A stretch of DNA of 64,000 nucleotides, from positions 1-64,000 of the forward strand of contig CALVTE010000003.1 in the NCBI GenBank assembly GCA_944360075.1. The letters run 5' to 3'. This stretch comes from an uncultured Clostridia bacterium. Its GTDB lineage: Bacteria > Bacillota > Clostridia > Christensenellales > UBA1242. Under the pieces are notes generated by a model. That model did not search any database. It saw only the letters and a program-made list of their open reading frames with translations, and had not been told where the DNA came from. Made by a program: the position numbers and the translations under genes. Positions within the stretch are counted from its first letter, which is position 1, and every line of letters starts with the position of its first letter. This document shows positions 1 through 64,000 of this stretch, one piece after another.

Positions 1-100
1 AGAGCAACTAAAATCTCAACAAGAAGATGAAGAATATTTAGAGTGGCTGAAAGAAAAAGAAATGCGTAAAAAGAAAAGACAAAAAGATTTTGAGATGTAA
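1..100 (+). CDS. C-terminal end of an unknown charged protein (partial)
   Basis: The window opens inside a reading frame (frame from base 2) that ends at a TAA at 98-100. The 32 visible residues are almost entirely Glu, Lys, Arg and Gln and end in KKKRQKDFEM, consistent with a charged helical tail. No domain can be named from so little sequence. It is followed directly by a good intrinsic terminator, which supports a real gene end. The product cannot be identified without the upstream sequence. Confidence 0.6.
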   Translation, partial: EQLKSQQEDEEYLEWLKEKEMRKKKRQKDFEM

Positions 101-106
101 AAAAAT

Positions 107-140
107 GACTGGGAATTTATGATAATTCTCAGTCTTTTTT
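107..140 (+). terminator. Intrinsic terminator of the partial gene
   Basis: An 11-bp stem (107-117 with 124-134, one G-T pair, loop TATGAT) is followed by TTTTTT. It lies 6 nt after the stop codon of the partial upstream gene. The AT-rich stretch from here to the tRNA terminator at 318 holds no gene, only four short copies of TTTTAGACA. Confidence 0.85.
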
Positions 141-317
141 ATGCAATTTTTTCAAGAATTTTTAGACAATTTTTTAGACAGTGGCGATTTTGGGTTGTTT
201 TTGAATAAAAAATTAGTTTGCAAAATGACAAATATTTTTGTTGTAAATATTGAAATTTTAGACACTTTTTACAAAAATTTTAGACAATTTTGGGCTAAAA
301 TTTATATGCTTAGATAT

Positions 318-346
318 TAAAAAATCCCTTATATTATAAGGGATTT
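318..346 (-). terminator. Terminator of the tRNA-Lys transcription unit
   Basis: On the minus strand, 4 nt past the CCA end of tRNA-Lys, the stem AAATCCCTTATA/TATAAGGGATTT is followed by a T tract (the A run at 318-323 of the plus strand). It would end the transcript that starts near 1123 and runs through the tRNA-like array. Confidence 0.85.
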
Positions 347-350
347 AGCG

Positions 351-426
351 TGGTGGGCTGTCGGGGACTCGAACCCCGGACCCACTGATTAAGAGTCAGT
401 TGCTCTACCAACTGAGCTAACAGCCC
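351..426 (-). tRNA. tRNA-Lys (anticodon CTT), CCA encoded
   Basis: This is a complete cloverleaf of 76 nt including CCA. The acceptor stem GGGCTGT pairs with ACAGCCC. The D arm is GCTC/GAGC, the anticodon stem ACTGA/TCAGT encloses the loop CTCTTAA (anticodon CTT), the variable loop is GGGTC, and the T arm is CGGGG-TTCGAGT-CCCCG. It decodes AAG. It is the last and only intact unit of a minus-strand array that otherwise consists of decayed or interrupted tRNA-Lys-like copies, and it is followed by its own terminator. Confidence 0.97.
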
Positions 427-431
427 ACGCT

Positions 432-499
432 TATAGTTTATACTCATTTCGGAGCGTATGATTAAGAGTCGAATGCTCTACCAACTGAGCTAGCAGTCC
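432..499 (-). pseudogene. Truncated tRNA-Lys(CTT)-like remnant
   Basis: Read on the minus strand from 499, the sequence GGACTGCTAGCTCAGTTGG begins a tRNA-Lys-like 5' half with an intact D arm (GCTC/GAGC). It continues through the anticodon stem TTCGA and the loop CTCTTAA with a CTT anticodon. After the loop, at about 460, homology stops: the 3' anticodon strand, variable loop, T arm and acceptor 3' strand are absent. Its 5' half matches the units of the adjacent array better than it matches the intact tRNA-Lys, so it is the probable uninterrupted relative of those units. Confidence 0.8.
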
Positions 500-522
500 A
501 TACTTTGTTTGATTTTTTTGTT

Positions 523-635
523 CCAGGGTTCTCGCCCTGGACCCTTCGATTTAATTCCGCCTATGGCTCCATACGCAGACCCTTTGGGTCTTGGCGCTGC
601 GTCGAATGCTCTTGCCAACTTGAGCTAGCAGTCCA
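523..635 (-). repeat. tRNA-like unit 1 with anticodon-loop insert
   Basis: From 635 downwards: GGACTGC, D arm GCTC-AAGTTGGCAA-GAGC, anticodon 5' strand TTCGA, an insert of 52 nt, anticodon 3' strand TCGAA, variable loop GGGTC, and T-like hairpin CCAGGG-CGAGAA-CCCTGG. The insert carries the hairpin AGACCC-AAA-GGGTCT, a second hairpin TATGG/CCATA, and an outer CGCC/GGCG pairing. The two halves of the anticodon stem remain complementary across the insert. Confidence 0.75.
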
Positions 636-657
636 TACTTTGTTTGATTTTTTTGTT

Positions 658-768
658 CCAGGGTTCTCGCCCTGGACCCTTCGATTTAATTTCGCCTTTG
701 GCTCCATACGCAGGCCTTGCGGCCTTGGCGCTGCGTCTTATGCTCTTGCCAACTTAAGCTAGCAGTCC
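658..768 (-). repeat. tRNA-like unit 2, decayed anticodon stem
   Basis: Same architecture as unit 1, but the 5' anticodon strand is changed (TAAGA against TCGAA) and one D-stem base is altered, so the anticodon stem no longer pairs. The insert hairpin is AGGCC-GCAA-GGCCT. Confidence 0.7.
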
Positions 769-792
769 ATACTTTGTTTGATTTTTTTTGTT

Positions 793-903
793 CCAGGGTT
801 CTCGCCCTGGACCCTTCGATTTAATTCCGCCTTTGGCTCCATACGCAGGCCTTGCGGCCTTGGCGCTGCATCGAATGCTCTTGCCAACTTGAGCTAGCAG
901 TCC
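793..903 (-). repeat. tRNA-like unit 3 with anticodon-loop insert
   Basis: Same architecture as unit 1 with an intact TTCGA/TCGAA anticodon stem and a 51-nt insert. The insert hairpin is AGGCC-GCAA-GGCCT, which differs from unit 1 by a base-pair-preserving change. Confidence 0.75.
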
Positions 904-926
904 ATACTTTGTTTGATTTTTTTGTT

Positions 927-1001
927 CCAGGGTTCTCGCCCTGGACCCTTCGATTTAATTCCGCCTATGGCTCCATACGCAGGCCTTGCGGCCTTGGCGC
1001 T
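927..1001 (-). repeat. tRNA-like unit 4, lacking its 5' half
   Basis: The T-like hairpin, variable loop, 3' anticodon strand and most of the insert are present. The sequence departs from the repeat at about 1001, inside the insert, so the D arm and 5' acceptor strand are missing. On the minus strand this is the promoter-proximal unit. The 120 nt between it and the promoter show no further recognisable element. Confidence 0.7.
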
Positions 1002-1129
1002 AGGTTTTGCAAATTGTTGGTAAAAGGGTGGAGCGAAAATTTTTGCAAGCGCAGGTTGTGCGGATGTGCTCGTCTTTGCAAATCATTTTAGTTTAAAATT
1101 TTGTTGTGCATTTTTAGAACACATGTGCT

Positions 1130-1158
1130 ATTATACATGCAAAACAAATTTTTGTCAA
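1130..1158 (-). promoter_or_regulatory. Consensus sigma-A promoter for the tRNA-like array
   Basis: On the minus strand, TTGACA (1158-1153) and TATAAT (1135-1130) are separated by exactly 17 bp, a perfect match to consensus. Transcription would start near 1123 and run through the tRNA-like units and tRNA-Lys to the terminator at 318-346, giving a precursor of about 800 nt. It sits just after the stop codon of the ribbon-helix-helix gene. Confidence 0.85.
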
Positions 1159-1173
1159 CAAAAAAACAGTGAT

Positions 1174-1353
1174 TTATTCAATCTTATCTTCAGTTATTGT
1201 GCCGTAAATATTTTCAAATTCTTTGACGTGTTTTTTGATAAGTTGTTCAATTTCTTTATTTTTTGTTCGTCCATAATAATTTGAAATGTATTCCATTTTT
1301 GACAAAAGGTCCTTTGAAGTCCTAAGAGTAAACCTTGAATAGTTGTTTTTCAT
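1174..1353 (-). CDS. Arc-type ribbon-helix-helix DNA-binding protein (59 aa)
   Basis: A 59-codon minus-strand gene starts with ATG at 1353, preceded by AAAAGGAG at good spacing. Residues 5-11 (YSRFTLR) form the beta strand typical of Arc/MetJ repressors. Two helices follow, about 13-25 (SKDLLSKMEYISNYYG) and 29-46 (TKNKEIEQLIKKHVKEFE). Such proteins bind operators as dimers or tetramers. Its stop lies 16 bp before the -35 box of the promoter driving the tRNA-like array, so local regulation is conceivable but unproven. The family assignment rests on the pattern of the fold; the target is unknown. Confidence 0.7.
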   Translation of the reverse strand: MKNNYSRFTLRTSKDLLSKMEYISNYYGRTKNKEIEQLIKKHVKEFENIYGTITEDKIE

Positions 1354-1442
1354 ATTCCGCTCCTTTTAAGCAATTTTAATATATATATTTTGTGAAAAAT
1401 TAAAGTTGCGTGTTTTCGACCGAGAAATATTTAAAAAGTAGT

Positions 1443-1470
1443 TTGAAAAATGCTGGTTAAGGTTTATAAT
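1443..1470 (+). promoter_or_regulatory. rsmD promoter, leaderless arrangement
   Basis: TTGAAA (1443-1448), 16-bp spacer, TATAAT (1465-1470). The ATG of rsmD begins 8 nt after the last base of the -10 box, so the A of the start codon falls at the expected transcription start. No Shine-Dalgarno is present. Confidence 0.75.
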
Positions 1471-1477
1471 AAATAGT

Positions 1478-2020
1478 ATGAGAGTGACAGCAGGCAAATT
1501 TAAGGGTAGAGTGCTTGAACAAAACAAGTTTGATCATATAAGACCCACCGCCGACATGGTAAAGCAGGCAATATTCAACAAAATTGCTTTTCTTGTGCCA
1601 GGCGCAAGAGTTCTTGACCTTTTTTGCGGAACGGGCGCTCTTGGCATTGAGGCGCTCAGCAGAGGGGCGGATGAAGTGGTTTTTGTCGATAAGGATTTTC
1701 GCTCGGTTGCTCTTACAAGGCAAAATCTTGCCAAACTCGGAGTGCAAGCGCAAGTTGTCAAAAGCGATTATTTGAATGCGCTGAAATATTTTAAGGGGCT
1801 AGGCAAAACTTTTGATATAATTTTGCTCGACCCACCGTATCAAAGCGGAGTTTATCAGAGTTGCCTTGAGGCAATTTGCGAATATCAACTTCTTGAAAAG
1901 GGTGGGATGATTGTGTGCGAGCAAAGCAAGGATTTGAGTTTTGATTTTTCACTTTTCAACCTTGAAAGCGAAAAAATTTATGGCATAAAAAAGGTGGTTT
2001 ATCTGACAAGAAAAGATTAA
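1478..2020 (+). CDS. rsmD: 16S rRNA (guanine-966-N2)-methyltransferase RsmD
   Basis: RsmD methylates N2 of G966 in 16S rRNA using SAM, acting in the cytoplasm during 30S assembly. The 180-residue protein has the family opening MRVTAGKFKG, the RPTADMVKQAIFN block (about 22-34), SAM motif I VLDLFCGTGALGIEA (45-59) and the catalytic DPPY tetrad (118-121), as expected for an N-methyltransferase of this length. There is no ribosome binding site; the start lies at the predicted transcription start of a strong promoter, so translation is probably leaderless. It stands alone, followed after 91 bp by the GDPD gene. In many Bacillota it neighbours coaD, which is not here. Confidence 0.95.
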   Translation: MRVTAGKFKGRVLEQNKFDHIRPTADMVKQAIFNKIAFLVPGARVLDLFCGTGALGIEALSRGADEVVFVDKDFRSVALTRQNLAKLGVQAQVVKSDYLNALKYFKGLGKTFDIILLDPPYQSGVYQSCLEAICEYQLLEKGGMIVCEQSKDLSFDFSLFNLESEKIYGIKKVVYLTRKD

Positions 2021-2111
2021 ATTTGTTTTTTCTTGCAAAACTGACCGAATTTGTTTGAATTCTTTTGCGCATATGATATAATATTTAACAAGATTTTAAA
2101 AAGGAAAGAGT

Positions 2112-2843
2112 ATGAAAGATATTTTTGATTCTTGGCTTGTTTGCCAGCCAATTGCACATCGCGGACTTCACGACAAGGATATTCCAGAAAATTCTTTGCC
2201 GGCATTTCAAAACGCAATCGATAATGGTTATGCCATTGAGCTTGACGTTCAAATGATTGCTGACGGCACTTTGGTTGTTTTTCACGACGATAGTTTGTCA
2301 AGGCTGACAAACAATGATGGGTATTTAAAATTTTTAAACAAGTCAGACCTTGAAATCTTGACGCTTAAAGGCTCTAAAGAAAAAATACCAACTCTTGAAG
2401 ACGTTTTGCTTTTTATAAAAGGGCAAACACCAATTTTGATTGAGATAAAAAACAAGGGCAAGGTAGGGCAGCTTGAACAAAAAGTTATCGACCTTTTGAA
2501 AGACTATAAAGGCGAGTTTGCTGTGGAGTCTTTCAATCCTTATGTTCTTCAATATTTTGAAAGGCACGCTCCAAACTTTTTGCGTGGGCAGCTTGCTGGT
2601 TTTTTGAAGAAAGAAAAATTGCCGTTTTTTCAGCGCTATGCTTTGAAAAGAATGCTTTTAAATAGGCACGTTTCAAAACCAGATTTTATTGCATACGAGG
2701 CAAAATATTTGCCAAATCGCTTTGTGAGAAAATATAAAAATCTTCCACTTATTGCTTGGACGGTCAAAAGTCAGCAAGAATATTTGAGAGTGGTCAAATA
2801 TTGCGACAACGTGATTTTTGAAGATTTTGAGCCTAAGATATAG
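2112..2843 (+). CDS. Glycerophosphodiester phosphodiesterase (GDPD family)
   Basis: This cytoplasmic enzyme is predicted to hydrolyse glycerophosphodiesters to glycerol-3-phosphate and an alcohol, recycling phospholipid head groups. The 243-residue TIM barrel shows the conserved HRG (16-18), the metal ligands E43 and D45 in AIELDVQ, H58 in VVFHDD, and a LIEIKNK motif near 113. The C-terminal half carries AWTVKS, usual for the UgpQ-like group. No signal peptide is seen, which favours an intracellular role. An SD (AAGGAAAGAG) precedes the ATG and a TATAAT-like box lies about 30 nt upstream. A hairpin terminator follows. The exact substrate cannot be read from sequence. Confidence 0.9.
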   Translation: MKDIFDSWLVCQPIAHRGLHDKDIPENSLPAFQNAIDNGYAIELDVQMIADGTLVVFHDDSLSRLTNNDGYLKFLNKSDLEILTLKGSKEKIPTLEDVLLFIKGQTPILIEIKNKGKVGQLEQKVIDLLKDYKGEFAVESFNPYVLQYFERHAPNFLRGQLAGFLKKEKLPFFQRYALKRMLLNRHVSKPDFIAYEAKYLPNRFVRKYKNLPLIAWTVKSQQEYLRVVKYCDNVIFEDFEPKI

Positions 2844-2864
2844 GTTTTGTTTATGGCAAGGCAG

Positions 2865-2895
2865 AAAATTGGAGAGACCTCTCTCCAATTTTTTC
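2865..2895 (+). terminator. Intrinsic terminator after the GDPD gene
   Basis: The 12-bp stem AAAATTGGAGAG/CTCTCCAATTTT with loop ACCT is followed by T residues. It is nested inside a longer inverted repeat, GCAAGGCAG (2856-2864) with CTGCCTTGC (2953-2961), and followed by a second hairpin GCGGCTTTT/AAAAGCCGC (2921-2929 with 2942-2950). Confidence 0.85.
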
Positions 2896-2989
2896 CTTTT
2901 TTGCGCGGCAAAAAAGGGGAGCGGCTTTTGCGGCAGGGCAAAAAGCCGCGGCTGCCTTGCACTTTAAACTGAAAAATGCCATGATTGTT

Positions 2990-3017
2990 TGCTTTTATTT
3001 TTAATGTGTTATATAAT
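2990..3017 (+). promoter_or_regulatory. lepA promoter, leaderless arrangement
   Basis: TTGCTT (2990-2995), 16-bp spacer, TATAAT (3012-3017), then seven bases and the ATG at 3025. No Shine-Dalgarno fits between the promoter and the start codon. Confidence 0.7.
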
Positions 3018-3024
3018 CATAACC

Positions 3025-4833
3025 ATGAATAGACAGGAAAAAACAAGAAATTTTTGTATTATTGCTCATATCGACCATGGAAAAAGCACCTTGGCAGATC
3101 GGTTGATTGAAAAAACAGGAACACTTGCCAAGCGCGATATGCAAAATCAGCTTTTAGACAGCATGGAACTTGAAAGAGAAAAGGGCATTACCATCAAGCT
3201 CACTCCCACCAGAATGCTCTATAATTTTGAAGGGGAAGAATATCAACTAAATTTGATTGACACTCCAGGTCACGTTGATTTCACCTATGAAGTTTCACGG
3301 TCTTTAGCCGCTTGCGAAGGTGCAATACTTATCGTTGACGCATCGCAAGGGGTGGAAGCACAAACTCTTGCAAATGCCTATCTTGCCATAGACAACAACC
3401 TTGAAATCTTGCCTGTGCTCAACAAAATCGATTTGCCTTCTGCAAGGCCAGAGGAAGTGAAAAAAGAGATTGAAGATGTGGTGGGCATTCCTGCCATGCA
3501 CGCGCCTTGCATTTCAGCCAAAGACGGCACCAACATCGAACAAGTTTTAGAGATGATCATCAAAGAATTTCCTTGCCCAAAAGGAGAGGAAAATGGCAAG
3601 CTGAAATGCCTTGTTTTTGACAGCTACTACGACAATTTTAAAGGTGCAATATGCTTGATAAGAGTGTTTGACGGGCAGGTGAAAGCTGGCGACAAAATCA
3701 AAATGATGCAAACAGGAAAAACCTTTGAGGTGACTGAAGTTGGCATTTTTGTGCCAAACCCAAAAACTACCGAAATTTTGCGTGCGGGAGATGTTGGATA
3801 TATCGCCTGCTCAATCAAAACTATTCAAGACGTGGCGGTGGGAGACACTATCACAAACGCTCTTGACCCTTGCCAGTTGGCTTTGCCGGGATATAAAAAG
3901 GTGCAGCCAGTGGTTTTCTGCGGGATTTTTCCTGTTGACGGGGCAAAATATCAAGAGCTTAAAGATGCACTTGAAAAACTAAAACTCAACGATGCTTCTT
4001 TGCAGTTTGAACCAGAAGTATCGCAAGCCCTCGGTTTTGGTTTTCGTTGTGGATTTTTGGGACTTTTGCATCTTGAAATTATTTCCGAGCGCATTGAGAG
4101 AGAGTTTAATCTTGACATCATCACCACGGCGCCTGGGGTTACCTTAAAAGTCAAAAAAACTGACGGGCAAGTTTTGAGTTTGTCAAACCCGTCGCAACTG
4201 CCAAATCCGGTGGAAATTGAGTATATTGAAGAGCCTATCGTCAAAGCCAGCATTTTTGCTCCACCTCAATATGTTGGAGCGATTATGGAACTTTGCCAAG
4301 ACAAACGAGGGGTTTATAAAGGGCTTGTCTATCTTGACAGCCAAAGAGTGCGAGTTGACTATATTCTTCCGCTCAGCGAAATTGTTTACGACTTTTTTGA
4401 CAGTTTAAAATCTCGCACAAAGGGTTATGCAAGCTTTGACTATGAAATGGCGGGGTATGAAAAGAGCGACCTTGTGAAAGTTGACATTTTGCTTAATGGC
4501 GAAAAGTGTGATGCTCTGTCTATCATCGTGCATAAAGACAAGGCTTATGCTCGCGGCAGAAACTTGACGGAAAAACTTAAAAAAATCATTCCAAGACAGC
4601 TTTTTGAAGTGCCAATTCAGGCAGCAATAGGAAATAAAATCATCGCTAGAGAAACCGTTTCGGCCATGAGAAAGGACGTGCTTGCCAAGTGTTACGGCGG
4701 CGATATCACGCGAAAACGAAAACTGCTTGAAAAGCAAAAAGAAGGAAAAAAACGAATGAGAAAAATTGGCTCTGTTGAAATTCCGTCTGAAGCCTTTATG
4801 TCGATTTTAAAACTCGATGACGAGGATAAGTGA
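3025..4833 (+). CDS. lepA: Elongation factor 4 (LepA) ribosomal GTPase
   Basis: EF4 is a membrane- and ribosome-associated GTPase acting on stalled or initiating ribosomes. The 602-residue protein starts [20 protein letters not shown], the standard LepA N-terminus. That places the start at 3025 rather than at the in-frame codon 36 bp upstream, which overlaps the promoter. The P loop AHIDHGKS is at 14-21, DTPGH is the G3 motif, and NKID is G4. Domains II and III follow, with the EF4-specific C-terminal domain ([19 protein letters not shown]) near the end. Its TGA overlaps the ATG of hemW by one base, the conserved lepA-hemW pair. The gene appears to be leaderless. Confidence 0.97.
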
Positions 4834-5927
4834 TGAACAGCATATACATCCACATTCCTTTTTGCGAGCAAAAATGCTTTTACTGCGCTTTTGCCTCTTT
4901 TGACAAGCAGTTTGACAAGGTGGAAAAATATTTCAATGCTCTTAAAAAAGAAATTGACACCTCACCCTTCAAACTGAAAATTGGCAGCATTTTTATTGGA
5001 GGCGGCACTCCAAGCGCGGTCAATCCTTGTTTTATTGAGCAAATTTTAAGGTCGGTCAGAGAGAAATTTCAGGTGGAGAAGGATGCAGAAATCACTCTTG
5101 AAGCTAACCCTAATTCTTTGGATGAAAAAAAGTTGAAAAAATATTTTGAAATGGGCATCAACAGACTTTCAATAGGTGTGCAGTCGCTTGACAACAGGCA
5201 ACTGAAAACGCTGGGAAGGCTGCATAACAGAAAACAAGTTTTTAAAGTCTTAAAAACGGCAAAAAAGGCGGGGTATAAAAATATAAACTGCGATTTGCTG
5301 CTTGGGCTTGAAAGACAGAATTTTTTTCAATTAAAACGCGAGATAAATTCTCTAAAAAAGTATGTCACGCACTTTTCTTGCTATATGCTGCAAGTGGAAG
5401 AGGGCTCGCCTTTAAAAGTAATGGTAGAAAAGGGAAAGGTGAAGTTGCCACAGGATGACAAGGTGGCGCAGCAGTATCACAAGCTTGCAAAATTTCTCAA
5501 AAAAAATGGTTTTGAGCAATATGAAATTTCAAATTTTGCCAGCAATGGGTGGCTCTGCCGCCATAATCTCAACTACTGGAGCAGGGGCAATTATCTGGGG
5601 TTTGGGCTTGGAGCTCACTCCTTTATTGATGGCACAAGATGGGCAAATTCTTCAAGTTTTGATGACTATTTTATTGGCAAAAAAGCCTTCACAGAACAAC
5701 TGGACAACAAGCAAATTGTCGAAGAAATTGTGATGCTTGGGCTGCGATGCTGTTTGGGATTTAGGCTAAGTCAACTGAAAAAATATGGCGTTAAACTTGA
5801 AAAAAATCCATATTTTAATGAGTTTTTGGAAAAAGGTGTTCTCAAGGCAGAAAATGGCGTGATAAAAATAAACCCCGACTACTACGGGGTCAGCAATTTG
5901 GTTATTGAAAAATTGATTGATTTTTAA
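4833..5927 (+). CDS. hemW: Radical SAM heme chaperone HemW
   Basis: HemW binds heme and a 4Fe-4S cluster and is thought to insert heme into target proteins; it is not coproporphyrinogen oxidase. The 364-residue protein has the radical SAM cysteines C11, C15 and C18 in IPFCEQKCFYCAF, a GGGTPS motif, an EANP(N)S strand and a GVQS strand, all typical of the HemN/HemW superfamily. The HemN-specific N-terminal extension is missing. The start codon overlaps the lepA stop (TGATG), so the two are translationally coupled. In Bacillus this pair is followed by hrcA-grpE-dnaK; here a convergent unknown gene follows immediately. Confidence 0.93.
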   Translation: MNSIYIHIPFCEQKCFYCAFASFDKQFDKVEKYFNALKKEIDTSPFKLKIGSIFIGGGTPSAVNPCFIEQILRSVREKFQVEKDAEITLEANPNSLDEKKLKKYFEMGINRLSIGVQSLDNRQLKTLGRLHNRKQVFKVLKTAKKAGYKNINCDLLLGLERQNFFQLKREINSLKKYVTHFSCYMLQVEEGSPLKVMVEKGKVKLPQDDKVAQQYHKLAKFLKKNGFEQYEISNFASNGWLCRHNLNYWSRGNYLGFGLGAHSFIDGTRWANSSSFDDYFIGKKAFTEQLDNKQIVEEIVMLGLRCCLGFRLSQLKKYGVKLEKNPYFNEFLEKGVLKAENGVIKINPDYYGVSNLVIEKLIDF

Positions 5928-5929
5928 AG

Positions 5930-6328
5930 TTATTTTTCCTCGATTTCTTCCGCTTGCTTATTTTTTAACAAACAAGCAATATCGCTGGACACATCATCAA
6001 GCAAAACATTATAGTCGGAAAATTGGCTTTGGAGAAAACTTGTGCAGGCTGCAGAAATCTTGTCGAGCAAGCCTTCCTCTTGTATTTTAGAAAAATATTG
6101 TCTGTAATCTGGCTTTATCTTTATAATTCCATTTTTGCAGGCAAAAACATCTTCTCCAATTTTTTTGTTGATTATATTTTTAATGGTGTTATACAAATCG
6201 TTGTAATTTTCAGGTTCACTCCTTAACTTGTTAAGGGCAAGTTTTTTGCATTTTTTTTGGAGTGCGCTCTGCTCAGCTTTTTTTAGAGCCTCGTCGTGTT
6301 TTTGTTTTACAATTTCGTTGAAAGTCAT
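5930..6328 (-). CDS. Hypothetical charged helical protein (132 aa)
   Basis: No family is recognised. The gene is on the minus strand with a clear ribosome binding site (TTAAAGGAG, 7 nt before the ATG at 6328), which supports it being real. The protein is cytoplasmic, rich in Lys, Glu, Gln and Asp, and mostly helical by pattern; residues 1-40 form a strongly charged helix and the end is EEIEEK. No cysteine motif or membrane segment is seen. It converges with hemW (2-bp gap) and is divergent from ylxM. Confidence 0.6.
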   Translation of the reverse strand: MTFNEIVKQKHDEALKKAEQSALQKKCKKLALNKLRSEPENYNDLYNTIKNIINKKIGEDVFACKNGIIKIKPDYRQYFSKIQEEGLLDKISAACTSFLQSQFSDYNVLLDDVSSDIACLLKNKQAEEIEEK

Positions 6329-6476
6329 TTTTTCTCCTTTAATAAATCAAATTTTAACACACCAAAAAGCGTTCGTCAAGTAAGAAAATGAAAAATTTTA
6401 AAAAAATGCTTGCTTTTTTTTCAGCTGTATGATAAAATCGTGTTGTAAAGTAAAACTGCTTTACAAAAGGGCATTT

Positions 6477-6764
6477 ATGAAAGTTGAAGAGAATGTGTTT
6501 TATCTTAAGCTGTTTGACTTGTATAGGCCACTGTTTAGTTTGACGCAGCAAGCTGTGATGGAGGACTTTTTGGCGGGCGACTTGACCCTTAGTGAAATTG
6601 CTCAAAACCAAGGGATTTCAAGGCAGGCGGTCAAAGATTGCGTTGACAAGTCGCTCAAAAAATTGAAAGATATTGAAGACAAACTTCAACTTGGCAAAAG
6701 AATTGCCGCTTTGGAACAAGAATTGAAAGAAGCAAAAAGTCGCAACAAAAAAGGGGATAATTGA
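6477..6764 (+). CDS. ylxM: YlxM-family putative helix-turn-helix protein (UPF0122)
   Basis: YlxM genes nearly always precede ffh and encode a small protein with a sigma-70 region-4-like helix-turn-helix; a role in SRP activation has been proposed. The 95-residue product shows the family signature LYRPLFSLTQQAVMEDFLAG (14-33) and the HTH LSEIAQNQGISRQAVKDCV (about 36-54), followed by a charged coiled-coil tail. The start at 6477 is chosen because AAAGGG precedes it; an in-frame ATG 48 bp upstream overlaps the promoter region. Its TGA overlaps the ATG of ffh by one base. Confidence 0.9.
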   Translation: MKVEENVFYLKLFDLYRPLFSLTQQAVMEDFLAGDLTLSEIAQNQGISRQAVKDCVDKSLKKLKDIEDKLQLGKRIAALEQELKEAKSRNKKGDN

Positions 6765-8077
6765 TGGCATTATTCAACTCTTTGTCAGAACGATTTAATC
6801 ACATTTTTTCAAAGTTGAAAAATCGTGGCAGACTGACAGAACTTGAAATTAAAGAAGCTATGAGAGAAGTGCGCATGGCTCTTCTTGAAGCGGACGTAAA
6901 CTATCTTGTTGCCAAAGATTTTGTCAAAACCGTTTCTGAAAAAGCGGTTGGCGACCAAGTGCTTAAAAGCTTGACGCCTTCGCAACAAGTCATCAAAATT
7001 GTGAAAGAAGAACTTACAAACCTGATGTCGTCAAACAATCAAAAGTTGCAAGTTTCTTCCAGCTTGCCAACCGTCATCATGATGTGTGGCCTTCAAGGCG
7101 CAGGAAAAACCACAATGTGTGCAAAACTGGGCGCATACCTGAAAAAAAGCGGCAAAAAGCCTATGCTTGTGGCCTGTGATATCTATAGACCTGCGGCCAT
7201 AAACCAACTTCAAATTGTGGGCAAGCAGGCAGGTGTTGAGGTTTTTGAAAGGGGCACGCAAAACCCTGTCAAAACTGCACAGCAAGCGGTGGAACACGCA
7301 AGAAAGCAGGGGTATGACACTGTTATCATCGACACAGCGGGCAGACTGCACATCAACCAAGAGCTTATGGACGAACTGAAAAACATCAAAGCCAAGGCTA
7401 GCCCAACTGAGATTTTGCTTGTTGTTGATGCCATGACAGGGCAGGATGCAGTCACTGTGGCAGAAAGCTTCAACAAAGACCTTGACATCACTGGCGTGGT
7501 GCTGACAAAACTTGATGGCGACACTCGAGGCGGCGCAGCACTTTCCATCAAAGCTATCACCGGAAAGCCTATCAAATTTACTGGTGTGGGCGAGAAAATT
7601 GGCGATATTGAGCCATTTTATCCCGACCGCATTGCCAGCAGAATTTTGGGCATGGGCGATGTGCTTTCGCTGATTGAAAAGGCGCAAGAAGCGGTCAGCG
7701 AAGAGGAAGCCAAGGTGCTAGAAAAGAAATTCCGTGAAAACTCGTTTACCTTTGACGACTATCTCAAACAAATTGAAAGCATCAAAAAAATGGGCAACAT
7801 CAAAGATTTGCTTTCTATGATACCGGGCATTGGCGGAAAAATAAAAAATCTTGATATCGACGAGCATCAAATTCTTGTCAACAAAGCCATCATTCAGTCA
7901 ATGACGCCACAAGAGCGCTTGATGCCAGAGATTATCAAGGCAAGCAGAAGGCAGCGCATTGCAAAGGGCAGCGGCACTTCCGTTCAGCAAGTCAATCAGC
8001 TGCTAAAACAATTTGAGCAATCCAAAGAGATGATGAAACAGCTCAAAAATGGCAAATTTAAAAATTTTATGAGATAA
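6764..8077 (+). CDS. ffh: Signal recognition particle protein Ffh
   Basis: Ffh is the SRP54 GTPase that binds 4.5S RNA and signal sequences and docks with FtsY at the membrane. The 437-residue protein has the N domain (helical bundle, 1-85), the G domain with GLQGAGKTT (about 104-112), DTAGR and TKLDGD, and a methionine-rich M domain from about 300 containing SMTPQERLMP and RIAKGSGTSVQQVNQLL. The length is typical. The ATG at 6764 overlaps the ylxM stop (TGATG) and is preceded by AAGGGGAT. It heads the SRP/ribosome maturation operon. Confidence 0.98.
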   Translation: MALFNSLSERFNHIFSKLKNRGRLTELEIKEAMREVRMALLEADVNYLVAKDFVKTVSEKAVGDQVLKSLTPSQQVIKIVKEELTNLMSSNNQKLQVSSSLPTVIMMCGLQGAGKTTMCAKLGAYLKKSGKKPMLVACDIYRPAAINQLQIVGKQAGVEVFERGTQNPVKTAQQAVEHARKQGYDTVIIDTAGRLHINQELMDELKNIKAKASPTEILLVVDAMTGQDAVTVAESFNKDLDITGVVLTKLDGDTRGGAALSIKAITGKPIKFTGVGEKIGDIEPFYPDRIASRILGMGDVLSLIEKAQEAVSEEEAKVLEKKFRENSFTFDDYLKQIESIKKMGNIKDLLSMIPGIGGKIKNLDIDEHQILVNKAIIQSMTPQERLMPEIIKASRRQRIAKGSGTSVQQVNQLLKQFEQSKEMMKQLKNGKFKNFMR

Positions 8078-8136
8078 GGTATATCATTGTTTGAGCAAAA
8101 TCAAGCAATTATATATAAATTTTAAAGGAGGACAAA

Positions 8137-8385
8137 ATGGCAGTAAAAATCAGACTTACAAGACTTGGAGACAAAAAATCTCCATTCTACAGAGTTGTTG
8201 TTGCTGATTCAAGAGCTCCAAGAGATGGCAAATTTATCGATGTTCTTGGAACTTACAACCCACTTACTGACCCAGCAGAAATCAAAATCAATGCTGATAA
8301 GGCTCAGAAATGGCTTAAAAATGGTGCTACACCAACTGACACAGCAAAACAACTGCTTGTAAAAAGCGGAATAATCACAAAATAA
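8137..8385 (+). CDS. rpsP: 30S ribosomal protein S16
   Basis: S16 is a primary assembly protein of the small subunit. The 82-residue sequence has the hallmark [20 protein letters not shown] near the N-terminus, [13 protein letters not shown] at about 28-40, and a C-terminal [16 protein letters not shown], all typical. A strong AAAGGAGG lies 6 nt before the ATG. The 59-bp gap from ffh is AT-rich with a possible TATATA element but no convincing promoter. Order ffh-rpsP-khpA-rimM-trmD is conserved in Bacillota. Confidence 0.98.
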
Positions 8386-8395
8386 GGAGAGGAAA

Positions 8396-8629
8396 ATGGT
8401 TGAACTTGTTGAATTTTTGGTTAAAAAACTGGTAAATGACGAACAAGCTGTAGCAGTAACTCAAGAAGAAAACGAAAATGGCGAAGTTACCATTCATGTT
8501 TCGGTCGCCCCTGATGATATGGGCAAAGTTATCGGCAAAAATGGCAAAATTGCCTCTGCAATCAGAACTTTTGTAAAATCAGTTTCTTCACGAGAACATA
8601 AAAAAGTTTTTGTGAAATTTGGAGAGTAA
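8396..8629 (+). CDS. khpA: KH-domain RNA-binding protein KhpA
   Basis: KhpA is a small KH-domain protein that works with KhpB/EloR and binds many RNAs, affecting cell elongation in streptococci. The 77-residue product has the KH GxxG loop in VIGKNGKIASAIR (about 43-55) and the family opening for YlqC-type proteins. It follows rpsP after 10 bp with AAGGAGAGG as ribosome binding site, and its TAA is followed directly by the rimM ATG. B. subtilis has ylqD between khpA and rimM; that gene is absent here. Confidence 0.92.
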   Translation: MVELVEFLVKKLVNDEQAVAVTQEENENGEVTIHVSVAPDDMGKVIGKNGKIASAIRTFVKSVSSREHKKVFVKFGE

Positions 8630-9121
8630 ATGTCACAAATCGAAATTGCAAAAATCTTAAAACCGCAAGGAATTAAAGGGGAAGTCAAAGCGCTTGCCCT
8701 TACAAATCTCCTTGCTGTTTTTAAAAATTTGGATAGTTGCTTTATTGGCGGCGAGATGTTTGAAATTTCTCATCTTTCAATAAGGCAAGGGTTTTTGTAT
8801 ATCAAATTCAAAGGCGTTGACACTCGAAACAGAGCAGAAGAGCTGCGAAATCAAATTATAACAATAGAAAAAGACCTGCTTGCAAAGCAGAAGGCGGAAG
8901 ACGAATTTTTTATTGAAGACCTTATCGGCATGCTTTTATACAACCAGCAAGGCGACTATGTTGGGCAAATTTTGGATGTTGTCAACTATGGCGCAAATGA
9001 TATTTTTGTGATTGAGAAAGACGGCAGAAGAATGGAAGTGCCTTATCTTGACCAGGTGTTTATCGCTCAAAACGGAACGCTGGTTGTCAATCAGCAGAAG
9101 TTTGACGAGGTTTGCGTATGA
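8630..9121 (+). CDS. rimM: Ribosome maturation factor RimM
   Basis: RimM binds S19 and assists maturation of the 30S head. The 163-residue protein has the N-terminal RimM beta-barrel (IAKILKPQGIKGEVKA, 4-19) and a C-terminal PRC barrel with FFIEDLIGM and the ending VPYLDQVFIAQNGTLVV. The ATG abuts the khpA stop and GGAGAG serves as ribosome binding site. The 3' end overlaps trmD in an ATGA arrangement, consistent with coupled translation. Confidence 0.95.
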   Translation: MSQIEIAKILKPQGIKGEVKALALTNLLAVFKNLDSCFIGGEMFEISHLSIRQGFLYIKFKGVDTRNRAEELRNQIITIEKDLLAKQKAEDEFFIEDLIGMLLYNQQGDYVGQILDVVNYGANDIFVIEKDGRRMEVPYLDQVFIAQNGTLVVNQQKFDEVCV

Positions 9122-9783
9122 AAATTGATGTTTTGACGCTTTTTCCAGAGGCCTTTTCTTATCTTGACTGCAGTATTTTGAAAAGGGCAAAAGAAAAAAA
9201 ACTTCTTGAAATCAAGTTGACAAATATTCGCGACTTTTCGTTAGACAAGCATAAAAAGTGTGATGACTATCCTTTTGGCGGTGGGGCTGGCATGCTTATG
9301 ATGATCCAGCCGCTGTATGATGCAATAAAATCGGTTAAAAAACGAAATTCGACTCTTATTTTTCCTTCGCCAAAAGGCAAGGTTTTTGACCACCATGACG
9401 CTCAAGAGCTTGCCAAAAAAAAGCACTTGGTTTTTATTTGCGGGCATTATGAAGGTGTTGACGAGCGCTTGTTTGAACTTTTTGATATAAAGCAGTTTTC
9501 AATCGGAGACTACGTGCTGACAGGCGGAGAACTTCCAAGTATGGTTATGATTGACAGCATTTCAAGACAAATTGAAGGCGTTTTGGCCAAAGATAGCCTG
9601 AGCGAAGAAAGTTTTGCTTCTGGCGGGCTGGAATATCCTCAGTATACACGGCCAGCGGTTTTTAAAAAGAAAGCTGTGCCGCAGGTTTTGCTCTCTGGCA
9701 ATCATCAAGAGATTGCAAGGTGGCGCAAAGAAATGTCGAAAAAAATAACAGAGACAAACAGGCCAGACTTATTAAAAAAATAG
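9118..9783 (+). CDS. trmD: tRNA (guanine-37-N1)-methyltransferase TrmD
   Basis: TrmD makes m1G37 next to the anticodon of tRNAs reading CUN, CCN and CGG, preventing frameshifts. The 221-residue SPOUT enzyme begins MKIDVLTLFPEAF, has the DYPFGGGAGM loop (about 47-56), the FICGHYEGVDER knot strand and SIGDYVLTGGELP (about 124-136). The start at 9118 overlaps the rimM stop; an upstream in-frame TTG is ignored because the conserved start is MKIDVLTLFP. In most Bacillota rplS follows at once; here a 40-bp gap and rbgA follow instead. Confidence 0.97.
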   Translation: MKIDVLTLFPEAFSYLDCSILKRAKEKKLLEIKLTNIRDFSLDKHKKCDDYPFGGGAGMLMMIQPLYDAIKSVKKRNSTLIFPSPKGKVFDHHDAQELAKKKHLVFICGHYEGVDERLFELFDIKQFSIGDYVLTGGELPSMVMIDSISRQIEGVLAKDSLSEESFASGGLEYPQYTRPAVFKKKAVPQVLLSGNHQEIARWRKEMSKKITETNRPDLLKK

Positions 9784-9823
9784 GAGTGAAGAAGATTTAA
9801 AGAGATTTATTTAGGAGAAAAAG

Positions 9824-10636
9824 ATGAAGATAAATTGGTTTCCAGGGCACATGAAAAAGGCTTTGCAAGAAATGAAAAAACTTCTTGCAAATATTGATGC
9901 TCTCATCTATGTGCTTGATTCAAGAGCGCCTATTTCTTCAATCAATCCATCATTAAACAAGCTTGCGGAAGGCAAAAAAATTTTGTTTGTTTTTAACAAA
10001 TTTGATCTTTCTGATCAAGAAAGAGTGAAATTTTTGGCAAAGAGTTTCAAAAAGCCAAACTCTGACTATGTTTGTCTTGACAGCACGATGTCAGGATCAA
10101 GCAAAATCATTAAACAAAAAATCAACAACTTGTGTCGTGATAAATTTGAAAAATTTAAGGCAAAGGGGCTGAAAACTACAATAAGGGCTCTTGTTGTTGG
10201 AGTGCCAAATTCTGGCAAAAGCACTTTGGTCAATAATTTGTGCGGCAAGGCTAAAGCTATCACTGGAAACAAGCCTGGTGTGACAAAGCTCAATCAATGG
10301 GTGGCTATCGGTGATAATATTGAACTTTGCGATACTCCAGGAACACTTTATCCAAATCTTGAAAATCAGGAAATTGCAAAGAAACTTTGCCTTATTGGCA
10401 GCATCAAAGATCAAATTTTTGACGAGATTGAACTTGCCACCGACCTTTTGTCGATGCTGGAAGAGAGGTATCCGTTGGAAAACGAACAGCGTTTTAAAGG
10501 GGCAAAAAACATAGAAGAAATTGCAAAAAATCGAGGCTATTTGCTTGGCAAAGGCGAACTTGACTTGTCAAGAGCGGCAAATGCAGTGATTGACGATTTT
10601 CGAAAAGGAAGAATTGGGAGAATAACTTTAGATTGA
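9824..10636 (+). CDS. rbgA: Ribosome biogenesis GTPase A (RbgA/YlqF)
   Basis: RbgA is required for late 50S assembly, including incorporation of L16. The 270-residue protein is a circularly permuted GTPase: NKFDLSD (G4, about 57-63) comes before GVPNSGKSTLVN (G1, about 125-136) and DTPG (G3, about 167-170). The N-terminal INWFPGHMKKALQEM is diagnostic. GGAGAAAAAG provides the ribosome binding site. Its TGA overlaps the ATG of yraN. The gene normally follows rplS; here it follows trmD. Confidence 0.96.
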   Translation: MKINWFPGHMKKALQEMKKLLANIDALIYVLDSRAPISSINPSLNKLAEGKKILFVFNKFDLSDQERVKFLAKSFKKPNSDYVCLDSTMSGSSKIIKQKINNLCRDKFEKFKAKGLKTTIRALVVGVPNSGKSTLVNNLCGKAKAITGNKPGVTKLNQWVAIGDNIELCDTPGTLYPNLENQEIAKKLCLIGSIKDQIFDEIELATDLLSMLEERYPLENEQRFKGAKNIEEIAKNRGYLLGKGELDLSRAANAVIDDFRKGRIGRITLD

Positions 10637-10986
10637 TGAAAGTGTTGAACAAAATTAAAGGCGATGTGGGAGAGGCTGAGGCCGTCAACTTTTTAAAGAA
10701 ACATAAGTATAAAATTTTGGAGACAAACTACAAAAACAAAATCGGAGAGATTGACATAATCGCTCAAAAAGGTCAAACGATTTGTTTTGTGGAAGTCAAA
10801 CGGCGCCAAACGGCTGAATTTGGTCTGCCGCGAGAGGCGGTCGATCGCAGAAAACAGCAAAAAATTGCAAAAACGGCTCAAATTTTTCTTTTGCAAAAAC
10901 ATTTGACGGAGGCCGAAATATCTTTTAGCGTTGTTGAAATTCTGGGGCAGGAGATAAACCTTATCGAAAACGCTTTTGAACTTTGA
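10636..10986 (+). CDS. yraN: YraN-family putative endonuclease-like protein (UPF0102)
   Basis: The YraN family has a Holliday-junction-resolvase-like nuclease fold but no settled function. The 116-residue protein shows the family features: G-AEAVNFLKKHKYKILETNYK in the first 35 residues and the PD-(D/E)xK-like core GEIDIIAQ ... FVEVKRR (D41, E53, K55 by count). The ATG at 10636 overlaps the rbgA stop (TGATG). It is the last gene of the ylxM-ffh operon; the usual rnhB neighbour is missing. Confidence 0.9.
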   Translation: MKVLNKIKGDVGEAEAVNFLKKHKYKILETNYKNKIGEIDIIAQKGQTICFVEVKRRQTAEFGLPREAVDRRKQQKIAKTAQIFLLQKHLTEAEISFSVVEILGQEINLIENAFEL

Positions 10987-11022
10987 CGTATAACTTTTGC
11001 ATTTTGGGCAATAAAGGGTGGT

Positions 11023-11526
11023 ATGAAAAAACTTTTATGCTCAATTTTTTTATGTCTAAGTTTGTTTTTAGTGGCTTGTGAAGACACTTTGCAGGTGCGT
11101 GGGGCAAACATAACGCCAATTACCTCGGCAGGCAGCAGCAATTATGGCGTTTGCATCTCTTTCAATAGCGATAGCCGCATTGAAGAGCTTGGAGTGGATG
11201 TGCAGCTGCGATTTGAAAAAAAAGGAGATGTGGTTTTTTGGGAAGATAATGGTCAAAAATTCACCTTTTCAATTCAAGAGGCTGACAGGTGGTATTCTCT
11301 TACAAATTTGATTGCCAAAGCTTCTGGCCAAGAAGGAAGAGAGCAGTTTGTCAAAGCTGGCGATGCCGTTTCGCACAACTATTTGTTTTCTTCTCAACAA
11401 ACCAACACAATTTCAATTCGTGTAGTTGGTGGCGACATAACTTCAAATTCAGCTGGCACGGGCGACGTTTTGACCGAATCGATGCCTATCAGCGACGTAT
11501 TTAAACTCAAAGTGGAAGCAAAATGA
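11023..11526 (+). CDS. Putative lipoprotein (167 aa)
   Basis: Unknown function. The N-terminus is a signal peptide with a type II (lipoprotein) cleavage site, LVAC with the modified cysteine at position 19, so the mature protein should be anchored to the outer face of the membrane. The rest is soluble, beta-rich by pattern and rich in Ser, Asn and Gly. GGGTGGT precedes the ATG at close spacing. It stands between the ffh operon (36 bp upstream) and the degenerate ABC ATPase; a link between the two neighbours is speculative. Confidence 0.8.
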   Translation: MKKLLCSIFLCLSLFLVACEDTLQVRGANITPITSAGSSNYGVCISFNSDSRIEELGVDVQLRFEKKGDVVFWEDNGQKFTFSIQEADRWYSLTNLIAKASGQEGREQFVKAGDAVSHNYLFSSQQTNTISIRVVGGDITSNSAGTGDVLTESMPISDVFKLKVEAK

Positions 11527-11624
11527 CCATGCAAGGGGTTCATCAACAAAATTTAAGGCAAAAACTGTCTGTTTTTGCTTTTATTTTTTTTTCAAATATA
11601 GTAAAATAAATTTATAGGTGAATT

Positions 11625-12272
11625 ATGGTTGAAATCAAAAATTTGTTTTTAAAATATACAAGAGAGTATTATGCTCTTTACGACATCAATCTCAACATTG
11701 AAGATGGTGAGGCTGTGGCTTTTGTTGGTGAAGATGAAAGCGGCAAAACTTCGCTTTTGCGCATTCTTGCAAAACTTGAAAAACCAAGCAAAGGCCAGGT
11801 TTACATTCGCGAAATTCCACTTGAAAAACTGAATTTTAGGACGGATTTGCAGGCAGGCTATGTGCCGGCCACTCCAGTGTTTTTAGAGAAAAAGTCGGTT
11901 TATGAAAATTTTAAGTATATTTTGAAAAACTGGGGCCTGACTGAGAGCGAAATTGAAAACAAAATCAACAATATCATCATTGAGTTTGCCATTGAAAAAA
12001 TCAAAGACACAAAAGTCAAGGAGTTGTCGCTTGAAGAGAAGTATGTGCTCTCACTCATCCGCCTTTCGCTGCGAGAACTTGATCTGATTATGGTGGACAA
12101 CATTTTTGACAAACTCAGCGAGGCAACAATGGAAGTTGTTTGCGATATGATAAAAAAACTAAAAACAAAAAAGACCACTCTTATTGTGGCAACAACAAAA
12201 CCAGAAATAGCGCAGAAATTTGCAAAGAAAATGATTTACTTCAAAAATGGCTCTATTGTGGAGAACTTGTAA
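11625..12272 (+). CDS. Orphan ABC-type ATPase lacking catalytic motifs
   Basis: The 215-residue protein aligns with ABC nucleotide-binding domains. The Walker A GEDESGKTS (35-43) is usable, but the remaining catalytic positions have diverged. The Q-loop Gln is Ala82 (GYVPAT). The LSGGQ signature is LSLEE (134-138). Walker B reads LIMVDN with Asn159 in place of the catalytic Glu, and the H-loop His is Thr191 (VATT). It may bind ATP but probably does not hydrolyse it normally. No permease gene is adjacent. The frame is intact and a ribosome binding site (AGGTGA) is present, so it is not an obvious pseudogene. A regulatory or structural role is inferred only. Confidence 0.8.
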   Translation: MVEIKNLFLKYTREYYALYDINLNIEDGEAVAFVGEDESGKTSLLRILAKLEKPSKGQVYIREIPLEKLNFRTDLQAGYVPATPVFLEKKSVYENFKYILKNWGLTESEIENKINNIIIEFAIEKIKDTKVKELSLEEKYVLSLIRLSLRELDLIMVDNIFDKLSEATMEVVCDMIKKLKTKKTTLIVATTKPEIAQKFAKKMIYFKNGSIVENL

Positions 12273-12273
12273 A

Positions 12274-12576
12274 CTAGATTATTATATCATCGTCTTGTGG
12301 CGGTGATTTTTTTTGCTCATCAGCAGAGCTTTTGTTTGCTAGCGCTGCGCTTAAAGAAGTCAAATCGAGGTTTTTGTTGAGCATTGACAAAAGCATGGGT
12401 AACATATTTGTGTCCATCGAAAAGTTGTTTGTCGCCATATTGTTTTGCTGATTTTGATAGGCTTCGTCTGGGTAACTTTGCCCATACACGTTGTTTGTGG
12501 GTGAGAGCGGGGTATCATTTTTGTTTTGCCCAAAACCAGAACTTAGCACTGAAAAAAGTTCAAGCAAATTGTTCAT
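12274..12576 (-). CDS. Hypothetical low-complexity protein (100 aa)
   Basis: No family recognised. The minus-strand frame starts MNNLLELFSVLSSGF and contains an Asn/Gln-rich disordered stretch (about 18-52), a short hydrophobic helix MLPMLLSMLNKNLDLTSL (about 58-75) and an acidic end, DDDIII. The upstream AAAGAT is a weak ribosome binding site, so the start is less certain than most. It converges with the ABC-like gene with a 1-bp gap and is divergent from the subtilase unit. It could be a small accessory protein of that unit, but nothing shows this. Confidence 0.5.
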   Translation of the reverse strand: MNNLLELFSVLSSGFGQNKNDTPLSPTNNVYGQSYPDEAYQNQQNNMATNNFSMDTNMLPMLLSMLNKNLDLTSLSAALANKSSADEQKKSPPQDDDIII

Positions 12577-12655
12577 ATCTTTATATATTCGTTTTTAAAA
12601 AATGTTGTTAAAGTTTTTGGCAAAGTTTTCATATATTGAACTAGGAGAGAAAACT

Positions 12656-12910
12656 ATGAAATTATCTCAGTTTAGTGGTGATAAGACGCAAAAGGTTGTC
12701 ACGGAGAATGATTTGAAGCATACTTACGAAAAATTTAAAGATATGTCGCAAACAGAGCTTTTCGACAACCTTATGCAGCAGGTGGCCGTTCAAAAAGAAA
12801 AAGGAACGTTTGACTATAAAAAACTTGAAGAGATGGTCAACAGTTTGCAAAGTGGTTTGCCAAAAGAAAATTTTGAGAATATAAAAAGGATTTTAGAGCG
12901 ACTAAAATGA
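12656..12910 (+). CDS. Small charged protein preceding the subtilase (84 aa)
   Basis: No family recognised. The start at 12656 follows a clear AGGAGAG; the longer frame from 12602 is rejected because it has no ribosome binding site and spans the promoter region. The product is hydrophilic and helical (LKHTYEKFKDMSQTELFDNL at about 22-41) with no cysteine motif or signal peptide. Its TGA overlaps the ATG of the subtilase (ATGA), so the pair is translationally coupled. A chaperone or regulator of the protease is a possible role. Confidence 0.7.
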   Translation: MKLSQFSGDKTQKVVTENDLKHTYEKFKDMSQTELFDNLMQQVAVQKEKGTFDYKKLEEMVNSLQSGLPKENFENIKRILERLK

Positions 12911-14040
12911 ACAAGCAAAAGATAGACCCAGCCTTGCTGACGGTGGTCAAAGTCTTGGGCTGGCAAAAAAAGATGGACTGCATTGTCAAAGCCTTTGACT
13001 ATGAAAGGTTAAAAAATATATTCCTACATAGAAAAATAGAAATTTTAAATGAATATTTATTCATAAAATCTTTTCAAGTAAGACTGAGCGGGCAAGAAAT
13101 TTTTTCGCTAAGCAATCTCAGTCAGGTGAGCAAAATCTACTCAGTTTCTGTGGCTTCGGCCATGATGAATGTGGCAAAAAAAATTTTAAATGTCACCTCT
13201 TCTTCTCTTACAGGCAAGGGTGTCACCGTGGCTTTTATTGACACAGGCTTAAGCAGGCACGTTGATTTTGTGGCAGGCAAAAACAGGATAAAAATGTTTA
13301 AAGATTTTGTTGGCGAGGGCAAATTTTGCTATGATGACAACGGACACGGCACCTTTGTTTGCGGAGTTTGCTCGGGCTGCGGTATGCTTTCGGGCGGCAA
13401 ATATTCCGGTGTTGCTCCGCAAAGCGAAATTGTTGCGTTAAAAGCTCTTTCCTCAAAAGGAGAGGCTGGCGCCGACAAGATTTTAAACGCTATGCAATGG
13501 ATTTATGACAATCACAAAAAATTTGATATACGAATTGTGTGCATGAGTTTTGGCTCTGAGCCGCTGGGTTTTAACGACCCCATTATGAGCGGGGCAGAAG
13601 CGCTATGGAAAGAAGGGGTGGTGGTTGTGGCTGCGGCTGGCAACAGCGGGCCGGAATTTCAGACCATAAAAAGTCCTGGAGTGTCAAAAACAATCTTGAC
13701 TGTCGGCGGATTTGATGACAACCGTCTTGACGAAGAAAATTTTGATGAAAGGTTTTTTGAGGTAGCTTCCTTTTCTTCCAGGGGGCCTTCTTTCAACCGC
13801 TTTAAACCCGACCTGATAGCCCCTAGTGTTGACATAACTTCTTGCGGGCTGAACAACGACTATGTCAAGCTGAGCGGCACAAGTGTTGCCACTCCAATGG
13901 TAGCGGGCATGTGCGCTCTTTTATTGCAATCAAATCCATCTTTGATGCCTGAGCAGGTCAAAAAAATCATACTCTCGCGTTGTCGTCCAATCTGTTTCAA
14001 CAAAAATTTGGAAGGCTTAGGCTATCCCAAACTTAGTTGA
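12907..14040 (+). CDS. Intracellular subtilisin-like serine protease (S8 family, AprX-like)
   Basis: The 377-residue protein carries the full subtilase triad: Asp112 in AFIDTG, His147 in DNGHGTFV and Ser326 in LSGTSVATPM. The oxyanion Asn246 is in AAAGNSG. There is no signal peptide, so it should act in the cytoplasm like AprX or ISP proteases. The first 95 residues resemble a short propeptide or inhibitor-like domain. The start codon overlaps the stop of the small upstream gene. The substrate is unknown; in Bacillus intracellular subtilases act on general protein turnover in stationary phase. Confidence 0.9.
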   Translation: MNKQKIDPALLTVVKVLGWQKKMDCIVKAFDYERLKNIFLHRKIEILNEYLFIKSFQVRLSGQEIFSLSNLSQVSKIYSVSVASAMMNVAKKILNVTSSSLTGKGVTVAFIDTGLSRHVDFVAGKNRIKMFKDFVGEGKFCYDDNGHGTFVCGVCSGCGMLSGGKYSGVAPQSEIVALKALSSKGEAGADKILNAMQWIYDNHKKFDIRIVCMSFGSEPLGFNDPIMSGAEALWKEGVVVVAAAGNSGPEFQTIKSPGVSKTILTVGGFDDNRLDEENFDERFFEVASFSSRGPSFNRFKPDLIAPSVDITSCGLNNDYVKLSGTSVATPMVAGMCALLLQSNPSLMPEQVKKIILSRCRPICFNKNLEGLGYPKLS

Positions 14041-14098
14041 AAATATCGTTTTTTAATCAAAAAAATGTCGATTTTGCAAAATTTTTTATGCCATCAAA

Positions 14099-15148
14099 TC
14101 ATCTTTCAACTTTCTTAATTTGTTCCAAAATTTTTTCGCAAGCATCAAAAGGTTGCATTTTTTTCATGTTTTGCCTGTATTTTTCACGGTTTTTTACCAA
14201 ATTATCAAGTTTTGCCATCAAAGCACTGTCGTAATATTCTTCTTCTTGCAACATATCAGCAAGCCCCTGTTTTTCAAATAATTTTGCATTTTCTATTTGG
14301 TCGCCGCGAGAACATTTTTTTGAAAGGGGGATGAGCAGCATAGGTTTTCTTAAAGCCAGAAATTCATTTATTGCACCCGAGCCAGCACGAGAAAGCACAA
14401 TATCTGCAAATGCCAAAAAATCGCCAATGTTTTCTGCATAGTCAACTTGAAGATAGTTTTTGCAGACGTGTTTGTTGTCTTTTGCCTGTTTGCCTGCAAT
14501 GTGCACCACATTGAATTTTTTTGTCAAAGTTTCAAGGTTATCCCAAACTTTTTGGTTGATAAAATTTGCGCCAAGCGAGCCGCCCACAACAAGAAGGCAG
14601 GGCAGATTTTTGTCAAATTGAGCCATGTTTTTTATTTTGTTTTTGTCGCCATTCAAAACCTTTTTTCTTATTGGTTGCCCTGTAAAAATGCACTTGTTTT
14701 TTCCTTCTGCAGTTTGCTTGAAAGTTGTGCACATCACAGAGCAATTTTTCAAAATGATTTTGTTGGCAAGCCCAAAAGTCAAGTCGCTTTCATGACTGAC
14801 AACGGGAAGGCCAAGGCTTTTTGCAGCAAGCACAACAGGCATTGCCACAAAGCCTCCTTTTGAAAAAATCACTGCCGGCTTTATTTGTCGTAGCAGTTTT
14901 TTTGCCTTTTTGATTGAAGAAAAAAGTTTGAAGGGTATAAGAAGATTTTTAAGGGTAAAATTGCGAGCAAGTTTGACAGTTGGAATTTGATAGAAGCTAA
15001 TATTTTTTTCTTTTCTAACAATCTCCTGTTCCATGCCGCTGCCGCCAATATAGACAAAATTATATTCCTTTTCCACTCTTTCTTTGACGGCTAGCAGTGG
15101 ATATATGTGCCCAGCGGTGCCGCCGCCAGTCAAAACCATAGTTTTCAT
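14099..15148 (-). CDS. murG: UDP-GlcNAc--lipid-I GlcNAc transferase MurG
   Basis: MurG converts lipid I to lipid II on the inner face of the membrane, the last cytoplasmic step of peptidoglycan precursor synthesis. The 349-residue GT-B protein has GGGTAGHIYPLLAV (7-20), SKGGFVAMP, a SHESDLTFGLANK block in place of HEQN, GGSLGAN, and SRAGSGAINEFLAL with the UDP-GlcNAc contacts. The start at 15148 has GGAGAG at the right distance; the frame extends 38 codons upstream without support. It is isolated from other mur genes, unlike in most genomes. Confidence 0.93.
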   Translation of the reverse strand: MKTMVLTGGGTAGHIYPLLAVKERVEKEYNFVYIGGSGMEQEIVRKEKNISFYQIPTVKLARNFTLKNLLIPFKLFSSIKKAKKLLRQIKPAVIFSKGGFVAMPVVLAAKSLGLPVVSHESDLTFGLANKIILKNCSVMCTTFKQTAEGKNKCIFTGQPIRKKVLNGDKNKIKNMAQFDKNLPCLLVVGGSLGANFINQKVWDNLETLTKKFNVVHIAGKQAKDNKHVCKNYLQVDYAENIGDFLAFADIVLSRAGSGAINEFLALRKPMLLIPLSKKCSRGDQIENAKLFEKQGLADMLQEEEYYDSALMAKLDNLVKNREKYRQNMKKMQPFDACEKILEQIKKVER

Positions 15149-15342
15149 ATTCTCTCCTTTGTTATATATGTTTTTGATATAAAATTTTGCTATGACAAAT
15201 TTATTATTCCCTTTTTCTGTCAAAAATATTTTTAAAGTATAACACGAAAAAATATACAACAAAATGAATAATTATGCACAACCAACTCTTTACATTTTTT
15301 AAAAAAGATTGAAAGTAATGTTCTGTTTTGCCCTAAAAAAAT

Positions 15343-15371
15343 TTGTTTAAAAATTTTGCTTGTGATATAAT
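15343..15371 (+). promoter_or_regulatory. Promoter of the topoisomerase operon
   Basis: TTGTTT (15343-15348), 17-bp spacer, TATAAT (15366-15371), followed by a leader of about 27 nt with AAGGAGTT before the ATG at 15405. The remainder of the 15149-15404 gap is AT-rich and shows nothing else. Confidence 0.75.
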
Positions 15372-15404
15372 AAATTAGATTTATATGTGTTTTAAGGAGT
15401 TATA

Positions 15405-17375
15405 ATGGCTGGGAAAAACTACGATTCGAAAGATATTGTTGTGCTTGAAGGGTTGGACGCTGTCAGGCTGCGCCCGGGAATGTATATCGGCACAACTGGA
15501 GTGAAGGGGTTTCATCATCTTTTGTGGGAGATTGTGGACAATGCCATTGATGAAATTTCAAACGGCTATGGTGACACCATAAGAATCACCTTAAACAGTG
15601 ACGGCTCTGCAACAGTGGAAGACAACGGCAGAGGCATTCCTGTTGACAACCATCCAACCCTTCACAAGTCGGGTGTGGAAGTTGTTTACACCACCTTGCA
15701 TGCAGGTGGAAAATTTAACAACGCAAATTACAAATTTTCTGGCGGCTTGCATGGCGTGGGTGCTTCTGTGACAAACGCGCTTTCTTCTTGGTGCAATGTC
15801 ACTGTATACAAAGACAAAAAAGAATATTTCGTGGGCTTTCATTCCTATCGTGACGAAAATGGCAAGATGCACAGCGGCGTGGCAAAAGAACCTTTGAAGT
15901 GTGTGGGAAAAACCGACAAGCAAGGCACAAAAGTCACCTTTTTGCCTGACAAAGAGATGTTTGGAAATCTTACTTTCAACTTTGAAAGCGTTTGCAACAG
16001 GGCAAGAGAACTTGCCTTTCTCAACAAGGGTCTTCGGATTGTTTTGCAAGATGAGCGAACTGGCGAAGGCGAGATATATCACTACGAAGGGGGTATTGCT
16101 GACTTTGTCAGCTATCTTGTTGAAGGCAAAAACAAACTTTTTGCAAAGCCAATTTATTTTCATGGTCAAGACAAAAATTTTGACCTAGAAGTTGCTTTTA
16201 TCTACACCGATTCCTACACAGAAAGCAGTTTTTCTTTTGTCAACAACATTCCAACCATCGAAGGCGGCACGCATGAAACAGGATTTAAAAGCGCTTTCAC
16301 AAAAGTGATGAATGATTGGGCCAGAAACAATAACCTTTTGAAAGAAAAAGAGTCAAACCTTTTGGGCGAAGATTTTCGCGAAGGCATCACCGTTGTGTTG
16401 AATGTCAAAATGAACAATGTTCAATTTGAAGGGCAAACAAAAACCAAACTTGGCAATCCTGAAGCAAAAACGCTGGTGGAAAGCTTGACCATCAAAGCCC
16501 TTTCTGCCATTTTGTCTGACAAGAAAAACTCTTCTGCAGGTGAAGTGATTGTGGGCAAGGCTAAAGGCGCGGCAAAAGTGAGAGAGGCAGCCAAAAAAGC
16601 CAAGGAACTGACAAGGGCAAAAAATTCAGCCGAAAACTTTAACTTGGTTGGCAAACTTGCCGCTTCCACTTCAAAAGACAGAGAAAAATCTGAACTTTTT
16701 ATTGTGGAAGGCGATTCAGCTGGCGGAAGTGCAAAACAGGGGCGAGATAGACGCTTTCAAGCCATTTTGCCGTTGCGCGGAAAACCTTTGAATGCTGAGA
16801 AAAAAAGAATTGACCAAGTGCTTGCAAATGAAGAAATCAGAACCATCATTTCAGCCTTAAACACAGGCATAGGCCAAGATTTTGACCTCTCAAGCTTAAG
16901 GTATAACAAAGTGATTATTCTTTCAGATGCAGACCAAGACGGGGCTCATATTCGCGCCATTTTGCTGACCTTCTTTTTCAGGTATATGCGAGAACTTATC
17001 AACGATGGCCATGTGTATATCGGTCTGCCGCCATTATATAAGGTTTACAAAAAAGATTATACCGAGTATGTGTATTCTGATGCGGAGCTGCCACAAGCCA
17101 TTGCAAGAGCAGGGCGCAACTATAGCCTGCAAAGATACAAAGGGTTGGGAGAGATGAATCCTGACCAACTTTGGGAGACAACAATGGACCCTGACAAACG
17201 CAATTTGATCAAAGTCAGCATTGACGATGCAGCAGAAGCAGAAAGGCTGGTGACCACACTTATGGGTGATGATATTGAAGCAAGAAAGCAATATATCAAT
17301 CAGCACGCAAATTTTGATAAAGAAGATGAATTTTATAAAAACTACAGCAAAGTCAACACCAAAGCGGCAGATTGA
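15405..17375 (+). CDS. Type IIA DNA topoisomerase B subunit (GyrB/ParE family)
   Basis: This is the ATPase subunit of a gyrase or topoisomerase IV. The 656-residue protein has the GHKL ATPase (EIVDNAIDE, DNGRGIPV, GGLHGVGAS), the transducer (QTKTKLGN) and the TOPRIM domain (FIVEGDSAGGSAKQGRDR, then SDADQDGAHIR), and ends with the short B-subunit tail. Sequence features are mixed. QTKTKLGN resembles GyrB, while the end block SIDDAAEAERLVTTLMGDD and GLPPLYKV resemble ParE of Bacillus. A gyrase-like second copy or ParE is more likely than the main GyrB, because dnaA-dnaN-recF are not here and the partner A subunit lacks the GyrA box. Confidence 0.93.
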   Translation: MAGKNYDSKDIVVLEGLDAVRLRPGMYIGTTGVKGFHHLLWEIVDNAIDEISNGYGDTIRITLNSDGSATVEDNGRGIPVDNHPTLHKSGVEVVYTTLHAGGKFNNANYKFSGGLHGVGASVTNALSSWCNVTVYKDKKEYFVGFHSYRDENGKMHSGVAKEPLKCVGKTDKQGTKVTFLPDKEMFGNLTFNFESVCNRARELAFLNKGLRIVLQDERTGEGEIYHYEGGIADFVSYLVEGKNKLFAKPIYFHGQDKNFDLEVAFIYTDSYTESSFSFVNNIPTIEGGTHETGFKSAFTKVMNDWARNNNLLKEKESNLLGEDFREGITVVLNVKMNNVQFEGQTKTKLGNPEAKTLVESLTIKALSAILSDKKNSSAGEVIVGKAKGAAKVREAAKKAKELTRAKNSAENFNLVGKLAASTSKDREKSELFIVEGDSAGGSAKQGRDRRFQAILPLRGKPLNAEKKRIDQVLANEEIRTIISALNTGIGQDFDLSSLRYNKVIILSDADQDGAHIRAILLTFFFRYMRELINDGHVYIGLPPLYKVYKKDYTEYVYSDAELPQAIARAGRNYSLQRYKGLGEMNPDQLWETTMDPDKRNLIKVSIDDAAEAERLVTTLMGDDIEARKQYINQHANFDKEDEFYKNYSKVNTKAAD

Positions 17376-17409
17376 AAAATATAAATTAGCTTTAGGATAA
17401 GGGGATAAT

Positions 17410-19893
17410 ATGCAGGAAAATTTTGAACAAGAAAAAATGGATATAAAGTCCAGCCAAGTTGACCAATGGGGATTGCCAAATGATAGCGGCTCTGACCAGG
17501 GCGGCGAAAAAGGCATTATTTACAAAAGCATTGACGAGGTTTTGCATGAGTCGATGATTCCATACACCGAGTGCGTGGTTATGGACAGGGCTTTGCCAAG
17601 GGTGGAAGACGGGCTGAAACCTGTGCAAAGACGCATTTTGTATTCAATGCTCGAGCTTGGCATCACGCCTGACAAACCATATCGAAAAAGTGCCAGAATT
17701 GTGGGTGACTGCCTTGGCAAATATCATCCGCACGGCGATAGTTCTGTTTATGATGCCATGTGCCGTATGGCGCAAGACTATGTGCTGCGCGCCCCTCTTG
17801 TTGACGGTCATGGAAATTTTGGCTCTATTGACGGCGACAGCCCAGCCGCTATGCGTTACACAGAGGCAAGGCTGACTCCGCTTGCTATGGAACTTATGAA
17901 GGATCTTGAAAAAGACACAGTAAGGTGGAGTTTAAACTTTGACGACACATTGAAAGAACCCGACATGATGCCGGGGCGATTTCCAAACCTGCTTGTTAAT
18001 GGCGCTTCTGGCATTGCAGTTGGAGTGGCCACAAACATTCCTTCTCACAACCTTGGCGAAGTGATAGATGGCGTGGTGGCATATATTGACAATCCAAATA
18101 TCAAACTTGAAGAGATGATGAAAATCATCAAAGCTCCAGATTTTCCAACAGGCGGTCAGATTATTGACACCGCTGGAGGGCTTAAGTCGGCTTACGCAAC
18201 TGGCAAAGGCAAAATTTTGCTCAGAGCGAAGGTAGAAGTTGAAAAACAAGGCGATAAAACGGCGCTTGTGATCAGTCAGTTGCCATATCAGGTCAACAAG
18301 GCGCTTTTGCTTCAAAAAATTGCAGAACTCAAAGAGCAGAACAAAGACAAACTTGCTCCAATCAGTGAAATTCGAGATGAATCTGACCGAACTGGAATGA
18401 GGGCTGTGATAAGGCTTAAAAAAGATGCCAACGTTAAGAAAATTTTGGAATATCTTTACAAGTCTACAAACCTTCAAATTTCCTATGCAATCAATATGGT
18501 GGCTATTGCGGGCGGCAAACCTAGACTTATGGGGTTGCTTGAAATAATTTCTTACTACGCGCAGTATCAGCGAGAGATTATTGTCAGACGCACCAAATAT
18601 GACCTTAACATGGCAAAGGAACGGGCTCATATTGTTGAAGGTCTCCTGGTTGCCATCAAAAATATTGACGAAGTGATCAAAATCATCAAAAAGTCAGCCA
18701 CCACAAGTGAGGCAAGGCAAAAACTTCGCGAAAGATTTAGCTTGTCGGAAAAACAGGCGCAAGCAATTTTGGATATGCGTCTGGCAAGGCTTGTCAATTT
18801 GGAAGTGAACAAACTTGAAGAAGAACTTAAAATGCTCAAAGCAAAAATAAGTGAATATGAAAGAATTTTGGCCTCCAAAAAAGCTCAATTTGATGTGGTT
18901 AAAAAAGAAATTTTAGAGATAAAGCATAACTACGCAACAAAACGTCAATCAAAAATCTTAAAAGACGACGAGGTTTGCGTGGTAGAGGCTTCCGATAAGG
19001 CTGAAAATGACGCGGTCGATGTGGTTGTGGCCATCTCTTGTGGCAACACTATCAAACGGCTTTCCACAAAAAATTATTCTATGAGTCAAAAGTCTTTATC
19101 AGACAATTCCACCATCACAGACGTGCACTCTCAAGTGCTGAAAGTGCCATCAAATGAGCAACTGTTTATCGTGACAAACAAAGGCAACTGCCTTAAAGTG
19201 ACGGCTGGCCAGATAAAAGAGTGCAAATGGCGTGACAAGGGGCTTTCGCTCAACCAAATTGACAAAAATATTTCTCAAGACGAAATTCCTATCAGCATTT
19301 TAACCCTTCAAAAAGAGGGCTATGTGCTGTTTATGACAGAAGAAGGCATGGTTAAAAAATCGGCAATCAATGATTTGGTAGTTTCAAAATCGGTTTATCA
19401 AGTTGTAAAAATCAATGACGGCGACAATCTCATCAGCGCTGAAATAGTAAAACAAGACCAGCCAATTTTGATGCTTTCGGCTTTGGGTATGTCTCTTTGC
19501 TTCTCTTCAGCCGAAGTGCCTCTTCAAGGTAGAATTTCTGCAGGTGTGAAGGGGATAAACCTTGATGAAGGCGACAAAGTGATCTTTGCAAAGGTTGTTG
19601 ACTTTGAAAGCGTGGTGGTTGTTTCAAACAAAGGCTACATCAAAAAAATCAAAACCTCGCAGTTTGCCCTTGCTTCAAGATATAGAAAAGGGTTGAAATA
19701 TATCAATTTGGCTCCGTCGCAGAAAGTATACTTTGCTTGCGCCGACCAAGGAGGCTGCGTGCTGGCTGTGGATTTTGGGTTGAAAATTTTGCCGCTAGAA
19801 ACAAAAAAACTGCCTTATAGCGACAGGCTTTCGGCTGGAAACGAAATCATCAAGAAAAACTTTTTCTCCATCAATCAATATTCACTGTTATAA
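17410..19893 (+). CDS. Type IIA DNA topoisomerase A subunit (GyrA/ParC family)
   Basis: This is the DNA-cleaving subunit; the 827-residue protein pairs with the B subunit 34 bp upstream. The catalytic tyrosine lies in AAMRYTEAR (about residue 157) and the quinolone-resistance region reads [19 protein letters not shown], with the Ser and Asp positions of sensitive enzymes. An N-terminal extension of about 35 residues is rich in Asp, Gln and Ser. The C-terminal beta-pinwheel shows several blades, but no QRRGGKG-type GyrA box is visible, which argues against true negative supercoiling. NFDDTLKEP is ParC-like, while KSARIVG and [14 protein letters not shown] are GyrA-like. Assignment between GyrA and ParC is left open. 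Confidence 0.93.
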
Positions 19894-19898
19894 CAAGT

Positions 19899-19923
19899 CC
19901 GAGCGTTAAGCTCGGCTTTTTTT
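19899..19923 (+). terminator. Terminator of the topoisomerase operon
   Basis: Stem CCGAGC/GCTCGG with loop GTTAA, followed by CTTTTTTT, 6 nt after the stop codon. The next 265 bp to the deacetylase gene are AT-rich; a TATAAT-like box near 20081 may belong to that gene, but no convincing -35 box was found. Confidence 0.9.
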
Positions 19924-20189
19924 GCTGCCGTGTTGCTTTTTTGCAACTTTTTTTGCAAAATAGTTTGTGTTTTTATAAAAAAATTGTTAAAATATATCAG
20001 GCGATAGCTTAAGCCCAAGAAGTTGGTCAAAATTTTTTGAGAAATTTTTTGGCCAAAACGCATAAAGACAAATCTCGCAAATATAATAGGAATAGATTTT
20101 CGACAATTTTTTGCTTTATTCAACAATAATCAGCAAAATTTTGGTTTGTTTAAGTCTTGAAAAAATTTATTATTAAAAGTGAGGTTTGT

Positions 20190-20954
20190 ATGCCATTTTG
20201 TGTTATCAAATCTAGAACAATCAAAATCTTTCTTGCAATGGTGGCCGTTGTTGTTTTGCTTGCAATTTCTTTTGAGGGTGGATCAGCCGCTCAGGTGTGG
20301 TTTGGTTATAGCACCCGCCTTGTGCCAGTCTATAGAGTGGAAAGGCAAGAAAAACAGGTGGCAATTTCTTTTGATGCTGCTTGGGGCGCTGACAAAACAC
20401 AGCAGATTATCGATGTGCTGAAGCAATATGATGCTGGAGCAACTTTCTTTTTGGTCGGGTTTTGGGTGGATAAGCATCCTGAAATGGTCAAAGCTATCGA
20501 CCAAGCGGGTTTTGAAATCGGCACTCACTCCAACACTCATCCAGACATGGCAAAAATAAGCCAAGAAAACATTGCCAAAGAGCTTGACATTTCCACTGAA
20601 AAAATCAAGGCAATCACGGGCAAAGAGGTGACGCTTTTCAGACCGCCTTACGGCTCTTATAACAACCAACTTATTTCGGCCTGCAATCAAAGAAATCTTA
20701 TTCCAATTCAATGGGATGTTGATTCGCTTGACTGGAAGGGCTTGTCTGCCACCGAGATTACCAAAAGGGTTGTGACAAAGGTGGAGAGCGGCTCGATTAT
20801 ATTGATGCACAACAATGCCGACAATGTTGTTGACGCACTCAAAATGGTGCTTGAAAGATTGACCAATGATGGCTATCAGATAACTTCTGTCGGGCAGCTT
20901 GTTTATCACTCAAATTATACGATTGACAGAAATGGAGTGCAACACTCAAATTAA
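20190..20954 (+). CDS. PdaB-like polysaccharide deacetylase, membrane anchored
   Basis: NodB-fold deacetylases of the PdaB group act on peptidoglycan and are needed for spore cortex stability in Bacillus. The 254-residue protein has an N-terminal membrane helix (about 11-30), then a NodB domain with SFDAAWG (motif 1, with Ala where TFDDG enzymes have the second Asp, as in PdaB), HSNTHPDM (metal His pair) and RPPYGSYN. The start at 20190 has GTGAGG upstream and gives a sensible signal anchor; the frame extends 11 codons further without support. It is 11 bp from the SSB-like gene. A spore or envelope role is inferred. Confidence 0.87.
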   Translation: MPFCVIKSRTIKIFLAMVAVVVLLAISFEGGSAAQVWFGYSTRLVPVYRVERQEKQVAISFDAAWGADKTQQIIDVLKQYDAGATFFLVGFWVDKHPEMVKAIDQAGFEIGTHSNTHPDMAKISQENIAKELDISTEKIKAITGKEVTLFRPPYGSYNNQLISACNQRNLIPIQWDVDSLDWKGLSATEITKRVVTKVESGSIILMHNNADNVVDALKMVLERLTNDGYQITSVGQLVYHSNYTIDRNGVQHSN

Positions 20955-20965
20955 AAGGAGAAATT

Positions 20966-21634
20966 ATGGAGAACACATCAGTATTAAGCTTAGAAAACAA
21001 CAAAGCGCAAATTTTTGGAGAAGTTGCAGAAGACAAAATTGAAACATATCAGAGCAATGGAGATGTTTTTTATGAGCTGAAAATCAACGTTTCAAGATTG
21101 TCAGGGGCGATTGACAAAATTCCAGTCACAATTCCAAAAAGCCTTATGGAAAGTGAGAAGGTTGACTTCAAACATGGTGACAAAATTGGTTTTAGTGGCG
21201 AGTTTCGAAGCAGAAATTTTCAAGAAGAGGGCAAAAGTCATTTGATTTTGACTCTTTTTGCAAAAGAAATATTGCAAGAGCAAAATGTTGCCGAAAAAGA
21301 TACAAACAAAATCTTCTTAAGCGGATTTTTGTGCAAAAAACCTGCTTATCGCGACACTCCTTTTGGCAGGCAGATTTGCGATATACTTTTGGCTGTCAAC
21401 AGGCCTAGCAAGAGAAAATCTGACTATATTCCATGCATAATTTGGGGCAGAAATGCCGTTTTTGTGAAAGATTTGCAGGTGGGCACAAAAATAAACTTGA
21501 TGGGCAGAATTCAATCGAGAGTTTACACCAAAACGCAGGAAAACGGGTCGGTCAGCGAGCATACCGCTTACGAAATTTCTGTCAATAACTTTAAAATAGA
21601 AAAACAATCTGACGAAGCAAAAGTTGAAGCTTAA
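20966..21634 (+). CDS. Two-OB-fold single-stranded DNA-binding-like protein
   Basis: The 222-residue protein appears to contain two SSB/PriB-like OB folds, about 8-105 and 112-212. The second is the clearer: IFLSGFLCKKPAYRDTPFGR, then CDILLAVNRP and PCIIWGRNAVFVKDLQVG are typical of SSB. No acidic C-terminal tip (DDDIPF type) is present, so it is unlikely to be the main replicative SSB. AAAGGAG precedes the ATG. It follows the deacetylase by 11 bp, perhaps as part of one transcript, and ends in a terminator. Function in recombination or replication is inferred from fold only. Confidence 0.75.
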   Translation: MENTSVLSLENNKAQIFGEVAEDKIETYQSNGDVFYELKINVSRLSGAIDKIPVTIPKSLMESEKVDFKHGDKIGFSGEFRSRNFQEEGKSHLILTLFAKEILQEQNVAEKDTNKIFLSGFLCKKPAYRDTPFGRQICDILLAVNRPSKRKSDYIPCIIWGRNAVFVKDLQVGTKINLMGRIQSRVYTKTQENGSVSEHTAYEISVNNFKIEKQSDEAKVEA

Positions 21635-21642
21635 AAATAAAT

Positions 21643-21667
21643 ATGCGCTTTTAGGCGCATTTTTTTA
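21643..21667 (+). terminator. Terminator between convergent genes
   Basis: ATGCGC (21643-21648) pairs with GCGCAT (21655-21660), loop TTTTAG, followed by TTTTTT. It lies just after the SSB-like gene and at the end of the convergent minus-strand gene. Confidence 0.85.
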
Positions 21668-22435
21668 ATTTTCAATCTGCTCGGCCAAAACTTTTGCTTG
21701 TTGCAAAATTTCAAAGTAGCGGTATTTTATCAGCGACGACATCGTTTGCTGCCAGCTGATTGTGATTCCGCTGCACAGCCGCTGCAGTGTTTCGGTTAGT
21801 TTTTCAAGCCCGAGAGTTAGGTTTTCGAGCGTTTGATTTTCAATTTCTCCAAACAAAATTTTGTAATCGGCCACCACTGTGTGTATGGCTGAAAAAGCAG
21901 AATTTATGGCCAGACGGGTAGAAATTTCATTATAGACGTTTGTGTCAAGGCTAAGAGCGATGTCAAACAAAAGTCTATAGGCGTTTTCGTGAGCATTCAA
22001 AGCTTTTTGCAGCACTTTTTTCTCTTCGCTATCAAGCGTCAGATTGATTTGCAAGGCGGGGATTTTCAAGTTTAGAACAAGGCAATCCAAATTGTGATTT
22101 TGCTTTATGCTCTCTTGCACCAAAGCTGCATCAGCGCTGTTAAGGTAGGCCGAACTTGTCAGGTAAAAATATCCATCTTTTTCAAGCACAAAGCCTGCCG
22201 CGCCTTTGCAGCGATAGTCCTTTGCAAGGCTTTCTGCGCCGGCTTGAGTGAGAGAGCGGTCAAAACATATCACATAAAAGTCGAGAGCATTTGACGAAAG
22301 GGTGCAGGCCGATTTGTCAGTGGTTTTTAAAAGCAGCATGGAAAGAAAATTTGCAAGTATAAGAGAGGCAACAAAAAAAAGACAAAGAAGAATTGCAAGA
22401 AAACTTTTTTTGATTTTTTTTGCGTTTTTTGGCAT
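21665..22435 (-). CDS. Membrane-anchored protein of unknown function (256 aa)
   Basis: The protein has a basic N-terminus (MPKNAKKIKKS), one hydrophobic segment at about 12-36, and an extracytoplasmic region. The first part after the membrane (FYVICFDRSLTQAGAESLAKDY, then GAAGFVLEKDGYFYLTSSAY) resembles a SPOR-like beta-alpha-beta unit that might bind peptidoglycan. The remainder is helical. The start is uncertain: the ATG at 22435 has GGGAG only at long spacing, and a TTG at 22456 in the same frame is an alternative. It is divergent from groES. No firm family. Confidence 0.7.
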   Translation of the reverse strand: MPKNAKKIKKSFLAILLCLFFVASLILANFLSMLLLKTTDKSACTLSSNALDFYVICFDRSLTQAGAESLAKDYRCKGAAGFVLEKDGYFYLTSSAYLNSADAALVQESIKQNHNLDCLVLNLKIPALQINLTLDSEEKKVLQKALNAHENAYRLLFDIALSLDTNVYNEISTRLAINSAFSAIHTVVADYKILFGEIENQTLENLTLGLEKLTETLQRLCSGITISWQQTMSSLIKYRYFEILQQAKVLAEQIEN

Positions 22436-22525
22436 AAAATGTTGACTTACTCCCAATTATGTTTTATCACTTTAATGTATGAGCAAATTTATCAATCTAT
22501 GAAGGGTTTTTGCCTTAAAAATATT

Positions 22526-22553
22526 TTGAAAAAATTGATTTGTGTCATATAAT
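22526..22553 (+). promoter_or_regulatory. groESL promoter without CIRCE
   Basis: TTGAAA (22526-22531), 16-bp spacer, TATAAT (22548-22553), then AAGGAG before the groES ATG. The HrcA operator TTAGCACTC-N9-GAGTGCTAA is absent from the whole 22457-22578 gap. Confidence 0.8.
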
Positions 22554-22578
22554 ATAAAAGTGATAAGGAGAATTAACT

Positions 22579-24493
<1,915 letters not shown>

Positions 24494-24516
24494 AAGTGGA
24501 CTGACTTAGAAAAAAA

Positions 24517-24552
24517 AGCATATTGAAAAATTTAGTCAATATGCTTTTTTTC
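24517..24552 (+). terminator. Bidirectional terminator after groEL
   Basis: AGCATATTGA (24517-24526) pairs with TCAATATGCT (24536-24545), with A and T tracts on either side. It lies between groEL and the convergent SDR gene and includes the SDR stop codon. Confidence 0.88.
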
Positions 24553-25317
24553 TGTTTTATAAAACATTTTCGTCAAAACTTTCAGCACCAAAGATTTTGG
24601 AAAGAACTTTTGCAGTTGATAAAGTATTTTGTTACGCATGCCCATCACATATTGTGGTTTGAGGCGTTTTTTTGACATAATTTTGGTCAAAATTTTGACT
24701 GCTTTTTCCAGTGGCATACGTTTGTCTTGTGCTTTGTCAATCTTTTCGGCGGAAAGTTTGACGGAAGAGCCATATCTTTGGTTTGTCTCAAAATTTTTGA
24801 TACGATTTTTTGTGAATTCTGTTTTAATGTCGCAAGGACAGATTGCTGTAACCTGAATTTTGGTTTGGCAAAGCTCCATTCGAAGGCAATCACTCAACAT
24901 GCTCAGCGCTGCTTTGCTGGAGCAGTAAAATGCCCGAAAAGGCAAAGGGAAAAGAGCGCAGGCAGAAGAAATATTGACGATTTTTCCATTTTTTGACATC
25001 ATAGGAATGGCCAGTTGCAAAGCAAAAGTTGCACCAATCACATTGACTTCAAATTCTCGTCGCAACTGTTCTTCCTTTGTCAGCTCTATCGCTCCAGAAA
25101 GGCCAAAGCCTGCGTTGTTGACAAAAAGGTCAATGCTTCCCATGTTATTTTTGATTTGCTCAAACACTTTTTCAAGCCCCTGTTTGTTTGAAACGTCGCA
25201 TATATAGTCATCGTTTGACCTGCTGATTCCCACCACGTTATGACCTTTAGACTTAAAAAAATCTTTGAGAGCCTTTCCAATCCCGCTTGAAGAGCCTGTT
25301 ATAACAATATTCATCAT
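24532..25317 (-). CDS. Short-chain dehydrogenase/reductase (SDR family)
   Basis: An NAD(P)-dependent oxidoreductase of unknown substrate. The 261-residue protein has the nucleotide motif TGSSSGIGKAL (7-17), the structural NNAG (about 67-70), the catalytic Ser in VNISSACAL and the YCSSK active-site Tyr-Lys pair (about 131-135). The C-terminal extension is basic and partly hydrophobic (QLQKFFPKSLVLKVLTKMFY), like the DltE/YohF group and possibly membrane-associated. AGGAGAATA precedes the ATG. It stands alone and converges with groEL. Confidence 0.9.
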   Translation of the reverse strand: MMNIVITGSSSGIGKALKDFFKSKGHNVVGISRSNDDYICDVSNKQGLEKVFEQIKNNMGSIDLFVNNAGFGLSGAIELTKEEQLRREFEVNVIGATFALQLAIPMMSKNGKIVNISSACALFPLPFRAFYCSSKAALSMLSDCLRMELCQTKIQVTAICPCDIKTEFTKNRIKNFETNQRYGSSVKLSAEKIDKAQDKRMPLEKAVKILTKIMSKKRLKPQYVMGMRNKILYQLQKFFPKSLVLKVLTKMFYKTEKKHID

Positions 25318-25378
25318 TATTCTCCTAATTGTTTTTCTAAAAAGAGTATATACTAAAAATGTAAAATGCCAAAACGAT

Positions 25379-25407
25379 TTGACTATTTTGTCAATTATCG
25401 CTATACT
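25379..25407 (+). promoter_or_regulatory. Promoter of the SHOCT membrane protein gene
   Basis: TTGACT (25379-25384), 17-bp spacer, TATACT (25402-25407). This rules out the longer frame starting at 25366, which begins upstream of the promoter. Confidence 0.8.
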
Positions 25408-25428
25408 AAACTAGGTAGAGGTGTTTCA

Positions 25429-25929
25429 ATGAACAAAACAAAAAAGTGGCTTCTTATTTTTTCAACAATTTTTCTTTTGCTTGGCATAGGCTATGACATC
25501 TACGGCATAGTGATCTATTTTCTCGCGCCAGTTGCTGGCCGCTCGGCGCTGTTTTATTTGATTTTTGATTTTATTCGCCTTGGCTTTATGATTTCAGTTG
25601 CCGTGATGATGATTTATGTGCTTTGGGGCAATGGAAAACATTTCAGAGAGCGATATCGCTATTTTGTTTCTTCATTTATCATTTCAATTTGCTTGAATAT
25701 TTTTTCAGTTTCCACCATTTTGATGATTATTTCAATTTATTTCAACGACTCAGTTTTTGTTATGCCAGAGCAAAAAATGCAGCAGCAAGAAGACAAAGAT
25801 GTTGTTGACATCACGCCAGAAGGAGTGCCAAGCGAAAAGGAGATGAAAATCGAAGCCCTTCGCAAAATGCTTCAAGAAGGCAAAATCACCAAACAGCAGT
25901 TTGAAGAAGAACTTGTCAAATTGCTTTAA
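25429..25929 (+). CDS. Membrane protein with C-terminal SHOCT domain
   Basis: The 166-residue protein has three or four hydrophobic segments (about 8-27, 38-65, 79-104) and a cytoplasmic tail. The last 27 residues, IEALRKMLQEGKITKQQFEE plus ELVKLL, form a SHOCT motif, a short oligomerisation helix pair often found at protein ends. The start at 25429 follows TAGAGGTG and lies 22 nt after the -10 box. A terminator shared with tadA follows. The function is unknown; related short SHOCT membrane proteins are common in Clostridia. Confidence 0.8.
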   Translation: MNKTKKWLLIFSTIFLLLGIGYDIYGIVIYFLAPVAGRSALFYLIFDFIRLGFMISVAVMMIYVLWGNGKHFRERYRYFVSSFIISICLNIFSVSTILMIISIYFNDSVFVMPEQKMQQQEDKDVVDITPEGVPSEKEMKIEALRKMLQEGKITKQQFEEELVKLL

Positions 25930-25934
25930 AAAAC

Positions 25935-25967
25935 AAGGAAGAGCGGCTTAGTTTCTCTTCCTTTTTT
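25935..25967 (+). terminator. Bidirectional terminator before tadA end
   Basis: AAGGAAGAG (25935-25943) pairs with CTCTTCCTT (25955-25963), followed by TTTT and preceded by AAAAAA. It serves the SHOCT gene and the convergent tadA, whose last codons it overlaps. Confidence 0.85.
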
Positions 25968-26397
25968 CTTGAAAAAATGCAGACAAAATTTGACTGATTT
26001 GTTTTTGATATGTTTGGTCAAAAACCATTTCTGTATGATGGTTGAGCCGGTTGCTTTTCAAAATTTTTTCACACAAATTTTCTTCCGAAGTTTTTTCTTG
26101 GCAGCCATAAACAAGTTTGTCAATTCGGGCGTTGACAATGGCACCAGCACACATCGGGCAAGGCTCTAGCGTGACATAAATTTGGCAGCCGTCAAGTCGC
26201 CATGAATTCAATTTTTTGCAGGCTTTGTCAATGGCAACAATCTCGGCGTGCATAAGGGCGTTTTGATTTTTTTCTCGGCAGTTATATCCACGCGCAATGA
26301 TTTTGCCATTTTTGACAATCACAGCGCCGATTGGCACTTCATCTTTTTCAAGGGCTTTGTTTGCCTGTTTGATTGCCTCTTCCATAAAGTTTAACAT
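25948..26397 (-). CDS. tadA: tRNA-specific adenosine deaminase TadA
   Basis: TadA deaminates A34 to inosine in tRNA-Arg(ACG). The 149-residue zinc enzyme has HAE (about 50-52, His ligand and proton-shuttling Glu) and PCPMCAGAI (about 79-87, two Cys ligands). The start context is notable: on the minus strand TTTACT, 17 bp, TAAAAT and only six bases precede the ATG, with no Shine-Dalgarno, so the mRNA is probably leaderless. An internal ATG four codons later is an alternative. It is divergent from the CPBP protease gene, which has the same type of promoter. Confidence 0.95.
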   Translation of the reverse strand: MLNFMEEAIKQANKALEKDEVPIGAVIVKNGKIIARGYNCREKNQNALMHAEIVAIDKACKKLNSWRLDGCQIYVTLEPCPMCAGAIVNARIDKLVYGCQEKTSEENLCEKILKSNRLNHHTEMVFDQTYQKQISQILSAFFQEKRKRN

Positions 26398-26403
26398 GAT
26401 CTT

Positions 26404-26432
26404 ATTTTAATAAAAAAAATTGCTAAAGTAAA
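26404..26432 (-). promoter_or_regulatory. tadA promoter, leaderless arrangement
   Basis: On the minus strand TTTACT (26432-26427), 17-bp spacer, TAAAAT (26409-26404), then AAGATC and the ATG at 26397. Confidence 0.65.
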
Positions 26433-26441
26433 GCGGTTTTG

Positions 26442-26470
26442 TTGTGTTTTTGCCTTTATTGTTGTATAAT
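26442..26470 (+). promoter_or_regulatory. Promoter of first CPBP gene, leaderless arrangement
   Basis: TTGTGT (26442-26447), 17-bp spacer, TATAAT (26465-26470), then TGAAAA and the ATG at 26477; no Shine-Dalgarno. Confidence 0.7.
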
Positions 26471-26476
26471 TGAAAA

Positions 26477-27430
26477 ATGGAAAACGAAAAAGAAGTGTTT
26501 GAGCGAAGAAATTTTTATACCGATGATGACAGCGGCAAGGTGTTCATTATAAGTTTGCTTGTGCCAATTTTGGTCACTTTAGTTTTTTCGTTGCTCTATT
26601 CGGGTATTGCTGCGGCTCTTGGCTACCAAGCAGAGCAGGCAATGGGCTCGATTTGGTTTAATGTGGCAGCCTCTTTTATCTCCACTCTTACTTTGATTGC
26701 GATTTATCTTATTTACAACAAAGTCAACAAAATTGACAACAGGGCAGTGCGTTTTGATTTCAAAATTGGTTGGAAAAATTATTTGCTTGCAATTGGCATT
26801 GGCATTGCTGCCCTTTTTGCTTTGCAACCGTTGATTTCAATGTTTGACAGACTTTGGGCTGGCCTTGGCTATGAAATCAACGAGCTTTCAATCAACAGCT
26901 TTGGAATGTTTGTGCTTTTTGTGTTTGTCAGCGCTGTGGCTCCAGCCATTTGTGAAGAAATCCTTTTCAGAGGCATGATTTTAAGCGGACTTCGCAAAAA
27001 ATTTAGCGACGTGGTCAGCATAGTGCTTTCTGCCTTGATGTTTGCCTTGATGCACCAAAGCCTTCAACAATTTATCTACCCATTCTTGCTTGGCTTGGTT
27101 CTGGGCTGGCTTTATCTGCGCACTGGCTCTGTTGTTGCAAGCATGCTAGCACATTTTTTCAACAACTTTTTTGTGGTGCTTGTTTCTTTTCTTCAATCGA
27201 CAACAAATTTTTCAATGATTTTGCCGCTGAAGTGGTGGAGCATTTTGCTGGCCATCGTTTTGCTTGCTGTGATTGCTGTGATTGTGTTTTTGATTGACAG
27301 ATTTTATTTTAAGCATCAAAGCAAAACCATAGAGCAGCGTACTCCGGGCAAAATTTCGCTCTTTCTTTGGGTGGCCATTGCTCTTGCCGTGCTGATTTTC
27401 TTGTTCAACTTGGTGGCTGCTTTTGTGTAA
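26477..27430 (+). CDS. CPBP-family intramembrane metalloprotease (first of two)
   Basis: CPBP (CAAX protease and bacteriocin-processing, Rce1-like) proteins are multi-pass membrane proteases. The 317-residue protein has about eight hydrophobic segments. It has the motif EEILFRGM (EExxxR, about 160-167), a conserved FALMHQS with the second-motif His, and HFFNN with the third-motif His and Asn. The substrate is unknown; relatives act in bacteriocin self-immunity or protein maturation. No bacteriocin gene is nearby. It is followed after 56 bp by a second CPBP gene. Translation appears leaderless. Confidence 0.9.
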   Translation: MENEKEVFERRNFYTDDDSGKVFIISLLVPILVTLVFSLLYSGIAAALGYQAEQAMGSIWFNVAASFISTLTLIAIYLIYNKVNKIDNRAVRFDFKIGWKNYLLAIGIGIAALFALQPLISMFDRLWAGLGYEINELSINSFGMFVLFVFVSAVAPAICEEILFRGMILSGLRKKFSDVVSIVLSALMFALMHQSLQQFIYPFLLGLVLGWLYLRTGSVVASMLAHFFNNFFVVLVSFLQSTTNFSMILPLKWWSILLAIVLLAVIAVIVFLIDRFYFKHQSKTIEQRTPGKISLFLWVAIALAVLIFLFNLVAAFV

Positions 27431-27486
27431 AAACAGTCATTTTATACCTTTGAAAACAATATGATATTAAAAAAACTAGGAGTTTT

Positions 27487-28632
27487 ATGTCTGTAAAAAG
27501 CAAAGTTTCAACTGTTTCGCTGGTCTGCTATTTTTTGATAGTTGTTTTGTTTGCCATCGTTCGTATGCTGACAGCTTTTGGCGTTTTCGACGGCTTGGGC
27601 AAAAATTTTGACTATGCCCTCAATGTTGTCAGCCAGGTGGTGATTCTTTTTTGCCTGTCAATTTTTCTGTTTTCAGCAATGCAAAAAAACAAGGTTAAAG
27701 ACACTTTCAAGTATTTTGGCTATAAAAAAATCAGTTTTAAAGCTGTTTTGATTTGCATTGGCATTGGCATAATTGTATATTTTCTAAATATTTTTATTGC
27801 CACTTTTTTCAATTCAATTTTGGCGCTGTTTGGCTATAGCTCGTCGTCTTCAGTCACTTATCTGTCTTCTTATCCATTCTGGCTTTTTCTTATCAACATT
27901 TTGGTGACAGCTGTTTTGCCGGGGGTATGTGAAGAAACTGTCCACCGCGGTCTTCTTTTAAAAGGTCTGTCTGGTTTTGGAGAGAGAAAAGCCCTTGTCA
28001 TCTCTTCGCTGCTTTTCGGCTTTATGCACATGAATATTGACCAGTTTTTCTATGCCACTCTTATTGGATTTTTGCTCGGCTATCTAGCCCTTATTTCTGA
28101 TTCAATTTTCCCAGCCATGATTGTGCATTTTATCAACAATGCGCTGTCTGTTTTTGCATCCTATTCATCTTTCAACAGCCTTGGTTTTGAAAAAATCATT
28201 GGTGGCTTTAATGCCGCTCTTGAGCTCAATTTCTTTTTGGGTTTTTTGCTGGTGGTTGTGTTTATGGCTTCGCTTTCGTTTTTGCTTTTTATTCTTATCA
28301 AACAGTTATTTCGCGAAACAACTGTCAAAAACATGGCAAAACTGGAGCAGACCATCATCAAGCAGATGGAAAAAGAAAATTATATCAAACAGCTTGAAAC
28401 TGTTGCAAGTGAAGGAGAAAATCAAACTCAACCAACCACAATTTCTTTTGAAGAATTTGACAAACTTTACAAATTGCACAATCAAAAAATGGGACTGATG
28501 TCAAATCTAGAGCAAAACATGTTGTCTTCGCCAAATGTCAAAATGACCACTTTTCAAAAGATTTTGAGCATCGGCATTTTGATTATTGTGGCCAGCGTGA
28601 CGATTTTTACCTTTATCTGGGGGATTTTGTGA
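27487..28632 (+). CDS. CPBP-family intramembrane metalloprotease (second of two)
   Basis: The 381-residue protein has eight or so membrane segments with the CPBP motifs EETVHRGLL (EExxxR, about 150), FGFMHMN (second His) and HFINNALS (third motif). It carries a cytoplasmic linker of about 80 charged residues (about 275-355), followed by one last membrane helix (SIGILIIVASVTIFTFIWGIL) at the C-terminus, which the first copy lacks. CTAGGAG provides a ribosome binding site. Its TGA overlaps the rlmH ATG. The two paralogs are divergent, so an old duplication is likely. Confidence 0.9.
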   Translation: MSVKSKVSTVSLVCYFLIVVLFAIVRMLTAFGVFDGLGKNFDYALNVVSQVVILFCLSIFLFSAMQKNKVKDTFKYFGYKKISFKAVLICIGIGIIVYFLNIFIATFFNSILALFGYSSSSSVTYLSSYPFWLFLINILVTAVLPGVCEETVHRGLLLKGLSGFGERKALVISSLLFGFMHMNIDQFFYATLIGFLLGYLALISDSIFPAMIVHFINNALSVFASYSSFNSLGFEKIIGGFNAALELNFFLGFLLVVVFMASLSFLLFILIKQLFRETTVKNMAKLEQTIIKQMEKENYIKQLETVASEGENQTQPTTISFEEFDKLYKLHNQKMGLMSNLEQNMLSSPNVKMTTFQKILSIGILIIVASVTIFTFIWGIL

Positions 28633-29090
28633 TGTTGACGATAAATATTGTGTGCGTGGGCAATTTGAAAGAAAAATTTTGGAAGGATGCACAAGAAGAA
28701 TACAAAAAAAGGCTGTCTAGGTTTTGCAGCCTAAACATTGTCGAACTTAAAGAAGAAAATCAGCTGGGGCAAGTTGACAAAATTCTTGAGGTGGAAGGGG
28801 AAGCGATTTTAAAAGCGGTCAAAGGCAAAACGTATTTGCTGGCCATTGAAGGCGAGCAGTACTCTAGCGAGCAATTTGCCAAAGAAATTGAAAAGATTTC
28901 AAATCAAAGCAGTCAGCTTAGTTTTGTTATAGGCTCTTCACACGGCGTCAGCAAACAGGTTAAGCAAAAACTTTCTAGTAAAATATCTTTTGGTAAGCTG
29001 ACTTTCCCGCATAATTTGGCAAGGGTGATGCTGCTTGAGCAAATTTATCGTGCTTTTATGATAAACAGCGGCGCAAAATATCATAAATGA
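28632..29090 (+). CDS. rlmH: 23S rRNA (pseudouridine-1915-N3)-methyltransferase RlmH
   Basis: RlmH methylates pseudouridine 1915 in helix 69 of 23S rRNA on assembled ribosomes. The 152-residue SPOUT protein has the SAM-knot motifs LLAIEGEQYSSEQFA, SFVIGSSHGVS and the conserved ending LLEQIYRAFMINSGAKYHK-like block; the last residues YHK are diagnostic. The ATG at 28632 overlaps the stop of the CPBP gene (TGATG). It converges with a tiny minus-strand gene that overlaps its last 10 bp. Confidence 0.95.
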   Translation: MLTINIVCVGNLKEKFWKDAQEEYKKRLSRFCSLNIVELKEENQLGQVDKILEVEGEAILKAVKGKTYLLAIEGEQYSSEQFAKEIEKISNQSSQLSFVIGSSHGVSKQVKQKLSSKISFGKLTFPHNLARVMLLEQIYRAFMINSGAKYHK

Positions 29091-29164
29091 TTGAAAAATA
29101 AAATTGAAAGCATAACGCTTAAAAACACAAAAAAAATTGCAAAAAGTGAAAGATGGCGAAGCAT
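29081..29164 (-). CDS. 27-residue single-pass membrane peptide
   Basis: A very short minus-strand frame starts with ATG at 29164. AGGAG lies 5 nt upstream and the frame starts 1 nt after the stop codon of the DUF378 gene. The sequence MLRHLSLFAIFFVFLSVMLS continues to NHL: one basic residue pair, then an unbroken hydrophobic helix, as in known small membrane proteins. Its last codons overlap the end of rlmH. The strong ribosome binding site overlapping the upstream stop supports translational coupling. The function is unknown. Confidence 0.55.
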   Translation of the reverse strand: MLRHLSLFAIFFVFLSVMLSILFFNHL

Positions 29165-29165
29165 T

Positions 29166-29576
29166 TTATCTCCTATAATGGCGATCAAACTCTTGCGTCG
29201 GCTGGTCGGGGCGATTATATTCGTCTTCGCGCCTGTCTGAAAAAATTTGATGGTCATTTTCATGCTTTTCCTCGTGTTGACGCGGTTTGGTTACTTCGCT
29301 GGAGGCTTCAACGTTGAGTTTTGATTGCATTTTGGCCATATTTTTTTCAAGGTCTTTTGTGTTGCGCTTGGAAAATACCGAGATTGCCCCTTTGCCTTTG
29401 ATCAGTTTGAAAACCAAAACAAAGCAAGAAAAGCCAAACAAAATGTAACACAAGCGAGATAATATACTTGCTTGAAGGCCAAAAATTCCGGCAATAAAAT
29501 CATATTGAAACAAACCTATCATCAGCCAGTTTATTGAGCCGGCCGTGGATAGAAGAAAGGCAAGAATGGTAAACAT
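29166..29576 (-). CDS. DUF378-family small membrane protein
   Basis: The 136-residue protein has the DUF378 (YuzA-like) signature SINWLMIGLFQYDFIAGIFG (about 14-33) within two membrane helices, followed by a hydrophilic, charged tail of about 75 residues that most DUF378 members lack. The start at 29576 follows AAAGGAG; the frame extends 13 codons upstream without a ribosome binding site. The 27-residue membrane peptide follows with a 1-nt gap. No function is known for the family. Confidence 0.85.
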   Translation of the reverse strand: MFTILAFLLSTAGSINWLMIGLFQYDFIAGIFGLQASILSRLCYILFGFSCFVLVFKLIKGKGAISVFSKRNTKDLEKNMAKMQSKLNVEASSEVTKPRQHEEKHENDHQIFSDRREDEYNRPDQPTQEFDRHYRR

Positions 29577-29646
29577 TTTTTTCTCCTTTGCATATATTAT
29601 CTGCAAGCGTCGCAAAAAAATTCAAAAATTAAAATTTAAAAATAAG

Positions 29647-29674
29647 TTGACTATTTTTTTGAATTGTGTATAAT
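29647..29674 (+). promoter_or_regulatory. greA promoter
   Basis: TTGACT (29647-29652), 16-bp spacer, TATAAT (29669-29674), with an AAAGGAG ribosome binding site 25 nt further on. Confidence 0.8.
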
Positions 29675-29710
29675 AATCTTCACATGCTTTGAAACTAAAA
29701 GGAGATGGAC

Positions 29711-30178
29711 ATGGAAAAACACTACTTGACACCAGAAGGAAAGAAAGAACTTGAAGAGAAACTTCAATACTACAAAACTGAAAAAAGAAAACAAGTCACT
29801 GAGCAAATTGTAAGAGCTAGAGAGTTTGGCGACCTGTCTGAAAACAGCGAATATGATGCTGCAAAAGAAATGCAAGCACAAATCGAAGCTGAAATTGCAG
29901 AAATGGAAGATATACTTTTGTCATGCCATATTATAAATAAAAAAGATGTGAAAAGTGACGAAATCACTATTGGCTCAACAGTAAAACTCTATGATGAAGA
30001 GTTTGATGAAGAGCTTGAGTATAAAATCCTGGGCACAACTGAAAGCAATCCTGCAAAGGGGGTTATCAGCAATCATTCTCCAGTGGGCAGTGCTCTTATT
30101 GGTCACAAAAAGGGTGATGTGATTTCAGTCAAGCTTCCAACAGGGGTAGTAAAATACAAAATTCTTGAAATAAAGTAA
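29711..30178 (+). CDS. greA: Transcription elongation factor GreA
   Basis: GreA rescues backtracked RNA polymerase by stimulating transcript cleavage. The 155-residue protein has the N-terminal coiled-coil hairpin with the tip residues in REFGDLSENSEYDAAKEMQ (about 37-55), whose acidic tip reaches the catalytic Mg, and a C-terminal FKBP-like domain ending GSALIGHKKGDVISVKLPTG. The start at 29711 is chosen over the ATG at 29705 because GGAG is 7 nt away from the former and 1 nt from the latter. Confidence 0.97.
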   Translation: MEKHYLTPEGKKELEEKLQYYKTEKRKQVTEQIVRAREFGDLSENSEYDAAKEMQAQIEAEIAEMEDILLSCHIINKKDVKSDEITIGSTVKLYDEEFDEELEYKILGTTESNPAKGVISNHSPVGSALIGHKKGDVISVKLPTGVVKYKILEIK

Positions 30179-30250
30179 TTTTACAAGGCTTTTTTGTTTG
30201 CATAAAAGGTCTCTTTATTGTATAATACTTGTAAAGATTGGTGCAAAGAG

Positions 30251-31177
30251 ATGATGTTTAAAAATTCAACAAAATTGTTGCTTGCAAATTTTGACAAGGT
30301 GTGGAAATTGCTGGTTTACCACATCTTGTGTTTTGCTTTGTGTTTTGGTCTTTTGTCGATTTTTTACAACTTTTTTGCTGCCAGCATTGTTTCAGCTTGG
30401 GAAGAAGCAAATCTTGCAGGAGTGTTTTCTTCCGGCACTTTTTATGGCTACAGTGTGGCAGGAGTGCTGCATGGCATTGTCAATGCAGTGATTGGCTTTT
30501 TTATCAACATTTTTGCTGAAAATGTGTGGATTGGTGTTTATTTTTGTGTGATAGTTTTCTATCTGTTGCCATTTCTTATGAATGTGGGCAAATATGTGGT
30601 CGACGAAATGCTCTACGGCTTTATGTCTTCAGCACAAAAACAGTCTTTCACAGGCACTTTTTTGAGAACTCTTGGCAAATCAACACAATTTGCCGCAGTC
30701 AAAACTCTTTATGCTCTTCCTTTCAATGCCTTGATTTTGCTTTCAATGTGTGGCTTGTCAAGAATTCAAAACCAAGTTTTTGATTATATTTTCCCTCTTG
30801 CTCTAGCAGTTATTCCAGCCATCATGTTTGCTTTCAAACAAACTTTCAATGCAGGTTGGGCTCCAGCTATGGTGGTTTTTGATGTTGGGGTGGCAAAAGC
30901 TTTTATGCTTGGTCACAGAGCCATTCTTCGTCGAGGCGCAAGGGTGTTTTCAACCGCCTTTGTTATCTGTTTGCTTGCCATCGTTCTGTCGCTTATCCTT
31001 GGGCTTTACGCTCTTATCATCATCCTTCCAATCGTTTTGCCTTTCAGCGATATTTTTGAAATGACAGCCTTTTTCTCAAGTCAAGGGATGAGGTTTTATG
31101 CCGACTACGACACCATTTTGACACCAAAAAAACTTGAAGAAGTTGACAAAATCGAAAACGCAAAATTTATTTTGTAA
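30251..31177 (+). CDS. Multi-pass membrane protein of unknown function (308 aa)
   Basis: No family recognised with confidence. The protein has about six hydrophobic segments (for example LVYHILCFALCFGLLSIFYN near the start, and VICLLAIVLSLILGLYALII near residue 255). An Arg-rich loop (GHRAILRRGARV) lies before the last pair, and the C-terminus is charged. Only weak AAAGAG precedes the paired ATG codons at 30251 and 30254. A TATAAT box at about 30221 excludes the upstream in-frame start at 30218. It lies between greA and the RNase J gene. Confidence 0.75.
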   Translation: MMFKNSTKLLLANFDKVWKLLVYHILCFALCFGLLSIFYNFFAASIVSAWEEANLAGVFSSGTFYGYSVAGVLHGIVNAVIGFFINIFAENVWIGVYFCVIVFYLLPFLMNVGKYVVDEMLYGFMSSAQKQSFTGTFLRTLGKSTQFAAVKTLYALPFNALILLSMCGLSRIQNQVFDYIFPLALAVIPAIMFAFKQTFNAGWAPAMVVFDVGVAKAFMLGHRAILRRGARVFSTAFVICLLAIVLSLILGLYALIIILPIVLPFSDIFEMTAFFSSQGMRFYADYDTILTPKKLEEVDKIENAKFIL

Positions 31178-31269
31178 TCAACAAAAGTTGACAAATTGTT
31201 TATAAAAAACTTGTTCAAAATTTTTCTTTGGGCAGGTTCTTTGATAGTTTAAATAAAAGGAGAAGAAAA

Positions 31270-32928
31270 TTGAATAACAACAAATTGAAAATAACCTTCT
31301 TGGGCGGAGTGGGTGAAATTGGAAAAAACATGACCGCCTTTGAATATAATGACGAAATTATTGTGGTTGATGCAGGAATGACTTTTCCCGACGATGATTT
31401 GCCGGGGATTGACGTTGTTATTCCAGACATCACATATTTGCTTGCCAACAAAGACAAGGTCAAAGCAATTTTGCTCACTCATGGGCATGAAGACCATATT
31501 GGCGCCATGCCATTTGTGCTAAAACATCTCAACGTGCCAGTTTATGGTTCAAGGCTGACACTTGCTTTGGTGGAAAACAAACTTAAAGAATACAAAGACA
31601 TAAAAATGAAGGCAGTGGCAGTCAAGCCTAAAAATGTGCTTAAAATTGGCTCTTTTGTTGTTGAGTTTGTCAAAGTCAGTCACTCTATCGCTGGCTCTTT
31701 GGCTATGAGCATTTCAACACCAGTTGGCACAGTTGTTCACACTGGTGACTTCAAGGTTGATTATGAGCCTATTGACGGAACGATGACCGATTTGCCAAGA
31801 TTTGCTGAGATTGGCAAAAAGGGTGTCAATTTGCTGCTTTGTGAAAGCACCAACGTTTGCAGAAAGGGCTATTCTATGAGTGAACGGGCGGTTGGCAGAG
31901 CTCTTGAAGAGATTATAAAAGAGCATTCTGACCAAAGAATCATTGTTGCCACCTTTGCTTCCAACATCCACAGAATGCAGCAAATTTTGGATTTGGCTGA
32001 AAAATATAAACGCAAAGTTGCTTTTACTGGCCGAAGCATGGTCAATGTGAGCGAAACGGCATTGAAACTTGGAGAGCTTACTTTTAACCGTGAAAATTTT
32101 GTGGACATTGCCAAAGTTGAAAAGATGGAAGACAAGGAAGTGCTTATCATGACAACAGGCAGTCAAGGCGAGCCTATGAGTGCACTGACCAGAATGGCTG
32201 CGGGCGAGTTTAAAACCTTTAAAATCAAGCCAAACGACCTTGTTATTCTTTCAGCTTCGCCAATTCCGGGCAACGAAAAAAATGTGTATAACGTTATCAA
32301 CGCACTTTACAAACTTGGCGCTGACGTGATTTATGACGAGCTTGCCGATGTTCACGCCTCAGGCCATGCTTGTCAAGAAGAAATCAAGCTTATTCACAGC
32401 CTTGTCAAGCCAAAACATTTTATTCCTATTCACGGCGAGTATAGGCATTTAAAAACGCATAAAGAGCTTGCAATGGCTCTTGGGCAGGAGGAGAGAAACA
32501 TCATTTTGCCAAGCATTGGTATGCAAATTGAACTTGGGCCAAACTCTATGCGTCAATCTGGTTTTGTGACGGCTGGTCAACGCCTTGTTGACGGGTTTGG
32601 CATTGGAGACATGGACAGCAACGTGCTGAGAGAACGAAAACAACTGTCTGAAGAAGGATTGTGTGTGGTTTGCGTCAATATCAACAATGTTGCAGGCGAG
32701 GTCACTTCAGAGCCTTTCATCATCACTCGCGGTGTGGTCTATGCAGACGAGCAAGAAAGTTTTGTGCAAGATGCCAAAGCGTGCATAATCGCATCACTCA
32801 AAGAAGCGGATTTAAGGGGCGTTGAGCCGTCAGTAATCAGACAGTCATTGCGCCGCAATATTTCAAACTTTATTTTCAAACGCACAAAACGCCGCCCTAT
32901 GATTTTGGCTATTGTGACTTTGGACTAG
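31270..32928 (+). CDS. rnj: Ribonuclease J
   Basis: RNase J is a 5'-3' exo- and endoribonuclease central to mRNA decay in Bacillota. The 552-residue beta-CASP metallo-lactamase has GGVGEIGKNM (about 10-19), the zinc motif THGHEDH (about 72-78), the beta-CASP region, and SGHACQEE and IPIHGEYRH (C-terminal motifs). The start is a TTG at 31270: AAAGGAGAAG lies just upstream, the conserved LKITFLGGVGEIG follows at once, and no better ATG exists. Only one copy is seen in this window. Confidence 0.95.
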   Translation: MNNNKLKITFLGGVGEIGKNMTAFEYNDEIIVVDAGMTFPDDDLPGIDVVIPDITYLLANKDKVKAILLTHGHEDHIGAMPFVLKHLNVPVYGSRLTLALVENKLKEYKDIKMKAVAVKPKNVLKIGSFVVEFVKVSHSIAGSLAMSISTPVGTVVHTGDFKVDYEPIDGTMTDLPRFAEIGKKGVNLLLCESTNVCRKGYSMSERAVGRALEEIIKEHSDQRIIVATFASNIHRMQQILDLAEKYKRKVAFTGRSMVNVSETALKLGELTFNRENFVDIAKVEKMEDKEVLIMTTGSQGEPMSALTRMAAGEFKTFKIKPNDLVILSASPIPGNEKNVYNVINALYKLGADVIYDELADVHASGHACQEEIKLIHSLVKPKHFIPIHGEYRHLKTHKELAMALGQEERNIILPSIGMQIELGPNSMRQSGFVTAGQRLVDGFGIGDMDSNVLRERKQLSEEGLCVVCVNINNVAGEVTSEPFIITRGVVYADEQESFVQDAKACIIASLKEADLRGVEPSVIRQSLRRNISNFIFKRTKRRPMILAIVTLD

Positions 32929-32931
32929 GCT

Positions 32932-33522
32932 ATGTTTGAAGAGATTGAAAAGTTTGCTCAGCAAAATTACATTCCAATAATCAGGCCGCTTTCACGCAAA
33001 CTGCTATGCGACCATGTGAAAAAATCTAAGCCTGAAAAAATTTTGGAAATAGGCACCGCAATAGGCTTTTCTGGGCTTTTGATGCTGAGTTGTTCCACGG
33101 CCTTTTTGACCACAATAGAAAAAGATGAACAAAGGGCAGAAATGGCAAAACGCAATTTTGAGCGGTATGGTTTTGAAAATCGCGTAAATTTGATTTGCGA
33201 TGATGCGCTTGACGTTCTCAAACGCTTTGTGGCCAGCAATCAGCAATTTGATTTTATCTTTTTGGATGGGCCAAAAGGGCAATACTATCGTTATCTGCCT
33301 TTGCTTAAAAAAATATTGACCACAAATGGCATTATTTTTGCTGATGATGTTTTTCTGCACGGGCTGGTGCGCTCAAAATCGCCAATCCCGCACAAAAGTC
33401 GCAGCATGGTCAACAATATGCGAAAATATCTGTCTTTGCTTGAGCAGTCTGACAACTTTGAAAGCGAAATTTTAGACATTGAAGACGGCATTGCTATAAC
33501 AAAAAAAATTGATGAGCTTTAA
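32932..33522 (+). CDS. trmR: tRNA 5-hydroxyuridine methyltransferase TrmR (YrrM)
   Basis: TrmR methylates ho5U34 to mo5U in tRNAs reading wobble codons. The 196-residue O-methyltransferase begins in the YrrM manner, with PIIRPLSRKLL (15-25), SAM motif I KILEIGTAIGFSG (about 36-48), TIEKDEQRAEMAKRNF and the metal-site strand IFLDGPKGQY. The ATG is 3 bp after the RNase J stop, so it is probably cotranscribed. A terminator overlaps its end. In Bacillus the gene lies beside the yrrNO peptidases, which are not here. Confidence 0.88.
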   Translation: MFEEIEKFAQQNYIPIIRPLSRKLLCDHVKKSKPEKILEIGTAIGFSGLLMLSCSTAFLTTIEKDEQRAEMAKRNFERYGFENRVNLICDDALDVLKRFVASNQQFDFIFLDGPKGQYYRYLPLLKKILTTNGIIFADDVFLHGLVRSKSPIPHKSRSMVNNMRKYLSLLEQSDNFESEILDIEDGIAITKKIDEL

Positions 33523-33535
33523 GCTCATTTTTTTT
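33512..33535 (+). terminator. Terminator after trmR
   Basis: ATGAGC (33512-33517) pairs with GCTCAT (33523-33528), loop TTTAA, followed by seven T; includes the trmR stop codon. Confidence 0.88.
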
Positions 33536-33557
33536 GTGATAAAGTGTTTATTTTAAG

Positions 33558-33586
33558 TTGTATTTTTTATCATAATTTGTTACAAT
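33558..33586 (+). promoter_or_regulatory. Promoter of the PAP2 gene, leaderless arrangement
   Basis: TTGTAT (33558-33563), 17-bp spacer, TACAAT (33581-33586), then AAAAGC and the ATG at 33593; no Shine-Dalgarno. Confidence 0.7.
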
Positions 33587-33592
33587 AAAAGC

Positions 33593-34177
33593 ATGGATTT
33601 TGAAGTTGAACTTATCAAATTTTTGCAGTCAGGGCTTTCAACCAACTGGATTTCTGTTTTCCAAGTGGTAACTCTTTTGGGCAGTTGGCTGGGGCTTCTT
33701 ATCAGTTTTATCATAATTTTCAGAAAAAGAAAAATTATGGCTTGCCTTATGGTTATTGGCTTTGTTGCTGCTATCGCCATCAATTTTGCTATAAAAAACA
33801 TCGTGTGTCGCGCAAGACCTTTTGAAAGTTTTGATTTTATTGTGAATTATGGAAACGAAGGCGGCTTTAGCATGCCTTCTGGTCACAGCTGTGCAGTGGC
33901 AGTTATGGCTGTGTTTTTGATTGCTTACATTTTTCAAATATCTTTAAATAACACCTCCAAGATTCTTGGCACTGTTGCTGTTATTCTTTTGTCGCTTCTT
34001 GTGGGCTTTTCAAGAATGGTGCTTGGTGTGCATTATCTGACCGACGTTTTGATAGGACTGCTTGAAGGGGCAATCATTGCTTCAATTTTGCTTTTGATTT
34101 ATTATCATTATATCTACAAAGTTCAAAAGCAGGTCGATATGCTTAAAGCGATGCTTAAGGGAGACGAAGATGAATAA
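33593..34177 (+). CDS. PAP2-family membrane phosphatase
   Basis: The 194-residue multi-pass protein has the three phosphatase motifs: KNIVCRARPF (KxxxxxxRP, about 65-74), PSGHS (about 95-99, active His) and SRMVLGVHYLTDVL (SRxxxxxHxxxD, about 140-153). Likely substrates are undecaprenyl pyrophosphate (as in BcrC) or phosphatidylglycerol phosphate. The C-terminus is charged and cytoplasmic. Translation appears leaderless. Its last 8 bp overlap tsaE, coupling it to the t6A genes. Confidence 0.9.
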   Translation: MDFEVELIKFLQSGLSTNWISVFQVVTLLGSWLGLLISFIIIFRKRKIMACLMVIGFVAAIAINFAIKNIVCRARPFESFDFIVNYGNEGGFSMPSGHSCAVAVMAVFLIAYIFQISLNNTSKILGTVAVILLSLLVGFSRMVLGVHYLTDVLIGLLEGAIIASILLLIYYHYIYKVQKQVDMLKAMLKGDEDE

Positions 34178-34607
34178 GCTGCTGATAAAAACAAATTCTG
34201 AAAGCCAGACAATGGAGTTTGCTGAAAAATTTGCCAAAATTTTAAGCAAAGGTGCAGTGCTGCTGCTCCACGGCGATTTGGGGGCGGGCAAAACTCATTT
34301 TGTCAAAGGGCTTGCAAGAGGGCTGGGCTCAAACATGATGGTCACAAGCCCAACTTTCACACTGCTCAACATTTATGACGATGGGCAGCTGCCTTTATAT
34401 CATTTTGATATGTATAGGCTGAGTGGAAAAGAAGAGGCTGAAGAAATGGGCTTCAATGAATATTTTGACACCAATTCTCTTGACGGTGTGGTTGTGGTGG
34501 AATGGCCAGAACAAGTGGAAGGCTTGATAAATTGCCCGCACATAAATGTTGAAATCACAAAACTAGACGAAAGCACTCGCCAGATTGTTGTTGGAGGAGG
34601 AAAATGA
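34170..34607 (+). CDS. tsaE: tRNA threonylcarbamoyladenosine protein TsaE
   Basis: TsaE is the ATPase of the TsaB-TsaD-TsaE complex that makes t6A37 in ANN-decoding tRNAs. The 145-residue protein has the P loop HGDLGAGKT (about 34-42), SPTFTLLNIY and FDMYRL (Walker B region), and VVVEWPEQ. The ATG lies 8 bp inside the PAP2 gene with AAGGGAG upstream, and the gene overlaps tsaB by ATGA. tsaD and rimI, frequent neighbours, are not here. Confidence 0.95.
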   Translation: MNKLLIKTNSESQTMEFAEKFAKILSKGAVLLLHGDLGAGKTHFVKGLARGLGSNMMVTSPTFTLLNIYDDGQLPLYHFDMYRLSGKEEAEEMGFNEYFDTNSLDGVVVVEWPEQVEGLINCPHINVEITKLDESTRQIVVGGGK

Positions 34608-35248
34608 TTGCCATTTGTTCTGCTTTTAAAAAAGCTATGGTTGCGATTGATATTTCAGGCAAGCAAGACTATTGTCAAGTTGATGCAAATTGCGGTCATA
34701 GCGAAAAACTTTTGCCAGCCATAGATTTTTTGCTTTCAAAAAATAATCTCACCATTGCAGACAACGATAGCTTTGCTGTGGTTGTTGGGCCAGGTTCCTT
34801 CACTGGTCTTAGGATTGCTTTGGCACTGATAAAGGGCTTGTGTGCTGGGCAAGAAGAAAAAATTGAGGTTTATCCAATAACTTCTTTCCAGCTTATGGCA
34901 TATACATATACCAAGCATTTCAAACCAGAGCGAGATTTTGTTTGTCTTGTAAATGCTCTGAGCGGAAAGGTTTTTGCTTGCCGCTATTCAAAAGATGGTT
35001 TGCAGATTGGGCAGGAGCAGCTTTTAAGCCAAGAGCAACTTGAGTCAGAGCAGCAAGTTTGCCTTGAAGAAGAAGACCTTTGCCAGAATAAAGTTGAATT
35101 GTCGCCCAAAGAACTTCTTGAACTTGCACTCATAAAAAAAGACCAAGCTCAGCCTGTTTCAGTGGAAAAAATTGCGCCGCTATACCTACGCAAAAGCCAA
35201 GCGGAAGACGATTTGGAAAGGCGGGAACAAAAGTTGAAAAAAAGTTGA
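34604..35248 (+). CDS. tsaB: tRNA threonylcarbamoyladenosine protein TsaB
   Basis: TsaB is the ASKHA-fold scaffold that activates TsaD in t6A synthesis. The 214-residue protein has the signature VVGPGSFTGLRIALALIKGL (about 61-80) and a degenerate N-terminal phosphate loop, as usual for TsaB. A GGAGGAAA ribosome binding site lies inside tsaE. The C-terminal end is charged. It completes the PAP2-tsaE-tsaB unit. Confidence 0.95.
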   Translation: MIAICSAFKKAMVAIDISGKQDYCQVDANCGHSEKLLPAIDFLLSKNNLTIADNDSFAVVVGPGSFTGLRIALALIKGLCAGQEEKIEVYPITSFQLMAYTYTKHFKPERDFVCLVNALSGKVFACRYSKDGLQIGQEQLLSQEQLESEQQVCLEEEDLCQNKVELSPKELLELALIKKDQAQPVSVEKIAPLYLRKSQAEDDLERREQKLKKS

Positions 35249-35321
35249 AAAAACTTGCAAAATTGATAGACTTTTTGTGATTATATTAGTATAATGTTGG
35301 AAAATAATAAAGGAGAAAATT

Positions 35322-35846
35322 ATGAAAAAACCAGTTTATATCAGATGCCCTAGATGCGAACTTAACTACATTCAAAAAAAGGATAAATTTTGCCCAGTTT
35401 GCAAAGCTGAAATGGAGGCTAAAAGAGACTATATCGACGATGTTGATTTAGAACTTTGCCCAATTTGCAAAACAAACTACATTCAACCAGATGAAATCAT
35501 GTGCGCAAGCTGTTTGAAAGAGCATCAAAGCGAAGATGGCGAGATTTCAACTGATTGGGAAGACTATATGGTGCGTGATGACGAAGAAGACATCATGACC
35601 GCTGAAGACGAAACAGGTGAGATGGCTTCTGTGACCGACATCACAAAATCTTCACTTCTTGACGATGATGACATTTCGCCAGACATTCCGTTTGACGACG
35701 AAGACCTTTCTTTTGATGAGGCTTTTGATGATGAAGAAGATAATGCTGATGCGGATGATGATTTTGACGACGATTATGATGACGATTATGACGACGACGA
35801 CTTTGACGATGACGATGATGACGAACTTGATGATGACGATGAATAA
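35322..35846 (+). CDS. Double zinc-ribbon protein with long poly-acidic tail
   Basis: The 174-residue protein opens with two Cys4 zinc ribbons: CPRC and CPVC (about 9-30), then CPIC and CASC (about 47-66). Both are followed by the same NYIQ phrase, a likely internal duplication. From about residue 80 the sequence is dominated by Asp and Glu, ending in more than 40 nearly continuous acidic residues with Tyr or Phe spacers. The tail looks like a nucleic-acid mimic or a binding surface for basic partners. AAAGGAG precedes the ATG and a terminator follows. No function is known to me for this architecture. Confidence 0.8.
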   Translation: MKKPVYIRCPRCELNYIQKKDKFCPVCKAEMEAKRDYIDDVDLELCPICKTNYIQPDEIMCASCLKEHQSEDGEISTDWEDYMVRDDEEDIMTAEDETGEMASVTDITKSSLLDDDDISPDIPFDDEDLSFDEAFDDEEDNADADDDFDDDYDDDYDDDDFDDDDDDELDDDDE

Positions 35847-35856
35847 ACTTGTTACA

Positions 35857-35887
35857 AAAAAAGGACTTTAATAAAAGTCCTTTTTTG
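35857..35887 (+). terminator. Terminator after the zinc-ribbon gene
   Basis: AAAAGGACTTT pairs with AAAGTCCTTTT around the loop AATA (about 35860-35883), followed by T residues. It can also serve the convergent surface-protein gene. Confidence 0.88.
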
Positions 35888-35889
35888 TT

Positions 35890-38800
35890 TTATTTTTCTT
35901 CTTTATCGCTCTTGTTTTCTTTTCGCTGCTGAGCATTCATTTTGCGCTCTTGTTTGAGTCTGTATTCTTCTTCACTAGTCACTTCCTTTTCAATTTCTAT
36001 CAAATGTTCAGGGGAAGAAACTGCTGAAATTTGCTCATCAATGATTGCAAGTTTTTCTTCAAGTTTGCTCATGGCAGCAGCGTATGACTTAAACTCTTTT
36101 TCAATTTCTTTGGTGATTTTTCCTTGATTTGCAGCTCTTGATTCTTGAACGAAAGATTTGTGCTGTTCTTCAAGCGTTGTTTTTTCATTTTGCAATGATT
36201 TTTTGTTTTCAAACAATTCGCTTAGTTGCTCATCTCTGCGGCGTTTTGCTTCGTTTGCAACCAAATCCAAGTCAATTGAAATTTTTCTGTCGTAGCCAGA
36301 TTTTTCGAGTTTTGGCTTTTTCTTGATTTTGATTTTCTTGACAAGCACTGCCACAACAGCCACAATGATTGCAAGAGTCATGATTATAGAACCAATCAGC
36401 AGCCAAGGGTCAGCTTGATTTGCAGGAGTGGATGGTTCTTCGTCGGCTGAAGGGGTGTCGTCTTCTGAGCCTTCGTCGCTGTCAGTTGAAATATAATTGC
36501 TTTGGAACACTTTTTCTTGATAGTATGGGTCAATTTTGGCGCTATTGAATTCTGTTTGTGAAGATTTTGTGATGTCAATGTTTGTCAAAATTGCCGAGCC
36601 AAGTGTTTCCATGCTGTCACTGGTCAGAGTGAAGACGATTTGTGCAGTTGAAGATGATGAACTGTTGAGATAAATGGTGTAGGATTCAAGTTTGTTCGAC
36701 TTCAAATTGCTTATAACTTCAAAGCCATCTATACTGATTGAAACGCCGTAGTCATGCTCTTCTTCATCACTTAAGTCTTCTTCATCTGGCAGTAGTGTTT
36801 GAAGGTCAAAAGTAAGTTTATAGTAGGTTGAACTTTCAAATGTGATAGGGAAGTTTGAACGCAATGTTGCCGTGCTTGGCCTTCTTGTTGAGATAACCAA
36901 AAGGTTTTTGTCATTTTCTACTTCGTAAACATTGTTTTTGCCTGTCACCATGGCGCCAACTGCATATTGACTGTCAGCAAGATTACCACCGTCCAAGGCT
37001 TCATCCACTGCAAACTGATATGCCGTTGTGGTTGAAGAGGTGTAGACGTCGCCAGTCAACTTGTCGCTTTCAAAAGACAAGAAATAGTCTGAGAAGTTGT
37101 TTCTGTATAAAGCCTGTTCATATTCATCACTGGAACTTGTGGTCAAAAGCAGATTGTCGATATAAACTGTGCCAACTTCATTTTCATCCTCTGTTCCAAA
37201 CGAAATCTTGACTGTCACAGAACTGCTTACCGTTTCAGCGGTGTGGAAAACAACTTCAAATTTGCTCCAATGGTCAGCGCTTTCAAGTGCTTTTTCTTCA
37301 AACAGAACAATTCCGTTTTCATCAACGATTTCCACTGAGATGCTTGCCAAATTGGAATCTGTTTTTGATTGCGTGTAAAAGTCAAATGAAATTTTTTGAT
37401 AAGAGTTTGCGGCCATGGAGAGAGATGGCGAGGTCAATGATTGATAAGAATAAGTGCTGTTGTGCATCATATAAACATTGTTTGTTTGGGCTGAAAATGG
37501 AGGATTTTCTGGGAAGAAGGTTGCCCAGTCATAGCCAGCATACATTTGATTATACATTTCTTTGTTGTAAAGATAAATCACGCCAGAAGAGTTGTATTTT
37601 TCATCCTCAATTTCGCTAGTATATTTTTCGGCTGCCACAGGATACCCTTTTTCGGATGCCTGAGTTGAGTTGAAATATGCGTTGTTTTCGTTTGCACTCG
37701 AGAAAGACGTCAGTTCGTATTTTTCCGTTGCATTGTTGTATTGTTCATAGCTAGCACTTTCAATTTTAATGTTGTCAACCACCACACAGCCCTTTGCCAT
37801 AGTGGAAGAATCGCCAAGCGAAAGCACCACGTTGAAGGAGGACTTATATAGTGAGTGACCTTTCACATAAAATTCTACCGTTTGATAGTTGTTTTTAAAC
37901 TCGTTGGTTGTGTTGCTGGTCAGGCCAGAAGTTTTTCCGCTTTGCAAGCTGTAACTTGTGTTTTCCAAAGAAGGGTAGTAAGCAAAAATTCCTTGTTTGC
38001 CGTCTTCTGTTTTTCCCACTTCTTCAATGCCCAAGCTGAAGCTTCCGCTTTCGATTGATGCAACTTTGACAGACGCTGTGATTTTGTAAATTTGATGAGG
38101 GGTGATATCAACAGCCTTTGATTTCACTCTCACATAGCCAGATTTTGCATTTTTGTCGGTAAACAGCACAAGAGCTTTTGTGTTTTCTTTGTCATTGAGT
38201 ATGTCGTAAGAAAGGTCCATTCCAATATAGTCATAGCCTGTTTGCGTTTTGAAGTTTGTGTTTGGCTCTTTCAGTCTCATCACTCTGGCGTTGCCGTTTT
38301 TAGAGTCCTTGACGTCCCAAGCAGGTGAAAGGGTGTCTGAAGAGGTTGTTTCATTTTCAAAGTCAAAATTATAGCTTTCGTCAACAATATTTTCATCATC
38401 AAGCAGTGTTGTGACCAAATATTTTGTTTCTGTGCTTGCAAGCTGGTTGTAATTATCTACGGTGTAATCATCTTCTATCTGAGCGACAAAGGAGTTTGCA
38501 GAATATTGCGTAAGCATCACCTCGTCAAAGAAGACAACTCCGCTGCTATAGTCGCCAGAGTTTGTGCCGAGATAGAAGTCTAGGGTGACAGTTTGTTCTT
38601 CCTCTCCAGTTGCCACAAAAATTTGATAAGGCTGCCATGGGCGGTTTTTAAGACGTTCATAGCCAATTTTCAATGCTTCACCGTCTTGGTCAACCATGCC
38701 TGTCAAGTAGGCGGAAGCAAAGGCATCATTGTCGCCATTTGTGTCAGTTTTCACTGCAAAAGAAAAACTATAGTAAGAATTTGGGCTCAAGGGGATTTGC

Positions 38801-39258
38801 GAAGAACGAAAACCTTTGCTCGCACGATTGTTTTTTGCTGATTTTGAATCTTTTGAATTGATCATCAAAATTCTGCTGTCATCGCCAAGTTCAGCTTTAG
38901 GATTTGATGTAAGAAAATAGGTGTCTTCTTGGTATTTTGAAAAAGAATTGCTTGACGAGGTGCTGCTAACATCAATAATCATTCCTGTTGCATCACTTTC
39001 TGTTTCAATAGCGCTCCAGTTGCCAACAGAACCATCATCGTCAGAGTCGTAAGGCTTTGAGCCATCTTTAAAAGAAGGATTGGTGATGTTTTTTGTCACA
39101 TCAACTTGCCTAGAAGGAATATAGGCACTTGTTGTTGTTTCTTCTTCCGCTTTTGTCATCTTAAAAGCGCCCATTCCCATTGTTAAGGAAAGAGGCAAAA
39201 TAGCCATTGCAGCAAGAGATAAAATAAGTTTTGATTTTTTAGTCTTTTTTCTGATCAT
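35890..39258 (-). CDS. Large membrane-anchored surface protein with jelly-roll-like modules
   Basis: The 1122-residue protein has an N-terminal signal or anchor (basic MIRKKTKKSK, then a hydrophobic stretch to about 35). A long extracytoplasmic region follows, rich in Ser, Thr, Asn and Asp, and then one C-terminal membrane helix (about 960-985). A basic cytoplasmic part after it includes a coiled coil (about 1000-1080) and ends KSDKEEK. The outer region repeats a pattern typical of carbohydrate-binding (CBM4/9-like) beta sandwiches: YYSFSF or YKLTFD strands, then VVFFDEVMLT, VVDNIKIESA or VYIDNLLLTT. At least four such units are visible. No LPXTG is present. Adhesion or glycan binding is inferred. 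The ATG at 39258 has AAAGGTG upstream. Confidence 0.85.
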   Translation of the reverse strand: MIRKKTKKSKLILSLAAMAILPLSLTMGMGAFKMTKAEEETTTSAYIPSRQVDVTKNITNPSFKDGSKPYDSDDDGSVGNWSAIETESDATGMIIDVSSTSSSNSFSKYQEDTYFLTSNPKAELGDDSRILMINSKDSKSAKNNRASKGFRSSQIPLSPNSYYSFSFAVKTDTNGDNDAFASAYLTGMVDQDGEALKIGYERLKNRPWQPYQIFVATGEEEQTVTLDFYLGTNSGDYSSGVVFFDEVMLTQYSANSFVAQIEDDYTVDNYNQLASTETKYLVTTLLDDENIVDESYNFDFENETTSSDTLSPAWDVKDSKNGNARVMRLKEPNTNFKTQTGYDYIGMDLSYDILNDKENTKALVLFTDKNAKSGYVRVKSKAVDITPHQIYKITASVKVASIESGSFSLGIEEVGKTEDGKQGIFAYYPSLENTSYSLQSGKTSGLTSNTTNEFKNNYQTVEFYVKGHSLYKSSFNVVLSLGDSSTMAKGCVVVDNIKIESASYEQYNNATEKYELTSFSSANENNAYFNSTQASEKGYPVAAEKYTSEIEDEKYNSSGVIYLYNKEMYNQMYAGYDWATFFPENPPFSAQTNNVYMMHNSTYSYQSLTSPSLSMAANSYQKISFDFYTQSKTDSNLASISVEIVDENGIVLFEEKALESADHWSKFEVVFHTAETVSSSVTVKISFGTEDENEVGTVYIDNLLLTTSSSDEYEQALYRNNFSDYFLSFESDKLTGDVYTSSTTTAYQFAVDEALDGGNLADSQYAVGAMVTGKNNVYEVENDKNLLVISTRRPSTATLRSNFPITFESSTYYKLTFDLQTLLPDEEDLSDEEEHDYGVSISIDGFEVISNLKSNKLESYTIYLNSSSSSTAQIVFTLTSDSMETLGSAILTNIDITKSSQTEFNSAKIDPYYQEKVFQSNYISTDSDEGSEDDTPSADEEPSTPANQADPWLLIGSIIMTLAIIVAVVAVLVKKIKIKKKPKLEKSGYDRKISIDLDLVANEAKRRRDEQLSELFENKKSLQNEKTTLEEQHKSFVQESRAANQGKITKEIEKEFKSYAAAMSKLEEKLAIIDEQISAVSSPEHLIEIEKEVTSEEEYRLKQERKMNAQQRKENKSDKEEK

Positions 39259-39308
39259 AATCACACCTTTTAGTAGTCAAAATTGTTTATATTTAAAGTC
39301 ACTAGAAT

Positions 39309-39337
39309 ATTATAATATATTTATTGCCACAAATCAA
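39309..39337 (-). promoter_or_regulatory. Promoter of the large surface-protein gene
   Basis: On the minus strand TTGATT (39337-39332), 17-bp spacer, TATAAT (39314-39309), about 45 nt before the ATG. Confidence 0.75.
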
Positions 39338-39370
39338 ATAATTTTTGCAAAAATATCAATAATATATTTG

Positions 39371-39787
39371 ATGAATTTGAAAAAAGAGAATTATCAAAGC
39401 GCTATCGCAAGTAAAAAGCAGAAAAGCCTTGAAGCAAAAAAGGTTTTTATTTTGATTGGTTGTGGCGCTTTGATTGGTTTTTTGAACGGTTTTTTTGGCG
39501 GTGGCGGGGGAATGGTCTGCGTGCCTTTGCTTGAAAGAGTGCTAAAGCTTTCAAGCAAACAGGCTCACGCGACGGCCATTTTTGTTATTTTTCCGCTCAG
39601 CTTTCTTTCTTCTTGCATCTATGTTTTCAGCAATTCAGTTTCGTCATTGCCTTTGCTCACGGTGGCTTTAGGCTCAGTGCTTGGTGGTTTGCTTGGCGCC
39701 TACATTTTGAAATTTATGCCGCCCAAGGCATTAAGGCTGGTTTTTGCTCTGATTATGGTGGCAGGTGGAGTGAGGATGATTTTATGA
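39371..39787 (+). CDS. TSUP (TauE/SafE) transporter, N-terminal half-size protein
   Basis: TSUP-family membrane proteins export or import sulfonates and related anions. This 138-residue protein equals one half of a usual TSUP protein: after a charged N-terminus come IGCGALIGFLNGFFGGGGGM (the glycine-rich signature), AHATAIFVIFPLS, and a last helix pair. A second half-size gene overlaps it by ATGA, so the two proteins probably assemble. No Shine-Dalgarno precedes the ATG at 39371; an AATAAT box 7 nt upstream hints at leaderless expression, but the -35 box is poor. Confidence 0.87.
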   Translation: MNLKKENYQSAIASKKQKSLEAKKVFILIGCGALIGFLNGFFGGGGGMVCVPLLERVLKLSSKQAHATAIFVIFPLSFLSSCIYVFSNSVSSLPLLTVALGSVLGGLLGAYILKFMPPKALRLVFALIMVAGGVRMIL

Positions 39788-40164
39788 CGACTTTTCTTTA
39801 TATATTGTTTGGTTTTCTGTCTGGAATTTTTGGCGGATTAGGCATGGGCGGCGGCACCATTCTTATTCCATTATTGACAATTTTTGTTGATTTAGACCAA
39901 AAAATGAGTCAAGGCATAAACTTGATTGCTTTTTTGATTATGGCGCTGTTTTCTTTGGTTATTCATTATAAAAACGGCTTTTTAAAAACCAAAGGGACGT
40001 GGCAAATCATCTTTAGCGGTCTGCTGTTTTCTTTTTTGGGTGCCATTGTTGCAAACATTGTTTCTGCCAAAATTTTGAAGGTTTGTTTTGGCGTTTTTCT
40101 TATTCTTCTTTCACTAGAGCAGATTTTTAAGATTTTTAAGAAAAATAAAAGAGAAGAAAGATAA
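39784..40164 (+). CDS. TSUP (TauE/SafE) transporter, C-terminal half-size protein
   Basis: This is the second half of the split TSUP pair, 126 residues: MTTFLYILFGFLSGIFGGLG and MGGGTILIPLLT repeat the signature of the first half, followed by three more hydrophobic segments and a basic tail. The ATG overlaps the stop of the first half (ATGA), indicating coupled translation and a likely 1:1 complex. The frame extends upstream inside the first gene, but only the overlap start gives a TSUP sequence. Confidence 0.88.
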   Translation: MTTFLYILFGFLSGIFGGLGMGGGTILIPLLTIFVDLDQKMSQGINLIAFLIMALFSLVIHYKNGFLKTKGTWQIIFSGLLFSFLGAIVANIVSAKILKVCFGVFLILLSLEQIFKIFKKNKREER

Positions 40165-40232
40165 TTTTTATTACAAAAATTAGTTTACATTCTTGGTCAA
40201 ATGTGTTAAAATACAAGCAAACGGAGGACTGT

Positions 40233-40400
40233 ATGGTTGACAAACAAAAATGTATAGGCTGCGGCACTTGTGTGGCAATTTGTCCAGTGGGGGCTATCAG
40301 TTTTGACAAAAAGGGCAAGGCTGAGATTGACAAAACAAAATGTATCCGTTGTGGCGCTTGTCAAGCCAGCTGTCCTGTAGAGGCTATAAAACTTGATTAA
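40233..40400 (+). CDS. 2[4Fe-4S] ferredoxin
   Basis: A 55-residue clostridial-type ferredoxin with two CxxCxxCxxxCP motifs: CIGCGTCVAICPVGAI (about 7-22) and CIRCGACQASCPVEAI (about 36-51). It carries low-potential electrons to reductases or radical enzymes. The start at 40233 follows ACGGAGG at good spacing; the frame extends 10 codons upstream without support. The Ppx-like gene begins 11 bp downstream. Its partner cannot be deduced. Confidence 0.95.
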   Translation: MVDKQKCIGCGTCVAICPVGAISFDKKGKAEIDKTKCIRCGACQASCPVEAIKLD

Positions 40401-40411
40401 GAGAGGATAAA

Positions 40412-41908
40412 GTGGAAAAATTAGCAATATTAGAATTAAATGAAAGTATGTTGAGGGTTTCAATCTACAAAGTCAGCAACGGCAGATTTCAAATGATTTT
40501 AGACAAAAATCAACCTTTCAATTTGGGCAAAGAAATTTCGGCGGAAGAACTTATCAGACCAAAAACCAGAACTGAACTTTTAAACGTGATAAAAATTTAC
40601 AGAAAACTTATTGAAAGCTATAAGGCAACAAAAATCGTTGCGGTGGCTTCCAAGATTTTGTTGCAGGCCAGAAATTATCGCGGCTTTGTTGATGAAGTTT
40701 ACAACAACACAGCAATGACCATTCAAATTTTGTCAGATGAAGAGTTTTTGAAAATTCTGTATAATTCTGTTATAAACTCAATCGACAATTCAAAAGGGTT
40801 TTTCTTCTATGTTGGCAGCGACTTTACTGGGATTGTCAAATATAACAGAAGAACGATGCTTGCCAGCCAAATTTTGCCTTTTGGCATTGACAATGTGGGC
40901 AGGGATGAGCAGGGCAACGAGCGAAGCGCTTTGCAAATTGAAGAATATGTTGGCAAACAGCTCTCAAACGTTGACATACTGAAAGAGATTGACAGCGAAA
41001 GCAATATTGTGGGCTGCGGAAATGCCTTTCTTGCTTTTGGCAAAATTGCAAAAAAGATTGCAAGATATCCTCTTGATATCGACAATAATTTTGAAGTTTC
41101 AAAAGATGTTATGGAAAAAACCTATCAATTTGTCAGCACGATTGAACTTGAAAAAATTGGAAAAATCAAAGGCATCAACTTTATAGGGGCTGACAAAGTG
41201 ATAACGGCTGTTGCTTTTGTTAAAGCCTTGTATTTGGCCAGTGAAGCTGAGAGCATTGCTGTTTCCTCGGCAAGTTTGCGTCACGGCCTTGTCATTCAAA
41301 ACACAACCGTGCCAGCGCAAGCACAATTTAGCGACCTGTTGTCAAATTCGCTTGACAATTTCTATGAATTTAGCAAAAGCGAAAATTCTATCAATGAATA
41401 TGTTTATCAAATGGCCATGATTTTGTTCAAGCAGCTTAAAGTTATGCACAAATTGCCAAGGTTTTATGTCAAGCCTTTGCGCATTGCTTCCTTCCTTTAT
41501 GACTGCGGAGCCATGATAAATTATGACAATCTAGAGAGAAATGGCTTTGATGTGATTTTGAATGCTGGCATTTGCGGTGCCTCGCACAAAGAACTTTTGA
41601 TTGCAAGCTTTATCTGTCTTTGTCAAGACCTTGACAATTTGTCGCTTAGCGAATGGCTGAAATATAAAGACATCTTGAATGATGAAGATTTGGATGCTGT
41701 GCGCAAGCTGGGCGTTATTTTAAGCCTTGCAAGGGCTTTGAACGCTTCACGCAAACCGCTGATAACTGATATTGTTTGCGACATTTTGGGCGATTCAATC
41801 ATTGTCAAAACCATCACGGAAGGCAATGCAGAGTTTGAAATTATGGAGGGCATGAAGGTTGCCTCAACTTACAAAAAAGTGTTCAAGAAAAGTCTGCAAA
41901 TTATTTGA
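40412..41908 (+). CDS. Degenerate Ppx/GppA-family protein
   Basis: The 498-residue protein follows the architecture of exopolyphosphatase/ppGpp phosphatases: ASKHA N-terminal halves, then an HD-like helical domain. The catalytic features are lost. The first phosphate loop reads LELNES instead of DIGSNS, the second reads YVGSDFTG instead of DIGGGSTE, and ILSDEEF replaces ILSGEEE. In the HD-like part, LYDCG replaces LHDIG. ASHKELLIASFICL still matches the family end. It is therefore probably a binding or regulatory protein. It follows the ferredoxin by 11 bp with GAGAGGAT upstream, and precedes an MreB-like actin, MinD and a MinE-like gene. Confidence 0.8.
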   Translation: MEKLAILELNESMLRVSIYKVSNGRFQMILDKNQPFNLGKEISAEELIRPKTRTELLNVIKIYRKLIESYKATKIVAVASKILLQARNYRGFVDEVYNNTAMTIQILSDEEFLKILYNSVINSIDNSKGFFFYVGSDFTGIVKYNRRTMLASQILPFGIDNVGRDEQGNERSALQIEEYVGKQLSNVDILKEIDSESNIVGCGNAFLAFGKIAKKIARYPLDIDNNFEVSKDVMEKTYQFVSTIELEKIGKIKGINFIGADKVITAVAFVKALYLASEAESIAVSSASLRHGLVIQNTTVPAQAQFSDLLSNSLDNFYEFSKSENSINEYVYQMAMILFKQLKVMHKLPRFYVKPLRIASFLYDCGAMINYDNLERNGFDVILNAGICGASHKELLIASFICLCQDLDNLSLSEWLKYKDILNDEDLDAVRKLGVILSLARALNASRKPLITDIVCDILGDSIIVKTITEGNAEFEIMEGMKVASTYKKVFKKSLQII

Positions 41909-41919
41909 TTGGAGTTGAT

Positions 41920-42921
41920 ATGAAAAAGTATAGGTTTGCTATTGAAATTGGAGGAGCTTACACCAAAATCTATGTCAAAGATTTTGGCATTGTTTTGTGC
42001 GAGCCAACTTTGGTTGCAGCCAAAGCCACTGCCAGCGGGTATGAGATTGAAGCCCTTGGCAGTGAAGCGAAAAAACTTATCGGCAAAACAAGTGAAAATG
42101 TTGAAATTTTCAGCCCTATCATCAATGGTCAAGTCAGCAATTATGAATATTTGAAAGAACTTTTAAACTACTTTTTCGATAAAATTGAAATCAGACGGAA
42201 AAAAGAAAATATTATCGCTCTTGTCAACTGCGCAATAGCACAGCAAGACCGGACAAATTTGAAAAATCTGCTCAATGCGGTGGGCTTTCGTGAAGTGGCG
42301 CTTGTGCCAACAGTGATTTGCTCCTGCGTGGGGGCGGGCAAGAATATAAGTTCGACAAAAACCAACATGGTGATAAATATTGGCGGAGCAAACACAGACA
42401 TTGCTGTTATCAATATGAACAGCATCATCAAAGGTGCAACGCTTGGGCTGGGTGGCAAAGCAGTGGATGTGGCCATCACCAACGCTATTGCATATAACCA
42501 CGGCATCGTGCTGGGTGTGGGTGTGAGCGAAAATCTAAAGGTCGAAATTGGCTCGCTTTATGCCAATGACACTCTAAATATGGAAGTGACAGGCATTGAC
42601 GTTGAAAGCAAAATGCCAAAATCGTATATCATCACCTCAAACGATTTGCTGCCTATTTTGGAACCTTTTTACGATGAAATCGTAAGGTCAGCCGACGTGA
42701 CAATCACTTCGCTGGCGCCAGAAATTTCAACAGACATCATCAACAATGGAGTGTTGTTTTGTGGCGGCATGAGCAATATCACAGGCCTCGACCACTATTT
42801 GAAAAGAGAGTTTCACTATCCATTCAAAATTCTTCCTGATGCTGAAAATATTTCTATTATGGGTGCAGGCAAACTTCTTGACGACTGCGAACTTTTAAAC
42901 AAAATTATTGAAAATTTTTGA
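41920..42921 (+). CDS. MreB-like bacterial actin homolog
   Basis: The 333-residue protein keeps the MreB layout: IEIGGAYTKIYVKDFGIVL (about 7-25), SEAKKLIGKT, INIGGANTDIAVI (phosphate 2, about 155-167), IGSLYA, VTGIDVESKMPKSYIITSND and a GGMSNITGLD adenosine loop. The nucleotide-binding positions differ from typical MreB (Glu for Asp in the first loop, GGAN for GGGT in the second). Nucleotide use may therefore be altered. GGAGTTGAT precedes the ATG at 41920. It probably forms membrane-associated filaments, but no amphipathic N-terminal helix is obvious. mreC and mreD are not next to it. Confidence 0.82.
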   Translation: MKKYRFAIEIGGAYTKIYVKDFGIVLCEPTLVAAKATASGYEIEALGSEAKKLIGKTSENVEIFSPIINGQVSNYEYLKELLNYFFDKIEIRRKKENIIALVNCAIAQQDRTNLKNLLNAVGFREVALVPTVICSCVGAGKNISSTKTNMVINIGGANTDIAVINMNSIIKGATLGLGGKAVDVAITNAIAYNHGIVLGVGVSENLKVEIGSLYANDTLNMEVTGIDVESKMPKSYIITSNDLLPILEPFYDEIVRSADVTITSLAPEISTDIINNGVLFCGGMSNITGLDHYLKREFHYPFKILPDAENISIMGAGKLLDDCELLNKIIENF

Positions 42922-42926
42922 GTTAA

Positions 42927-42952
42927 ACATGCAATTTTTGCATGTTTTTTTA
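42927..42952 (+). terminator. Terminator after the MreB-like gene
   Basis: ACATGCAA (42927-42934) pairs with TTGCATGT (42938-42945), followed by seven T. It separates the Ppx/MreB-like pair from minD, which has its own promoter-like sequence (TTGCCG, 16 bp, TAAAAT ending at about 43024). Confidence 0.85.
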
Positions 42953-43042
42953 TGCAAAATTTGACAAAAAGCCTTCAAAAAATCAAATTATCTCGTTTGC
43001 CGTGGCTCTATTTTGATATAAAATATTGGCAGGAGCAAAAAT

Positions 43043-43834
43043 ATGGCAAGAAAAATAGTTCTCACAAGCGGAAAGGGCGGCGTTGGAAAAACAACGGTGT
43101 GTGCAAATCTTGGCAAAAACCTTGCAAAACTAGGGTTTCGAGTGGCGCTTTTGGATGTGGATATTGGTCTGAACAATTTGGATGTTGTTATGGGGGTTGA
43201 AAACCAAGTGGTTTTCGATATAACTGATGTGGTTATGGGCAAATGTAGAGCCAGACAGGCGCTTGTTCAAGACAAAAAAATTTCTTCGCTTTATGTGATG
43301 CCTTCCACTCATGCCTACAACAAAGTCAAAATTCTTGGAGAGCATATCAAAAATGTGGTCGATCAACTCGATAGCAATTTTGACTATATTTTGATTGATT
43401 GCCCGGCAGGGGTTGAAGCGGGGTTTCATCGAGCGGTATTTCCGGCAAACGAAGCCATTATTGTTGTCACGCCCCATCTTTCTTCCATCCGTGATGCTGA
43501 CAAAGTGATTGCCTTGCTCAGCGACTATAACATTGCAAGCAAAGGGCTTGTGATAAATCGCATGAGGGGAGATATGCTTTTGAATGGCGAACTTATGGAT
43601 ATCGAAAGCATTGTAAAGGGGCTTGGTATTCCACTTCTTGGCATTATTCCTGAAGATGACGCGATAGGGTCAAGCTGTTCGTTGGGCGGGCAATGTGCAT
43701 CGGTGGAAAGTGCGCGAGCCTTCACTTTGCTGAGCGAGAACATCCACAACGGGTCAAAAAAGATTTTTGATTGCACCTACAAATATCGCGGTCTTTTTGG
43801 TTATTTAAAAAGAAATTTAAAAAAGAGGGTGTGA
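43043..43834 (+). CDS. minD: Septum site-determining ATPase MinD
   Basis: MinD places the division septum by recruiting MinC to the poles and cycling on the membrane. The 263-residue protein has the deviant Walker A KGGVGKTT (11-18), DVDIGLNNLDVVMG, IDCPAG (switch II) and the C-terminal amphipathic membrane-targeting helix YRGLFGYLKRNLKKRV. GCAGGAGC provides the ribosome binding site. No minC is visible in the window. A MinE-like gene overlaps its stop codon. Confidence 0.96.
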   Translation: MARKIVLTSGKGGVGKTTVCANLGKNLAKLGFRVALLDVDIGLNNLDVVMGVENQVVFDITDVVMGKCRARQALVQDKKISSLYVMPSTHAYNKVKILGEHIKNVVDQLDSNFDYILIDCPAGVEAGFHRAVFPANEAIIVVTPHLSSIRDADKVIALLSDYNIASKGLVINRMRGDMLLNGELMDIESIVKGLGIPLLGIIPEDDAIGSSCSLGGQCASVESARAFTLLSENIHNGSKKIFDCTYKYRGLFGYLKRNLKKRV

Positions 43835-43836
43835 TG

Positions 43837-44067
43837 ATGGACTACAGAATTTCAAATCGGCTGTCATCTGTTTTGGAAGGTGACAAAATGTTTGACACGC
43901 AAAGAATTTGTCAAATTTTGGAAAAAGAACTTCAGCCAATAATCGACAATTTTTTGGAACTTGAAGGAAGAGTCAAAGTAAGATACAAAAAAGAAAATGC
44001 GCATAACATCTTTTTTGTTGAGTTTGCAGCGCAAAGAATAAAACCTATCGGATATATTCCTTATTAG
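43837..44067 (+). CDS. MinE-like small protein (76 aa)
   Basis: The gene directly overlaps or abuts the minD stop (TGATGATG; the second ATG has GAGGG at the better spacing). The product has the size and layout of MinE: a short N-terminal stretch (MDYRISNRLSSVLEG), then a helix FDTQRICQILEKELQPIID and beta strands RVKVRYKKE and NIFFVEFAA, resembling the topological-specificity domain. Sequence identity to known MinE is low by eye. Position after minD is the main support. If real, it would drive MinD release from the membrane. Confidence 0.55.
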   Translation: MDYRISNRLSSVLEGDKMFDTQRICQILEKELQPIIDNFLELEGRVKVRYKKENAHNIFFVEFAAQRIKPIGYIPY

Positions 44068-44089
44068 TTTATTGTTGCGAAGAGTTGAA

Positions 44090-44117
44090 AAAAAACACTG
44101 CAAAAGCAGTGCTTTTT
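44090..44117 (-). terminator. Bidirectional terminator between minD unit and exported-protein operon
   Basis: CACTGC (44096-44101) pairs with GCAGTG (44106-44111), loop AAAA, flanked by an A run and a T run, so it works on both strands. Confidence 0.85.
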
Positions 44118-46299
44118 ATGCTGCAACGTCATATTCCGATAAAATTGGGAAAGGAAAGTCGTCGGCAACTTGTTGACCTTCTTCTTTCAAAGCTCCAGTT
44201 TGCGTTGAAGTTATCTCAAGGCCAAAAATTTTGATTGAAAGAATGTCGTTTTGTTTTGATATGGTGATGGAAAGTGTTTCGCTTTCAATCGACATATGAG
44301 AGGTTTTGATGGATTTATCGCTGTTAAATTCAAGGTAAATTGACATTTCAAAACCAAACAAGTCCATACTATATTCCAAAGTTGGATTTTTTGTGGTGGA
44401 GATTTCTATTGAAAGAGCAAGCAGTCCAATTCCAACCAAAGTTGAAGTCAGGGCTGTATTTTCATTGATTTCAAACAAGGACTCTGTTTGGTCAGAGCTG
44501 TTCATGCTGATGTCGAGCTGTATGTTGTCGCCCGCTTGAATTATCATGCGAGGCGTGAAGTTGTTGTATAGTTTCACATTTATCTTATCGCCAAGTTTGA
44601 CAAGCAAGCAGCGCCCGAAATCTGAGTAGCGCTGGTCAATGCAGGTGATAAGGCTTGGCAAAACATCTTCGCTCAGCACTGACAAGGCCATCAAAGCCAA
44701 ATCTTGTTTTTCAATTTCCATGCCGGTGGTCAAAGAAAGCAGTCCGTTCATGGTTGAAAGTGCTTCATCAAAAGAGTTGAAGATAAAGGATATTTCGCCA
44801 GTTTGTGCATATATTTTTCCGTCATAAAGGGCAAGTTGCAACTGTCCCAAATCCAAATATAATTCAAAGCCGTCTTCCAAAACCATTCTATAGTTGCCAC
44901 TGAAAGAAGTGTTGTTGATTTTTATGTTCATTGTGCCTTCAATGGCAGGGGAAGAAAAGAGTTCTGACATAGTCTTAAGGTATGGAGCAATCTCATCAAA
45001 ATCAACAGTGAAATATTCGTTTACAATAAAGTTTGGCAATTTTGCATTATGATTGAGCTGCAGTTTTGCAGAAAAATCTTGGCCTTCAATAGAAATTTGG
45101 CAAGGGCTTGATGTTGACAGGTCGACTTTGCCAAAATCTTTGATTGACAAAGAAATCCCGTTTTCAGTTTGTGTGATTTGTTCAAAGATTGACAGTTCGA
45201 TTTTGCTTAAGTCGGCAGCGCCAAGCAGTGAAAAGACGTCCTTAAGCTGGAATTTTTCAGGTTGCAAAACATTCCATATTTGTTCTGGCAAACTGATGCC
45301 AACAGCCTCGAGCGCTGATTTTAAACTAGAAATTTGGTTTATACCAAACTTATAGTGCAGGTTGTAAAAATCAAGATATACATTTTTGTTGAACAGCATA
45401 AGGCTGATATTTTCATCCAAAGAGAGTTTGATTTTATCAAAATTCTTGCTGGCAACAAAAGAAAAATCAAAAGTGTTTTGATTGAAGTTTACGCTTCCAT
45501 CAAAGGCAATGTTGTCAAGCAGGGCAATGTTTTGCGCCAAGCCGTTTGCCGATTGTAAAAGCAAGTTTGCGCTCAAATATTCTTGTTTGTTTCGTTCGAT
45601 TTTTTGAGCGGCTGAGTTGTCAAAGCCTACTCGAACGTTTATGCTTAAATCGCCAAGGTTGACGTTTGCTGCGCTCAGCGAAATGATTTTATAGTCTTTG
45701 TCCGTTTCAATTTCCACATCTGCAAAAGGCAAGACAAGTTCAATCAAATACCCATTGTCAAGAGATGTTTCTTTAAGGTTTGAAAGCAGCGGCAAAAGTT
45801 CTTCAAGGTTTATTGAGTCAAAATCAAAGTCTAACTTTGGCAATTCAACTTGCATAAGTGCCAAAAGTTGTTGAATATCAGTCAGAGTTTGGTCGACATC
45901 AAAATAAAATTTTCCGCCAAAAACGTCCAAATAAAGTTCTTTTTCAAAATAAGCGACGGTCAGTGGGAGTTTTTGCTCATCAAAAGCAAGGCTGAGTTTC
46001 GCCTCGGCAGCAATATTTTCAAGCCCGTTTGAAAAATCCACTGTTCCCTTGCCGTCAAGTGCCATCAGTGCGTTATCGTTTTTGTCTGAAATTGTTGCGT
46101 CAAAAGTCAAGTTTGTCGAAGTGTTTTGCATCATTCCCGTCAAAATATTTGAAATTTGTTCTGGGATTTGGGCAACGCTCTGTGAAGGGGAAGTGTTTGA
46201 GCTGTCATTCCAAGAAAGCAAAATCACTCCGTAAGCTGATGCCACGGATATGACCAAATACATGAGTGTGTAAGATATGTATTTTAAAATTCTTTTCAT
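44116..46299 (-). CDS. Membrane-anchored exported protein of unknown function (727 aa)
   Basis: No family recognised. Residues 1-28 (MKRILKYISYTLMYLVISVA and on) form a signal anchor. The remaining 700 residues alternate beta-strand patterns with Asp, Asn and Ser, with recurring phrases such as FDSINLEELLPLL, LYLDLGQLQLALYDGKIYA and VYLDFYNLHYKFG. These suggest repeated lipoprotein- or AsmA-like beta units. TAAGGAGG precedes the ATG; the gene follows the 403-residue exported protein by 9 bp in one operon. Few cysteines and no enzymatic motif are seen. A structural envelope role is the best guess. Confidence 0.75.
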   Translation of the reverse strand: MKRILKYISYTLMYLVISVASAYGVILLSWNDSSNTSPSQSVAQIPEQISNILTGMMQNTSTNLTFDATISDKNDNALMALDGKGTVDFSNGLENIAAEAKLSLAFDEQKLPLTVAYFEKELYLDVFGGKFYFDVDQTLTDIQQLLALMQVELPKLDFDFDSINLEELLPLLSNLKETSLDNGYLIELVLPFADVEIETDKDYKIISLSAANVNLGDLSINVRVGFDNSAAQKIERNKQEYLSANLLLQSANGLAQNIALLDNIAFDGSVNFNQNTFDFSFVASKNFDKIKLSLDENISLMLFNKNVYLDFYNLHYKFGINQISSLKSALEAVGISLPEQIWNVLQPEKFQLKDVFSLLGAADLSKIELSIFEQITQTENGISLSIKDFGKVDLSTSSPCQISIEGQDFSAKLQLNHNAKLPNFIVNEYFTVDFDEIAPYLKTMSELFSSPAIEGTMNIKINNTSFSGNYRMVLEDGFELYLDLGQLQLALYDGKIYAQTGEISFIFNSFDEALSTMNGLLSLTTGMEIEKQDLALMALSVLSEDVLPSLITCIDQRYSDFGRCLLVKLGDKINVKLYNNFTPRMIIQAGDNIQLDISMNSSDQTESLFEINENTALTSTLVGIGLLALSIEISTTKNPTLEYSMDLFGFEMSIYLEFNSDKSIKTSHMSIESETLSITISKQNDILSIKIFGLEITSTQTGALKEEGQQVADDFPFPILSEYDVAA

Positions 46300-46308
46300 A
46301 AATCCTCC

Positions 46309-47520
46309 TTACAAAACGTCGATTACAACATCTTGGTCAAAGTAGAAATAGTTGTCAAGCGTGCCGGTGCAGGAATTTTTCATTCCATAGGCAACGATTG
46401 AATAGATTTCGGTGGAACTTATAGAAACAAAATTCCAATTCTCGTCTATTGTCACAACCTGCGTGATGGAAGAAAATTCTGGATAGGAAGACAGGCTGCT
46501 GGTGTATTTTATTTGGTTGATATAGTTCAAAACGCTGTAAATCGGGTCAAGCATCATGGTGAACTGATAATACTTGCTTCCATCTTCGTTTTCAATAAGC
46601 GTTATCTCTCCATCCAGGCTGTTTGAAACTGTTTGCTCAGCGATAATAAAGTTTTGGCTTGTGTTTGGCAGCCCGCCAGTCAGGTTTTTATAGTCTTTTG
46701 CAAGATATGTGTTTCGCTCGCCATTCCAGTCGGCGGTTTTGTCTGAAGTGACCTGACCTTTTATTGTGGTGACTGAGGTTTTGGTTTTGTTCATTTGAGC
46801 GATTTCTGCAATTTTCATCAGGCCGCTGCTTATGCTGATGGATTGATAGGTTTGACCGTCATATTTTTTTTCGCTGTAAATCTTCTGCTCTGTGATGGTT
46901 GAAACCTTGCCTGTGCCTTGGATGATATATTGACTGGCATTTTCAAAGTTATAGTTTGCAAGCTGATAATTTTCGGCCAAAGTCAAATCAAGGGGAGTTG
47001 CGGCTTGCGAGTTTGAAATTTTTGCCAGAGCCGAGTTGAGAGTCTGTTCTTCTTTGGCTTCATATTCGTCTAGCTGCAGCAGATAGCTGTTCCAATCCAT
47101 GTTTGTTGAAAGCACGTTTGCGTAATACCACGAGCCCAGAAAAACGCCAGTGACGATTGCGCACAAAGCAAAAATTGCCTTGTTGAGTATTCTTCGTTTA
47201 AGTGATTTCTTTTTCTTTGGTTTCTTCTCTTTTTTGTCGCCTTTTTTTGCTTTACCCTTTTGTTTGTCTTGCTCTGTCAGGTCAGAAATTGGCTGCTGAC
47301 TTTTGTCAGACTGATTTTCTGCAAAAAAATCCTGTTCACTGCTTTTGCAGACTTTTTGGATCGCAAGAAAATCAAAGCGCGCTTTTTTGTTTGCTTCGAT
47401 TATGTTGAGATATTTGTTTTTGATATATTTTCTGTTAAAATTCAATCTTCCAGCTTCGCTCATGCCAGTCTGCTTATCCGCTTCAAGCACAGCCATGCTG
47501 TTGTTATCAATTTTTGCCAT
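46309..47520 (-). CDS. Membrane protein with basic cytoplasmic domain and exported domain (403 aa)
   Basis: No family recognised. The first 110 residues are hydrophilic and cytoplasmic, ending in a very basic run KKGDKKEKKPKKKKSLKRR. One membrane helix follows (about 118-138, AIFALCAIVTGVFLGSWYYA), then an exported region rich in Asn, Ser and Thr. Lys, Glu and Arg near the start suggest binding to nucleic acid or acidic lipids. The start at 47520 is an ATG with weak GTGGTGG upstream; a TTG 10 codons earlier is an alternative. It is the first gene of a two-gene minus-strand operon with the 727-residue protein. Confidence 0.75.
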   Translation of the reverse strand: MAKIDNNSMAVLEADKQTGMSEAGRLNFNRKYIKNKYLNIIEANKKARFDFLAIQKVCKSSEQDFFAENQSDKSQQPISDLTEQDKQKGKAKKGDKKEKKPKKKKSLKRRILNKAIFALCAIVTGVFLGSWYYANVLSTNMDWNSYLLQLDEYEAKEEQTLNSALAKISNSQAATPLDLTLAENYQLANYNFENASQYIIQGTGKVSTITEQKIYSEKKYDGQTYQSISISSGLMKIAEIAQMNKTKTSVTTIKGQVTSDKTADWNGERNTYLAKDYKNLTGGLPNTSQNFIIAEQTVSNSLDGEITLIENEDGSKYYQFTMMLDPIYSVLNYINQIKYTSSLSSYPEFSSITQVVTIDENWNFVSISSTEIYSIVAYGMKNSCTGTLDNYFYFDQDVVIDVL

Positions 47521-47723
47521 TACCACCACTCTTAAAAAACCTTTGGCCAAAGGTTTTGTTTTAAAGTATATTAAGCACCTTGTCTAGATGCGTAAATTCG
47601 ATTTTATAGCTCTGGTTTTTCCATTGCTGATTTAAGTATAATATATTAAATATATTTTGTCAATCACTTTTACGCGAAAAAAGAAAATTTTTCAAATTTT
47701 ATGTATAAATATGCAAAAAACAT

Positions 47724-47752
47724 TTGATTTATGCAGAAAAATGATGTATAAT
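47724..47752 (+). promoter_or_regulatory. Promoter of the 172-aa hypothetical gene
   Basis: TTGATT (47724-47729), 17-bp spacer, TATAAT (47747-47752), with CTAAGGAG before the ATG. The rest of the 47521-47777 gap between divergent genes is AT-rich with several ATATTA stretches that may hold the minus-strand promoter. Confidence 0.8.
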
Positions 47753-47777
47753 ATATTCACTTTCTAAGGAGAAAATT

Positions 47778-48296
47778 ATGAGTGAGACACTGGTTGAAGA
47801 GTTTGTGAAACAATTTAAAAAGGACTATTCGCTTGAAGAATATCAAGAAAATCAATCTCTTTCTGAGGAGGATGGCTTGTTTATCCACTACAGCCTTCTT
47901 GCTCTTATCGACAGCGAAGAGTCTGCCAAGGAGCAACTTTTCAATTCAGTAAAAGCTTTGCCAAAATATGCTGACTATTTTTCAGTAGGGCAAAAAGCGT
48001 TTGTGCTCGACAGGTCGGCTCTTGCACAAAACATTGAGAAATTTGTTCAAATGCCGCTGCAAGGCAACAGCGGGATTGCTTATAGCGACTCAAAACTGGC
48101 CTTAAAATCTGACAATCAAATTTTTCGTGAAGAGGTGGTTGAAAGGGCTGCAGCCTCTTCAGGGATGCAGGTCAAACAAATCAAGCAACTTCTCAGTCCA
48201 AAGTTAGACGAGTTTTTGAAGGGCAAGTTTGACTACTACAAGCAGGCTCTTCTCAACCAGCACGGGCTTTATAGCTATAGCGAAGCTCAAAAATAA
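47778..48296 (+). CDS. Hypothetical cytoplasmic protein (172 aa)
   Basis: No family recognised. The gene has a strong promoter and AAGGAG, so it is real. The protein is acidic in the first 40 residues (VEEFVKQFKKDYSLEEYQEN), mainly helical, with no cysteine, signal or membrane segment. The second half contains VVERAAASSGMQVKQIKQLL and LDEFLKGKFDYYKQALL. It stands alone between divergent exported-protein genes and the rplM operon. Confidence 0.65.
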   Translation: MSETLVEEFVKQFKKDYSLEEYQENQSLSEEDGLFIHYSLLALIDSEESAKEQLFNSVKALPKYADYFSVGQKAFVLDRSALAQNIEKFVQMPLQGNSGIAYSDSKLALKSDNQIFREEVVERAAASSGMQVKQIKQLLSPKLDEFLKGKFDYYKQALLNQHGLYSYSEAQK

Positions 48297-48334
48297 AATT
48301 CTGTCAAATATTTTGAATTTTCTGCAAAAAACGC

Positions 48335-48363
48335 TTGACAAACTATAGAAAAATATATAAAAT
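48335..48363 (+). promoter_or_regulatory. rplM-rpsI promoter
   Basis: TTGACA (48335-48340), 17-bp spacer, TAAAAT (48358-48363). Transcription would begin near 48370. Confidence 0.85.
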
Positions 48364-48368
48364 TAAAT

Positions 48369-48455
48369 CGTCTTAACTAAATAAGGCGTTTTTTGTCTGT
48401 ATTAGCCCCACAGCCTAAAAGAGCCTGTATGAAAAGACTAAATTTTCGGAGGAAA
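48369..48455 (+). ncRNA. Candidate L13-type leader with attenuator-like hairpin
   Basis: The leader of about 90 nt begins with a hairpin CGTCTTA/TAAGGCG (48369-48375 with 48382-48388, one G-T pair) followed by TTTTTT, which looks like an intrinsic terminator right after the promoter. Downstream, AGCCCCACAGCC and GAGCCTGTAT could form alternative pairings before the CGGAGG ribosome binding site. L13 leaders are known in Bacillota as autoregulatory RNAs. Similarity to that family was not computed here. Confidence 0.45.
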
Positions 48456-48459
48456 TCAA

Positions 48460-48903
48460 ATGAAAACTTTTATGCTTAAACCAACGGATGTTGAAAGAAA
48501 ATGGTTCGTTGTTGATGCAACCGCTATTCCGCTTGGCAGGGTGGCTTCACAAGTTGCAGACATTTTGACAGGTAAAAATAAACCTACTTACACTCCACAC
48601 GTTGATAATGGCGATTTTGTTATCGTTCTCAATTCTGACAAAATCGTGCTCACTGGCAAAAAAACTGTGGAGAAAAAACTTAGATGGCACACAGGATATG
48701 TTGGCGGCCTTAAGGAAATTGACTATGGCACTTTGATGGCGAAAAACAGCCCAAAAGCAGTTGAAAAAGCAGTCAAAGGAATGCTTCCAAAAACTTCTCT
48801 TGGCAGAAAACAAATCACAAGACTTTACGTTTACAAAAACGCTGAACATAACCATCAAGCACAAAAGCCAGAAATGGTTGAGTTAAAAGGAGCTAGAAAC
48901 TAA
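48460..48903 (+). CDS. rplM: 50S ribosomal protein L13
   Basis: L13 is an early assembly protein of the large subunit. The 147-residue protein has the usual [20 protein letters not shown] (about 15-34), [12 protein letters not shown]-like [17 protein letters not shown], and [14 protein letters not shown] near the end. CGGAGG precedes the ATG. The stop overlaps the rpsI ATG by one base; rplM-rpsI is conserved in nearly all bacteria. Expression is probably controlled by the leader upstream. Confidence 0.98.
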
Positions 48904-49310
48904 TGGCAGAGAAGAAAGTGAAAAGCAATCAAATCATTGCTACAGGAAGAAGAAAAAAATCTATCGCAAGAGTAAGACTTTTCCCAGGAACTGGCAAATG
49001 CACAGTCAATGGAAGAGATATGGGGGAGTATCTTCAAAGAGATACCTTGCTTTTAGTTGCTAGACAACCATTTGAAATCACCAGCACTGGCGATAAGTAT
49101 GACATGATTGTTCGCGTTGTTGGTGGTGGCGTTTCTGGCCAAGCTGGCGCAATTTGCCATGGCCTTGCAAGAGCGCTTGTAAAAGCAAATGAGAATTTCA
49201 AAAAAGAACTTAAAGAAGCAGGCCTTTTGACAAGAGACCCAAGAATGAAAGAAAGAAAAAAATATGGTCTCAAAAAGGCAAGAAAAGCATCTCAATTCTC
49301 AAAGAGATAA
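48903..49310 (+). CDS. rpsI: 30S ribosomal protein S9
   Basis: S9 binds 16S rRNA, and its C-terminal tail reaches the P-site tRNA. The 135-residue protein has [20 protein letters not shown] (about 13-32), [21 protein letters not shown], and the conserved ending [18 protein letters not shown] with the terminal KR. The ATG overlaps the rplM stop (TAATG) with AAAGGAG just inside rplM. A terminator follows. Confidence 0.98.
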
Positions 49311-49316
49311 AAAACT

Positions 49317-49338
49317 GCAGGCTTTTGCCTGCTTTTTT
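49317..49338 (+). terminator. Terminator of rplM-rpsI
   Basis: GCAGGC (49317-49322) pairs with GCCTGC (49327-49332), loop TTTT, followed by six T. Confidence 0.92.
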
Positions 49339-49362
49339 GTTTGATTTTGTGAGACAATTTGG

Positions 49363-49391
49363 TTGTTAAAACAAAGGCTTTGTGATATAAT
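49363..49391 (+). promoter_or_regulatory. trxB promoter, leaderless arrangement
   Basis: TTGTTA (49363-49368), 17-bp spacer, TATAAT (49386-49391), then AAAAGC and the ATG at 49398; no Shine-Dalgarno. Confidence 0.75.
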
Positions 49392-49397
49392 AAAAGC

Positions 49398-50330
49398 ATG
49401 AAAACGCAAAACTATTTGAAATATGACATTGTTGTGATTGGTGGCGGGCCGGCAGGCATTTCGGCAGCAATCTATGCTGCAAGGGCTGGGCGCAAAGTTG
49501 TTGTGATTGAAAAATACGCCCCAGGAGGACAACTCAATTTGATAGGCGAAGTGGAAAATTATGCTGGCTTCAAAAAGATTTCAGGAGCAGAGCTTGCCCA
49601 AAATTTTGAAGAACACGCAAGGTCACTTGGCGTTATATTTGTGATGGATGAAGTTGCCAGCGTGGCAAAATCAAACAATGAGTTTGTGGTGAAAACAAAC
49701 TCGTCGGCTTATAAAGCCCTTTCACTTATCCTTGCTGGCGGGTGCCATTCAAGAGAACTTGGCATTGAAGGGGAACAAAAATTCAAAGGGCGAGGCGTGA
49801 GCTATTGTGCACTTTGCGATGGTAATTTTTTTAAGGGAAAAACCGTGGCTGTTGTGGGCTCTGGTGATTCTGCCTTTTCAGATGCTGACTATCTTGCCAG
49901 CATTTGCAAAAAGGTTTTTGTGCTGACAAAAGCAAAACTCAAATTGCATAATTATGCAGAAAATGAACTTGACAATAAGGATAACGTCACCATGCTTAGG
50001 GACGCTCTTTCAACTCGCATTTTGGGGCAAGACAAACTTGAAAAACTGGAATACGTGCAAAACGGCCAAAGAAAAACCATTGATGTGGATGGTGTGTTTG
50101 TTGCCATAGGCAGAAGCCCAGACACTGCTTTATTGAAAGATTTTGTTCAGCTTTCAGATGGTGGCTACGTCAAATCAAACGACAAAATGGAAACTTCTGT
50201 TGCAGGCGTGTTTGTGTGCGGAGATGTGCGAGATGGCAGCATAAGGCAAATTGCCACAGCAGTTGGAGATGGAGCCATTGCTGGCACAAACGCCAATAAA
50301 TATGTGCTTTTAAAAAAGTTTAAGGGTTAA
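49398..50330 (+). CDS. trxB: Thioredoxin reductase (TrxB-like)
   Basis: This FAD/NADPH flavoenzyme reduces thioredoxin. The 310-residue protein has the FAD motif VVIGGGPAGISAAIYAARAG (12-31), GGQLNLIGEVENYAG, the redox pair C137-A-L-C140 in SYCALCDGNFF (most TrxB have CATC or CAVC), the NADPH motif VVGSGDSAFSDADYL and the end FVCGDVRDGSIRQIATAVGDG. The start has no ribosome binding site but lies at the predicted transcription start. A ferredoxin-dependent or other low-molecular-weight thiol role cannot be excluded. No thioredoxin gene is adjacent. Confidence 0.93.
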   Translation: MKTQNYLKYDIVVIGGGPAGISAAIYAARAGRKVVVIEKYAPGGQLNLIGEVENYAGFKKISGAELAQNFEEHARSLGVIFVMDEVASVAKSNNEFVVKTNSSAYKALSLILAGGCHSRELGIEGEQKFKGRGVSYCALCDGNFFKGKTVAVVGSGDSAFSDADYLASICKKVFVLTKAKLKLHNYAENELDNKDNVTMLRDALSTRILGQDKLEKLEYVQNGQRKTIDVDGVFVAIGRSPDTALLKDFVQLSDGGYVKSNDKMETSVAGVFVCGDVRDGSIRQIATAVGDGAIAGTNANKYVLLKKFKG

Positions 50331-50347
50331 AGGTTATATAAAAAAAC

Positions 50348-50376
50348 AAGCTGAGCGCAAAACTCAGCTTTTTTTG
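50348..50376 (+). terminator. Bidirectional terminator after trxB
   Basis: AAGCTGAG (50348-50355) pairs with CTCAGCTT (50363-50370), loop CGCAAAA, with A and T tracts on both sides; shared by convergent trxB and degV. Confidence 0.9.
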
Positions 50377-51204
50377 TTAAACACAAACGATAACACCTTT
50401 TTCAAGAGCGTAGTATGAGCATAAACCCTTTGTTGGAAGAACTCTGACCTGTTTGAAATGGCATTTCTTGTCAAGCTCCGCTTTGATTTGGGCAACTTCT
50501 TCTTCGGCATAGCAGTGCGAGATGATGATTTGTTTGTTTTCAATATCTTTTGTCTTCTCACTTATCATTTGCACCATTTTGGAAATTGCGTTTTTGATGC
50601 CGATTGTCTTTTTGGCAATCTTTATCTCGCCATTGTCTGCCACACATATTGGTCTGATGACCAAAGTGCTTGCAATCAGCCCTGCAATTCGGCTCATGCG
50701 GCCATTGTTGACAAGGTTGTCAAATCTTTGCAATATGAAGTATAAATCTCGTTCATCTCGATATTTTGTGATGGCAGTTTGAATTTCATCAAAAGAAAGA
50801 CCTTGATTGATAAGTCTGACAAGTTCGTCAACAATCAAAATTTCAGTTCCTGAAACGGCTTTTGAATCAATCACACAAATGTTTTCTGGTTTTGAATATG
50901 ATTGCCTAGCAACTATTGCTGAATTATAGCAGCCCGAAAGTTTTGAAGTGATGGTGACAACAAAAGTGTAGTCTGCTTTGTCAAACAGTTCCAAAAAACT
51001 TTGTGGAGCAGGGCAGGCACTGGAAGATTTTTTTGACCTTTTCATTTCTTCAAGCATGGCCTTGCAGTCAAGATTGTCGTCATCCACAAACTCTTTTTCG
51101 CCAACATTGATTAAAAGAGGGATAACGTGAAATCCGATTTTTTTATTTTTAAGATAGTCGCCTCTAAGTTCTGAGCAACTGTCGACTATTATTTGAAATT
51201 TCAT
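50377..51204 (-). CDS. DegV-family fatty-acid-binding protein
   Basis: DegV (FakB-like) proteins bind fatty acids and, with the kinase FakA, supply acyl phosphate. The 275-residue protein has the DegV features IIVDSCSELRGDYL (5-18), IPLLINVGEKEFVDDD, SSACPAPQSFLELF (with the fatty-acid-contacting Ser), VTITSKLSGCYNSAIVA and DSKAVSGTEI. The final region is RPICVADNGEIKIAKKTIG. No fakA is adjacent. AAGGAG precedes the ATG. Confidence 0.92.
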   Translation of the reverse strand: MKFQIIVDSCSELRGDYLKNKKIGFHVIPLLINVGEKEFVDDDNLDCKAMLEEMKRSKKSSSACPAPQSFLELFDKADYTFVVTITSKLSGCYNSAIVARQSYSKPENICVIDSKAVSGTEILIVDELVRLINQGLSFDEIQTAITKYRDERDLYFILQRFDNLVNNGRMSRIAGLIASTLVIRPICVADNGEIKIAKKTIGIKNAISKMVQMISEKTKDIENKQIIISHCYAEEEVAQIKAELDKKCHFKQVRVLPTKGLCSYYALEKGVIVCV

Positions 51205-51261
51205 ATATTCTCCTTAAATGGATTGTTTTTTTATATAAGTTTTTGCAAACTCTCACTGATT

Positions 51262-51289
51262 AGTATAATACAATATGAAAAATTTTCAA
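51262..51289 (-). promoter_or_regulatory. degV promoter
   Basis: On the minus strand TTGAAA (51289-51284), 16-bp spacer, TATACT (51267-51262), about 55 nt before the degV ATG. It lies in the 141-bp gap after dinB. Confidence 0.7.
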
Positions 51290-51345
51290 ACTAAATTCAC
51301 TTTTAAAAAGATAAGTTTTTCAAAAAAAATTAAATTCGACAAAAT

Positions 51346-52533
51346 TTATTCCTGCGGATGCTTGTTTGTGTTTAAAAAACTGCTCATGTTTGACGCCAAA
51401 GCAATCTTGCCATATTTTTTGTTGATAAGTTCCACTGCCTCTGAATAGTCCTTTTTGCTGTCGAAAAAAGATAACTGCACAGCCTCGCTGCTGGCAAGAG
51501 ATGAGGCTTTAAGTCGTAGGGCTCTGACAGGGTAGTCGAATTTCCAAATACTATCGGCAATTTTCATGGCATTTTTCACAAGCTCTTTGACCGAATTTGT
51601 TGGCGAAATTTTCATAGACTTGTGCGTTGTTTTCAATTTGCTGTCTTTGATGGAAAGCGAAAGCGTGCCTGCGACCACCTTATGTTTTATCATTCTGTCA
51701 GAAATTTTTTCAGCAAGAAAGGCAACAACTTTTTCAAAATCTTGCCTTTTGATGATGTCTTCTATGGTTGTGGTGCCATTGCCAATGCTTTTGGGCGGCG
51801 GAAGAGTGTAGTAATTTGCCACCTGCGACTTTTCTTCTCCAAGCAAAGCCTGTTTCAAATTCAGTCCCGTCACTCCCATAAGATGCTGCAAAAACGAGTC
51901 TTCAAGTTTGACAAAATCACCAATAGTGGAAATCGAAATAGAGCTAAATTTGTTCTCCAGTCTTCTGCCAATGCCAATTATTGAGTTTAGTGGCAAGTTG
52001 TAAGTTATTTTTTTATAATTATCTTTGTCAATCACTGTTGTGTAGTCAGGTTTTTTTAGGTCAGAGCCAAGTTTGGCAAATATCTTTGAAAACGAAACGC
52101 CGACTGAAACTGTAAACCCAAATTCTTGCTTGACTTTTTGCCTGATTTCATCTGCAATTTGGCGGCCAGATTTGTTTAGGTAGGCCATGCTGTCAGTCAC
52201 ATCAAGCCAGCATTCGTCAAGCCCCAAAGGCTCAACAAAATTTGTGTAGGAAAGATAAAGTTCATGTAGTTTTCGCGAAATTTCTTCATACAAGTCATAG
52301 TGCGGTGGCAAACAAACAAGTTGTGGGCAAAGCGCCTTTGCCTCTCCAATCACTTGACCTGTTTTCACTCCATATTTTTTTGCAAGTTCATTTTTGGCAA
52401 GAATGATGCCTGTTCGTTTTTTAGGATTTCCAGTCACAGCAACTGGTTTGTCCTTAAGTTCAGGTTTTGTTGCACACTCAACGGAAGCAAAAAAATTGTT
52501 GACGTCAGAATGTAAAATAACTCTCTCTTTCAT
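51346..52533 (-). CDS. dinB: Y-family DNA polymerase (DinB/ImpB type)
   Basis: A translesion polymerase. The 395-residue protein has the first metal ligand and steric gate in HSDVNNFFASVE (8-19), the catalytic DECWLDVTDS (about 104-113, acidic pair), VSVGVSFSKIFAKLGSDLKKP and a little-finger domain. HSDVNNFF is typical of the Bacillota ImpB/MucB/SamB subgroup rather than the HVDMDAFF of E. coli DinB. The C-terminus ends NTNKHPQE with no evident beta-clamp motif. GGGAGAAAAAAGG lies upstream. No LexA-like operator is apparent. Confidence 0.92.
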   Translation of the reverse strand: MKERVILHSDVNNFFASVECATKPELKDKPVAVTGNPKKRTGIILAKNELAKKYGVKTGQVIGEAKALCPQLVCLPPHYDLYEEISRKLHELYLSYTNFVEPLGLDECWLDVTDSMAYLNKSGRQIADEIRQKVKQEFGFTVSVGVSFSKIFAKLGSDLKKPDYTTVIDKDNYKKITYNLPLNSIIGIGRRLENKFSSISISTIGDFVKLEDSFLQHLMGVTGLNLKQALLGEEKSQVANYYTLPPPKSIGNGTTTIEDIIKRQDFEKVVAFLAEKISDRMIKHKVVAGTLSLSIKDSKLKTTHKSMKISPTNSVKELVKNAMKIADSIWKFDYPVRALRLKASSLASSEAVQLSFFDSKKDYSEAVELINKKYGKIALASNMSSFLNTNKHPQE

Positions 52534-52583
52534 TTGCCTTTTTTCTCCCTTTTAGTGTATAATTGCCTTTAAGAAGGTTTTTT

Positions 52584-53477
52584 ATGATGGAAATGAAGTC
52601 TGGTTTTAAAAATTGTTTTTGCTCGCCTTTGTCTTTCTTGCCTTTGCCGCTCATAGACAAGGCGCAGATGCTGAGAAATCAACAACTTGAAGTGCTTTAT
52701 GAATACGTTATTGCCAAAAATTGTCAGGCCGGCATCAAAGAGTTGTGGATTTTGAATGATTATATGCTAGATTTATCAAAATTTGCAAGCAAATATGATA
52801 TAAAAATCAAAAGCATCATCAAAGCGGAAAAACTTTTTTCAATGCCAAGCGGCTTGCTTGTCGACGAAGGGTTGATTGTTTTTATTGACAAGCTAGAAGA
52901 GATGAGTGACAACTTTTTGTGCGAAGTGGTCAATTTTTCTGCCAAATTCGACCTGCCTTTGGTTATAAATTTCGGGCAAAATTTGCAGATGCTTGGGCAA
53001 CTAGAAAATCGTTATCACAAAAGCCCAGAAAGGGTGCTTGAGGATTTTGGTCTGCTTGACCGAAGGTGCTATCTTCTAGGTTGCAACTATCTTGACAAAG
53101 ATGCTTTGAGTTTGTTTGAAGGCTATGACGTTGAATATATTTTCAGCCCAATTTCTGACGCCGAAAAAGGGGCAGGATTTGTCAATTTCAAGCTCTACGA
53201 AAACTATCGCTGCCATCTTGCAAGCATGGACGAGACTGATGTTGACCTGAAAAAACAAGCCAACTTTTTAAGGCTTTGCACAAACAATTTGCTCAGCCAG
53301 GAAAATGTCGTTGCTGCTCAAAAATATCTCAGCCTTCTGCCTTGCGAGACGGGCATTGAAAATAGCCAAAAAGCACTGGAATTTTTAAGAGCAAAAACCC
53401 ATTGTTGCCCTAAAAATTTTGAAAAAACTGAGCAAAACTATCAAAAATTGCTTGCCGATATAAGCGAAATAAATTAA
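52584..53477 (+). CDS. Degenerate amidohydrolase-like protein
   Basis: The 297-residue protein seems to be a remnant of the TrzN/SsnA/MtaD amidohydrolase group. YHKSPERVLEDFGLLDRRCY with LLGCNYLDKDALSLFE matches the family phrase around the third metal His (AHC-x-L), and SMDETDVDL sits where GTDGAASN would be. The metal-binding HxH near the N-terminus, the later His and the final Asp context are all lost, so no hydrolase activity is expected. The frame is intact and AAGAAGG precedes the ATG, so it may have a new role. The match is by eye and should be treated with caution. Confidence 0.55.
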   Translation: MMEMKSGFKNCFCSPLSFLPLPLIDKAQMLRNQQLEVLYEYVIAKNCQAGIKELWILNDYMLDLSKFASKYDIKIKSIIKAEKLFSMPSGLLVDEGLIVFIDKLEEMSDNFLCEVVNFSAKFDLPLVINFGQNLQMLGQLENRYHKSPERVLEDFGLLDRRCYLLGCNYLDKDALSLFEGYDVEYIFSPISDAEKGAGFVNFKLYENYRCHLASMDETDVDLKKQANFLRLCTNNLLSQENVVAAQKYLSLLPCETGIENSQKALEFLRAKTHCCPKNFEKTEQNYQKLLADISEIN

Positions 53478-53531
53478 AATATATCTTGTAACATTCTATA
53501 GTTATATAAAGATTTTTAAGGAGAAAATTTT

Positions 53532-55682
53532 ATGGATTTAGCATTAACACTAGCACAGGAATTTGGAATAAAACAGGAGTATAGCCAAAACCTTATCAGC
53601 CTTCTTGATGAAGGTTGCACCATTCCTTTCATAGCCCGTTATCGAAAGGAAATGCACGGCACTTGCGATGACCAAACCATCAGGGCTTTTGCCGACAGAC
53701 TGAAATATCTGAGAAATCTTAACGACGAAAAAGCCAAAGTTGAAAAGGCAATCACCGAGCAGGGCAAATGGACGGACGAGCTTGCCGCGGCTTTGCAAAG
53801 CGCAAAAACTTTGACAGAAGTTGAAGATATTTACAGGCCTTACAAGCCAAAACGCAAAACAAGGGCATCAGTTGCAATCGCCAAAGGTCTTGACCCTCTT
53901 GCTGATGTGCTGCTTATGCAAAGCAAGAGTTTGGTGCTGGCAACAGAGGCAGAAAAATTTATCACCGAAGAGGTGCCAACGGTTGAAGAGGCCATTGCTG
54001 GGGCAAAAGATATTGTTGCCGAGCGAATTTCTGATGATGCCGAGCTAAGAAAAGAGCTTCGAGCACTTATTGAAAACAAAGCGATGATTGAGTGCCAACT
54101 GCTTGAAAATGAAAATAGTTTTACTTATGAAACATACGCAAACTTCAAACAAGAGATAAAAAACATTCCAAGCCATAGAATTTTGGCCATCAATCGCGGA
54201 GAAAAAGAAAAGTGCCTTAAAGTTGACATTGTTATAAGCCCAGAACTGACACTTGAGGTGATAAGAAAGGCCTTCAAGAAAAACAATCCTGACACCGACA
54301 AAGTGATGGAAGAAGTGATTGAAGACAGTTACGACAGGCTGCTTTTCCCTTCACTTGAACGTGAGGCAAGGACAAACTTGACTGACAGGGCAAACGAGCA
54401 GGCCATCAAAATGTTTGAAGTCAATCTTAAGCCGCTGCTTATGGAAGCACCACTTAAAAACAACATTATTTTGGGGCTTGACCCAGCATATAGAACAGGC
54501 TGCAAAATCGCAGTTATTGACAAAAACGGCAACGTGCTTGCCACCACTGTGATTTATCCAACTCCGCCACAATCAAAAACTGAAGAGTCGATTGAAAAGT
54601 TGAAAACTTTGATTGAAAAATATAAAGTTGACGTGATTTCAATCGGAAACGGCACAGCTTCAAAAGAAGCGGAGATTTTTGTGGCCGAACTTATCAAGCA
54701 CGTTTCTCGACCAGTCAGCTACGCTGTGGTGAGCGAGGCGGGAGCCTCTGTTTACTCGGCAAGCAAGCTGGGCGCTGAAGAATTCCCAGACTACGACGTT
54801 TCGCTAAGGTCGGCTGTTTCAATCGCAAGAAGACTTCAAGACCCACTTGCCGAACTTATCAAAATTGACGTCAAATCTATCGGTGTGGGGCAATACCAAC
54901 ACGATATGCCTCAAAACAGATTGACCGAAGTGCTTACAGGTGTTGTTGAAGACTGCGTCAACTCTGTTGGCGTTGACCTTAACACTGCAAGCCCAAGCCT
55001 TTTGTCTTACGTTTCAGGGCTGAATATGTCTATTGCAAAAAATATTGTGGCATACAGGGCAAAGGTTAAAGGAATCACAAACAGGCAGCAACTTTTGTCA
55101 GTGCCAAAACTTGGGCCAAAAGCCTATGAGCAATGTGCGGGCTTTTTGCGCGTGGTTGGCGGTGAAGAAATTTTGGATAACACTGCTGTTCATCCAGAAA
55201 GTTATCAAGCCACCAGAAAACTGCTTAAAACTTTTGATTTGACCGAAGAAGATGTCAAAAATGGCAACATCTCATCGCTGCCAAACCTTATCAAACTCAA
55301 GGGCGAAGAAAAGGTGGCAAAAGAATGCGAAATTGGTTTGCCAACCCTTGAAGATATCGTCAAGGAACTGCTTAAGCCAGGCAGAGACATTCGCGAAAGC
55401 ATGCCAAAACCAGTGCTGAGAAGCGATGTGCTTTCTATGGAAGACCTGAAAGAAGGCATGGTGCTTTCAGGCGTTGTGCGAAATGTTATCGACTTTGGAG
55501 CGTTTGTTGACATTGGAGTGCATCAAGATGGACTTGTTCACATAAGTCAAATTTCAGATGCCTACATCAAACATCCTTCTGAAGTGCTTAAAGTTGGGCA
55601 GCGCGTGGATGTGAAAGTTTTGTCGGTTGACCTGCAAAAGAAAAGAATTGCTTTGACCATGAAGGGAATTGATAAAGAGTAG
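53532..55682 (+). CDS. tex: RNA-binding transcriptional accessory protein Tex
   Basis: Tex is a conserved nucleic-acid-binding protein linked to transcription and RNA turnover (Spt6-like). The 716-residue protein shows the N-terminal helical module (CTIPFIARYRKEMHG), the YqgF-type RNase H fold (ILGLDPAYRTGCKIAVID), the helix-hairpin-helix pair (VNTASPSLL-like VDLNTASPSLLSYVSGL), and a C-terminal S1 domain (GMVLSGVVRNVIDFGAFVDI, about 637-656). AAGGAG precedes the ATG. It is the first gene of a probable operon with mcsA-mcsB-clpC, in the place normally held by ctsR. Confidence 0.96.
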   Translation: MDLALTLAQEFGIKQEYSQNLISLLDEGCTIPFIARYRKEMHGTCDDQTIRAFADRLKYLRNLNDEKAKVEKAITEQGKWTDELAAALQSAKTLTEVEDIYRPYKPKRKTRASVAIAKGLDPLADVLLMQSKSLVLATEAEKFITEEVPTVEEAIAGAKDIVAERISDDAELRKELRALIENKAMIECQLLENENSFTYETYANFKQEIKNIPSHRILAINRGEKEKCLKVDIVISPELTLEVIRKAFKKNNPDTDKVMEEVIEDSYDRLLFPSLEREARTNLTDRANEQAIKMFEVNLKPLLMEAPLKNNIILGLDPAYRTGCKIAVIDKNGNVLATTVIYPTPPQSKTEESIEKLKTLIEKYKVDVISIGNGTASKEAEIFVAELIKHVSRPVSYAVVSEAGASVYSASKLGAEEFPDYDVSLRSAVSIARRLQDPLAELIKIDVKSIGVGQYQHDMPQNRLTEVLTGVVEDCVNSVGVDLNTASPSLLSYVSGLNMSIAKNIVAYRAKVKGITNRQQLLSVPKLGPKAYEQCAGFLRVVGGEEILDNTAVHPESYQATRKLLKTFDLTEEDVKNGNISSLPNLIKLKGEEKVAKECEIGLPTLEDIVKELLKPGRDIRESMPKPVLRSDVLSMEDLKEGMVLSGVVRNVIDFGAFVDIGVHQDGLVHISQISDAYIKHPSEVLKVGQRVDVKVLSVDLQKKRIALTMKGIDKE

Positions 55683-55695
55683 TCGGGGAGAAGAT

Positions 55696-55869
55696 ATGAA
55701 CAAGTGCCCATATTGCAACACCACTTTCAACGAAATCAAACAAACCGGTTTTGTTGGCTGCGCAAGATGCTATCAAGAAATTGATGAGCTGAAAAGTCTT
55801 GTGCATGATCTTTATGGCGACAAAAAGCATAAGGGCAAAAAAATAGGAGGGGAAGATGGAAGAATTTGA
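55696..55869 (+). CDS. mcsA: Minimal McsA-like zinc finger protein (57 aa)
   Basis: McsA activates the arginine kinase McsB. Only the second zinc finger of typical McsA is present: CPYCNTTFNEIKQTGFVGCA plus RCY, followed by HKGKKIGG. These align with the CPKC...GCSECY...HAGKIPKRIGG part of the Bacillus protein. The first zinc finger and the C-terminal UVR domain are absent (57 residues against about 185). The ATG at 55696 follows GGGGAGAAG, and the 3' end overlaps mcsB by 14 bp, so coupling is tight. Confidence 0.75.
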   Translation: MNKCPYCNTTFNEIKQTGFVGCARCYQEIDELKSLVHDLYGDKKHKGKKIGGEDGRI

Positions 55870-56869
55870 CAATATTGCCATTTCTTCCAGAATTCGTCTT
55901 GCAAGAAATGTTGATGGACTGAAATTTTACACCAAACTTGACAGCGAAATTGACGCCAGTTATATCACAAATGCAGTGATAAAAACGCTGGAAAAGTTTG
56001 AGGTTTTTTCGCACATAAAACTCAGTGATTGCTCGCTCAACGAGTGTAATGCAATGTTTGAGAGCCATCTTATCAGCAAAGAACTTATCGAAAACAAAGA
56101 TATTTCTTCGCTTGCCATCAGCGAAGACCAAAAAATTATTGTTATGATAAATGAAGAAGACCATATCAGAGAGCAGTGCATTGAAAAGGGCTTCAATCTT
56201 TACAAACCATACCGCAGGCTGAGCAAGATTGACCAAGAGATTTGTGCGAGTTTGCCTATCGCTTTTGACAGAGACCTAGGCTTTATCACGGCATCTCCTT
56301 CAAACCTTGGCACGGCAATGCGGGCTTCAGTTATGCTTTTTTTGCCAGCGCTTGAAAGGCGTGGCAGCATCAGTTTGCTGCAGCGCTTGGCGGTGGAAAA
56401 CGGCTTGACGGTGCGGGGCTATTATGGCGAAGGCAGCAAGGCAAAAGGCAGCTTATATCAAATTTCAAACCAAGGCTCGCTGGGCTATAGCGAAGACGAA
56501 ATCATTGACAGGGTCAGCCAGTTTATCTATGATGTGATTGAAAAAGAAAAGGCGGCAAGAGAGCAGATTTTTAGCGAAGAATTTGACCAGATTAAAGACG
56601 AGTGCTTGCGTAGCTATGGCATTTTGACAAATTGTCACTGCCTTGAAGAAGACGAAATGCTCTCTCTTCTTTCTTCCGTCAAGTTTGGAGGGGCGCTTGG
56701 TTTTTTGACCATCAAAGACGATGAAAAATTTATGAAATTGTTCTATGAAGGGGCAAGTTCAAATTTAAAAGAAATTTTTGATTTTTTTGAAAATAAAAAG
56801 GAAAATATTGTAAGGAGTGAGTATATTTCTAAGGAGATAAAAAATCTCGTTCAAAGGGGGAATACATGA
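55856..56869 (+). CDS. mcsB: Protein-arginine kinase McsB
   Basis: McsB phosphorylates arginine residues, marking proteins for ClpCP. The 337-residue phosphagen-kinase-fold protein has SSRIRLARNVDG (about 10-21), NEEDHIREQCIEKGF with the catalytic Glu, RDLGFITASPSNLGTAMRAS (about 139-158), and RGYYGEGSKAKGSLYQISNQ. The start is within the end of mcsA (GGAGGGGA upstream). It overlaps clpC by ATGA. The operon lacks ctsR. Confidence 0.95.
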   Translation: MEEFDNIAISSRIRLARNVDGLKFYTKLDSEIDASYITNAVIKTLEKFEVFSHIKLSDCSLNECNAMFESHLISKELIENKDISSLAISEDQKIIVMINEEDHIREQCIEKGFNLYKPYRRLSKIDQEICASLPIAFDRDLGFITASPSNLGTAMRASVMLFLPALERRGSISLLQRLAVENGLTVRGYYGEGSKAKGSLYQISNQGSLGYSEDEIIDRVSQFIYDVIEKEKAAREQIFSEEFDQIKDECLRSYGILTNCHCLEEDEMLSLLSSVKFGGALGFLTIKDDEKFMKLFYEGASSNLKEIFDFFENKKENIVRSEYISKEIKNLVQRGNT

Positions 56870-59316
56870 ATTATCAATCATCATCATTTTCAGATAACAT
56901 CGAAAAAGTGATAAAAAATGCCAGCAAAATTGCCTTGAGGTTTGGCTCTAATCTTGTGGGCAGCGAGCATATTCTTTATGGCTTGACGGCAGTGGAAGGC
57001 ACGCTTGCAAGTGAAATCCTTGCCGAAGAAGGCGTCAGCGAAAGTGCAATGTTTGACTTTTTTGAGCAAAATGCTGACGGCGACATTCTTTTCAGCACTG
57101 AAGTCGAACTAACACCTCGCACAAAGGATTTGTTTCGAATTGCGCAGGAAATTGCTCTTCAAATGAACCATTCTTTTCTTGGCACAGAGCATTTGTTGCT
57201 TGCTCTTCTTTCTTCGAGCGGCTCGGTCGCTTACAGAATTTTGCAAGGGCCATTTAATGTTGACATAGAAAATATGCGAGGCAAAGTGATAAGGGCTCTT
57301 CAAGCAAACACGGCCTCTTCACCAGAAGAAAAAGAAGGGCAGAAACCAAACAAACAAGCGGGCAGCACCTTGCCAGAAAAGTTGCTTGACATGGGCACTG
57401 ACATCACCTTAAAAGCCAAAGAGCACAAACTCGACCCTGTGATTGGCAGGGAAGAAGAAATTCAAAGAGTTGTTGAAATTTTGTGCCGAAAAACCAAAAA
57501 TAACCCAGTGCTTATCGGCGAGGCGGGCGTTGGTAAAACGGCCGTTGTTGAAGGGCTTGCACAGGCCATTGTTTCTGGTGACGTGCCAGAAATTTTGAAA
57601 GACAAAGTGATTTATTCCTTGGAAATTGGCGGGCTTATGGCAGGCACAAAATATCGTGGCAGCATGGAAGAAAAGCTGAAAGATGCCATTGAGACCATCA
57701 TTGCAAGCAAAAATATCATTGTTTTTATTGACGAAATTCACACTCTTGCTCAGGCTGGCAGCGAAAAAGGAGAAACTTCGCCTGCTGATATGCTAAAGCC
57801 TTATCTTGCACGTGGAGAAATGCAAACAATCGGGGCAACAACCACTGATGAATATCGAAAATTTATTGAAAAAGACAAAGCGCTTGAACGTCGATTTCAG
57901 CCTATAATGGTCAATCCGCCTTCAGTTGAGCAGACCATCCAAATTTTGAAAGGCCTTAAAGACAGTTACGAGGCTTTCCACAAAATCACTATAACAGACG
58001 AAGCCATCGAGGCAGCAGCAGTTTTGTCAGACAGATATATCTCAGACAGAAGTTTGCCAGACAAAGCCATTGACCTTATTGACGAGGCAAGCAGCAAAGC
58101 CAAAGTCAACTATACTGTCAAACCGCAAGAAGTGCGAAAACTTGAAGAAAAGCTTAAATCACTTTCAGCAAGCAGAGATGAGGCTAGTTTACAAAGAAAC
58201 TACGAAAAAGCAGCAAAATTGCAATCTGAAATCATCAACCTTGAAAGTGAACTTAAAAAGACAAACGAAAAACTTTTTGGCAAAAGCGAAAAATCTGCAA
58301 ACAAATCTATTGGGGCAAATGAAATTGCCGCTGTGGTTGCAAAATGGACGGGCATTCCAGTGACAAAAATCACAGAAAGCGAAAAAGACAGACTGCTTCA
58401 TCTTGAAGATATTTTGCACAAACGAGTTGTTGGGCAAAACGAAGCGGTCAGTGCGGTTGCAAAGGCAATAAGAAGGTCGAGAGTGGGCTTGCAAGACTCA
58501 AAACGCCCAATCGGTTCCTTCCTGTTTATGGGGCAGACTGGCGTTGGAAAAACCGAACTTTGCAAAGCGATTACCGAGGCTATGTTTGATGACGAAAACA
58601 ACATTGTCAGAATTGATATGAGCGAGTATATGGAATCGCATTCTGTGTCAAAACTCATCGGCTCTCCTCCAGGATATGTTGGATTTGAAGAGGGTGGACA
58701 ACTGACCGAGGCTGTCAGAAGGCGACCATACTCTGTTGTGCTTTTTGACGAAATTGAAAAGGCGCATCCAGACATTTTTAACGCTCTTTTGCAAATTCTT
58801 GATGATGGAAGACTTACTGATGGTCAAGGCCGAACAGTGTCATTTAAAAACACCATCATCATCATGACGAGCAATCTTGGCGCAAACGAAGTGCGTGAGC
58901 ATCGCAGAAGCCTTGGATTTGGTGGAGAAGAAAGCGAAGAAATTGACACAAACAAAATATATATGGATGCTTTAAAGCACAAATTTAAGCCAGAATTTAT
59001 CAATCGTATCGACGTGATTTGCGTTTTCCAACCATTGTCACACGACGACCTTGTCAAAATTGCAAAAATTTTGATTTCAAATATAAACAAACGTTTGAAA
59101 GAGAAAAATCTTTCGCTAAAAATCACCGAAGACGCTTTGGATTATGTGGTCATGAAAGGCTCAAACACCGAATACGGAGCAAGACCGCTTAAGAGATTTA
59201 TCCAGCAAGAAATTGAAGACAACATTGCCGAAATGATTTTGATGGGCAAACTTAAAAACCAAGGAACAATCGTGATCGACGAGAAAGACAACGCACTTTC
59301 TTTTGAAAACGAATAA
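56866..59316 (+). CDS. clpC: ATP-dependent Clp protease ATP-binding subunit ClpC
   Basis: ClpC unfolds substrates, including arginine-phosphorylated proteins, for ClpP. The 816-residue protein has an N domain with two repeats ([17 protein letters not shown]) and a first AAA+ domain with [15 protein letters not shown]. The middle M domain contains [16 protein letters not shown]. The second AAA+ domain has [13 protein letters not shown] and [20 protein letters not shown]. The ATG overlaps the mcsB stop and AAAGGGGG precedes it. No CtsR-type operator is visible ahead of the operon. Confidence 0.97.
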
Positions 59317-59324
59317 GGGGAGTT

Positions 59325-59606
59325 ATGAAAATAACAGGTGCAAATGGATATAGGCCAACCAAAGAGCAAATAGAGCTTGTTGAACAAAAATTCGAGCAAC
59401 TAAAAGCACTGCTCAAAGAGCCCGTTGGTTTTTGGGCGAAAATTGGAAAAGAAGATTTTTTCTTCAACTTAAAAACAGGGATTATCAAATTTAAAGTTTA
59501 TGAAGAAGGCAAAAACATCGAGCAAAACATAAACAATGCTTTTTCTAGCCTTGAAAATTATCTCAAAAGCAGGTGGAACAAGATAAAAGATGAGGAAAAA
59601 GAGTAA
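59325..59606 (+). CDS. Stand-alone degenerate S30AE (HPF/RaiA-like) domain protein
   Basis: The 93-residue protein resembles the N-terminal domain of the HPF encoded next to it in layout. MKITGANGYRPTKEQIELVE aligns with the first strand and helix, FFFNLKTGIIKFKVYEEGKN with the beta hairpin, and IEQNINNAFSSLENYLKSRW with the second helix. The basic patches that bind 16S rRNA are mostly missing. AAGGGGAG precedes the ATG, 8 bp after clpC, so it probably belongs to the clpC operon. A paralog with altered ribosome binding is a fair inference; identity is low. Confidence 0.55.
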   Translation: MKITGANGYRPTKEQIELVEQKFEQLKALLKEPVGFWAKIGKEDFFFNLKTGIIKFKVYEEGKNIEQNINNAFSSLENYLKSRWNKIKDEEKE

Positions 59607-59668
59607 ATTTTCTCAATTTTGTTTGGAAAAACAGGGCTGTTTTGTTAAAATGTGAATAGGAGGATGAT

Positions 59669-60202
59669 ATGAAAATTGAAATCTTAGAAAGAGGTGGCTA
59701 TAAAGCTGCAAAAAGAATCAAAACCATCATTGAAGACAAACTTGCAAAACTGGATAAATATTTTGATGACGACCCAACTGCAAAAGTGGTGCTCTATAAA
59801 GTTGCAAAGCAAGACAAACTGGAAATCACAATTTCAAGCAAAGGACTTCTTTTCAGATGCGAAGTGACGAGCGATAACATGTATAGCAACATCGACTACG
59901 CTCTTCCAAAACTTGAAAAACAAATTGTCAGGGCAAACGACAAAAGAAAAGGCAAGAAAAAGAGCAAGGCTCTCTTGCCAGAATTTCCATTTGAATTTTT
60001 GGAAGAAACTCCAGAGGAACTTCCAGCCATTTACAAAACCAAAACCTTCAACCTTGACCCAATGCCTGTGGATGAAGCACGCTTTGCCATTGAGAGGCTT
60101 GGTCACGACTTCTTTGCTTTCTTAAACGCCGAGAGTGGAAGGGTCAACATCCTTTATCGCAGACGTGACGGAAAATTTGGTTTGATTGATCTGAAATATT
60201 AA
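59669..60202 (+). CDS. hpf: Ribosome hibernation promoting factor, long form
   Basis: Long HPF dimerises ribosomes into inactive 100S particles in stationary phase. The 177-residue protein has the N-terminal S30AE domain (MKIEILERGGYKAAKRIKTI, then SNIDYALPKLEKQI), a basic linker KRKGKKKSKA, and the C-terminal dimerisation domain KTKTFNLDPMPVDEARFAIE plus FFAFLNAESGRVNILYRRRD. TAGGAGGA precedes the ATG. It is followed by a strong terminator. The usual neighbour secA is not here. Confidence 0.96.
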   Translation: MKIEILERGGYKAAKRIKTIIEDKLAKLDKYFDDDPTAKVVLYKVAKQDKLEITISSKGLLFRCEVTSDNMYSNIDYALPKLEKQIVRANDKRKGKKKSKALLPEFPFEFLEETPEELPAIYKTKTFNLDPMPVDEARFAIERLGHDFFAFLNAESGRVNILYRRRDGKFGLIDLKY

Positions 60203-60219
60203 ACTTTTTGCAAAAACAG

Positions 60220-60250
60220 CGCTCTGTCAAATGACAGAGCGTTTTGTTTT
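60220..60250 (+). terminator. Terminator after hpf
   Basis: CGCTCTGTCA (60220-60229) pairs with TGACAGAGCG (60232-60241), loop AA, followed by TTTTGTTTT. Confidence 0.9.
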
Positions 60251-60355
60251 GTAAGCAATAGGATTTTTATTCAAAATTTTTACTTATGAAAATTCAGAAT
60301 AAAATTTGCTTTTCTTTTCAAGGCAAATGTGATAAAATTTTTATAGTGGTGGTTT

Positions 60356-61024
60356 ATGAGAATAATAGATGACAAAACAAAAAATCTTTATTGGTGGAAT
60401 AGAAACTATTTTTATATTGGCACGTTGTTTATCATCGGATTGAATTTTTTGTTGTTTTTTGTTTTAGAAAAGGGTTGGAGTTATCAGATGTGTGATCCTG
60501 ATAATTCTTGGGGTGATCAATTAAATTTTATCAATCTTGTATGTTCATTTCTCAACTGTTTTGCGCATTCAAGTTTAGACCATGTGCTTGGCAATATGAT
60601 ATGTTTTTTAGTTATTGGAACATTTCTAGAACGAAAATACGGTTCATTACCAATTATAGGTCTTACATTTTTTGTGGCACTTTTTGCTTCGTTGGCGGTT
60701 TCTGCAAATGGTGTTGATGTTGTTTGGGCGGGCTTTTCAGTAGTGAATTTTGCTTTTTATGGCTGGATTTTAATTGATTTTTTGTTTTTATTTAAAAAAG
60801 GGAAGAAGTCTAAAGCAAACATAATTTATGGTGCTGTTATCTTAGCGCTCATTTATTTGTTTATGTGTTGCAAAAACTTTTCTACTTTCAGCTTTGTATG
60901 GTATCCAGATGATCTGCTGTATAATTTGGGACATTACACAAGTTTTCTTGTAGGCATGATTCTAGCTTGTTTTGTAAATATTTTCCGTTTAGTGTCTGTT
61001 AAAGAACATAAGAGTGAAAACTAG
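60356..61024 (+). CDS. Rhomboid-like intramembrane serine protease
   Basis: The 222-residue protein has six membrane segments and rhomboid features: NCFAHSSLDHVLGNMICFLV (His and Asn of the second helix), FLERKYGS, the candidate nucleophile in WAGFSVVNFAFYG (GxS, with Val where Gly is usual) and the catalytic His in YNLGHYTSFLVG. Activity is plausible but GFSV is not the canonical GxSG. The gene is more AT-rich and uses more ATA, TTA and CTA codons than its neighbours, hinting at a different origin. GTGGTGG precedes the ATG. Confidence 0.75.
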   Translation: MRIIDDKTKNLYWWNRNYFYIGTLFIIGLNFLLFFVLEKGWSYQMCDPDNSWGDQLNFINLVCSFLNCFAHSSLDHVLGNMICFLVIGTFLERKYGSLPIIGLTFFVALFASLAVSANGVDVVWAGFSVVNFAFYGWILIDFLFLFKKGKKSKANIIYGAVILALIYLFMCCKNFSTFSFVWYPDDLLYNLGHYTSFLVGMILACFVNIFRLVSVKEHKSEN

Positions 61025-61078
61025 ATAGAATAGAGTATAAGATAAAAATCGTCACAGATCTTGTTTTGTCAAATTATT

Positions 61079-61099
61079 TCGACAAAAGTCGACTTTTTT
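61079..61099 (+). terminator. Weak terminator after the rhomboid gene
   Basis: TCGAC (61079-61083) pairs with GTCGA (61088-61092), loop AAAA, followed by CTTTTTT. Short stem, so less certain. Confidence 0.5.
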
Positions 61100-61110
61100 C
61101 AAATTTGCTA

Positions 61111-61139
61111 TTGACAAGGCTTGGTTGATGGGGTATTAT
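61111..61139 (+). promoter_or_regulatory. Promoter of the 110-aa hypothetical gene
   Basis: TTGACA (61111-61116), 17-bp spacer, TATTAT (61134-61139), with AAAGGAGAG before the ATG at 61158. The frame start at 61125 lies inside the promoter and is rejected. Confidence 0.8.
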
Positions 61140-61157
61140 ATAACAAAGGAGAGAAGT

Positions 61158-61490
61158 ATGAAAAAAGATTTTTATAGAGTAGATATTATAACTGAAAAAA
61201 AGGGCGGAGAGGTGTCAACAGAGTCCATCTATTTCTCAGACGAAGAGGAGGCTGTTGAGGCTTGCAGAATGCTTGCTGGCTTCTACAATGATGACGAAAA
61301 GCGAAACGCTATGATTACCAAGGTTAGCCATCAAGAGGAAGATGCGGAAAGAGTTATGCGCCATAAAAGATTTTTTGCCACACATTTAGATTTCTATAAA
61401 AAGTTTGACGAAAACAACAGAAAGCAAGAGTTTAAACATGGCAAAATTGAAGTTTTTGATCCAGAAGATGCCGATGAGCATGATGATTAA
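61158..61490 (+). CDS. Hypothetical acidic protein (110 aa)
   Basis: No family recognised. A strong promoter, a good ribosome binding site and a terminator support a real, separately regulated gene. The product is hydrophilic and acidic with the ending FDPEDADEHDD. The first part (FYRVDIITEKKGGEVSTESI, then SDEEEAVEACRMLAGFY) has a beta-beta-helix pattern; a second, charged helical part follows. It has no signal peptide or metal motif. Confidence 0.65.
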   Translation: MKKDFYRVDIITEKKGGEVSTESIYFSDEEEAVEACRMLAGFYNDDEKRNAMITKVSHQEEDAERVMRHKRFFATHLDFYKKFDENNRKQEFKHGKIEVFDPEDADEHDD

Positions 61491-61511
61491 CTAAAAAGCA
61501 GTGGGAAAAAT

Positions 61512-61538
61512 GTCAACAACTTGTTGACGTTTTTTTTG
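61512..61538 (+). terminator. Terminator after the 110-aa hypothetical gene
   Basis: GTCAAC (61512-61517) pairs with GTTGAC (61523-61528), loop AACTT, followed by GTTTTTTTT. Confidence 0.8.
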
Positions 61539-61639
61539 TTTGAAAATTGCAAAGATGATTTTGCAGTTTTTCAAACTTTTTCAGTCTGTGATTGCAACAA
61601 AAAATCCTGAGTTCTTGTTGCAAAATAAAAACAACATAA

Positions 61640-61672
61640 AAAAGCACGAGAGGTCTCGTGCTTTTTTTTTGC
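61640..61672 (-). terminator. rpsT terminator (bidirectional)
   Basis: GCACGAG (61644-61650) pairs with CTCGTGC (61655-61661), loop AGGT, with six or more A on one side and T on the other. It ends the minus-strand rpsT transcript. The AT-rich 61540-61640 stretch holds no gene. Confidence 0.88.
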
Positions 61673-61705
61673 AAAAAAAAGTGGCAAAATGCCACAAGGT
61701 CTCAG

Positions 61706-61978
61706 TTATTTTGATGCTTTAAGGTCATCAAGCATTTTTGAGTAGTGAGCCTTTTTTCTGTCTGCGCTGTTTTTGTGAATAACATTGTCGCAAGCGGCCT
61801 TGTCAAGCAAAGAAACAACATCTTTAAAAGCTTGTTCGCTGGCAGCAACGTCTTTGTTTGCAACGGCAGCTTTAAACTTTTTTGCATATGTTGAAATTTT
61901 TGATTTTACTGACTTGTTTTGAAGGGTCTTCTTTTCAATTATTCTAACTCTTTTTTCTGCTGATTTAATGTTTGGCAT
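61706..61978 (-). CDS. rpsT: 30S ribosomal protein S20
   Basis: S20 is a primary 16S rRNA-binding protein made of three helices. The 90-residue protein has the standard MPNIKSAEKRVRIIEKKTLQ start, VKSKISTYAKKFKAAVANKD, and the end ACDNVIHKNSADRKKAHYSK. AAAGGAG precedes the ATG at 61978. It is a single-gene unit on the minus strand; divergent from gpr, as commonly seen in Bacillota, where rpsT and gpr are neighbours. Confidence 0.98.
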   Translation of the reverse strand: MPNIKSAEKRVRIIEKKTLQNKSVKSKISTYAKKFKAAVANKDVAASEQAFKDVVSLLDKAACDNVIHKNSADRKKAHYSKMLDDLKASK

Positions 61979-62077
61979 GATTTTCTCCTTTAAAATGTCT
62001 ATATAAGTTTAGCATAAACTTTTTGGAAAATCAAGTAAAAATAAATATTTTTTTTAAAAACTAGCAAAATAATTTTT

Positions 62078-62818
62078 ATGATTGACCTTATTGATGAATG
62101 TTCGTATGAATTTCAAAAACTTGGCTACAAAAAAGTTAGGGCAAAAAGATATGGCATTGATTTGCTTTCTTTGCACGTTGACAGTCAAAAACAAAGTCAG
62201 CAGACGGGGTTTGACAGGGGCGATTATTACATTATCAATGCGCCGATTTTGCCTTATCTTGACAAAGAGTGCTTTGACTATGTCAGCCTTCTTCTCAAAA
62301 AAAGGCTTGCATTTTTGTTGAAAAAGCAAAAAATTGACAAATCCAAAACTTTGCTGGTGGGGCTTGGAAATCCCGAAATTTGGTCAGACAGGCTGGGCGT
62401 TCAGGTTTGCTTAAGTGGGCATTTTTTTGGCAAAAAGGTGAAAAAAATATGCCCAAATGTGCAGTATCAAACGGGAATAGAAACTTTTGATATTGTCAAG
62501 GCTTTGGTGGACAAACTTGCGGTCACATTTGTGGTTGTGGTCGATTCGTTGTGCACAAATTCGCTGTCGCGGCTGGGCTGCTCGCTGCAACTGACCACAA
62601 CAGGCATGACGCCCGGCAGTGCAACAAAAAACTCTGGCAGCAAAATTTGCAGCCAAAGTTTGAAAGTGCCTTGTTTTTCCATTGGCGTGCCCTTTATGCT
62701 TGATGCGCAGTCGCTAGGTTTTGACAGGCAAATGTTGCTTGCGCCCAAAGACGTCAAAGAAAATGTTGAAAATCTTGCCTACATCATTTCCAAAGCGCTT
62801 GCAGAGGTGCTGGTATGA
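62078..62818 (+). CDS. gpr: Germination protease (Gpr)-like aspartic endopeptidase
   Basis: Gpr degrades small acid-soluble spore proteins at germination. The 246-residue protein has the Gpr features LLVGLGNPEIWSDRLGVQVC (about 95-114), GIETFDIVKALVDKL, VVVDSLCTNSLSRLGCSLQL (about 151-170) and TTTGMTPGSATKNSG. It is shorter than the B. megaterium enzyme (about 370), mainly at the N-terminus. Candidate catalytic Asp residues are in SDRLG and VVDSL. No Shine-Dalgarno precedes the ATG at 62078. Its stop overlaps the DUF2953 gene. It indicates spore ability or recent descent from spore formers. Confidence 0.85.
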   Translation: MIDLIDECSYEFQKLGYKKVRAKRYGIDLLSLHVDSQKQSQQTGFDRGDYYIINAPILPYLDKECFDYVSLLLKKRLAFLLKKQKIDKSKTLLVGLGNPEIWSDRLGVQVCLSGHFFGKKVKKICPNVQYQTGIETFDIVKALVDKLAVTFVVVVDSLCTNSLSRLGCSLQLTTTGMTPGSATKNSGSKICSQSLKVPCFSIGVPFMLDAQSLGFDRQMLLAPKDVKENVENLAYIISKALAEVLV

Positions 62819-63399
62819 ACTATTATCTTTTTATTCCCTTTGCAATAATTGTGATTTTTATGCTGCCACTCAAAATCAAAGTGAAATTTTCTTGCAATCT
62901 TCTTGAGAAAAACGGAGCGTTTGCAATCTTTTTGTTTGACAAAAAGTTGCTCCACCAGCAGTTTTTGATAAAGAAAGGGAAAATTTTGTTGCAAGATGAA
63001 CAAAACTCTTCTTCCACTGAGATTGAGTTTGACAGCAAAGAAGTGATTTTTACCAAAGTGTTTGCAAATCAGTTGAAAAACAAAACAAGGCTGAAAGATC
63101 TGTTTCTTTTCTATAACGTTGGCGTGCAAGATGCTTTTGCTTCCGCTATGCTGGCTGGAGCAATAAACCTTTTTATGCTTATATTTTTCACCAGCCTTAA
63201 AAACACCAAACCAACAGCTTCACTGGCGGTTTACGACACGGTGTCTTACAACAGATTGGTGCTGGAGTTTGCCCTCAAAAGTTGCCTTTCAATTTCTTTG
63301 TTTGATTGGGTATATTCTTTTGTGCTTTCGCTCATTATAACTAATAGAATTGCAAAACAGAAATTTGAAAAGAAGGCTTTTGCCGAGGGGGATAAATGA
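62815..63399 (+). CDS. DUF2953-family membrane protein
   Basis: The 194-residue protein has an N-terminal membrane segment (YYLFIPFAIIVIFMLPL), a soluble middle part and two or more hydrophobic segments in the last third. DUF2953 genes sit beside ytfJ (gerW) in many spore formers, and the order here (gpr, DUF2953, ytfJ) fits. The protein has no known activity. Its start and stop both overlap neighbours (ATGA), so it is translationally linked to gpr and ytfJ. Confidence 0.75.
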   Translation: MNYYLFIPFAIIVIFMLPLKIKVKFSCNLLEKNGAFAIFLFDKKLLHQQFLIKKGKILLQDEQNSSSTEIEFDSKEVIFTKVFANQLKNKTRLKDLFLFYNVGVQDAFASAMLAGAINLFMLIFFTSLKNTKPTASLAVYDTVSYNRLVLEFALKSCLSISLFDWVYSFVLSLIITNRIAKQKFEKKAFAEGDK

Positions 63400-63800
63400 A
63401 ATTTGAAGAAGACAAGTCAATCAGCAGCCTTATTGACAGTGCTATGGAAAAAATCAAAACAATTGTGGATTCAAGCACTGTGATTGGCCAGCCTGTTGTG
63501 ACCGAAAATGGAAAGACCATCATTCCAATTTCAAAAGTCAGCGTGGGCTATGTTGTGGGCGGCGGCGAATATGCAGACCTGTCAGCAAGGCGGGTGGCAA
63601 AGCATTTTCCTATGGCAGGCGGCTCAAGCGGCGGCATGAGCGTTTCTCCTGTCGGCTTTTTGGTGGAAAACGATGGGCAGATAAGTTTTATCAACGTTGA
63701 AAACAAAACCCTTTATCAAACTGTGCTAAATTTGTTCAACAGCCTGTTAAACAAAATGAATAAAAACGAAAAGGAGACAAAAAGCAATGAAAATGATTAG
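63396..63800 (+). CDS. ytfJ: Sporulation protein YtfJ (GerW family)
   Basis: YtfJ/GerW is a small spore protein needed for some germinant responses. The 134-residue product has the family signature VIGQPVVTENGKTIIPISKV (about 28-47), followed by SVGYVVGGGEY and GGSSGGMSVSPVGFLV. The charged Asn/Lys-rich tail KNEKETKSNEND ends the protein and overlaps the start of the carboxypeptidase gene. GAGGGG precedes the ATG. Confidence 0.9.
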   Translation: MKFEEDKSISSLIDSAMEKIKTIVDSSTVIGQPVVTENGKTIIPISKVSVGYVVGGGEYADLSARRVAKHFPMAGGSSGGMSVSPVGFLVENDGQISFINVENKTLYQTVLNLFNSLLNKMNKNEKETKSNEND

Positions 63801-64000
63801 GCCGGTATGTTTGATTTTTGTTTTCTTGCTGGTTTTTAGCGCCATTTTTACCGGTTTGTTTGTCTCGCTTGAAGGTAAAGCTATGTCAACAGATTACTCT
63901 TCAGCAAAAGCAATGTGTGTGATGGAAAGCTCTTCCAAAAGGGTTTTGAAAAGCAAAAATATGTCGGCAAAACTTGCCATGGCTTCAACCACAAAAATAA
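63787..64000 (+). CDS. D-alanyl-D-alanine carboxypeptidase, DacF-like (partial, cut by window end)
   Basis: The first 71 residues are visible. A signal peptide (MKMIRPVCLIFVFLLVFSAI and on, cleavage near residue 32) is followed by AKAMCVMESSSKRVLKSKNM and ASTTKI. In the latter, STTK is the SxxK catalytic motif of penicillin-binding proteins. DacF/DacB-type enzymes trim peptidoglycan stem peptides, DacF during sporulation. AAGGAG lies about 10 nt upstream, inside ytfJ, and the gene overlaps ytfJ by 14 bp. The rest lies beyond the window. Confidence 0.88.
   Translation, partial: MKMIRPVCLIFVFLLVFSAIFTGLFVSLEGKAMSTDYSSAKAMCVMESSSKRVLKSKNMSAKLAMASTTKI

Follow-up and report, generated by a model that had tools for sequence, protein, structure and literature searches.

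What is a series of tRNA-like units, each with a structured insert in place of its anticodon loop, doing in front of an intact tRNA gene? Such an array lies on the minus strand near the start of the window (here, the whole 64 000-nt stretch of DNA analysed), which belongs to the 0.9-Mb genome of an uncultured Clostridia bacterium of the gut (G000). The first-pass annotation had described four tandem copies, and Tandem Repeats Finder bore this out (468–1001, period 135, 4.0 copies, 94% matches), with unit starts spaced 135, 135 and 134 nt. The possibility raised there that the copies result from an assembly artefact is unlikely, given that the units are not identical and that homologous arrays exist in independent genomes (three units in G028).

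All features of the locus are on the minus strand and are given in that direction. A sigma-70-type promoter, TTGACA-17-TATAAT, at 1158–1130 agrees with the consensus at 12/12 positions and points toward the array and tRNA-Lys; then come the array (about 1008–500), a partial tRNA-Lys copy, the intact tRNA-Lys and a terminator-like hairpin. Unit 1 (about 1008–904) is truncated at its 5′ end and begins inside its insert (948–1008; 84 bits with covariance model R1, built from 16 aligned inserts), after which follow a tRNA 3′-like part, a T-like hairpin and an A-rich linker. Unit 2 (769–903) consists of a tRNA-Lys 5′ half, an insert (814–874), a T-like hairpin and a linker; unit 3 (635–768; insert 679–739, anticodon 5′ strand TAAGA) and unit 4 (500–634; insert 544–604) are built in the same way, and R1 matches all three. 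Unit 0 (446–499), by our reading of the letters, is a partial tRNA-Lys copy with no insert: it holds the acceptor 5′ strand, the D arm and the 5′ part of the anticodon arm, and ends in CATACGCTCCGAAATGAG. The intact tRNA-Lys(CTT), anticodon CUU, occupies 426–351 (ARAGORN; 74.3 bits with the Rfam tRNA model), and a hairpin with a T run, read by us as resembling an intrinsic terminator, follows at 346–322. Since the array lies between a promoter and an intact tRNA-Lys with its terminator, it is the predicted 5′ leader of this tRNA. The first-pass annotation had mentioned neither the intact tRNA-Lys, the terminator-like hairpin nor the perfect promoter; nor had it noted that the inserted domain is commoner before tRNA-Asn.

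Two further observations concern the surroundings of the array. Directly upstream of the promoter is a 59-aa ORF (1174–1353, minus strand) with a marginal Pfam match to TraY (E 2.1e-4, 21.7 bits with a cut-off of 21.3); by eye, this small gene also lies before the Lys locus of G017, G028 and G036. The tail of unit 0 (446–475, minus strand, CATACGCTCCGAAATGAGTATAAACTA) is identical in the window and in G028 (L038, near the 3′ end) despite the units of these two genomes being only 82–86% identical, and a part of this tail is complementary to GCGTATG of the motif.

The three full units share the acceptor 5′ strand GGACTGC, a D-arm-like hairpin, an insert of about 52 nt, TCGAA, a T-like hairpin and an A-rich linker. 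The architecture initially proposed, with acceptor 5′ strand and D-arm-like hairpin kept, the anticodon loop replaced and the acceptor 3′ strand exchanged for a linker, is therefore present in the full units. Two of its details held in part: the split anticodon stem TTCGA/TCGAA is intact in two of the three full units but the third reads TAAGA, and the T-like hairpin exists but is devoid of the T-loop consensus. As functional tRNAs the units do not qualify: ARAGORN and Rfam at gathering thresholds (RF00005) found only the tRNA at 426–351/354, while a permissive Rfam search added a partial 16.6-bit tRNA match in unit 0. No Rfam family except tRNA reaches threshold in the window, and permissive searches of the array and of 18 loci gave, beyond tRNA, no more than weak matches, in agreement with the earlier statement that no such bacterial family is known. 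Four weak matches to TMV_UPD-PK3 at the 3′ end of the insert (16.5 bits, gathering 34) we read as chance, likewise the other weak Rfam matches in the 18 loci.

The insert folds into two hairpins, with what is left of the anticodon stem closing both. P1 (NCGC-CA-AGNNN...NNNCU-GCGU) has a CA bulge between its NCGC/GCGU lower stem and its upper stem; P2 (AY-GNA-GC...GC-GNA-RU) has a GNA/GNA internal loop. The fold of a single unit is better than that of shuffled sequences (z −2.59, with 1 of 200 shuffles as good); its centroid structure contains P1 and the tip of P2, and its minimum-energy structure differs around P1. Covariation was assessed on 81 distinct rows (from 86 aligned copies) and 15 pairs, with 500 shuffles and slid controls. 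The share of paired cells was 95.7% (87.6% shuffled), 8/15 pairs had changes on both sides (4.1 shuffled), 106 cells had such changes (27.9 shuffled) and the covariation score was 0.242 (0.113 shuffled); none of the 500 shuffles reached any of these values, a control that leaves kinship in, with the pair changes spread over many genomes and occurring even between units of the window array. In the slid controls, at most 44% of cells were paired. The number of further pair types did not differ (15 against 14.7 shuffled, 81 rows).

Individual pairs show the same. One pair of the P1 upper stem is G-C in 35 rows and A-U in 35, and the next is A-U in 43, C-G in 22 and G-C in 5; the alignment was fitted to the R1 structure (P1 and the top of P2), so pair counts in these two parts are biased toward it. 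The lower P2 pairs and the internal loop lie outside R1, and here the second lower pair covaries (U-A 62, C-G 16 of 81 rows) and the internal loop, in 6/6 rows that have lost a base, has lost one from both sides jointly. Within the window array itself, the P1 upper stem of unit 4 has compensatory changes relative to the other units. P1 and P2 covary, but the CGCC/GGCG closing stem of the original description does not: its score of 0.039 equals that of the shuffles, and 38 of the 52 scored rows leave the fourth pair open. The shape of the domain looks to have been preserved by selection, covariation on its own being no proof of an RNA role.

When 61 genomes were searched by BLAST with one unit, G017, G022, G028 and G029 proved to have homologous Lys units, and other places matched the insert only; the same insert was present within tRNA-Asn-like units directly upstream of tRNA-Asn(GTT), including in the window's own genome (G000:C8). 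A covariance-model search of relatives, the check suggested with the first description, gave matches with conserved pairing in related genomes, which supports the first description of a tRNA-Lys-derived repetitive RNA with a structured anticodon-loop insert. R1 matched in 46 of 309 family genomes: 41 of the window's genus, three of g39 and two of g40. One of the 41, in G034 (L143), has no tRNA in its locus, looks coding and is likely false; it was left out before the count of 86 copies and all later counts. Model R2, built from the 86 copies, matched in 46 of 112 genus genomes (30 of the 72 of good quality), the match in G018 having no tRNA in its locus and looking like a false match to a coding region. 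As fewer than half of the genus genomes have matches, the domain is dispensable rather than essential. In a sample of the order (297 genomes) R1 matched in only seven, all of the window's genus and with its own genome among them. Across the phylum (398 genomes, own genome included) eight other genomes gave weak matches (E 4e-4 to 7e-3), which we read as noise because none of the eight loci has a tRNA. A scan of a one-genome-per-species collection with the exact pattern returned 35 stretches, all assigned to Clostridia or Firmicutes by their titles alone.

Fifty-one of the 86 aligned copies are upstream of an intact tRNA-Asn(GTT), tRNA-Lys(CTT) or tRNA-Lys(TTT), and six are downstream of tRNA-Asn; the remaining 29 are no more than 376 nt from a contig end, which prevents assignment to a tRNA and indicates that these repeats often break assemblies. 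All 57 placeable copies adjoin a tRNA gene and have its orientation, and no convincing copy outside a tRNA context was found in the 309 family, 112 genus and 398 phylum genomes or, judged by titles, in the pattern scan. The downstream copies, inspected by eye, are located 3′ of the tRNA terminator, and the tRNA half fused to them is the 3′ one rather than the 5′ one. A D-arm-like hairpin is present in 36 of the 51 upstream units. Many loci have a single unit; tandem arrays recur, often at contig ends. Among 48 first-unit leaders the best promoter match has TTGAC(A/T) in 44 and a 17-nt spacer in 46; the promoter score alone was no better than that of the best of 20 shuffles (at least 10/12 in 45/48 real and 45/48 shuffled leaders).

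We compared 29 Asn leaders between species (406 pairs; shuffled sequences give identities of 0.47–0.51). Mean identity was 0.91 for the tRNA, 0.74 for the motif, 0.72 for the D-arm half and 0.64 for an antisense segment described below; the linker (0.53), terminator (0.52), upstream leader (0.50) and trailer (0.50) were at about the shuffled level, so that divergence is near saturation in the flanks but not in the motif. For 81 of 85 copies, the closest counterpart in another genome had the same tRNA type (19/21 Lys, 62/64 Asn; of the two Asn exceptions one was a tie), and the genome's own copy of the other type was closer in 1 of 31 comparisons. This pattern indicates inheritance at each tRNA locus, not recent movement; the loci represent related species and are not independent events.

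Most Asn leaders contain, 3′ of the domain, a segment antisense to nearly the whole anticodon arm of the tRNA that they belong to. In an ungapped test with 300 shuffles per locus the match was better than shuffled at p < 0.01 in 20 and at p < 0.05 in 25 of 33 loci, some of these leaders being near-identical; of the eight loci that failed (p 0.11–0.36), six have one inserted base within it. Site 26/27 of the tRNA is variable and could be read in 28 of the 33 loci; in 25 of these 28 the antisense agrees with its own tRNA there: CA goes with TG in 13 and CG with CG in 12, with three exceptions, and gene conversion or relatedness could contribute to this agreement. In the folding model the 5′ strand of the anticodon arm of tRNA-Asn pairs into the leader with a mean probability of 0.89 (33 loci), compared with 0.10 for shuffled leaders and 0.00 for 27 motif-less leaders (L213 and L227, which hold decayed units, being omitted). 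The probability of the anticodon stem itself proved uninformative as a measure of trapping: it is 0.10 for tRNA-Asn alone and 0.05 in 29 motif-less loci, which means that the model folds unmodified tRNA-Asn poorly anyway, and pairing into the leader was used in its place.

The Lys loci behave differently. In the five that were folded (the window and four others) the anticodon arm was not paired into the leader (P ≤ 0.06), so that the antisense to the anticodon arm looks specific to Asn. In the window, whole-tRNA pairing into the leader was 0.02–0.10, below that of shuffles (0.06–0.25), and the folding model predicts that the tRNA-Lys cloverleaf forms and that the window leader does not trap its anticodon arm. 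The four other Lys loci had values of 0.14–0.30, somewhat above their shuffles (0.06–0.18).

Structured tRNA fragments of other kinds were seen around tRNA genes of this lineage. In the window's genome four tandem trailer units lie downstream of tRNA-fMet (L245, G000:C5:29557-29940); mostly, each comprises a terminator, an antisense of the 3′ part of the anticodon arm, a GGA/GGA hairpin and a tRNA 3′ end (CCGCAACCA). The exact GGA/GGA hairpin pattern occurs in four of 112 genus genomes (G000, G017, G028 and G104); in two of the three other than G000 it stands behind an fMet 3′ end, with no intact tRNA found in the locus. Fragments of the 3′ half of tRNA-Asn or tRNA-Lys, with other structured inserts, many of them in the T loop, follow the tRNA in L052, L129, L145, L197, L202, L204, L210, L215, L230 and L239–L241, and a string near CCCGTTCCGGCGG that recurs in these 3′-half fragments suggests a second conserved insert. 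L052 (G031:C80:840-1042) combines a motif-less tRNA-Lys leader, which contains an antisense to nearly the entire D arm, with a downstream tRNA-Lys 3′ fragment whose T loop has a long insert. The leaders of tRNA-Asn in the genus, with or without a unit, often contain a hairpin and a pyrimidine box with CCCTC (TCATATTTCCCTCA, GTTCCATCCCTCTTCTTT, CTCCCTCCCTAACTG; L187, L202, L212, L216, L218, L221, L225, L226 and others), perhaps another leader element of tRNA-Asn. The fMet trailer units and the diverse inserts show that surrounding tRNA genes with structured tRNA fragments is a wider habit of the lineage, and any explanation has to account for it.

We tentatively favor, at somewhat less than an even chance, the reading that the domain is a structured RNA, specific to this lineage, that acts in cis on the folding, 5′ processing or supply of its tRNA. 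The position between promoter and tRNA, the conserved structure, conservation above the flanks, inheritance at the locus and the antisense complementarity can be read directly from the sequence; transcription, a ligand or partner and a regulatory outcome are inferred. The array would then be part of the predicted primary transcript of tRNA-Lys, with each unit a tRNA 5′ half whose anticodon loop has been turned into a structured RNA domain. The domain would act on the precursor of the following tRNA, probably by binding a protein or a small molecule, and in the Asn version the antisense of the anticodon arm could pair alternatively with the unit or with the tRNA. A conserved and covarying structure between promoter and gene is indeed present, as is typical for leader RNAs; the copies 3′ of the tRNA terminator do not fit a leader acting in cis, and the unpaired Lys anticodon arms and the presence in 46 of 112 genus genomes also speak against it. 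Among known leaders, the T box, defined by a Stem I with specifier and a T-box sequence, is similar in being a leader RNA upstream of a translation-related gene, and the Asn antisense includes a complement of the anticodon; unlike it, the array domain precedes tRNA genes themselves, the Asn linkers have no terminator by eye, and no T-box match was found by Rfam in the array or the 18 loci. The thrS leader of E. coli, a tRNA-mimicking operator before a synthetase mRNA, also has tRNA-like arms, whereas here such arms stand before tRNA genes and the anticodon loop is replaced.

The patchy presence in the genus could also reflect a structured selfish or palindromic insert that enters the loops of duplicated tRNA segments and keeps its structure for its own spread. 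Several different inserts that occupy anticodon or T loops in tRNA fragments next to tRNA-Asn and tRNA-Lys, and the P2-like GGA/GGA hairpin in the tandem tRNA-fMet 3′-end units of G000 and in 3 of 111 other genus genomes, would suit such an element, and group I introns and some integrases likewise use the anticodon loop as their site. We nevertheless find this account rather unlikely: the placeable copies (57/86) are all beside a tRNA gene in its orientation, nearest neighbors are of the same type in 81/85 cases with the own-genome copy of the other type closer in 1/31, and viral contigs gave 0 matches to the exact motif pattern. Nor do known elements of this sort correspond. Group I introns do sit in the anticodon loops of bacterial tRNAs, but they have a catalytic core of about 200 nt or more; here the insert is about 50 nt, an intact tRNA is present and the unit has no tRNA 3′ acceptor strand, and no group I match was obtained at E up to 5 (340–1180) or 0.5 (18 loci). 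Rickettsia palindromic elements resemble the inserts in being small and palindromic and in belonging to a small-genome lineage; unlike these repeats, which are dispersed in protein and RNA genes, the placed copies here (57/57 placeable, of 86) are limited to tRNA-gene flanks, have one orientation and are inherited by locus.

The antisense in the Asn leaders invites a narrower idea, an RNA switch controlling the tRNA: the domain would set whether the antisense is held in the leader or invades the anticodon arm, turning maturation of tRNA-Asn on or off, and Lys leaders would use the same sensing domain with another output. The perfect complement of the anticodon loop, TTAACAG, is present in none of the 33 Asn leaders, as if full pairing had been selected against; by eye, it is present in some copies behind the tRNA. 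We regard such a switch as unlikely.

A role in trans seems similarly doubtful. Units cut from the precursor might serve as small RNAs, mimicking tRNA or acting as decoys for a synthetase, a modification enzyme or an anticodon nuclease, with tandem copies raising the dose. Self-contained units separated by A-rich linkers, the recurrence of tandem arrays, a D-arm half conserved above background (0.72) and the D-arm-like hairpin in 36 of 51 upstream units would agree with this, but the units have no acceptor 3′ strand, T-loop consensus or anticodon, and many loci have a single unit. The nearest precedent is rtT of E. coli tyrT, a repeat of the tRNA-Tyr 3′ end in the 3′ trailer of the tRNA, on which no paper was found in the open-licence literature searched. 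It shares with our arrays the tandem units containing a piece of tRNA within the transcript of a tRNA gene, and the likeness is strongest for the tRNA-fMet trailer array of G000; it differs in being a 3′ trailer built on a tRNA 3′ end, whereas here the units are mainly in a 5′ leader, with a tRNA-Lys or tRNA-Asn 5′ half and a covarying domain, and rtT had no match in the array or the 18 loci. Finally, neutral tandem tRNA-Lys pseudogenes, the expanded family that the first-pass annotation had allowed for, are very improbable: truncated copies, the partial unit 0 and variable copy number would be expected of them, but they are contradicted by the strong covariation, by conservation across species amid saturated flanks and by the compensatory P1 difference within the array.

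We are aware of no bacterial tRNA gene known to have, within its own leader, an RNA domain that is conserved and covaries; we found no description of one in the literature, a search limited to open-licence papers and therefore weak evidence of absence. The units are a natural example of a tRNA anticodon stem that has received a structured domain as a graft, and they belong to a lineage in which structured fragments derived from tRNA often flank the tRNA genes. If the domain acts in cis, an RNA structure would control the supply of individual tRNAs, those for Asn and Lys, in these bacteria.
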